Shown: positions 1 through 35,001 of the stretch, one piece after another
Numbering within the stretch: position 1 is the first letter of the stretch
Layout of the letters: every line of letters starts with the position of its first letter
NCBI GenBank assembly: GCA_024958715.1
Contig: JANWUS010000009.1
Location: 1 to 35,001 of the forward strand
Length of the DNA stretch: 35,001 nt
Direction of reading: 5' to 3'
Source: Cyanobium sp. FGCU52
GTDB lineage: Bacteria; Cyanobacteriota; Cyanobacteriia; PCC-6307; Cyanobiaceae
Program-made: the position numbers and the translations under genes
The notes under the pieces: model-generated
The model's database searches: none
What the model saw: the letters and a program-made list of their open reading frames with translations, nothing else
What the model was told of the DNA's origin: nothing

Positions 1-51
1 CAAGGAGCGGGGGGAGGCAAGGCTGTGCCTGCCGAAATGTGCGACACACTC

Positions 52-1110
52 CTAGAAGCCCATCACCGTGGCCACGGCATCCGTTTCCGGAGCGATGCCG
101 GTGTGGAACTTGGCGTCGTTGTGCTCGATCGCCGTGGTGGGGTCCTTGAGGCCGTTGCCGGTGAGCACGCACACCACCGTGGCCCCCGCCGGCACCTCCT
201 CGCGGCGCTTGATCAGGCCCGCCACCGAGGCGGCGCTGGCGGGTTCGCAGAACACCCCTTCGCCGCTGCCCAGCAGCTTGTAGGCCTCGATGATCTCCGC
301 ATCGGTGACGGCCATGAAGCCGCCGTTGCTCTGCTCCCGGGCCCGCAGGGCGTTCTCCTTGTTCACCGGATTGCCGATCCGGATCGCGGTGGCGATCGTG
401 TCGGGCTGCTCCACGGTGTGGCCCAGCACCAGCGGCGCCGCTCCGGCGGCCTGGAACCCCATCATCCGGGGCAGCTTGCGGCTGTGGCCGGCATCGCGGT
501 ACTCGTTGAAGCCCATCCAGTAGGCGCTGATGTTGCCGGCGTTGCCCACCGGGATGCAGAGCCAGTCGGGGGCGTCGCCCAGGGCATCCACCACCTCGAA
601 GGCCGCTGTCTTCTGGCCCTGCAGCCGGTAGGGGTTGAGCGAGTTCACCAGGGTGACCGGGTAGCGGTCGGCCACCTCCCGGACGATCGCCAGGGCCCGG
701 TCGAAGTTGCCCTGCACCGCCAGCACCTCGGCGCCGTAGAGCAGCGCCTGGGCCAGCTTGCCCTGGGCCACGTAGCCATCGGGGATGAGCACGAAGGCGC
801 GCATGCCGCCCCGGCGGGCGTAGGCGGCGGCGGCGGCCGAGGTGTTGCCCGTGCTGGCGCAGATCACCGCCTCGGAGCCTTCCTCCCGGGCCTTGCTGAT
901 GGCCATGGTCATGCCCCGGTCCTTGAAGGAGCCCGTGGGGTTGAGGCCGTCGTACTTGAGGAACACCTTCACGCCGCGGCCGATGCGTTCGGCGATCACC
1001 GGGGCCGGGATCAGGGGAGTGGCCCCCTCCCGCAGGGTGATCACCGGTGTCTTGGCCGACACCGGCAGCCAGGAGCGATAGGACTCGATCAGCCCCGGCC
1101 AGTCCTGCAT
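52..1110 (-). CDS. thrC: Threonine synthase
   Basis: Converts O-phosphohomoserine to threonine and phosphate with PLP, the last step of threonine synthesis in the cytosol. The PLP-lysine motif NPTGSFKDRG is present at about residues 57-66 (Lys63), followed by CASTGNTSAAAAAYA, which matches the phosphate/PLP-binding loop of fold-type II enzymes, and VCVLTGNGLKD near the C-terminus. Length (352 aa) fits the short bacterial class. The frame is open to a GTG at 1149, but I chose ATG at 1110 because MQDWPGLIESYRSWLP is, from memory, how cyanobacterial ThrC proteins begin, and the extra residues carry no family signal. The DUF1400 gene lies upstream on the same strand. Confidence 0.95.
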   Translation of the reverse strand: MQDWPGLIESYRSWLPVSAKTPVITLREGATPLIPAPVIAERIGRGVKVFLKYDGLNPTGSFKDRGMTMAISKAREEGSEAVICASTGNTSAAAAAYARRGGMRAFVLIPDGYVAQGKLAQALLYGAEVLAVQGNFDRALAIVREVADRYPVTLVNSLNPYRLQGQKTAAFEVVDALGDAPDWLCIPVGNAGNISAYWMGFNEYRDAGHSRKLPRMMGFQAAGAAPLVLGHTVEQPDTIATAIRIGNPVNKENALRAREQSNGGFMAVTDAEIIEAYKLLGSGEGVFCEPASAASVAGLIKRREEVPAGATVVCVLTGNGLKDPTTAIEHNDAKFHTGIAPETDAVATVMGF

Positions 1111-1178
1111 CGTGGGACGCTGGCCCAGTCGACGCAGAACCTCAAGCACGGTCGCGGGCGGCGGGGTACGGGCCGAAT

Positions 1179-1790
1179 CTACGGCTTGGCGGTGGACGAG
1201 CTTTCCGGCGCCTTGGTCTCTCCCCGCAGGCCGTCGAGAGGCGACTCGGAGAAGAAGCGGGCCAGATCGGCGATCGAGCTGGCCTTGCGCATCAGGGCCA
1301 TCAGGGCCGGCAGGTTCACCTCAAGGTTGTCGTTGGGATAGGCCTCCAGGAAAGACAGCGCCGAAAGGGACCCCTTGCCGGCGTCGATGCCGAGCACCAT
1401 CGCCGAGCGCATCGCCGGGATCCCGGCTTCGGGCACCTTCAACGGATAGAAGATGCGGGCCAGGCGCTCGAGGATCGCCTCGCCGATGCGCGTGTTGAGC
1501 AGCCGGCTCACCAGGGTGATCGGCAGTGCCACCGACTGGTTGAGCAGCTTCGCCACCTCCTTCGGATCCTGCCTGCCCAGCCGCAGGGCATCGCGCAGGA
1601 GGCCGCGGGCCTCGCCCGTGCGGGCCAGATGGTCGAGGTCTTCGACCGGGATCGAGCGGCGGAAGGCGCCGCTCACGAAGACCAGGTTCTCGGCGGCGTG
1701 GGCGGCGGGCAGCATCGCCGGAGAACCCCCGCAGAGCCCGATGCCGAGAAGGCCTGCCAGCAAACGTTGCCTTCTGCGCACCAGCATCAC
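1179..1790 (-). CDS. Secreted DUF1400 protein
   Basis: A 203-residue exported protein. Residues 1-32 form a signal peptide: RRR, a hydrophobic run LLAGLLGIGLCGG, then a likely cleavage site after AHA. The mature part begins ENLVFVSGAFRRSIPVEDL and continues with a helical region containing LLNQSVALPITLVSRLLNTRIGEAILE. This matches my memory of DUF1400, a cyanobacterial domain often found in front of alpha/beta hydrolases. Here it stands alone: no GXSXG nucleophile elbow is present, so it is not itself a hydrolase. GTG at 1790 is followed at once by ATG at 1787; either may start it. It lies 40 bp downstream of the ABC1 kinase gene and probably shares its transcript. Function unknown. Confidence 0.8.
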   Translation of the reverse strand: MMLVRRRQRLLAGLLGIGLCGGSPAMLPAAHAAENLVFVSGAFRRSIPVEDLDHLARTGEARGLLRDALRLGRQDPKEVAKLLNQSVALPITLVSRLLNTRIGEAILERLARIFYPLKVPEAGIPAMRSAMVLGIDAGKGSLSALSFLEAYPNDNLEVNLPALMALMRKASSIADLARFFSESPLDGLRGETKAPESSSTAKP

Positions 1791-1830
1791 CTGGAAGGAG
1801 ACCCGAATCTAGGCGGCCTGCCGCAGGCGA

Positions 1831-3870
1831 TCAGGCCGAGGCCAGCGGCGGAAAGCCGACGCCCTCGGGGGGCAGGAGCACGTCACGCAGCAGGCGCACC
1901 ACGCCGCGCTCGGCCAGTCCGCGGGCCACGTCGAAGCCCATCCGGCGCAGTTCGGCCTCCCCGAGCACCCGCGGCAGCCGTCGCAGCAGCATCGAGGGCT
2001 CGAAGCCCGGCAGATCCCGCAGGATCGCCGCCAGCTGCTGCAGGGGTTCGAGATCCAGTAACGGACCAGCCTCCAGAACCGGATCGATCGGCCGGTCCCG
2101 CAGGCCGGGCGGCTGGAGGGCCCGCGGCAGCCGCTGACCCAGCCGCAGGGTGGTGCGCCAGGCGAGGGCATCCATCCGCTCCACGGCGGCGTCCACCAGC
2201 TGGCGGCGCAGCAGGCCGCCGTTGGGGGAGAAGAGGAAATCGATCACCTGGTCGAGCAGACCCTCCAGATCGAGCTGCTGCTGCAGGGCGGCGCTGCCGA
2301 TCAGGTTCTCCAGCCGCGCCCAGCGGAAGGTGTCGCCGTCGTAGAGCATCTCCCGCAGGCTGCGGCGCAGGGAGGGATCGGGATCCTCCATCAGGCGGCG
2401 GGCGAAGTAGGGATAGGCGGCGCCCAGGATCTTGAAGTCGGGATCCACGCTCAGGGCGATGCCCTCCAGGGTCACCAGCGAACGGATGATCAGGGCGTAA
2501 TAGGGCGGCACCCGGAAGGGGAAGCGGTACATCACACCGGAGAGGTCGTCGGTGACGGCCTTGAAGTCCATCCTGTTCACCCCCATCTCCAGGGCCTGGC
2601 CGAAGACCTTCTCGAAGGCGGGCACGATCGGCTCGAGATCCACCTCCTCGCCGAGGAAGCCGAGGGCCACGAAATCCTTCGACAGCGCGCCGAAGTTGCG
2701 GTTCACCAGGTGCACCACCGCCTGGATCAGGCCGGTGCGCGACTCGCGCGACACCTCGCTCATCATCCCGAAATCGAGATAGGCCAGGCGGCCGTCCGAC
2801 AGGGCCAGCAGATTGCCCGGATGGGGATCGGCATGGAAGAAGCCGTGGTCCAGCAGCTGCTCGAGGCTGCAGTTCACCCCCACCTCCACCATGTCGTCGG
2901 GATCGATGCCGATGGCCCGCACCGCATCGAGGTTGGTGAGCTTGACCCCGTCGATCCATTCCATGGTCAGCACCCGCCTCGAGGTGGCCTGGTGGTGGAT
3001 GCGCGGAACGGCGATGCGCGGATTGTGGCGATGCAGCTGGGCGAACTTCTCGGCGTTGGCGGCTTCGTTGAGATAATCCATCTCCTCGAACACCCTCTTG
3101 CCCAGTTCGTCGATCAGCGCCACCAGATCGCTGCGGATCAGGCCCACGTTGCGGTTGAGCCAGGCGGCGATGTTGCGCACGATGTAGAGATCGAGCGTGA
3201 TCTGCTCCCGCAGACCCGGCCGCTGCACCTTCACCGCCACCTTCTGGCCGCCCTTGAGCACCCCCTTGTGCACCTGTCCCAGGGAGGCCGCCGAAATCGG
3301 TTCCCGGTCGAGCTGCTCGAAGATCGCGTCCACCGGTGCGCCGAGGTCGTCCTCGATGCAGGCCATCGCCAGGGCGGAATCGAAGCCGGGCAGCTGGTCC
3401 TGCAACTGGGCCAGCTCCTCCAGCAGCACCGGCGGAATGATGTCGGGCCGGGTGGAGAGGGCCTGGCCGGCCTTGATGAAGGCGGGGCCGAGGGAGGCCA
3501 CCAGGTCGGCTGCTTCCTTGGCGCGGGCCCGCGCCTGGGACTGGATCTTCAGGCGGCCGGTGGCCCAGTCGGTGGCGACGCCGAGCACGTAGAGGCCGAT
3601 CGGCACCAGGGTCTGCCAGAGGCGGCGCAGCAGCCGGCGGGGATGGCCGGCGTAGATGCGGGTGATGGCGGCCGGGTCGTAGCTCAGTAGGCCGGCCGCT
3701 TCGATGAAGTCGCCCAGCTCCTGCGGGGGCGCCGCCGTCGGCGGAGTGGGCACGGCGTCTTCCGTCACGGCCGGCGGGCTCGCTGCTGACTCCGCAGCGG
3801 GCGGCGCAGTCTCGCCCTGCACGGCCTCGCGCATGGCGGACAGGGCGGTCTCGGCGGCAGTGGGCACCAT
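1831..3870 (-). CDS. ABC1/UbiB-family atypical kinase
   Basis: An ABC1K/UbiB/ADCK-family protein kinase-like ATPase. In bacteria and plastids these support quinone/prenyl-lipid metabolism, usually at a membrane. Visible family motifs: the KxGQ motif in FIKAGQALSTRPD, the Ala-rich loop SAASLGQVHKG, the ATP-contacting lysine in VAVKVQRPG, the catalytic loop FFHADPHPGNLL and the metal-binding DFG in AYLDFGMM. The first ~50 residues are low-complexity Pro/Ala and probably disordered. A hydrophobic stretch LVPIGLYVLGVATDWATG precedes the KxGQ region. The C-terminal third (after about residue 450) is the variable tail. At 679 aa it is in the usual cyanobacterial range. It diverges from recN across 86 bp that must hold both promoters. 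Its substrate cannot be told from sequence. Confidence 0.92.
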   Translation of the reverse strand: MVPTAAETALSAMREAVQGETAPPAAESAASPPAVTEDAVPTPPTAAPPQELGDFIEAAGLLSYDPAAITRIYAGHPRRLLRRLWQTLVPIGLYVLGVATDWATGRLKIQSQARARAKEAADLVASLGPAFIKAGQALSTRPDIIPPVLLEELAQLQDQLPGFDSALAMACIEDDLGAPVDAIFEQLDREPISAASLGQVHKGVLKGGQKVAVKVQRPGLREQITLDLYIVRNIAAWLNRNVGLIRSDLVALIDELGKRVFEEMDYLNEAANAEKFAQLHRHNPRIAVPRIHHQATSRRVLTMEWIDGVKLTNLDAVRAIGIDPDDMVEVGVNCSLEQLLDHGFFHADPHPGNLLALSDGRLAYLDFGMMSEVSRESRTGLIQAVVHLVNRNFGALSKDFVALGFLGEEVDLEPIVPAFEKVFGQALEMGVNRMDFKAVTDDLSGVMYRFPFRVPPYYALIIRSLVTLEGIALSVDPDFKILGAAYPYFARRLMEDPDPSLRRSLREMLYDGDTFRWARLENLIGSAALQQQLDLEGLLDQVIDFLFSPNGGLLRRQLVDAAVERMDALAWRTTLRLGQRLPRALQPPGLRDRPIDPVLEAGPLLDLEPLQQLAAILRDLPGFEPSMLLRRLPRVLGEAELRRMGFDVARGLAERGVVRLLRDVLLPPEGVGFPPLASA

Positions 3871-3956
3871 CGCGGCGTCGAACCGGGTGGTTCCCCTTCT
3901 AAACGAAAGACGCAGCCGCTACGGTCGGGCGGCTGACCGAACGATCCGCGGAGGCG

Positions 3957-5672
3957 GTGGTGCTCACCGGACTGCGCCTCGAGAACATCGCCCTGATCGA
4001 ACGCCTCGAGCTCACGTTCGGGACCGGCTTCAGCGTGCTCACCGGCGAGACCGGCGCCGGCAAGTCGATCCTCCTCGATGCCCTCGATGCCCTGCTCGGC
4101 GGCGCCCAGGGCGGTCAGGGGGCGCGCCTGCTGCGCCGGGGCAGCGAACGGGGCCGGATCGAGGCCAGCTTCTCCCTCAGCCCCCCGGTGCGGGCCTGGC
4201 TCCAGGAGCAGGACCTGGAGACCGACGGCGACGAGCTGCTGCTCAGCCGCGACTGGCGGCTGCAGGAGGGGCGCCTCAACAGCCGCCACCGCATCGACGG
4301 CACCGCGGTGAGCCGCTCCCAGATCCTCGACCTGCGCCCCCTGCTGCTCGATCTCACCGTGCAGGGCCAGACCCAGCAGCTCGCCCGTCCCGGTCAGCAG
4401 CGCCGCTGGCTCGACCGCTTCGCCGGCGACGGGCAGCTGGCCCTGCTGGAGGCGGCCCGCACCGGTTTCCGCCGCTGGCGCGGCGCCCACGCTGCTCTGA
4501 CCGCCGCCCTCGCCGACCAGGAGCGGCTCGAGCGGGAACGGGAGCAGCAGCTCGAGCTCCTCGACGACCTGGAGGCCGCCGCCATCGACGACCCGCAGGA
4601 GCGGCAGCGGCTGCAGATCGAGCAGGACCGGCTGGCCCACGGCGTCCGGCTGCAGGAGGGGGTGGGTCTCCTGCTGGGCCGGCTGGTGGAGGGCGCCGAG
4701 GCGGCGCCCTCGGCCCTCGACCATCTGGCGGCCTGCGAGCAGGAGCTCCAGCAGATGCGGGCCCTGGATCCTTCCCTGGAGGCGATGCGCCAGGCCTGCA
4801 CCGATGCCCTGGCGGGCCTGCAGGATCTCGCCCGCGACCTCGATCGTTACGGCGCCGGGCTCGAGAGCGACCCCGAGCACCTGGCGGCGCTGCAGGAGCG
4901 CATGGCCCAGCTGAAGGCGTTGGAGCGCCGGCATGGGCGGGATCTGGCCGAGCTGATCGAGTTGCGCGATCAGCTGCGCCTGCAGCTGGCCCCCGGTGGC
5001 GCCGAGGCCTCACTGGCGGTCCTGGAGGAGGCCGAGTCCGCCGCCCGCCGCGACCGCGACCGGGCCCATGGCGCCCTCACCGCTGCCCGGCAGACCGCTG
5101 CCCGGCAGCTGGAGACCCGGCTGATGGAGGCCCTGCGGCCGATGGGCCTGGCCCATGTGCGCTTCGCCGTGGCGATCGAGCCGGCGGAGCCCGGCGAGGA
5201 GGGCGCCGATGCGGTGAGCTTCCGGTTCAGCGCCAATCCGGGCCAGCCGCTGGCTCCTCTGGCGGAGGTGGCCTCCGGCGGTGAGATGAGCCGCTTCCTG
5301 CTGGCCCTCAAAACCTGCCTCGCGGCGGCCGATCCCCACGTCACCCTGCTGTTCGACGAGATCGACACGGGGGTGAGCGGCCGGGTCAGCGGCGCCATGG
5401 CCGATCTCCTGCGTCGCCTGGCCGAGCGGCGCCAGGTGTTCTGCGTCACCCACCAGCCCCTGGTGGCCGCCGCGGCCCACCACCACTTCCGCGTCAGCAA
5501 GGTGGTGGAGGCGGGGCAGACCCACACCCGGGTGCACCAGCTGCGCGAGACCCACGAGCGCCAGGCGGAACTGGCGGAACTGGCCGGCGGCGATTCCGGC
5601 GAGGTGCGCAGCTATGCCGCCAGCCTGCTGGAGCGCCCCGACGGCACGAGGGCCGAGCGCGGAGCCGCCTGA
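3957..5672 (+). CDS. recN: DNA repair protein RecN
   Basis: SMC-like ATPase of double-strand-break repair. The Walker A GETGAGKS is at residues 30-37. The middle (about 150-390) is rich in Gln, Glu, Leu and Arg in heptad-like order and should form the coiled-coil arms. The C-terminal lobe has the ABC signature VASGGEMSRFLLALK and Walker B TLLFDEIDTGVSGRVSGAM, then the H-loop FCVTHQPLVAA. At 571 aa it is close to the family norm. Start is GTG at 3957 or the adjacent GTG at 3960; both precede LTGLRLENIALIE, the conserved N-terminus. A perfect inverted repeat follows the stop at 5682-5711. Confidence 0.96.
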   Translation: MVLTGLRLENIALIERLELTFGTGFSVLTGETGAGKSILLDALDALLGGAQGGQGARLLRRGSERGRIEASFSLSPPVRAWLQEQDLETDGDELLLSRDWRLQEGRLNSRHRIDGTAVSRSQILDLRPLLLDLTVQGQTQQLARPGQQRRWLDRFAGDGQLALLEAARTGFRRWRGAHAALTAALADQERLEREREQQLELLDDLEAAAIDDPQERQRLQIEQDRLAHGVRLQEGVGLLLGRLVEGAEAAPSALDHLAACEQELQQMRALDPSLEAMRQACTDALAGLQDLARDLDRYGAGLESDPEHLAALQERMAQLKALERRHGRDLAELIELRDQLRLQLAPGGAEASLAVLEEAESAARRDRDRAHGALTAARQTAARQLETRLMEALRPMGLAHVRFAVAIEPAEPGEEGADAVSFRFSANPGQPLAPLAEVASGGEMSRFLLALKTCLAAADPHVTLLFDEIDTGVSGRVSGAMADLLRRLAERRQVFCVTHQPLVAAAAHHHFRVSKVVEAGQTHTRVHQLRETHERQAELAELAGGDSGEVRSYAASLLERPDGTRAERGAA

Positions 5673-5681
5673 ACCGGGAGC

Positions 5682-5711
5682 CGCGAGTGTCCCGCACGTG
5701 GGACACTCGCG
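5682..5711. repeat. Perfect 12-bp inverted repeat between recN and the SDR gene
   Basis: CGCGAGTGTCCC (5682-5693) is exactly complemented by GGGACACTCGCG (5700-5711), with loop GCACGT. It starts 10 bp after the recN stop and ends 2 bp before the preferred ATG (5714) of the next gene. There is no T-run after it, so it is not a classical intrinsic terminator. It could end recN transcription, stabilise its mRNA, or occlude translation initiation of the dehydrogenase. Confidence 0.75.
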
Positions 5712-5713
5712 CC

Positions 5714-6667
5714 ATGGCCTGGACCGCATCCGACATCCCCGATCAGAGCGGTCGCCTCGCCCTGGTCACCGGCGCCAGCAGCGGCCTGGGGCTGGAGACC
5801 GCCCGCGCCCTGGCGAGCCACGGGGCCACCGTGGTGCTGGGCTGCCGCTCCCGCGCCAGGGCCGAGGCGGCGCGCCAGGAGCTGCTGCCCACCGCCCACG
5901 GCCCGATCGACCTGCTCGATCTCGACCTGGCCGACCTGGAGAGCGTGCACCGGGCGGCGGCGGAGATGGCCGAGCGCTACGGCCGCCTCGACCTGCTGAT
6001 CAACAACGCCGGCGTGATGGCACCGCCGCGGCGGCTCACCCGCCAGGGCTTCGAGCTGCAGTTCGGTACCAACCACCTCGGCCACTTCGCCCTCACCAGT
6101 GCCCTGCTGCCGCTGCTGCGCCGCCGTCCTGGCGCGCGGGTGGTCACGGTGACCTCCGGGGCCCAGTACTTCGGCCGCCTCGATTTCGACGACCTCCAGG
6201 GCGAGCGCGGCTACGACCGCTGGAAGGCCTATGCCCAGAGCAAGCTGGCCAACGTGGCCTTCGCGCTCGAACTCCAGCAGCGGCTCAACGCCGAGTCCGT
6301 CGCCGGCGAGCCGGGGGAGTCCGGCTGGATCCTCTCCCTGGCGGCCCACCCGGGCCTGGCCCGCACCAATCTCCAGCCCGATTCGGTCGCCGCCAGCGGG
6401 GCCCGGTTCGAGGCCCTGGCCTACCGGCTGATGGATCCCCTGTTCCAGAGCGCCGCCATGGGTGCCCTGCCCCAGCTGTTCGCCGCCACCGCGCCGGAGG
6501 CGGAGCCCGGCGGCCACTACGGGCCGAATCAGTGGGGCGGCATGCGGGGCTGGCCCACGGCGGTGCGCATCGCTCCGGCGGCGCTCGACCCCGGGCAGCG
6601 CCAGCGGCTCTGGCAGGTGAGCGAGGAACTGGTGGCCCAGACCTTGCCCACCAGGCACTGCCCATAG
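5714..6667 (+). CDS. Short-chain dehydrogenase/reductase
   Basis: Soluble NAD(P)-dependent oxidoreductase of the SDR superfamily. It has the Rossmann glycine motif TGASSGLG near the N-terminus, the NNAGVM motif, a serine in VTVTSGAQYFG and the catalytic YxxxK in YAQSKLAN. Length 317 aa and the motif spacing resemble the retinol dehydrogenase/WWOX/protochlorophyllide-reductase-like subgroup that is common in cyanobacteria. The substrate is not predictable, and I do not call it the light-dependent protochlorophyllide reductase. The frame opens at a GTG at 5687, but that codon lies inside the inverted repeat, so ATG at 5714 (MAWTASDIPDQ) is preferred. No clear Shine-Dalgarno is visible before it. 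It sits between recN and uvrA, with uvrA beginning 25 bp after its stop. Confidence 0.9.
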   Translation: MAWTASDIPDQSGRLALVTGASSGLGLETARALASHGATVVLGCRSRARAEAARQELLPTAHGPIDLLDLDLADLESVHRAAAEMAERYGRLDLLINNAGVMAPPRRLTRQGFELQFGTNHLGHFALTSALLPLLRRRPGARVVTVTSGAQYFGRLDFDDLQGERGYDRWKAYAQSKLANVAFALELQQRLNAESVAGEPGESGWILSLAAHPGLARTNLQPDSVAASGARFEALAYRLMDPLFQSAAMGALPQLFAATAPEAEPGGHYGPNQWGGMRGWPTAVRIAPAALDPGQRQRLWQVSEELVAQTLPTRHCP

Positions 6668-6692
6668 ACTGACCGGCTGCCGAACGCTCTTC

Positions 6693-9695
<3,003 letters not shown>

Positions 9696-9835
9696 GTCAT
9701 TTTCTTCTCATTCCTTAAGCCTGCGGACAATTGGGGCCGGAAGGACAGGGTGCACTGGAGGCAAAATATATACATTGGCTTGCGATATTTCTACTTTGTG
9801 ATTAGAAAGGATTTGGATAAGTTTGGAAGGGCGCC

Positions 9836-10867
9836 TTGATCAACCCCAATGAAACACAATTTACATCTACTCTTGATCAGAGCAACCATCCACTGACAAA
9901 GTCTACTTCATCGAGAGATAGTATATCTTCCTGCGCTACTCATCGCCAGACTAATTATAGAAATAATCTTGAGCTTCGCGTCATTGGTATGATGAGAAGC
10001 GGTAATCATGCTGTGATTCAGTGGATTCAGCAGTAGCATCATGGCAAATCATTGGTCTTCCTGAATAACTTAAAACATGGTGATCATGATCCCTTCAAAG
10101 TTTATGAACAGCTTGAAGTTAGTGGCTTCGGTGACTCACCTAGTGGCGATGACCTGGTCACTTGCATGAAAGACGTCTTGATCTATTCGTACGAAGATTG
10201 TAAGTCTATTGAAGAGAATGCAATTGATTTACTTTCTAGTGTCTTTAATGAACAGTTTGAGAAGAATAAGGAGTTGTACCTTGGAAAAAGCAGGAAAAGA
10301 ATGGATGTTTTTATCATTAGAGATCCCTTCAACTTTTTTGCAAGTCGTTTGACCATGATACGCAAGAATCCCATGGGAGGCTTGGATACTCTTAGTCAGG
10401 TTGTTGATAATTGGAAGCTTCTTGCTGACAAGGTTCTTTGCCTTCACCAATCCCCAACAGATCATCAAATTCCAATTCTATATAATCATTTTATACTTGA
10501 TAAAGTTTACCAGCGGCGGTTGTCCCATCATCTTCATGGTGACTTTGTACCTGCATCTCTCCAGAAGATCTCTGGTTACGGTGGTGGAAGCTCATTCTCG
10601 ACGACCTCACGCACGTTGTCTACCAAAGATGTTCTTTATAAGGCACATAAACTATTGAATTTCAAGCGATGGATGCAGATCAAGCATTACTGTAAGCGCT
10701 TTCAGGGTAATCAGCCAAGTTCTTTTCTTACACGCTGGAAAATGTTTGCGGCAGACCAAGAATAACGCCAGATCTTCCGTGATCCTGAGATTCTTAATTT
10801 GTCAGAAAAACTTTTCAGGGAGATTCCAGGGACTCGTAAATTTGTCAGTGAGATTCTTCGGGGTTGA
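9836..10867 (+). pseudogene. Sulfotransferase-like gene broken by two in-frame stops
   Basis: One reading frame runs from TTG 9836 to TGA 10865-10867, interrupted by TAG at 10034-10036 and TAA at 10763-10765. The text on both sides of each stop joins without frame change: LRVIGMMRSGNHAVIQWIQQ, stop, HHGKSLVFLNNLKHGDHDPF; later KMFAADQE, stop, RQIFRDPEILNLSEKLF. The RSGNHAVIQWI segment resembles the 5'-phosphosulfate loop of PAPS-dependent sulfotransferases, and VFIIRDPFNFFASRL resembles the 3'-phosphate-binding RDP-x-S region. Both stops could be C-to-T changes of CAG and CAA. A GGAAGG at 9825-9830, 5 nt before the TTG, would be a good ribosome-binding site. The base composition is far more AT-rich than the surroundings, suggesting transfer. 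The family call is moderate; the single broken frame is clear. Confidence 0.65.
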
Positions 10868-10916
10868 GCTTATCCGTCCATCGGAATCGCCTGACGCTGA
10901 CTTGGTCGCTCTGGGT

Positions 10917-10991
10917 GACGCGATGCAGCGGCTGGTTGACAACGGTGGGGAAATAGTGGAGTCTGGCACGCCGGGGGAGTTGGCGGCCGAG
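10917..10991 (+). pseudogene. Remnant of a uvrA 3' end with an internal deletion
   Basis: The bases at 10917-10945 match uvrA 9459-9487 at 26 of 29 positions (DAMQRLVDNG against DVMQRLVDKG). The remnant then continues directly as GGEIVESGTPGELAAE, which corresponds to uvrA GGEIVVCGTPEEVAE about 30 codons further on. In the intact uvrA the octamer GACAAGGG occurs at 9480-9487 and again at 9570-9577, exactly 90 bp apart; loss of one repeat plus the intervening 82 bp would give the remnant junction. After 10991 the similarity fades; a shifted frame reads LGRFV, perhaps the old TGRYL segment. It is not expressed as a useful protein. Confidence 0.65.
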
Positions 10992-11129
10992 AAGGAGAGA
11001 TCCCGAAGGGGGGGGCGAGCTGGGACGGTTCGTGTGGGGTTCGGAGGCAGTGGTATGGGTGTGTCTGCCGTCTCGGGGATGACATGTGAAGTGGTCTTTG
11101 CCATATTGAAAGTAGAGCGTTGTTTTGGT

Positions 11130-11600
11130 ATGAGCCGTAATCCTGCCCAGGATTTCTTTACGTTCCTGCTTGGAGGCGGTTTGTTTGCAGGTGGAATTTT
11201 TCTTTTGTTGAATCAGGTGATGGTGTCATCCCTCGGTGGTATCGGTCTCGGTGGTTTTGGTCGATGGGGTGGGGGCTATCGCCCTGGCTTGAGATATGGC
11301 TATGGCGGAGGTTGGGGGATGCCTTCCCTGGGCGGCGTTTCGGGAGGCATGGGACTGTTGATGATCCCTTTGGGCATTGGTGTTGCCCTGCTGTTCATGA
11401 ACGTCTTTCGCAAGATGGCATGGTTCATGATCATTGGCTCTTCTGCGGCTCTGATTGCTGGAATCCTGCACAGCATCAACATGCAATTCATGCCAACAAC
11501 ACTGTGGTCGCTTGTCACCATGATTGTGATGATAGGGTCGGGCGCGGGATTGATGTTCAAGTCACTTTACTCAGATCAGGATGAACGATCATCCAGATGA
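11130..11600 (+). CDS. Small membrane protein of unknown function (glycine-rich loop)
   Basis: I recognise no characterised family; it loosely resembles hypothetical bacterial membrane proteins beginning NPxxxFxxFLLGG. The 156 residues start MSRNPAQDFFTFLLGGGLFAG, then a first membrane span (FLLGGGLFAGGIFLLLNQV), a Gly/Tyr/Trp-rich loop (about residues 35-70), and three further hydrophobic segments: MGLLMIPLGIGVALLFMNVF, MAWFMIIGSSAALIAGIL and TLWSLVTMIVMIGSGAGLMF. The frame is open far upstream, through the uvrA remnant, so I chose ATG 11130 where the hydrophobic domain begins; no strong ribosome-binding site decides it. The stop overlaps the next gene by 20 bp, so the two are likely co-translated. 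G+C is clearly below that of the chromosomal backbone. Confidence 0.65.
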   Translation: MSRNPAQDFFTFLLGGGLFAGGIFLLLNQVMVSSLGGIGLGGFGRWGGGYRPGLRYGYGGGWGMPSLGGVSGGMGLLMIPLGIGVALLFMNVFRKMAWFMIIGSSAALIAGILHSINMQFMPTTLWSLVTMIVMIGSGAGLMFKSLYSDQDERSSR

Positions 11601-12141
11601 ATCGGTTCAGGATGAGCTGAACGATCTTATTCGTGAGATGGAAGAATCCGATGGAGCAAAGGATCATTCGGAAAAAGCTGCACGCACCACACAGGACGCG
11701 TCTCACTTTGCTTCCATGTTGTTCTTTTTGTCCCTGGTCGGAATGATGTGTATGGGACTTGGTTTCTGGGTTGGCCAGTCAACTGCCAAGATCGCCCAGT
11801 CGCAGGGTTCCCTGTCCAGAGATCACTTGGTGTCTGCACAGCAGGGTTGGAGGGCTGAGGGATCCGGCGTTTTCTATCGTTGGTGCCGGGGGGAATGTCA
11901 TGCTCCCAAGCTGTATGGGGGAGGAGTGAGTCAAGTGTTCGAAGTTCGCTGTGCGGATCGCCCATGTGGAGACCTTCACATGCGTTTCAATGTCCTGAAT
12001 GCCCAGGGTCAACCCATTGATCAGATTGTGTTGAAGGAGAGGGGACTGCAGGGGGAACTGCGACGTTTCATCGTTGAAAGCCAGGATCAGGCTGCGGTTT
12101 CCATCGAACTGAGTGAATTCAACGCTCGCGCCCGGATCTGA
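11581..12141 (+). CDS. Single-span membrane protein of unknown function
   Basis: A 186-residue protein of no family I recognise. It has an acidic N-terminus (NDLIREMEESD), one membrane span at about residues 44-67 (FASMLFFLSLVGMMCMGLGFWVG), and a C-terminal region of ~115 residues containing four cysteines (WCRGECHAP, VRCADRPCGDL) that could form disulfides if it faces the periplasm. The end of the chain (LNAQGQPIDQIVLKERGLQGELRRFIVES) looks beta-rich. It begins inside the last codons of the preceding membrane-protein gene, implying a two-gene operon whose products may work together. The same frame stays open for 31 codons after the TGA. Confidence 0.65.
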   Translation: MNDHPDESVQDELNDLIREMEESDGAKDHSEKAARTTQDASHFASMLFFLSLVGMMCMGLGFWVGQSTAKIAQSQGSLSRDHLVSAQQGWRAEGSGVFYRWCRGECHAPKLYGGGVSQVFEVRCADRPCGDLHMRFNVLNAQGQPIDQIVLKERGLQGELRRFIVESQDQAAVSIELSEFNARARI

Positions 12142-12453
12142 GTCCCCGGTAAACCGCCACTCTTCTATGAGGTCTGGTTGAGCCAGCGCTTGCCCCTGCG
12201 CGTCACGGATTTCCCGGGGCTGTCGCTGCACCCCTGAGCCGAGGCGGTTGGCGATCCCGGGGAGCGTTTCGTGTCACGAGTTCATGACGATCGATGACGC
12301 TGCCCATGGTCGTCATCCCTCCCCAGTCCCATTCCGAGAGCTGGCGTTCCGGTGAGGAGAACGGCACGGCTGATTCGGTTCTCCGCCCTGTCCCATCCGT
12401 GCGCGCCCCGGTGGAACTCGCTAAAGGTGTGAGGTCCGCGCCCTGGCTCCGTC
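12142..12453. other. Intergenic region before sucrose-phosphate synthase
   Basis: About 310 bp without a gene I can support. In the frame of the preceding protein, after its TGA, 31 open codons read VPGKPPLFYEVWLSQRLPLR followed by VTDFPGLSLHP and a TGA at 12235-12237; this looks protein-like and may be the tail of a lost gene. Nested inverted repeats occur around 12284-12317 (ATGACGA with TCGTCAT, and GATGACG with CGTCATC). The promoter for the downstream synthase should lie here, but I see no convincing -10/-35 pair. Confidence 0.4.
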
Positions 12454-14637
12454 TTGGGTCTGTACGTCCTCCACCTCCATCTCCATGGTCTGTTCCGAGG
12501 CCGTGACCTGGAGCTCGGGCGTGATCCCGACACGGGCGGACAGACCACCTACGTGCTGGAGCTGGCCCGCAGCCTGGCGGCCCGTCCGGAGGTGGAGCGG
12601 GTGGAGGTGGTCACCCGGCTGATCCACGACCGCCGCGTTTCGGCCGACTACGCCCGCCCCACCGAGCCGATCGGCCCCGATGCCGTGATTCGGCGCTTCG
12701 CCTTCGGGCCCCGCCGCTACCTGCGCAAGGAACTGCTCTGGCCCCATCTCGACGAACTGGCCGACAGCCTGGCGGAGACGCTGCTGGCCCAGCCCCGCCT
12801 GCCGGACTGGATCCATGCCCACTACGCCGATGCCGGTTATGTGGGGGCCCTGCTGCGCCGCCGTCTGGGCATCCCGCTGGTGTTCACCGGCCATTCCCTC
12901 GGCCGGGAGAAACGGCGCCGGCTGATGGCCAGCGGCCTGGAGCCCGGCCAGATCGACCAGCAGTACGCCATGGCCCGGCGGATCGATGCCGAGGAACTGG
13001 CGTTGGCCCACAGCTCCCTGGTGGTCACCAGCACCGGCCAGGAGCGTGACGTGCAGTACGCCCGCTATGGGCGTTTCCGCCCTGAGTGCTCGCGTGTGAT
13101 CCCCCCGGGGGTCGATGCCCATCAGTTCTTCCCGCCCCAGCCGTCCCGCCGCGACGCCGACCTGGTGGTGGAGTCCCTGATGCAGCCGTTCCTGAGGGAA
13201 CCGGCCAAACCGCCGGTGCTCTCGATCTGCCGGGCCGATCATCGCAAGAACATTCCGGCCCTGGTGGAGGTGTTCGGCCGTTCCGATCACCTCCGCCAGC
13301 ACCACAACCTGGTGCTGGTGCTGGGCTGTCGTTCCGATCCGCGCCAGCTGGAGAAGGCCCAGCGCGAGGTGTTCCAGCAGGTGTTCGAACTTGTGGATCG
13401 CTTCGATCTCTACGGCAAGGTGGCCTATCCCAAACAGCACGAGCGCGCCCAGATCCCTGAGATCTACCGCTGGGCGGCCCGGCGCCGGGGCGTGTTCGTC
13501 AACCCGGCGCTCACCGAGCCGTTCGGTCTCACCCTGCTGGAGGCGGCCGCCTGCGGGTTGCCGGTGGTGGCCACCGACGACGGGGGGCCGCGAGACATCC
13601 TCCAGCGCTGCGAGAACGGTCTGCTGGTGGACGTCTCCGACCTCGACGCCCTGCAGCAGGGGGTGGAGGAGAGCCTCCGCTCACCCGCCCGCTGGCAGAC
13701 CTGGAGCACCAACGGCATCGAAGCCGTCAGCCGGCACTACAGCTGGGATGCCCACGTGCTCCAGTACCTCGGAGAGGTCACGGCGGCCCTCAGCTCCGCC
13801 GCTGCCCAGCGGCCTGCGCTCTGGTTCCGCCATGCCGCAGATCCGGCGGCAGCGGCAGCTCACCGCCGCCTGCTGGTGCTCGACCTCGACGCCTGTCTGG
13901 TTCGGCCCGATCCCGCCAGCCTCGGCGAACTCAGGCGGCGCCTGGAGGCCGATCCCCAGTTGGCGATCGGGGTGGCCACGGGCCGGGGATTCAAGTCGGC
14001 TCGGCTGCGCTTCGCCGAACTGGGCCTCCCGCATCCGGTGCTCTGGATCACCCGCACCGGCAGCGAGATCCACCTCGCCCAGGATGACGCCGAGGCCGAC
14101 GCCGAAGAACCGCTCTATGCGCCCGATCCCCACTGGGAGCGCCACATCGCCCGTCACTGGGACCGGGCGGGGGTGGTGGCGGCCCTGGCCGAACTGGGGG
14201 ATCGTCTGAGGCTCCAGGGGCCGGGCGACCAGGGCCCCTACAAGGTGAGCTACACCCTCGGCGAGGCTGATCAGAGCATCCTGCCTTCGGTGCGCCAGGC
14301 TCTGCATCACCGGGGTCTGCTGGCGCGGCCCCAGCTCTTCCAGCACTGGTATCTCGACGTCCTGCCCCTCACCGCCTCGAAGTCGGAAGCGATCCGCTAC
14401 CTCGCCCTGCGCTGGAACCTGCCTCTGGGCAGCATCCTGGTGGAGGCGGCCCAGCAGGGCGATGGTGAGCTGCTGCGGGGCCTGCCCCTCGGTGTCGTGC
14501 CCGACGACCATGACCCTGCCCTTGAGAGCCTGCGGGGGCGGCGGCGGGTGTTCTTCGCTTCACGCCCCCAGGCCTGGGGACTGCTTGAGGGTCTCGACCA
14601 TCACCGTTTCCTCAGGCCCGGCGGCGACAGCCGCTGA
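12454..14637 (+). CDS. Sucrose-phosphate synthase with fused HAD (SPP-like) domain
   Basis: Makes sucrose-6-phosphate from UDP-glucose and fructose-6-phosphate, for compatible-solute and carbon storage. Residues 1-~450 are a GT-B glycosyltransferase (family GT4): LHLHGLFRG and DPDTGGQTTYVLELARSL at the N-terminus, TGHSLGREKRRRL in the middle, and the donor-site motif TEPFGLTLLEAAACGLPVVA. Residues ~470-727 are an HAD phosphatase-like domain with DLDACL (Asp477, Asp479), ATGRGFKS and Lys643 in SKSEAI. Its last motif, normally GDSGND, reads AAQQGD, so the first metal-binding Asp is Ala. Phosphatase activity is therefore doubtful. The TTG at 12454 is the only plausible start after an in-frame TGA at 12430 that still includes MGLYVLHLHLHGLF. 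It converges on the LCP gene with a 15-bp gap. Confidence 0.93.
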   Translation: MGLYVLHLHLHGLFRGRDLELGRDPDTGGQTTYVLELARSLAARPEVERVEVVTRLIHDRRVSADYARPTEPIGPDAVIRRFAFGPRRYLRKELLWPHLDELADSLAETLLAQPRLPDWIHAHYADAGYVGALLRRRLGIPLVFTGHSLGREKRRRLMASGLEPGQIDQQYAMARRIDAEELALAHSSLVVTSTGQERDVQYARYGRFRPECSRVIPPGVDAHQFFPPQPSRRDADLVVESLMQPFLREPAKPPVLSICRADHRKNIPALVEVFGRSDHLRQHHNLVLVLGCRSDPRQLEKAQREVFQQVFELVDRFDLYGKVAYPKQHERAQIPEIYRWAARRRGVFVNPALTEPFGLTLLEAAACGLPVVATDDGGPRDILQRCENGLLVDVSDLDALQQGVEESLRSPARWQTWSTNGIEAVSRHYSWDAHVLQYLGEVTAALSSAAAQRPALWFRHAADPAAAAAHRRLLVLDLDACLVRPDPASLGELRRRLEADPQLAIGVATGRGFKSARLRFAELGLPHPVLWITRTGSEIHLAQDDAEADAEEPLYAPDPHWERHIARHWDRAGVVAALAELGDRLRLQGPGDQGPYKVSYTLGEADQSILPSVRQALHHRGLLARPQLFQHWYLDVLPLTASKSEAIRYLALRWNLPLGSILVEAAQQGDGELLRGLPLGVVPDDHDPALESLRGRRRVFFASRPQAWGLLEGLDHHRFLRPGGDSR

Positions 14638-14652
14638 GCTGAGCGGCCGGCT

Positions 14653-15663
14653 TCAGGGCGTGGGTTCCTCGCCGCTGCCGGTGGGATGGGCCGTGTTGGT
14701 GTCGGGCATCCAGTAGCTGAGATCGTCCTGCCAGTAGAGGCGCCCCGGCAGCCGCGTGGTGCTCAGCTTGGTGCGGGCCATCGCCGTCAGCAGCTGGGTC
14801 ATCTCGATCGGCGTCAGGTCCGTACGGATGTCCTCGCCGGCGATCTTCAGCAGCGCGGGCAGCTGGGCGAGGGTGGAGGGCTGGACGAGGCGCGTGAACA
14901 CCTGGTTGATCACCAGCCGCTGCCGTTCCATCCGGCCCAGGTCGCCCGCCTCGTCGTGGCGGAAGCGCAGGAACCCGAGCAGGTCGTCGCCGCGCAGCAC
15001 CTGGCGGCCGGGGTAGAGGTCGATGTAGAGGCCCTGGGCATTGTCCACGTAGTACATGCGCTTGGGTACGTCGACTTCGACCCCGCCGAGGGCGTTGGCC
15101 ACCTTGGCCACCGCGTCGAGATCCACCCGCAGGTAGCGCTCCACCGGTTCACCCACCAGATGGCCCACCTCCCGCTTGGCGGCCTCGATGCCGCTGGTGG
15201 CGAGCAGGGCGTTGGCCTTCATCACCGGCTCTCCCGGCTGCTCCACGTAGGTGTCGCGGGGCACCTGGGTGATGCGGGTGATGCCGTCGCCGATCTGGAC
15301 GGTGAACATCACATCGGTGTTCTCACCGACGTGATCGGTGCCCACCACCAGCACGCGGCGATTGCCGATCCCCAGCGGATCCAGCACGGCCGCCAGGCTC
15401 CTGGGGCCATTCAGCAGACCCGCCAGGGTGGCGGCACCATTGCGGGCCAGTTCGGGCAGCGGTCCGGCCAGGCCATAGCCCAGGCTCAGGCCCAGGGCGA
15501 AGCTCAGCAGGGCCGGCCGGCGCCGACGCGGTGGGGAGGGCTGGGAAGGGCGTCGTCGGCTCAGCAGATCGGGAACGGTTGTCAGGCCGGCCTTTGCCCC
15601 TGCCCGCCCGTTTCGATCCCGCGATCCTCGGCGCTGGGGGACATGGGACTGTGCCTGGCTCAT
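14653..15663 (-). CDS. LytR-CpsA-Psr (LCP) family cell-wall glycopolymer ligase
   Basis: A membrane-anchored transferase that attaches undecaprenyl-linked polymers to peptidoglycan. The N-terminus is basic (RRRRP), followed by one membrane span (ALLSFALGLSLGYGLAGPL), and then the extracellular LCP domain. Family residues are visible: LVVGTDHVGENTDVMFTVQI, where the Asp lies in the pyrophosphate site; ITQVPRDTYVE with the conserved Arg; and FLRFRHDEAGDLGRMERQR with its Arg-Asp-Arg set. An ATG at 15663 (MSQAQSHVPQ) is preferred to the GTG at 15675. The 336-aa length is typical. No specific glycan can be assigned. purT lies just upstream on the same strand. Confidence 0.9.
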   Translation of the reverse strand: MSQAQSHVPQRRGSRDRNGRAGAKAGLTTVPDLLSRRRPSQPSPPRRRRPALLSFALGLSLGYGLAGPLPELARNGAATLAGLLNGPRSLAAVLDPLGIGNRRVLVVGTDHVGENTDVMFTVQIGDGITRITQVPRDTYVEQPGEPVMKANALLATSGIEAAKREVGHLVGEPVERYLRVDLDAVAKVANALGGVEVDVPKRMYYVDNAQGLYIDLYPGRQVLRGDDLLGFLRFRHDEAGDLGRMERQRLVINQVFTRLVQPSTLAQLPALLKIAGEDIRTDLTPIEMTQLLTAMARTKLSTTRLPGRLYWQDDLSYWMPDTNTAHPTGSGEEPTP

Positions 15664-15728
15664 GGTCGTTCCCACCGGGCCGCACCATAAGGCCCGAATC
15701 CTGCCGCTACCAGTGGGCTGCGCCGGTT

Positions 15729-16919
15729 TCAGGCGCTGGTCCTGACATGCACGCCGGCCGCGGCGGTATCCGCCCGCTCCCGTGCCTGGGCCAGGGTCTC
15801 GCCGCGGGCCAGGGCCACCCCCATGCGCCGGCCGGGGCGGGCATCGGGCTTGCCGAACAGCAGCACCTGGCTCTCGGGGACGGCCAGGGCCTGCTCCAGG
15901 CCCTCGTAGGTCACGGCGTCGGCGGCCTCCGCGGCCAGAATCACCCGGCTGGCGGCCGGTCCCAGGCTGCGGATCTCCGGGATCGGCAGGCCCAGCACCG
16001 CCCGCACATGCAGGTCGAATTCGCTCAGGTTCTGGCCCGCCAGCGTCACCAGCCCGGTGTCGTGGGGCCTGGGGGAGAGCTCCGAGAACACCACCTCCTC
16101 CTCACCCGGAGCGCCGCAGAGGAAGAACTCCACCCCGAACAGTCCGGCGCCGCCCAGGTCGTCGGTCACCGCCCGGGCCATGGTCTGGGCGGCGGCCAGC
16201 TGCGCCTCTCCGAGAACGGCCGGCTGCCAGCTGCACTGGTAGTCACCCCGCTCCTGCACATGGCCGATCGGCGGGCAGAACAGGGTCGGTCCCTGCCACT
16301 GCTTCACCGTGAGCAGGGTGATCTCCAGCTCGAAGCGCAGGAACTCCTCCACGATCACCCGCGCGCCGGTCCCCCGGGCCCCCGCCATGGCGGCCTCCCA
16401 GGCGGCGGCGACGCCCTCCGGGCCCTGCACCACGCTCTGGCCCTTGCCCGAGGAGCTCATCACCGGCTTCACCACCACCGGCCAACCCAGAGGCGCCGCC
16501 GCCGCCGCCAGGGCCTCGGCGCTCTCGGCGTAGGCGAACCGGGCCGTGCGCAGGCCCAGGCCGCCTGCCGCCAGGTCGCGGATGCGGTCGCGGTTCATCG
16601 TCACCGCCGTGGCCCGGGCGGTGGGAATCACGGTGATGCCCTCGGCCTCCAGCTCCGCCAGGGCATCCACCGCCAGCGCCTCGATCTCCGGAATCACCAC
16701 ATCGGGTCGGTGGCGGCGCACCACCGTGCGCAGCGCCTCCGCGTCGGTCATGGCGATCACCTCGGCGACATCGGCCACCTGCATCGCCGGCGCGCCGGGA
16801 TAGCGGTCCACCGCGATCACGCGGCAGCCCAGGCGCTGGGCGGCGATGGCCACCTCCTTGCCCAGTTCACCGCTGCCCAGGAGCATCAGGGTGCGGGGGA
16901 AGGGGGTCGGGGTTGTCAT
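15729..16919 (-). CDS. purT: Formate-dependent phosphoribosylglycinamide formyltransferase (GAR transformylase 2)
   Basis: ATP-grasp enzyme that forms formyl-GAR from GAR, formate and ATP in purine synthesis, avoiding 10-formyl-tetrahydrofolate. The N-terminal motif LMLLGSGELGKEVAIAAQRL is diagnostic. The ATP-grasp core shows VVVKPVMSSSGKGQSVV, VIVEEFLRFELEITLLTV, and LFGVEFFLC with FSELSPRPHDTGLVTL for Mg-ATP. At 396 aa it has full family length. Its formate could come from PurU, encoded at 26991-27869 in this same window. The 53-bp gap before the LCP gene on the same strand permits co-transcription. Confidence 0.97.
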   Translation of the reverse strand: MTTPTPFPRTLMLLGSGELGKEVAIAAQRLGCRVIAVDRYPGAPAMQVADVAEVIAMTDAEALRTVVRRHRPDVVIPEIEALAVDALAELEAEGITVIPTARATAVTMNRDRIRDLAAGGLGLRTARFAYAESAEALAAAAAPLGWPVVVKPVMSSSGKGQSVVQGPEGVAAAWEAAMAGARGTGARVIVEEFLRFELEITLLTVKQWQGPTLFCPPIGHVQERGDYQCSWQPAVLGEAQLAAAQTMARAVTDDLGGAGLFGVEFFLCGAPGEEEVVFSELSPRPHDTGLVTLAGQNLSEFDLHVRAVLGLPIPEIRSLGPAASRVILAAEAADAVTYEGLEQALAVPESQVLLFGKPDARPGRRMGVALARGETLAQARERADTAAAGVHVRTSA

Positions 16920-16985
16920 GGGGAATCGGGCCGAACGCCGCCGTGATCCTCTCCCCTAGCGTGCCGCCGTCCCCGCTTCGCCCCC

Positions 16986-17150
16986 GTGCCCGCTCCCCTG
17001 CCGCTGGCCCTGCGTACCGCCGGCGACGCCGCCGAACTGCCGTTCGGCTGGGATGTGGCCGACCTGCAGCGCTGGACCCTGATCTACCTGGGGATCTCCT
17101 CGCTCGCCTTCGTGCTGGTGTGGGTGGTGGGCTATCTGCGGCGTCGTTGA
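16986..17150 (+). CDS. 54-residue single-span membrane protein
   Basis: A small ORF, GTG to TGA, with the sequence pattern of a real short membrane protein: residues 1-32 are soluble (ending DLQRWT), then one span TLIYLGISSLAFVLVWVV, and a basic end GYLRRR that would stay cytoplasmic or stromal. It lies in the only stretch between purT (minus) and the 79-aa gene (minus) and fills it almost completely. I believe similar short proteins exist in other picocyanobacteria but cannot name a family. It is not PsbX, PetG or another photosystem small subunit that I recognise. No Shine-Dalgarno is evident before the GTG. Confidence 0.55.
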   Translation: MPAPLPLALRTAGDAAELPFGWDVADLQRWTLIYLGISSLAFVLVWVVGYLRRR

Positions 17151-17168
17151 CGGGGCGCCCGCCTGCGC

Positions 17169-17408
17169 TCAGTGCTGGAGCAGGGTGAGCTGCCGTTCCG
17201 GCGGCTCCTCGCTCACGAAGCCGTAGGCCTCGAACACCGCCGGATCCGGATGGGTGATGTGCTGGCCGTCGGGATGGCGCTCAAGCAGGAACCCCTCGGC
17301 GGCCATGCGGCGCATCAGGGCCGCGGCCTCCTCGAACCGGGCTGCCATCGCGTCGAGGCTGGCGCAGTCGGCGGTCAGACCCGCCTCCTTCCAGGTGAAG
17401 TAGGCCAT
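17169..17408 (-). CDS. Conserved 79-residue protein of unknown function
   Basis: A small soluble protein with a clean ATG and no signal peptide or membrane span. The N-terminal half (YFTWKEAGLTADCASLDAMA, then ARFEEAAALMRRMAAEG) is helical and amphipathic; the C-terminal half holds short turns (ERHPDGQHITHPDPAVFEAY, then GFVSEEPPERQLTL). Its regular composition and position 25 bp downstream of mraY on the same strand support a real gene. I recognise it only as a probable conserved picocyanobacterial hypothetical. Confidence 0.65.
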   Translation of the reverse strand: MAYFTWKEAGLTADCASLDAMAARFEEAAALMRRMAAEGFLLERHPDGQHITHPDPAVFEAYGFVSEEPPERQLTLLQH

Positions 17409-17433
17409 GGCAGTGGCGGCGGCAGGTGGGGGC

Positions 17434-18567
17434 TCAGGGCCGCAGGATCAGCCCCAGCACCACCAGTATCAGGCTGACGCCCCAGAAGGAGAGCACCACG
17501 CCCTGTTCGCTCAGGCCGCCGAGCTCGAAGTGGTGATGCAGCGGGGCCATGCGGAACAGGCGGCGTCCCTGGCCGTCGGCACCCTTGGTGGCCTTGAACA
17601 CCCACACCTGCAGGATCACCGAAATGGATTCGGCCAGGAACACGCCGCCCATCAGCAGCAGGGGCCAGAGGCTGTTGCTGAGCAGCGCCACCGCCGAGAG
17701 GGCCGCTCCCATGGCCAGGGAGCCCGTGTCGCCCATGAACACCCGGGCCGGGTGGCGGTTCTGGCTGAGGAAGCCGAGCCAGCAGCCGGCCATGGCGGCA
17801 CAGAAGCCGGCCAGGGCGGCATCGCCCCCATGGCCGCGCAGCATCAGCTGCAGACCCATGCCGGTGAACACCACGGCGCCGCAGCCGGCGGCCAGGCCGT
17901 CGAGGCCATCGGTGAGGTTGGTGGCGTTGCTCTCCGCCAGGAACACGAACAGCCCCAGGGGCCAGATCGCCAGCCCCAGCGGCAGCACCCAGCCGAAGGG
18001 CAGACCCACGTCGCCCGGGGTGCCGCCCCCCAGCCAGCCGCCCCACGCCGCCCACACCAGGAAGGCGAGGGCCGCCAGGGCCTGGAGCAGAAGCTTGCCG
18101 CGGGGGGTGAGGCCCGTGTTGGTCTGGCGGGTGAGGCTGCGCCAGTCGTCGACGGCCCCGATCGCCATGTAGGCCAGGGTGACGGCGGCCACGGCCGGCA
18201 GGCGGGGATCGGTGGGATCCAGCAGAGCCCCCACCAGCACCCCCACCGGCACCACCAGCAGGCCGCCCATGGTGGGGGTGCCCGCCTTGCTGAGGTGGGC
18301 CTGCGGACCCTCCTCACGGATCACCTGGCCAAGCTTCAGGCTGCGCAGGTGGGGCACGCCCCAGCGGGCGACGCCGGCGGCCACGGCCGCGGCCACCACC
18401 AGGGGGATGGTGAGGGCGGAATTGGCCACCAGGGCATCACTGGCCAGGCAGGCGAGCAGCACGATCGTCGCCAGCACCCCGGCCATGACGCGGCCGTCGA
18501 TGCGGGCCGGTTGCTTGGGGCTGCCGGCGCCGGTGCCGCTGGAGCCTGCGGTGGGGGTTCCGGCCAT
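17434..18567 (-). CDS. mraY: Phospho-N-acetylmuramoyl-pentapeptide-transferase
   Basis: Integral membrane enzyme that moves phospho-MurNAc-pentapeptide onto undecaprenyl phosphate to make lipid I, the first membrane step of peptidoglycan synthesis. Hallmarks: [15 protein letters not shown] near the first loop, the Asp cluster in [41 protein letters not shown], and the His triplet in [12 protein letters not shown]. About ten hydrophobic spans are visible. The N-terminal ~25 residues are a Ser/Gly/Pro-rich extension. It lies alone rather than in a dcw cluster, as is usual in cyanobacteria. Confidence 0.97.
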
Positions 18568-18589
18568 GGGACTCAGGCGGGCGGGGGGA

Positions 18590-18841
18590 TCAGTCCTCCC
18601 AGTCTTCCTCGGTCGCCTCGTCGGCCTGGTTGTAATCCTCCTTCTCGCCCATCAGCGCCGAGAGTTCCTCCTCCTCCACGGTGCTCACCTCGGTGCCGGC
18701 GGTGTCCTCGTCGGCCACGAGGCGGCCGCTGGCCTCCAGCAGGCTCAGCAGATCGGGTTCATCGCGCAGGGGAAGCACCGGCGCCGGCTCGTCGCGGCGG
18801 TAGCGGGTGAGGGAGGGGTTGACGGTATCGAGGATGCTCAT
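18590..18841 (-). CDS. DUF3134-type acidic protein
   Basis: An 83-residue acidic protein. The N-terminal part [20 protein letters not shown] with [16 protein letters not shown] matches my memory of DUF3134, a small cyanobacterial family of unknown function; the C-terminal third is almost all Glu/Asp ([20 protein letters not shown]). The frame extends up to 18895, but ATG 18841 ([11 protein letters not shown]) is the natural start and the upstream codons look like untranslated leader. It ends 22 bp before mraY on the same strand. Confidence 0.75.
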
Positions 18842-18927
18842 GCGGGGCGTGACGGGGTGGACGGGACGGCACCCCGAGAAAGGCCGATCCGCCATCCTAC
18901 GCCGTGGACTCCCCCCCCCCTTCCCCG

Positions 18928-19182
18928 ATGTCTTCCGCCAAGCTCCGCCAGGTGGCCTGGGTGTGGGGCCTGTCCCTGGCCGTGGCCGCCGCGCTGGCGG
19001 CCGCCGGCGCCCGCTGGCCCCAGCCCCTGCCCCCCCGGGCCGATGCGGCTCTGGCGCTGGTGCTGCTGCCGCCCCTGGCCATGCTCCTCTGGATGCTCAG
19101 CCGGGGGCGGGAGGGTGACGGCTGGGGAGGAGAATCCCTCCGCACGAGAGAATCCGCACGAGCGGAACAGGAGACGCGCTGA
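18928..19182 (+). CDS. Small two-span membrane protein coupled to argG
   Basis: An 84-residue protein with two hydrophobic segments, [20 protein letters not shown] and [20 protein letters not shown], and a hydrophilic, charged tail. No family recognised. Its TGA (19180-19182) overlaps the argG ATG (19182-19184) as TGATG, the usual sign of translational coupling. Start is ATG 18928; a GTG at 18904 is also open, but a run of ten C residues (18911-18920) lies between them. A GGAGA (19171-19175) inside its end is the likely ribosome-binding site of argG. Confidence 0.6.
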
Positions 19183-20390
19183 TGGGTCGGGCCAAGAAGG
19201 CGGTGCTGGCGTATTCGGGTGGTGTGGACACCAGCGTCTGCATTCCCTATCTGAAGCAGGAATGGGGCGTGGAGGAGGTGATCACCTTCGCCGCCGACCT
19301 CGGCCAGGGCGACGAACTGGAGCCGATCCGCCAGAAGGCCCTGGATTCCGGCGCCAGCCAGTCGATCGTGGGCGACCTGATCGAGCCGTTCATCACCGAG
19401 TTCGCCTTCCCGGCCATCCGCGCCAACGCCCTGTACGAAGGCCGCTATCCCCTCAGCACCGCCCTGGCGCGGCCGCTGATCGCCCGCCGGCTGGTGGAGG
19501 TGGCCCGGGAGGTGGGGGCCGATGCCGTGGCCCACGGCTGCACCGGCAAGGGCAACGATCAGGTGCGCTTCGACGTGGCGATCGGTTCCCTTGCACCGGA
19601 CCTGAAGGTTCTCGCCCCGGCACGGGAGTGGGGCATGAGCCGGGAGCAGACGATCGCCTACGGCGAGCGCTGCGGCATCCCGGCGCCGGTGAGCAAGAAA
19701 TCCCCCTATTCGATCGACCTCAACCTCCTGGGCCGCAGCATCGAGGCCGGGTCTCTCGAAGACCCGGATGTGGAGCCGCCTGAGGAGATCTATGCCCTCA
19801 CCCGCTCGGTGGAGGCCGCCCCCGACAGCGCGCAGATCGTGGAGATCGGCTTCGCCCAGGGCAACCCGGTGAGCATCGACGGCGTGGCGCTCGATCCCGT
19901 GAGCCTGATCCGCCGGGCCAACGAACTTGCCGGTCTGCACGGCTTCGGCCGGCTCGACATGGTGGAGAACCGGGTGGTGGGCATCAAGAGCCGCGAGATC
20001 TACGAAACCCCCGGCCTGCTGCTGCTGATCAAGGCCCACCAGGAACTCGAGAGCCTCACCCTGGCTGCCGACGTGCAGCGCTACAAGCGCCAGATCGAGG
20101 CCAGCTGGGCCGATCTGGTGTATCAGGGCCTCTGGTACGGCCCGCTGAAGGAGGCCCTCGACGGCTTCCTCGACCGCACCCAGGCCAGCGTGAACGGCAC
20201 GGTGCGGGTGAAGCTGCACAAGGGCAACGCCACCGTGATCGGCCGGCGCAGCACCGCCGACAGCCTCTACGTCCCCGACATGGCCACCTACGGCGCCGAG
20301 GACCGGTTCGACCACAAGGCGGCCGAAGGGTTCATCTACGTCTGGGGTCTGCCCACGCGGCTGTGGGCCGCATCCCGCCGGGGCCGCTGA
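19182..20390 (+). CDS. argG: Argininosuccinate synthase
   Basis: Joins citrulline and aspartate with ATP hydrolysis to AMP, the penultimate step of arginine synthesis. The N-terminal P-loop-like ATP pyrophosphatase motif [15 protein letters not shown] is intact. Further family blocks: [13 protein letters not shown], the citrulline/aspartate-binding region [34 protein letters not shown] and [18 protein letters not shown]. Full length at 402 aa. It converges on the coiled-coil protein gene at 20428, with a GC-only inverted repeat (GGGGG at 20423-20427, CCCCC from 20433) in the gap that could help end both transcripts. Confidence 0.98.
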
Positions 20391-20427
20391 GGCCCAGCGC
20401 GGAAGGGTGCGCGAACGGGTGAGGGGG

Positions 20428-20991
20428 TCAGGCCCCCCGCTGCTGGCGCAGCACCTGCCGCAGGCGGCGGCCCAGGCCCCAGCGCTCCTCGTTCGCGGGC
20501 GGCAGTCGGGGCCGCTCCACCGGAGCGGCGGGGCCGAGGGCGAACAGCCGATCGCGCAGGGCCTGGTTGTCGGCGAGCAGATGCTGCTGGTGCTCCAGCA
20601 CCGCCTGCAGCCGCTGGCGGAACTTGCGCTCGAAGATCTCGGGCAGATCCTCGAGCATCTGGTGCAGGGCCTCGGCCTCATCGCGGGCGGCGGCCAGCTC
20701 CTGCTCCAGCTGCCGGATCCTGAGGGCGGCCTCCCGGGAGGACGACAGGGGATGCGGGGGCGGCGGGCTGGCAGGTGCCTCGTGCCGAGGGGTGCCCTCC
20801 GGTTCGCTGGACGCCATCGGTCGGGTCCCGGGCTGGACAGTGGCGTCGCCGGAGGCAACGACGCGCAGATGGGCGAAGTTCAGCGGTGGCGGCGGGGGCG
20901 GTGGAGTCCATGCCGAGGGGCCGCCGATCCGAGCCCTGCGTCGCCTGGTCTCATCGCCATCGCCGACCAGGTCGAGGATCGACTCGCCCAT
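20428..20991 (-). CDS. Coiled-coil protein of unknown function
   Basis: A 187-residue soluble protein starting MGESILDLVGDGDETRRRR. A Pro-rich stretch (TPPPPPPPLNF) and a disordered Ser/Pro/Glu linker lead into a helical segment, LRIRQLEQELAAARDEAEAL, then a Leu/Gln-rich helix IFERKFRQRLQAVLEHQQHL, consistent with a coiled coil, and a basic C-terminus. The frame is open up to 21057, but ATG 20991 is preferred. I do not recognise a family; similar hypothetical proteins occur near rpsF in picocyanobacteria as far as I recall. Confidence 0.6.
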   Translation of the reverse strand: MGESILDLVGDGDETRRRRARIGGPSAWTPPPPPPPLNFAHLRVVASGDATVQPGTRPMASSEPEGTPRHEAPASPPPPHPLSSSREAALRIRQLEQELAAARDEAEALHQMLEDLPEIFERKFRQRLQAVLEHQQHLLADNQALRDRLFALGPAAPVERPRLPPANEERWGLGRRLRQVLRQQRGA

Positions 20992-21079
20992 CCCATCCGA
21001 CCGTAAAAGTTGTCGGACTCTAGCCGTGCCGTCGGGAGCTTCAACGCCCGACGGCAACGTGCTGGAGGGAGGGCGAGAG

Positions 21080-21442
21080 TCAGGCGCTGACCGCCTCGGC
21101 CGCGGCGGGCTCGCTGCTGGTCACCGGCACCGAGCGGGGAGCCGGCATCGGGCCGTCCTGCTTGACCGTGAGGTAGCGGATGACATCCTCGGAGAGGCGC
21201 ATCGCGCGCTCCAGCGGGGCCACCTGCTGGCCGTCGCCGTCGTGGTTGAGCTGCACGTAGATGCCTTCGCGGTGCTTGGCGATCGGATAGGCCAGCCGGC
21301 GCTTGCCGCGCATCTGGGTGTCGAGCACCTGGCCGCCGGCTTCGATCACGATGTCGCGGTACTTGGCGACATGGGTTTCGACCTCCTCTTCCGGGATGTC
21401 CGGACGGAGGATGTACATCGTTTCGTAATAGGACTGCGTCAT
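21080..21442 (-). CDS. rpsF: 30S ribosomal protein S6
   Basis: Small-subunit protein that pairs with S18 on 16S r[23 protein letters not shown], then a helix region and [20 protein letters not shown] plus [13 protein letters not shown], is the standard S6 fold; the third helix [14 protein letters not shown] follows. At 120 aa it carries a ~20-residue low-complexity tail ([12 protein letters not shown]) beyond the core, as cyanobacterial S6 proteins often do. It is not next to rpsR or ssb here. Confidence 0.96.
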
Positions 21443-21540
21443 GGTCGCCTGAAGGACGGTGGCTGGCGGACGGGGTCCGGCAGCGACGGACTCAGCAACC
21501 TATCGCATGGCCGTTCCTGCTCCTGGGCCGGAGCACGGGA

Positions 21541-22008
21541 TCAGAAGAGCTGCATCCGCACCGCCTCAGAGACGGTGGGGATGTCGGCCTCCTTGCCCCG
21601 CAGGCTCTGGATCACGGCGAACAGCACCAGCAGCAGGGCCCCCAGGAACACGGTGTTCTCGAGGGTGCGGACGGCGAAGTTGGGCCCAAGGGGAGCCAGG
21701 AGGATGCTGAAGGCCAGGCCCAGCAGCACCAGCACGATGTCGATCAGGATCGCCTGCAGGGCGTTGAAGCGGATCAGGTAGGGCACCCGGGGGTTGCGCA
21801 CCACCGTGAGGAACAGCAGCAGGAACAGCACCAGGCCGCCGAAGGGGATCGCCTGCTGCAGCTGCAGCAGGGGGATGGCCGGCAGGACCGCCCACTGGAG
21901 CGGTGGGAACAGGCCGAACAGGGACCGGCCGAACTGCAGGGCGTCACTCCAGGGCAGCAGGTACACCAGGGCCGCCGCCAGCCGCTGCCAGATCGGTGGG
22001 TCCTGCAT
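21541..22008 (-). CDS. Tic20-family membrane protein
   Basis: A 155-residue protein with four hydrophobic spans, related to Tic20, the chloroplast inner-envelope translocon component of cyanobacterial ancestry. The diagnostic block is RNPRVPYLIRFNALQAILID between spans 2 and 3; the first span carries LAAALVYLLPWSDALQFG. In cyanobacteria its role is not settled. Start at ATG 22008 (MQDPPIWQRLA). The aroE gene lies 31 bp upstream on the same strand, so co-transcription is likely. Confidence 0.85.
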   Translation of the reverse strand: MQDPPIWQRLAAALVYLLPWSDALQFGRSLFGLFPPLQWAVLPAIPLLQLQQAIPFGGLVLFLLLFLTVVRNPRVPYLIRFNALQAILIDIVLVLLGLAFSILLAPLGPNFAVRTLENTVFLGALLLVLFAVIQSLRGKEADIPTVSEAVRMQLF

Positions 22009-22039
22009 GGAGGGGAGCGGCCGGAGGGGTTGGGTCAGG

Positions 22040-22954
22040 CTAGGGGGATTGCAGCCGTGCCAGGGCCGCGGCCCGCATCCGCTCCACCGGCACCTCCGGC
22101 AGGCCGGTCCACAGCCGCAGGGAGGCGGCCCCCTGCTGCACCAGCATCTCGAGTCCGTCGAGGGTGGAGCAGCCCCGTTCCGCCGCCTCCCGCAGCAGCC
22201 GGCTGGGCCGCGGCGTGTAGATGAGGTCGTAGACGCAGGCGCCCGGCGCCAGGGCCGCCAGCTCCTCGGGCCGCAGCGGGCAGCGTTCGCTGGCGGCCGG
22301 GTCCTGGCTGGAGGCCATGCCCACCGGGGTGGTGTTCACCACCAGGTCGGCGGCCGCCAGGGCCTCGATCAGGGCAGGCCCGTCGTCCCAGCCCAGGGCT
22401 TCCGGGGCTGCGACTTCACCGGCGAACTCCGCCACGAACGCCCGCAGGGCCTCGGGCCGGCGCCCGGCCACCTGCACCGCGGCCAGTCCCCGATCGATCA
22501 GGCCGGCCACCACGGCCCGGGCGCTGCCGCCGCAGCCCAGCACCACCGCCCGCCGCCCGCCGCCCGCCAGGCCCTGCTCGCGCAGGGGCGCCAGGAAGCC
22601 CTCCACATCCGTGTTGGTGCCCCACCAGCCCCCCTCGGCCCGGCGCACCAGGGTGTTCACGGCCCCCAGCCGCTGCGCCAGGGGGCTGCGGTCGGCGCAG
22701 AGGGCGGCCACCGCCTGCTTGTGGGGCAGGGTGACGTTGAGGCCGCGGCAGTCGAGCGCCTCGAGCGCCCGCACCACGCCCGCCAGTTCCGGGGCCGGGG
22801 CGGGCAGGGCCAGGTAGACCCAGTCGAGGCCCAGCTCCTGCAGGGCGGCGTTGTGCATCGCCGGCGAGAGCGAGTGCCGCACCGGATCGCCCAGCACGCC
22901 CACTAGGGCGGTGGAACCGGAGATCGCCGGGCGGCCGGACGGGGCGGCGGGCAT
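22040..22954 (-). CDS. aroE: Shikimate dehydrogenase
   Basis: NADPH-dependent reduction of 3-dehydroshikimate in the shikimate pathway. The substrate-binding N-terminus [20 protein letters not shown] and the catalytic-lysine motif [11 protein letters not shown] are intact. The Rossmann domain shows [15 protein letters not shown], and [11 protein letters not shown] and NTTPVGM follow family order; the C-terminus has [16 protein letters not shown] chose ATG 22954, since the frame open to 23095 codes for a non-family leader. The result is 304 aa, slightly longer than average because of an N-terminal [15 protein letters not shown]. It diverges from dnaK over 158 bp. Confidence 0.95.
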
Positions 22955-23112
22955 GGTCACGGGCGGGAACGGTCCGCCAGACCGTAGGCCACGACTGGCT
23001 TCTGCCGGCTCAGCCGGCCAGCAACGGTTCGGGAACCACCCCTCGCCGGCATGCGGGACTGCTGCGGAAGATGACCTCAGTCCGCATTCATCCACTCTGG
23101 AGGTGGGAACCC

Positions 23113-25017
<1,905 letters not shown>

Positions 25018-25060
25018 GGCCCGGGCCCCCCCCGGCGGCCACCGCTGCTTCAGCTCCCTC

Positions 25061-25088
25061 AAGCCCTCCGTTCAGGGGGGCTTTTTTT
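25061..25088 (+). terminator. Intrinsic terminator of dnaK
   Basis: AAGCCCTCC (25061-25069), loop GTTCA, GGGGGGCTT (25075-25083) form a 9-bp stem with one G-T pair, followed by a run of seven T (25082-25088). This is a complete Rho-independent terminator about 45 bp after the dnaK stop. Read from the minus strand it has no T-run, so it acts in one direction; the stop of the convergent oxidoreductase gene lies in its T-run. Confidence 0.92.
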
Positions 25089-26208
25089 ATGCCTGCTCCA
25101 CCTGCTCCACCACCCATTCGGCGCTGGCGGGGGCCAGCAGCACCCCGTTGCGGTAGTGGCCGGTGGCCAGCAGCAGGCCCGGGGCCAGGAGCTCCAGCAG
25201 CGGAGCCGGCCGGCCCACCGGGCGGGGCCTGATCCCCTGCCACTGCCGCAGCACCCGGGCCCGGGCCAGCCAGGCGGGGGCGTCGCCGTGGAGATGGCGC
25301 AGGGCCTCGAGCTGCGCAGGGTCGGGCCGGATGCCGGGCTCCAGGGTGGCCCCGAGCCAGAGGCGGCGACCGCCGGGGAGATCCGGCCGGGGAATCAGGT
25401 TGCAGCCGCGCCAGGCCACAACCCCCGGCCAGGGTGCCGCGGCGGGTCCGTGGTCCGGCACTGGGCGCTCCGTCGGCAGCTCCAGCTCCAGGGCCTGCCC
25501 CAGCACCGGCTCCAGCGGCTGGTGGAAGCCCAGCGGCTCCAGCAGCGGCAGGGCGTCGATCCCGCCGGTCACCACGACCCAGTCGGCCTCCAGCGGATCG
25601 CCGGCGGCGCGCCGGACCCGCCAGCCCCCCGATGTCAGGGGTTCGAGCCCCACGGCCCGATCGGCGCAGGCCTCCACGCCGGCTGCCAGGCCATCGGCAA
25701 GGAAGGCGCTGATCGCCGCCGCCGGATCCAGCTGGCCGTCGAGCGGCGAGAACAGTCCCACCCGGGCACCGGCCGGCAGGGAAGGCTCCAGATCCCCGAG
25801 CCGCTGCGGCTCCCACAGCTCCAGGCGAAAGCCCCGCGCCTGCCGCTCCAGCGCCAGCCCCCGCAGCCGCCCCTCCTCCGCCGCATCGGCCGCCAGCAGC
25901 AGCAGGCCGGCGCGGTGGGGGACCCGCCGGCCGCGGCCCTCCAGCTCCCGGATCCAGTCCTGCCAGAGCGTCAGGCTGCGCTGCCGCAGCCGCCAGCCGC
26001 GCCCGGAGCTGCGGTGGAACACCTGGCCCATCAGCACACCGAGGGCCGCCCGGGATCCGCCGCCCCCGCTCCCGCTCCCGTGGCCGCCGGGATCGAGCAG
26101 CTGCACCCGGTGGCCCCGACGCCGCAGCGCCCAGGCGGTGCAGGCGCCCAGAAGAGAGCCCCCCACCACGAGAACCGTGCGGGGGGCGGCGGGGGGTGAG
26201 CTGATCAA
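25087..26208 (-). CDS. FAD-dependent amine/amino-acid oxidoreductase (DAO family, ThiO-like)
   Basis: A 373-residue flavoprotein of the D-amino-acid oxidase fold. The N-terminus RTVLVVGGSLLGACTAWALR is the FAD-binding Rossmann motif, though its second position is G-S-L-L-G. Mid-chain QLDPAAAISAFLADGLAAG and VVVTGGIDALPLL are the usual DAO core; the C-terminal LLLATGHYRNGVLLAPASAE is characteristic of glycine oxidase (ThiO)-like proteins. ThiO in many cyanobacteria is fused to ThiG; here it is unfused, so a thiamine role is only possible. The start is TTG 26208, without a clear ribosome-binding site. psbQ lies 30 bp upstream on the same strand. Confidence 0.8.
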   Translation of the reverse strand: MISSPPAAPRTVLVVGGSLLGACTAWALRRRGHRVQLLDPGGHGSGSGGGGSRAALGVLMGQVFHRSSGRGWRLRQRSLTLWQDWIRELEGRGRRVPHRAGLLLLAADAAEEGRLRGLALERQARGFRLELWEPQRLGDLEPSLPAGARVGLFSPLDGQLDPAAAISAFLADGLAAGVEACADRAVGLEPLTSGGWRVRRAAGDPLEADWVVVTGGIDALPLLEPLGFHQPLEPVLGQALELELPTERPVPDHGPAAAPWPGVVAWRGCNLIPRPDLPGGRRLWLGATLEPGIRPDPAQLEALRHLHGDAPAWLARARVLRQWQGIRPRPVGRPAPLLELLAPGLLLATGHYRNGVLLAPASAEWVVEQVEQA

Positions 26209-26238
26209 GGAGGGCGGGGGCGGAGAGGGAGCCCCGGG

Positions 26239-26757
26239 TCAGACCTGCTTGAGGGCCACCTTCACGTCGTCGGGCAGCACCTGGGCGTAGAGGCCGAAGC
26301 TGCTGGCAACCTTGATGTAGGCCTTGCGCAGGGCCTCGCCGTCCTGGAGGCGTGCGGCCTCATCCAGCTCGGCCATGGCGTTCTTGAGGTTGGCGGCGAG
26401 CTTCTCGGCCTCGGGGCGGTCGGCGGGCAGGAGGCGCTGGTTGATATAGAGCATCTCGCGGCCCACTTCCTGCATGGGGCCGTGGATCAGGTTGCGGGTG
26501 AAGGTCCAGTCGCGGTTGTTGACCAGGTTCGCCAGTTCTGGCAGACGGTCGCGGGCGCTGAGGAAACCTTCCGCCTGACGGGTGATGATCTCCAGATCGG
26601 CGGCGCTGATCACCGGGGGCTTGGGCGGTTCGCCGCTGCAGGCGGCCAGCCCGACGCTGAGCACCAGGGCGATGCCGAGCACCAGCAGGCGCCGGCAGGC
26701 GGCGATCACGCTGCCCAGGGAGGCGCGCGGGGAGGAAGAAAGCGAGGCGACGGCCAT
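26239..26757 (-). CDS. psbQ: Photosystem II lipoprotein PsbQ (CyanoQ)
   Basis: Lumenal extrinsic subunit that stabilises the oxygen-evolving complex. The N-terminus is a lipoprotein signal: basic residues, hydrophobic run LLVLGIALVLSVG and lipobox LAAC, with the lipidated Cys followed by SGEPPKPP. The mature ~125 residues are a four-helix bundle with family features ITRQAEGFLSARDRLPELA, NNRDWTFTRNLIHGPMQEV, GREMLYINQRLLPADR and a C-terminal ALRKAYIKVASSFGLYAQVL. ATG 26757 gives 172 aa; a start at 26784 is open but adds residues before the signal. Confidence 0.9.
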   Translation of the reverse strand: MAVASLSSSPRASLGSVIAACRRLLVLGIALVLSVGLAACSGEPPKPPVISAADLEIITRQAEGFLSARDRLPELANLVNNRDWTFTRNLIHGPMQEVGREMLYINQRLLPADRPEAEKLAANLKNAMAELDEAARLQDGEALRKAYIKVASSFGLYAQVLPDDVKVALKQV

Positions 26758-26885
26758 GGCGGGCGGCGTTCCGGCGGGGCACACGGCCTGATGGTACCGG
26801 CGTCCTGGGGCGCTACCCGGGCACTGTGACCGCTCGCAACAGCGTCGCCGGGGCGGCTAAAACGTAGTGACTATGAGTTAGTGCC

Positions 26886-26972
26886 ATGCGTCTCGCCACC
26901 CTTCCCCTCCGTTCGATCCACTGCCGCGTGCGCCGCGCCACCCCCGAGGTGCTGCGCCTCCACATGCTCTGA
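26886..26972 (+). CDS. Possible 28-residue basic peptide upstream of purU
   Basis: ATG to TGA, Arg-rich: MRLATLPLRSIHCRVRRATP followed by EVLRLHML. It ends 18 bp before the purU ATG. It could be a small gene, a leader peptide or chance; nothing matches a family I know. Low confidence. Confidence 0.2.
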   Translation: MRLATLPLRSIHCRVRRATPEVLRLHML

Positions 26973-26990
26973 GGCCCGCCGGGGTTCACA

Positions 26991-27869
26991 ATGCCCGTTG
27001 GCCCGCTCACTGGCATGCGCTCCCCCACCGCGATCCTGCAGGTGATCTGCCCCGATCGTCCGGGCCTGGTGAGCGAGCTCTCCGGCTGGGTGGCGGCCAA
27101 CGGCGGCAACATCGTCCATGCCGACCACCACACCGATGCCGGCGCCGGCGTGTTCCTGAGCCGGATCGAATGGGAGCTGGAGGGCTTCGGCCTGCCCCGC
27201 GAGGCCCTGGCCCCGGCGGTGGAGGCGCTGGCGTCGCGGCTGAGCGGCTCGGGGGAGCTGCATTTCTCCGATGCCATCCCGCGGGTGGCGATCTTCGTGA
27301 GCCGACAGTCGCACTGCCTGGTGGATCTGCTCTGGCGCACCCGGGCCGGGGAACTGCCGATGGAGGTGCCGCTGGTGATCTCCAACCACCCGGATCTGCG
27401 CCACGACGCCGAGGCCTTCGGCGCCCGCTTCGTGCACCTGCCGGTGAACGCCGAGACCCGCCCGGAGGTGGAGCAGCAGCAGCTGGCCCTGCTGCGTGAG
27501 CACGGCATCGAACTGGCGATCCTGGCCAAGTACATGCAGGTGCTCAGCCCCGCCTTCCTGGAGTCCTTCGGGCCGGTGATCAACATTCACCACTCGTTCC
27601 TGCCGGCGTTCCAGGGGGCGCAGCCTTACCACCGGGCCTGGGACCGGGGCGTGAAGCTGATCGGCGCCACCGCCCACTTCGTGACCGAGGAGCTGGATGC
27701 CGGCCCGATCATCGAGCAGGCCACGGTGCATGTGAGCCACCGCGACGAGGTGGAGGACCTGATCCGCAAAGGACGCGACACCGAACGGCTGGCCCTGGCC
27801 CGGGCCGTGCGGCTGGTGCTGCGCCGTCAGGTGATGGTGTATCGCGGGCGCACCGCGGTGTTCGACTGA
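26991..27869 (+). CDS. purU: Formyltetrahydrofolate deformylase
   Basis: Hydrolyses 10-formyl-tetrahydrofolate to formate and tetrahydrofolate, balancing the one-carbon pool. Residues ~13-90 are an ACT regulatory domain (AILQVICPDRPGLVSELSGW, NGGNIVHADHHTD). The formyltransferase-fold part (about 96-290) has VAIFVSRQSHCLVDLLWR, LAKYMQVLSPAFL and the catalytic Asn198-x-His200 in INIHHSFLPAFQGAQPY, with Asp236 in TEELDAGPII. 292 aa, normal. A start at ATG 27015 is possible. The released formate is the substrate of PurT, also in this window. Confidence 0.96.
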   Translation: MPVGPLTGMRSPTAILQVICPDRPGLVSELSGWVAANGGNIVHADHHTDAGAGVFLSRIEWELEGFGLPREALAPAVEALASRLSGSGELHFSDAIPRVAIFVSRQSHCLVDLLWRTRAGELPMEVPLVISNHPDLRHDAEAFGARFVHLPVNAETRPEVEQQQLALLREHGIELAILAKYMQVLSPAFLESFGPVINIHHSFLPAFQGAQPYHRAWDRGVKLIGATAHFVTEELDAGPIIEQATVHVSHRDEVEDLIRKGRDTERLALARAVRLVLRRQVMVYRGRTAVFD

Positions 27870-27880
27870 GGCCGGGCCCC

Positions 27881-29155
27881 TTGTTCCGCCTCCGGCCCCT
27901 GCCTTCCGTCGCCGCTCTGGACCTGCGCCTCCGGCAGCACCGTGCGCCGGAGGCCTCGCCGCTGGGCTGGCGCTGTTTCCAGCTGGGCCTGCTGCTGCTG
28001 GCGAGCAGCGCCTTCCTGGGCGGGCTGCTGCTGTTCGTCGCGCTGGTGCAGGGCTGCCGCCAGCGGCCGCCGCTGCTGCAGGACCCGCTGAACCGGGTGC
28101 TGCTGGTGGTGAGCGTGCTGATGGTGCTGGGCTGCTTCGGGGCCGAGAGCGGCTGGCTGGCCTGGGTGGGGCTGGCCAACTGGCTGCCGTTCTTCGTGGG
28201 CTTCTGGGCCTTTCAGCCCTACCTGGCCACCGCCGCCGCCCGTCGCCGGGCAGGCCTGGCGCTGCTGGCGGGCACGGTGCCGGTGGTGGTCACGGGCCTC
28301 GGCCAGCTGTGGGCAGGCTGGCACGGACCCTTCGAGCAGCTGGGGGGGCTGATCATCTGGCACCTTCACCCGGGCGGCAAACCCGAGGGCCGTCTGGCGG
28401 GACTGTTCGACTACGCCAACATCGCCGGCTCCTGGCTGGCGCTGGCCTGGCCCTTCGCCCTGGCCGCCCTGCTCCAGCCAGGGCTGCGCCTGCGCGGGCG
28501 CCTCACCGTGGCGCTGATCGCCCTCGCGGTGGCGGTGGCCGTGTTCCTCACCGACTCGCGCAACGCCTGGGGGGCGCTGGTGCTGGCGCTGCCGCTGGTG
28601 GCGGGCCCGGCGAGTTGGGTGTGGCTGCTGCCGCTGCTGCTGCCCGTGCTGCTGCTGATCACCCTGGCCTCGGTCACCTGGGTGCCGGCGGCGCTGCAGG
28701 TGCCGGCGCGCAGCGTGGTGCCGGAGGTGATCTGGGGACGGCTGAGCGATCTGGCCTTTGCGGGGGAGCGTCCGCTGGCGATCACCCGGCTGGCGCAGTG
28801 GCAGGTGGCCCTGGGCCTGGCGGCGGAACGCCCCTGGCTCGGCTGGGGGGCCGCGGCTTTCAGCCTCATCTATCCGAAGCGCACGGGCCACTGGCACGGC
28901 CATCCCCACAACCTGCCGATCGACCTGGCGGTGAGCCACGGCCTGCCGGTGGCCGTGCTGGTGGTGGGGCTGGTGCTGTGGCTGCTGGTCCGCGCCCAGC
29001 GCCGGGGCATGGCCACCGGCTGCCTGTGGGACCGGGCCTGGTGGACCTCCGCGCTGGTGCTGGTGACGCTGCACGCGACCGACATGCCCTTCTACGACAG
29101 CCGCATCAACGTGGCTGGCTGGGTGCTGCTCGCCGGTCTGCGGGTGGTTCGCTGA
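27881..29155 (+). CDS. O-antigen ligase/polymerase-like membrane protein
   Basis: A 424-residue polytopic membrane protein with about ten spans. It has the O-antigen ligase (Wzy_C-type) signature in the C-terminal half: WLGWGAAAFSLIYPKRTGHW, then HPHNLPIDLAVSHGLPVAVL, where the His-Asn pair before the large-loop exit is typical. An Arg-containing loop (SDLAFAGERPLAITRLAQWQ) precedes it, and LAGLFDYANIAGSWLALAWP is a conserved mid-chain block. In cyanobacteria this family also includes IctB, once proposed as a bicarbonate transporter; the sequence does not choose between them. It begins with TTG 27881, 11 bp after purU, so likely an operon. Its last 50 bp overlap the convergent radical SAM gene. 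Confidence 0.8.
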   Translation: MFRLRPLPSVAALDLRLRQHRAPEASPLGWRCFQLGLLLLASSAFLGGLLLFVALVQGCRQRPPLLQDPLNRVLLVVSVLMVLGCFGAESGWLAWVGLANWLPFFVGFWAFQPYLATAAARRRAGLALLAGTVPVVVTGLGQLWAGWHGPFEQLGGLIIWHLHPGGKPEGRLAGLFDYANIAGSWLALAWPFALAALLQPGLRLRGRLTVALIALAVAVAVFLTDSRNAWGALVLALPLVAGPASWVWLLPLLLPVLLLITLASVTWVPAALQVPARSVVPEVIWGRLSDLAFAGERPLAITRLAQWQVALGLAAERPWLGWGAAAFSLIYPKRTGHWHGHPHNLPIDLAVSHGLPVAVLVVGLVLWLLVRAQRRGMATGCLWDRAWWTSALVLVTLHATDMPFYDSRINVAGWVLLAGLRVVR

Positions 29156-30791
29156 GTGGCTGCGGCTGGCCGAGGGCGAGGGCTTCGCGGCGATGGCGGG
29201 CCAGGGTGTCGCGGGGCAGGGGCCCGGCCAGGTGATCCCAGGGCAGGGGGCGGTCCTCCTTCCAGGTGGCATGGATCACCTCCTCCCAAGGCGGCGGCGG
29301 TGGCAGGTCGGCCGGTGCGCCCGCGCCGAGGTCGCCGGCTTCGCCGTCGCGCACGGCGCGGTAGGCCCTCTTCCATCCGCCCAGGCTCTCCTGGCTGCCG
29401 CGCACGGCGACGATCACCGGGGCCAGGCGCCGATCGCCGCGGGAGATCAGGGCCTGGATCACGCTCCAGCCGTAGCTCTCGGGGCGCAGTTCGATGCCCT
29501 TCGGCTTGAGCCGCTTGGCGAGCAGCTTCAGGCGTTTCTCCGCTTCCGGCCGCACGCCCTCCCACTGGAAGGGGGTGTGGGCCTTGGGCACGAAGGTGCT
29601 CACCCCCAGCGAGAGGCGCAGGCCGGGCACGGCCTTGCGCAAGGCCAGGAGCAGCTCGGCGGTGGCCTCCACATCGGCCTCCTCCTCCGTGGGCAGGCCC
29701 ACCATCCCGTAGAGCTTGAGGCCGCTGAGGCCGCCGTCCCTGGCGTGGCGGGCGGCGGCCTCGATCTCGGCGCGCGCGAGCTTCTTGTTCACCACCTCCC
29801 GCAGGCGATCGCTGCCGCTTTCGATCGCGATCGTGAGCGAGCGGCTGCCGCGCTTCGCCAGGATCCGGCCGAGCTGGGGCGTCACGGTGCCGGCGCGCAC
29901 GGAGCTGACGCTGACGCGGGTGTCGTCGAAGCGGTCGGCGTCGAGCCAGTGCAGCAGGTCGGCGAACTCGGGGTGCTGGGTGACCGAGGCGCCGAGCAGG
30001 CCCAGCCGGGGGGTGACCGCGAGTCCCTTCTCCACCGCCGGGATCAGGCTGCGCTCCAGCGAGGGGGTGCGGAAGGGCAGGGTGAGGTAGCTGGCCAGGC
30101 AGAAGCGGCAGAGCTCGGGGCAGCTGCGCACCACTTCCACCATGTGGATCGAGGGCCAGGCGGCCTCGGGCGTGATCACGGTGGAGTGGGTGAGGCTCTC
30201 GCCCCGCCAGGTCTGCTTGCTCACCGTGGCCGGCACCGTGGCGTCGACCGGGTGGATCCGTATCAGGGTTCCATCGACGTCGTAGCGGGGCACATAGAGG
30301 GCCGGCACATAGACCCCCTCCACCTGCGCCAGGGCCCGCAGCCGCTCGGGCCGGGGCAGGTGGCGGCAGGCCTGGAGGGCATCAAGGAAGGCGGGCAGCA
30401 GCCGCTCGCCATCGCCGAGCAGCACCGCATCGAGGAACGGCGCCAGCGGTTCCGGGTTCGCCGTGAGCACAGGGCCGCCGCCGAACACGATCGGATCGCC
30501 GTCGCCGCGCTGGTGGCTCCAGCGGGGGATGCGCTGGCCGTCGAGCAGGTCGAGCAGCACGGGCCCGTCGAGCTCCCAGCTGAGCGAGAGCCCGAACAGA
30601 TCGAGGGCGGGCCCGCGGCCGCGGCTGGACCCGTGGGGTGGATCGCCGGCGTCGGTGAACAGGCGGCGCACGTCGACATCCGTCCGGCGGGCCAGGGTGG
30701 CCCACACCACCTGGAAGCCGAGGCTGGTGATGCCCACGGCGTAGGTGCTGGGAAAGGCCAGCACCGCCCGCAGGGCACCGGCCTCCGGCAC
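29106..30791 (-). CDS. Radical SAM protein with B12-binding-like N-terminal domain
   Basis: An iron-sulfur enzyme with the cluster motif C-x3-C-x2-C in VRSCPELCRFCLASYL. The N-terminal ~220 residues (AFPSTYAVGITSLGFQVVWA, LDLFGLSLSWELDGPVLLDL, IVFGGGPVLTANPEPLAPFL, DAVLLGDGE) match the Rossmann-like part of the uncharacterised TIGR03960-type radical SAM family, without the C-terminal DUF2344 domain. Later motifs (SVSSVRAGTVTPQLGRILAK, LTIAIESGSDRLREVVNKKL, KLYGMVGLPTEEEADVEATA) are normal. The start is uncertain: the frame is open to ATG 31046, but a likely promoter lies there (31017-31046). GTG 30791 is the only other ATG/GTG/TTG start before the conserved region, though it would trim LLFEPAV from the domain. 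The reaction is not known. Confidence 0.85.
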   Translation of the reverse strand: MPEAGALRAVLAFPSTYAVGITSLGFQVVWATLARRTDVDVRRLFTDAGDPPHGSSRGRGPALDLFGLSLSWELDGPVLLDLLDGQRIPRWSHQRGDGDPIVFGGGPVLTANPEPLAPFLDAVLLGDGERLLPAFLDALQACRHLPRPERLRALAQVEGVYVPALYVPRYDVDGTLIRIHPVDATVPATVSKQTWRGESLTHSTVITPEAAWPSIHMVEVVRSCPELCRFCLASYLTLPFRTPSLERSLIPAVEKGLAVTPRLGLLGASVTQHPEFADLLHWLDADRFDDTRVSVSSVRAGTVTPQLGRILAKRGSRSLTIAIESGSDRLREVVNKKLARAEIEAAARHARDGGLSGLKLYGMVGLPTEEEADVEATAELLLALRKAVPGLRLSLGVSTFVPKAHTPFQWEGVRPEAEKRLKLLAKRLKPKGIELRPESYGWSVIQALISRGDRRLAPVIVAVRGSQESLGGWKRAYRAVRDGEAGDLGAGAPADLPPPPPWEEVIHATWKEDRPLPWDHLAGPLPRDTLARHRREALALGQPQPLSEPPADRRAAPSQPR

Positions 30792-31016
30792 GGCGGGTTC
30801 GAACAGCAGGGTTTCCTGGTTCAGGGGGTGGGGCGGCAGGGGGCCAGGACGTCCTTCATCTTGCTGGTGCGCCGGTCGGGGGCGTCGGGGGCACGGGGGC
30901 GCTGATCCCGAGGTCGTGGCGCTGACATTCGATTTTGCGTGGGGGCGATTCTGCTTTGCCCGCTTTTCTGCCTGTCGTGGCAGCGTGTGGCGTTTCCCGG
31001 GATCCGCCCAGTAAGC

Positions 31017-31046
31017 ATTAGATATACAAAATGGCGGATATGTCAA
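31017..31046 (-). promoter_or_regulatory. Candidate sigma70-type promoter for the radical SAM gene
   Basis: On the minus strand, TTGACA (31046-31041) and TCTAAT (31022-31017; 5 of 6 to TATAAT) are 18 bp apart in a locally AT-rich stretch. It would start transcription near 31005-31010, leaving a leader of about 210 nt before GTG 30791. It covers the ATG at 31046, so that ATG would not be transcribed from this promoter. Confidence 0.5.
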
Positions 31047-31650
31047 TGACAGACTCGAGGTGTATCATCGGTGTTGTGGCGGATTTCCGGAATGGCTCGA
31101 GTATTCAGGGTGAACAATTGGGCCACCTCTTTCGCCATGTGTTCGACCAGTGGTGACTGGTGTAATTGCGGCAGAAATGTACTTGAATTGTCTCCTCGTG
31201 CTGACTACAGCGGCAATCCCGAAAGCGTGCAAGCTGGGAGACCTTTGCAAAAGCCTGTCGTCCGATGCGTGAATTGTTGTCCATGCACGCAGTAAGTCTA
31301 TCGATTCAGCTGTCGGAGTGATCCGAGGTGAATTGGCCGCCTCCATGCGACTTGGTTTCAACGCAGATATATCTTCGAGAGCAAGAGTGGGAGGATTTGC
31401 CTCGACTTCAAAGGTTTTCGCGCTGCTTGCCCAGTCTGCATGAGGTTATCCTGGTGATCCGGCCCGATTGGAGGATGTTGAGGTGGTGAGCAATCGCACT
31501 GTGCTCATCTCTCAAGGTTTTGTGGCTGTCCAGCAACGCCATAGACCTGAGTCGCCACCGTATGGCCATCTATTGGCGTATGACTAGCTGCGGCCAGGTG
31601 ATGGTGAGTCTCAGACCGACGGTACTGCTTGCAAATCGCGAGGTGACACC
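31047..31650. other. AT-richer region without a recognisable gene
   Basis: About 600 bp with lower G+C than the flanks. I find no convincing coding frame on either strand: the short open frames (for example 31065-31361 minus, 31071-31295 plus) have unlikely amino-acid composition. A frame around 31450-31588 (plus) with VSNRTVLISQGFVAVQQRHR and then PESPPYGHLLAYD looks slightly more protein-like and may be a gene remnant. The end holds the ribosome-binding site (GAGGTGA, 31640-31646) of the following oxidoreductase. Confidence 0.4.
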
Positions 31651-32622
31651 TTGAAAGCGGTTGTTCAGCGCGACTACGGCTCTCCAGATGTCCTGGAGCT
31701 GATGGACATCGACAAGCCGATGGTCGGTGACGACGAGGTGCTCGTGCGTGTGCGCGCGGCTGCGCTGAACCCTTCTGACTGGGCAGCTGTTCATGGTGTG
31801 CCCTACATCGTCCGCCTGGCCTTTGGGCTACGCAGACCGAGGCTCGCCGTTCGCGGCTCGGACATGGCGGGAACCGTCGCTGCTGTCGGCACGAACGTCA
31901 CCGGTCTGCGGGTCGGAGACGAGGTCTTCGGCCGTGGCGTCGGCACGTTCGCCGAGTACGCGGCTGCCCCCGTGCAGCTCCTGGTGACCAAGCCGGCGAC
32001 CATCACCTTCGAGCAGGCTGCCGGCGTTCCGATGTCCGGGCTCACCGCTCTCCAGGCGCTGCGGGACGCCGGTGGCATTCAGCACGGGCAGAAGGTGCTG
32101 ATCGTTGGCGCCGGCGGAGGCGTCGGCACGTTTGCGGTGCAGATCGCCAAGGCGTTCGGCGCCGAAGTGACGGCCGTGTGCAGTCCGTCGAAGCAGGCGC
32201 TGGTGCGATCCATCGGCGCCGACCACGTCATCGACTACACGCAGGACGACTTCACCCAGGCTGAGAAGCGCTATGACCTTGTGCTTGACAATGTTCTACG
32301 GCATTCGTTGTCGGACCTCCTGCGAGTGCTGAACCGCAAGGGAACGCTGGTGCCCAACGGCGGTCAGTTCCACAAGCGCTGGTTGGGCAGCGCCGGAGTC
32401 CTCCTGATCAAGGCACCCCTGCTCTCGAAGGTCGTGCCACAGCGGATTCGCGTGTGCTCGGAACACCCCAATCAGGCCGACCTCCTGTTCCTGAGAGAGT
32501 TGCTGGATGCCGGGACGCTCAATCCCGTCGTTGGCGGGACTTACCCTCTCGGCCAGGCTCGTGAGGCGATGGTCCACTTCGGCGAGGGACACGCTGAAGG
32601 GAAGGTCGTCATCACCGTCTGA
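31651..32622 (+). CDS. Medium-chain NAD(P)H-dependent oxidoreductase (quinone reductase type)
   Basis: A 323-residue zinc-independent MDR enzyme. The N-terminal domain starts MKAVVQRDYGSPDVLELMDI and has LNPSDWAAVHGVPYIVRLAF. The cofactor domain shows VLIVGAGGGVGTFAVQIAKA, the NADP-binding glycine motif AxxGGVG, and ADHVIDYTQDDFTQ. Cys/His residues for the catalytic zinc of alcohol dehydrogenases are missing, so it is closer to NADPH:quinone reductases. The phrase YIVRLAFGLRRPR recalls actinobacterial homologues, suggesting transfer. It starts with TTG 31651 after GAGGTGA (31640-31646). The physiological substrate is unknown. It converges on the protease-lipase gene with a 17-bp gap. Confidence 0.88.
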   Translation: MKAVVQRDYGSPDVLELMDIDKPMVGDDEVLVRVRAAALNPSDWAAVHGVPYIVRLAFGLRRPRLAVRGSDMAGTVAAVGTNVTGLRVGDEVFGRGVGTFAEYAAAPVQLLVTKPATITFEQAAGVPMSGLTALQALRDAGGIQHGQKVLIVGAGGGVGTFAVQIAKAFGAEVTAVCSPSKQALVRSIGADHVIDYTQDDFTQAEKRYDLVLDNVLRHSLSDLLRVLNRKGTLVPNGGQFHKRWLGSAGVLLIKAPLLSKVVPQRIRVCSEHPNQADLLFLRELLDAGTLNPVVGGTYPLGQAREAMVHFGEGHAEGKVVITV

Positions 32623-32639
32623 GATGGAGACGGCCCCGC

Positions 32640-34757
32640 TCAGCTGATCTGCTTCTGAATCTTGCCCAGATAGGCCGCCATCATGTGGTCGCTGATCAGG
32701 GTGGTGAAACCCTCCTGGCTCTGGGGGCCGCTCTGGCGGCGCAGTCGCTCCTGCAGTGGTGCGAATTCGGCTTCGCTGAGCATGGTGCTGCTGCCGCCCG
32801 CGGCGCTGCTGAGGGCCGCTTCCAGAGCGGCACCGCCACGGACCAGCCGGCCTTTGCTGTCGAAGTAGAGCAGGTGGCCGGCGTGGCGGTAGCCGGGCGG
32901 CACCCGCGGCACGATGTCGGAGTCGTTCACCAGGCGGTGGTAACGGCCTGCCAGGGCATCGGCCAGCTGGTCGAGGGCACTGCCGCGGGCCACGGCCGGC
33001 TGGCCGTAGGTGTAGAGAGCTCTGAGGGGGCGGCTGGGGGCCCAGGTGGCGGCGGCCAGGGCGGCGATCGCCCCGCCCAGGCTGTGGCCCGTCACCAGCA
33101 GGGGCAGCTGGCTGTGGGGCGCCATCAGTCGTTCCAGCTGAGCCCGGAGGGCCTCGAACTGATCCCAGAAGCCGGCGTGCACCGAGCCGCTCAGCTCGTC
33201 CACCACCTTCGGGGTCACCTTGAGGTTGCTGAGCCAGTCGGCGGTGCTCTCGGTGCCGCGGAAACACACCAGCACCAGATCAGCACTGGCGGCCAGGAAG
33301 CCCTGGGCCGCGCCCTGCTCCACGAAGTCACAGCTGCGGAAGCCCCAGTCCCGGGCCTGGCGTTCCACCTCCGCTTCCGTTCTGTACACCAGTTCACTGG
33401 CCCGGCCCAGCGACAGGGCCGTGGGCCAGCTGAACACCGGGCTGCTCAGAGAGCTGAGCGTGAAGGGGCCGGGGGGCTGGGCCGGTGCTGCCGTCTGGCC
33501 CCCGCGGCCGAACAGCCCCCAGCCCTCCTCAGCGGCCACTGCTGGCTGGCTCACCTCGGTCGGGCTGCTGCCGATGGTGGGCATCCCGAAGCTCACACTC
33601 ACCTGCAGGGGGATGGTCCAGGTGGCTGAGGCGGCAGCGGTCGGGGCGCTGGTCGTCTCCAGTTGGGGCCCCCGGTGCTCCTCGACTGGCGCCGGGGTCG
33701 GTGCCGGCGCCGGCTCGGGCTCCCTGGCGGCGGGGGGCTGCGCCGCCAGCAGCGACTGCCTCAGGGCTTCGGCCGCCGGCGGCAGCGGCTGGCTCCGGAT
33801 GTGCCGCACCAGCCGGCTCGCGCGCACCCCCTCATTCGCCTCCCAGGCGATGCGCTGTTCCCCCATCCACTCCTCCCAGACACGCCCGTCGCTCGTGATC
33901 ACCTCCCCGCGTGCGTTGCGCTTCGGCACGCCGGAATGGTGCAGGGCCACCACCTCCCACTGGTCGTTGAACACGGGGGAGCCGGAGGAGCCAGGGTCGG
34001 TGTCGGTGCGGTAGTGGAGGAAGAGTTCCAGCTCATCGACCACCTGGTTGTTGCGGATCGCCAGCTGTTTCGGCTCACCGTTCGGGTGCTGGATGATGTT
34101 CACCGTCTCTCCCACCAGCAGCTTGCCGGTCTCTTCGATCAGGGGAAGCCAGCCGTAGGCGGCCAGGTCGCCGTCGTCGGCAACGGCTACAAGGCTGTAA
34201 TCCAGCTCCTCGCTGGTGAGGAACAGGTCCTGGGGCACGAGCGCGAAGCATTGCGTGGCCTGGAGCTCGCCGCTGGCCCCCTCCTGGTAATTGAACTCCA
34301 CTTTGGAGTGACGGGCTTGATCAGGGTCACTCAGCACATGGTGGTTGGTGAGCAGCAGCCGCGGTGCCACCAGGAAGCCGGTGCCGAAGCCCTGGCGGTC
34401 GCCGGCCCCATCGCTGATGTGGACCCGCCCGACGGCCCGGGCCACCTGCAGACCCTGCTCGAAGAACCGCAGTCCCATCAGGTCGTTGGTGTCGAGCACC
34501 CGTTCCAGGGCCCGCGGAAATGCCGCCGGCGTGGCACCCGGTCCCTGGGGATCGAAGTGCAGCCCTTCCCGCCGCAGGGTTTCCACCCGTTCCGGATCCG
34601 CGTGCAGCCGTCGCAGGCGCTTGCGGATCAGGTCGGGGGTATTGGCGGCGATACCCAGGATGTCGTGGGCATCGATGCGCGCGATGTTGACATTCCGCTC
34701 GGCGGCCCGCTCGCGGTAACGCTGTTCGGTATCGGTGACCTCCCGGAGGATCGACAT
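32640..34757 (-). CDS. Trypsin-like serine protease fused to class 3 lipase
   Basis: A 705-residue two-enzyme protein. In the numbering below residue 1 is the GTG at 34781; ATG 34757 (residue 9) is the likelier start. Residues ~90-330 are a trypsin/V8-like protease: DTNDLMGLRFFEQGLQVARA, FGTGFLVAPRLLLTNHHVLS (His148), ELDYSLVAV (Asp194) and TDPGSSGSPVF (Ser266). A Pro/Ala-rich linker (~345-440) follows. Residues ~450-650 are an alpha/beta-hydrolase of the class 3 lipase type: VLVCFRGTES (oxyanion region), GHSLGGAI (Ser567), NDSDIVPRVPP (Asp622) and YRHAGHLLYF (His633). Both triads appear complete. No signal peptide is seen, so it may act inside the cell. The N-terminal ~90 residues are charged and helical, of no family I can name. 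Proteases of this type occur fused to other effector hydrolases; a role in defence or cell suicide is inference. Confidence 0.85.
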   Translation of the reverse strand: MSILREVTDTEQRYRERAAERNVNIARIDAHDILGIAANTPDLIRKRLRRLHADPERVETLRREGLHFDPQGPGATPAAFPRALERVLDTNDLMGLRFFEQGLQVARAVGRVHISDGAGDRQGFGTGFLVAPRLLLTNHHVLSDPDQARHSKVEFNYQEGASGELQATQCFALVPQDLFLTSEELDYSLVAVADDGDLAAYGWLPLIEETGKLLVGETVNIIQHPNGEPKQLAIRNNQVVDELELFLHYRTDTDPGSSGSPVFNDQWEVVALHHSGVPKRNARGEVITSDGRVWEEWMGEQRIAWEANEGVRASRLVRHIRSQPLPPAAEALRQSLLAAQPPAAREPEPAPAPTPAPVEEHRGPQLETTSAPTAAASATWTIPLQVSVSFGMPTIGSSPTEVSQPAVAAEEGWGLFGRGGQTAAPAQPPGPFTLSSLSSPVFSWPTALSLGRASELVYRTEAEVERQARDWGFRSCDFVEQGAAQGFLAASADLVLVCFRGTESTADWLSNLKVTPKVVDELSGSVHAGFWDQFEALRAQLERLMAPHSQLPLLVTGHSLGGAIAALAAATWAPSRPLRALYTYGQPAVARGSALDQLADALAGRYHRLVNDSDIVPRVPPGYRHAGHLLYFDSKGRLVRGGAALEAALSSAAGGSSTMLSEAEFAPLQERLRRQSGPQSQEGFTTLISDHMMAAYLGKIQKQIS

Positions 34758-34804
34758 TGCCACAGGAAACCCTTCGGGCACCCTAAGGACAACCCAACGG
34801 CCCG

Positions 34805-34873
34805 TCAGCCCGCCAGCACCTCTGCCTCTCCCTCAAGGGTCCGATGGTGTCCACAGAGAGCGACAAGATTCAT
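34805..34873 (-). pseudogene. C-terminal stub of an HNH nuclease-like gene
   Basis: On the minus strand 22 codons before a TGA read MNLVALCGHHRTLEGEAEVL and AG. NLVALCGHHRTLE closely resembles the C-terminal half of HNH endonucleases (asparagine, then Leu-Cys-x-x-His-His-Arg). Upstream of it, in the same frame, the similarity stops at about 34874 and the 21-bp repeat pair begins, so the rest of the gene seems lost or displaced. Confidence 0.4.
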
Positions 34874-34882
34874 GCCTGCCGA

Positions 34883-34927
34883 GACTGTCAGGCAACTTGT
34901 CAGCTTGACTGTGAGGCAACGTCTCAG
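34883..34927. repeat. Two 21-bp imperfect direct repeats, possible transposon end
   Basis: The 21-mers at 34883-34903 and 34907-34927, 24 bp apart from start to start, share 18 of 21 bases: GACTGT-(C/G)-AGGCAAC-(T/G)-T-(G/C)-TCAG. Each begins with or contains TGT and ends in CAG. Iterated TGTC-type repeats of this spacing recall transposase-binding sites at the ends of Tn7/Mu-like elements. They start 9 bp past the HNH stub, so they may mark an insertion boundary with the element extending out of the window. Confidence 0.4.
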
Positions 34928-35001
34928 GCAAAGGTGTTTCAACTGGGAACTTGATCAGCAACAAAGCTCCGCAAGCCCCTGGCACCCCGCCAACAAGACG
35001 C

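Follow-up and report, generated by a model that had tools for sequence, protein, structure and literature searches.

In a stretch of 35,001 nucleotides from Cyanobium sp. FGCU52 (here called the window), positions 10911 to 10991 of the forward strand repeat the 3' end of uvrA in decayed form, with an internal loss of 90 bp. Very probably this remnant is the former end of the gene itself, displaced when a small mobile element carrying an integrase inserted into uvrA, an origin that for the window we infer by comparison with relatives. Related cyanobacteria most likely display the same event at fresher stages.

The core of the remnant is the match between uvrA 9459-9487 and window positions 10917-10945, in which sequence comparison gave 26 identical bases out of 29, as claimed in the initial annotation of this DNA. 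The octamer GACAAGGG occurs twice in uvrA, at 9480-9487 and 9570-9577, with a spacing of exactly 90 bp. The remnant resumes after the second of them, its junction (10938-10945, GACAACGG) differing from the octamer by one base, and colinearity past the skip reaches about 10985-10991, which bears out the 90-bp skip between octamers proposed there. With cheap long gaps, the alignment that includes the skip scored 29.5 (1,000 shuffles: mean, 9.8; maximum, 20.1; none reaching 29.5). With ordinary gap costs, the best alignment had no skip and scored 28.0 (shuffles: mean, 13.2; maximum, 23; 0 of 1,000 reaching the score); it pairs the left part of the remnant weakly with uvrA 9525-9570 and leaves the 26-of-29 block unused, and because of that block the alignment with the skip was preferred. 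In register (offset 1458), the identical bases per nine positions were 2, 0, 3, 2, 4 and 3 across uvrA 9399-9452 and 6, 8, 8 and 7 across 9453-9488. Identity thus switches on at uvrA 9453, the left edge is sharp and the copy begins at 10911; the extent first given (10917-10991) is indeed a copy of uvrA, but its start has to be moved six bases to the left. Over 26 codons, the remnant and uvrA show 6 synonymous and 8 nonsynonymous differences, a pattern expected after displacement and decay that by itself proves nothing. Slippage between the two octamers fits the geometry of the deletion and may have produced it; if the remnant was displaced by integration, the loss of these 90 bp would belong to its later decay.

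The second half of the remnant (GEIVESGTPGEL) is of a motif type presumably common to many ABC ATPases, which would speak for some other ABC-type gene as its source. We rejected this origin, which we regard as hardly credible: the first half is uvrA at 26 of 29 bases, the second half is colinear with it, and the window's own genome holds no better match, either to the DNA or to the 26-amino-acid peptide. At an E value of 0.001, positions 10860-11130 matched only themselves and uvrA 9459-9487, and at E values up to 10 the peptide retrieved nothing beyond itself and uvrA, the latter with an E value of 0.70 that is weak owing to the shortness of the peptide.

The genes of this part of the window all lie on the forward strand, in the order uvrA (6693-9695), a broken gene (9836-10867), the remnant, ORF156 (11130-11600), ORF186 (11581-12141) and a sucrose-phosphate synthase-like gene recognized by Pfam (SPS, 12454-14637). 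The uvrA gene is intact (1,000 amino acids, with UvrA domains in Pfam and protein identities of 91 to 98% to the listed loci of the genus). SPS is its native right neighbor: the uninterrupted order uvrA-SPS, which the initial annotation had expected of strains lacking the insert, was found in G010, G024 and G027, where the matched ends are 158, 161 and 216 bp apart, respectively. The stretch from 9696 to 10910 has a G+C content of 41.7% against 68.9% in uvrA, so that an AT-rich insert is, as had been described, bracketed by two uvrA ends. This value is like that of the elements of relatives described below (41.5 to 43.3% in G208 and L157, with uvrA at 64 to 69%). A second dip in G+C content, to 51 to 55%, lies at 31001-31750.

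The broken gene is interrupted by two in-frame stops (TAG at 10034 and TAA at 10763) and has 58% identity to an intact 352-amino-acid gene located directly after uvrA in G030. By our own reading of a P-loop-like motif, it could be sulfotransferase-like; no Pfam family was reported for it or for its G030 relative. A search of 149 genomes gave relatives of the broken gene in six, namely, its own genome, G030 and four more distant ones at 31 to 40%. The window and G030 copies are 69% identical in DNA, compared with 83% at the third positions of uvrA, and their spacers do not align. Since the insert gene is more divergent than uvrA, the two inserts may represent separate events. Replacement of the window's uvrA 3' end could not be read from excess divergence from G030, since identity is 90.9% after the crossover point defined below and 93.6% before it, a difference too small to use. 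In G030 (L038:3287-4424), uvrA and the 352-amino-acid gene are followed directly by a LytR-like gene (14653-15675 in the window), and SPS is missing there. Apart from the uvrA tail, no genes of the elements were recognized in the window insert, and no tyrosine integrase of the family found beside uvrA tails is left anywhere in the window's genome.

We searched 400 genomes of the family for uvrA tails and found matches in 349, usually two per genome, corresponding to the tail and to the related first half of UvrA. Twelve genomes listed with more than two matches, together with G314 (short open frame), were searched again, and extra tails were accepted in nine (G021, G058, G125, G146, G157, G159, G208, G314 and G317), with five tail pieces on a single contig in G317. 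The others were set aside: G296 carries uvrA twice in almost equal form, and its assembly is 6% contaminated; in G022 uvrA is divided among contigs on which part of the gene is repeated; and in G019 and G381 the extra match was not a uvrA tail. Because the window's own genome gave no more than the usual pair of matches, this search overlooks decayed tails, and nine is a lower bound. Among 46 loci in which uvrA is followed by at least 1 kb, a set that includes loci chosen for having tails, downstream DNA matching the genome's own uvrA end was detected in seven (G000, G058, G208, G146, G159 and, weakly, G023 and G296), against 0 of 46 in the reversed-sequence control. Between displaced and working ends, the ratios of synonymous to nonsynonymous codon differences were 23:2 and 19:1 in G208, 12:3 in G146, 9:5 in G021 and 12:10 in G159, and the G157 copies differ by one base. 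The synonymous-rich divergence of the G208 and G146 tails indicates that those copies once served in working genes. Whether the working tail of G208 is foreign got no answer from its genus mate G141, to which the working, middle and distal tails are 87.6, 83.6 and 86.7% identical. In G058 (L037:3478-5877), a protein of 799 amino acids with sulfatase-modifying-factor, CHRD and DUF4114 domains is encoded between uvrA and the displaced tail.

Seven integrases adjoin uvrA tails (two in G208, one in G314, two in G317, one in G021 and one in the IMG/VR contig L157), all of them on the strand opposite to uvrA. The Pfam Phage_integrase domain was recognized with E values of 2e-15 (G208) and 6.6e-18 (L157); in G021 the integrase ORF (3.3e-13) begins 30 bp from the uvrA tail. 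The clearest arrangement is that of G208, assembled as a single contig, in which two elements follow uvrA in tandem. They share 92% identity over 5 kb, and both encode an integrase of 366 amino acids and terminate in a uvrA 3' end; the gene after them is gyrA by our own reading. G317 has two integrases, each with its own tail, as well as three other tail pieces and SPS, and G314 has one integrase, one tail and a gyrA-like gene. Two of the seven integrases are incomplete: that of G314 ends at 327 amino acids, and that of G021 runs into sequence that recurs at other contig edges, as if cut by a repeated element (this end, L036:1-150, recurs at 13 other places of the genome, mostly near contig edges). 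Among 11 integrase loci retrieved in two scans, a uvrA tail adjoins in four (L147, with two integrases, L148, L154 and L157), and the remaining seven have no adjoining uvrA tail (L149 to L153 and the partial L155 and L156).

When the window remnant was aligned with 13 displaced tails from relatives, two recurrent start points emerged. Four tails (the two of G208, one of G314 and one of G317) start at the first, uvrA 9444-9453 (class A), and three (one of G317 and those of G125 and G021) start at the second, uvrA 9504, at the codons Glu-His-Asn-Leu. The L157 tail has the second boundary, and that of G157 begins at a contig edge. Five of the 13 (two in G317 and those of G146, G159 and G058) start at neither point and were taken as eroded. 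The remnant of the window, with identity from 9453, starts at the first crossover point, and the part of its uvrA that an element would have supplied is 9453-9695. In a tree of 12 integrases, the four of the first class fall in one clade (support, 99/98) and the three of the second in another (100/100); all seven uvrA integrases form one side of the tree with a support of only 77/87. No integrase was present on the contig with the G125 tail. Phage and plasmid collections contained 168 and 20 records, respectively, related to these integrases, all below 60% identity; the best coverage among the matches listed was that of two records of the Planktothrix phage PaV-LD, at 25.7% identity.

These data bear on two simpler origins of the remnant. 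In the first, the uvrA 3' end would simply have been duplicated in place; AT-rich DNA would later have separated the two copies, one of which decayed. Common events would suffice for it, and the window alone, with its short remnant and no integrase, would fit. It becomes rather unlikely once the relatives are considered, given extra tails in at least nine other genomes, the location of seven tails beside integrases, the match between fixed tail starts and integrase clades, and the past service of the G208 and G146 tails in working genes. The second is the arrival of foreign DNA bringing its own uvrA 3' end and neighboring genes by homologous or illegitimate recombination, with no integrase involved. 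In its favor, both uvrA ends of G021 have similar sequence after the stop codon and related downstream genes, similarity also extends beyond the stop in G058, and five tails have no clean border; the fixed start points and adjacent integrases of the fresh cases stand against it, and we give it little credence.

The IMG/VR contig L157 could be an excised circular form of such an element. It is 3,506 bp long with an exact direct terminal repeat of 127 bp located within the uvrA tail; when closed, it would measure 3,379 bp and contain a single uvrA 3' end that is preserved up to its stop codon. A tandem array of identical copies would yield a contig of the same kind, so the circle is provisional. 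Besides the integrase, L157 encodes an FkbM-type methyltransferase and a protein of 189 amino acids that weakly matches a replication initiation family (E = 0.0023). Scans of viral contigs with the integrase alignment and with the 189-amino-acid protein gave one match each, in both cases L157. When eight element proteins (a subset of the element ORFs) were compared with PHROGs, the matches were to integrases, a methyltransferase and, weakly (E about 0.002), primase and replication families, with no packaging family of the kind that would mark a phage satellite.

Taken together, the integrase-adjacent tails, tandem elements, fixed start points and L157 suggest that small elements insert in the uvrA 3' end, supply a new end and displace the old one. 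Each would encode a tyrosine integrase and bring along the last 60 to 80 codons of uvrA in functional form; the integrase would recombine this copy with the chromosomal gene at a fixed point, interrupting uvrA and in the same step completing it with the tail of the element, and the old tail would come to lie at the far edge. A displaced old end together with a working, element-supplied end is found in relatives (the G208 tandem, the L157 tail running to the stop and the synonymous-rich differences), as is an integrase at the element edge beside the attachment site, which the window lacks. Here, the same process may well have been followed by loss of the integrase and by two in-frame stops in the remaining gene of the insert, and the displaced tail, free of selection, would have lost 90 bp and gathered substitutions. 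Counting against integration are the integrase-less genome of the window, the five off-point tails and the slight divergence of the 3' end. The insert had been thought to have arrived with a partial uvrA duplication; the duplication is real, but under integration the remnant would be the former resident end and not the newcomer, and the relatives point, as to the mode of arrival, to site-specific integration by a tyrosine integrase into the uvrA 3' end.

ORF156 (membrane-protein-like by eye) and ORF186, which pairs with it, have no assigned family, and their presence beyond the remnant may reflect an earlier round at the same place. In G146, a related pair (71% identity for the ORF directly after uvrA, 47% for the counterpart of ORF186) follows intact uvrA and precedes the displaced tail; ORF156 and ORF186 of the window come after the remnant. 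This placement was read as two rounds of integration, the earlier of which would have brought ORF156 and ORF186 and the second the AT-rich insert with the new uvrA end. Against two rounds, no second displaced tail was found between ORF186 and SPS (best score, 15.4; shuffles: mean, 12.7; maximum, 20.6), and the spacer between the remnant and ORF156 has no significant alignment with that between uvrA and ORF154 of G146 (382 of 1,000 shuffles as good). Moreover, ORF186 has relatives in 36 of 149 genomes, and in two genomes assembled as single contigs, G020 and G023, they are located away from uvrA, which indicates that the pair is not typical cargo.

Phage 21 and the element e14 integrate in the icd gene of Escherichia coli by a tyrosine integrase, and the site of the element restores the end of the gene. 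The uvrA elements similarly combine a tyrosine integrase with insertion toward the 3' end of a core protein-coding gene; however, gene and hosts are others, and the elements are much smaller (about 3.4 to 6.8 kb) and accrete in tandem. The likeness drawn here is one of arrangement. Cargo and a tyrosine recombinase are also shared with the tycheposons of Prochlorococcus and Methylophilaceae, described as cargo islands of 4 to 200 kb bordered by tRNA genes in streamlined aquatic bacteria (PMC10872708), although here the recombinases are likened by description and not by sequence. The site of the uvrA elements is a protein gene and not a tRNA gene: the seven integrases adjoin uvrA 3' ends, and ARAGORN detected no tRNA in L157. 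Satellite prophages of Streptococcus pneumoniae are likewise small and attach by uvrA, at a 24-bp intergenic site upstream of the gene (PMC10383233, PMC8637289). In contrast, the site of the uvrA elements is inside the 3' coding part, so that the gene end is exchanged. In a study of freshwater picocyanobacteria, most strains are reported to have phage integrases (PMC9361551). We found no description of integration into the uvrA 3' end in the literature within reach, which mostly excluded subscription papers, and as far as we searched, small elements inserting in and exchanging this end are undescribed.

A broader reading, which we advance tentatively and with more doubt than assurance, is that exchange at the uvrA 3' end recurs in these cyanobacteria: working C-terminal segments of UvrA would pass between strains on elements of two integrase clades, so that many UvrA tails would be element-borne, and sister integrases would use a methylpurine-DNA glycosylase gene instead. 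If true, the elements would be a family living in DNA repair genes. Integration at uvrA, as proposed above, by itself makes an odd fragment of 80 bp the trace of earlier insertions at a single place in the chromosome, and it means that a mobile element may exchange part of a core DNA repair protein. For small cyanobacterial mobile elements, it provides integrases of two specificities, a candidate for the attachment site and what may be a circular form. The sister integrases, 55 to 61% identical to that of G208, belong to Cyanobium usitatum, a Lac Pavin MAG and Synechococcus sp. 8F6, and all three adjoin a duplicated first part of the glycosylase gene (Pfam E value of 3.1e-27 for the L149 copy). 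Two Vulcanococcus records also have integrase relatives within this range of identity. That two DNA repair genes should be integrase targets is noteworthy, albeit from few cases. At L149, L150 and L151, the integrase (at 8001 of each) separates the duplicated first part from a longer copy of the glycosylase gene.
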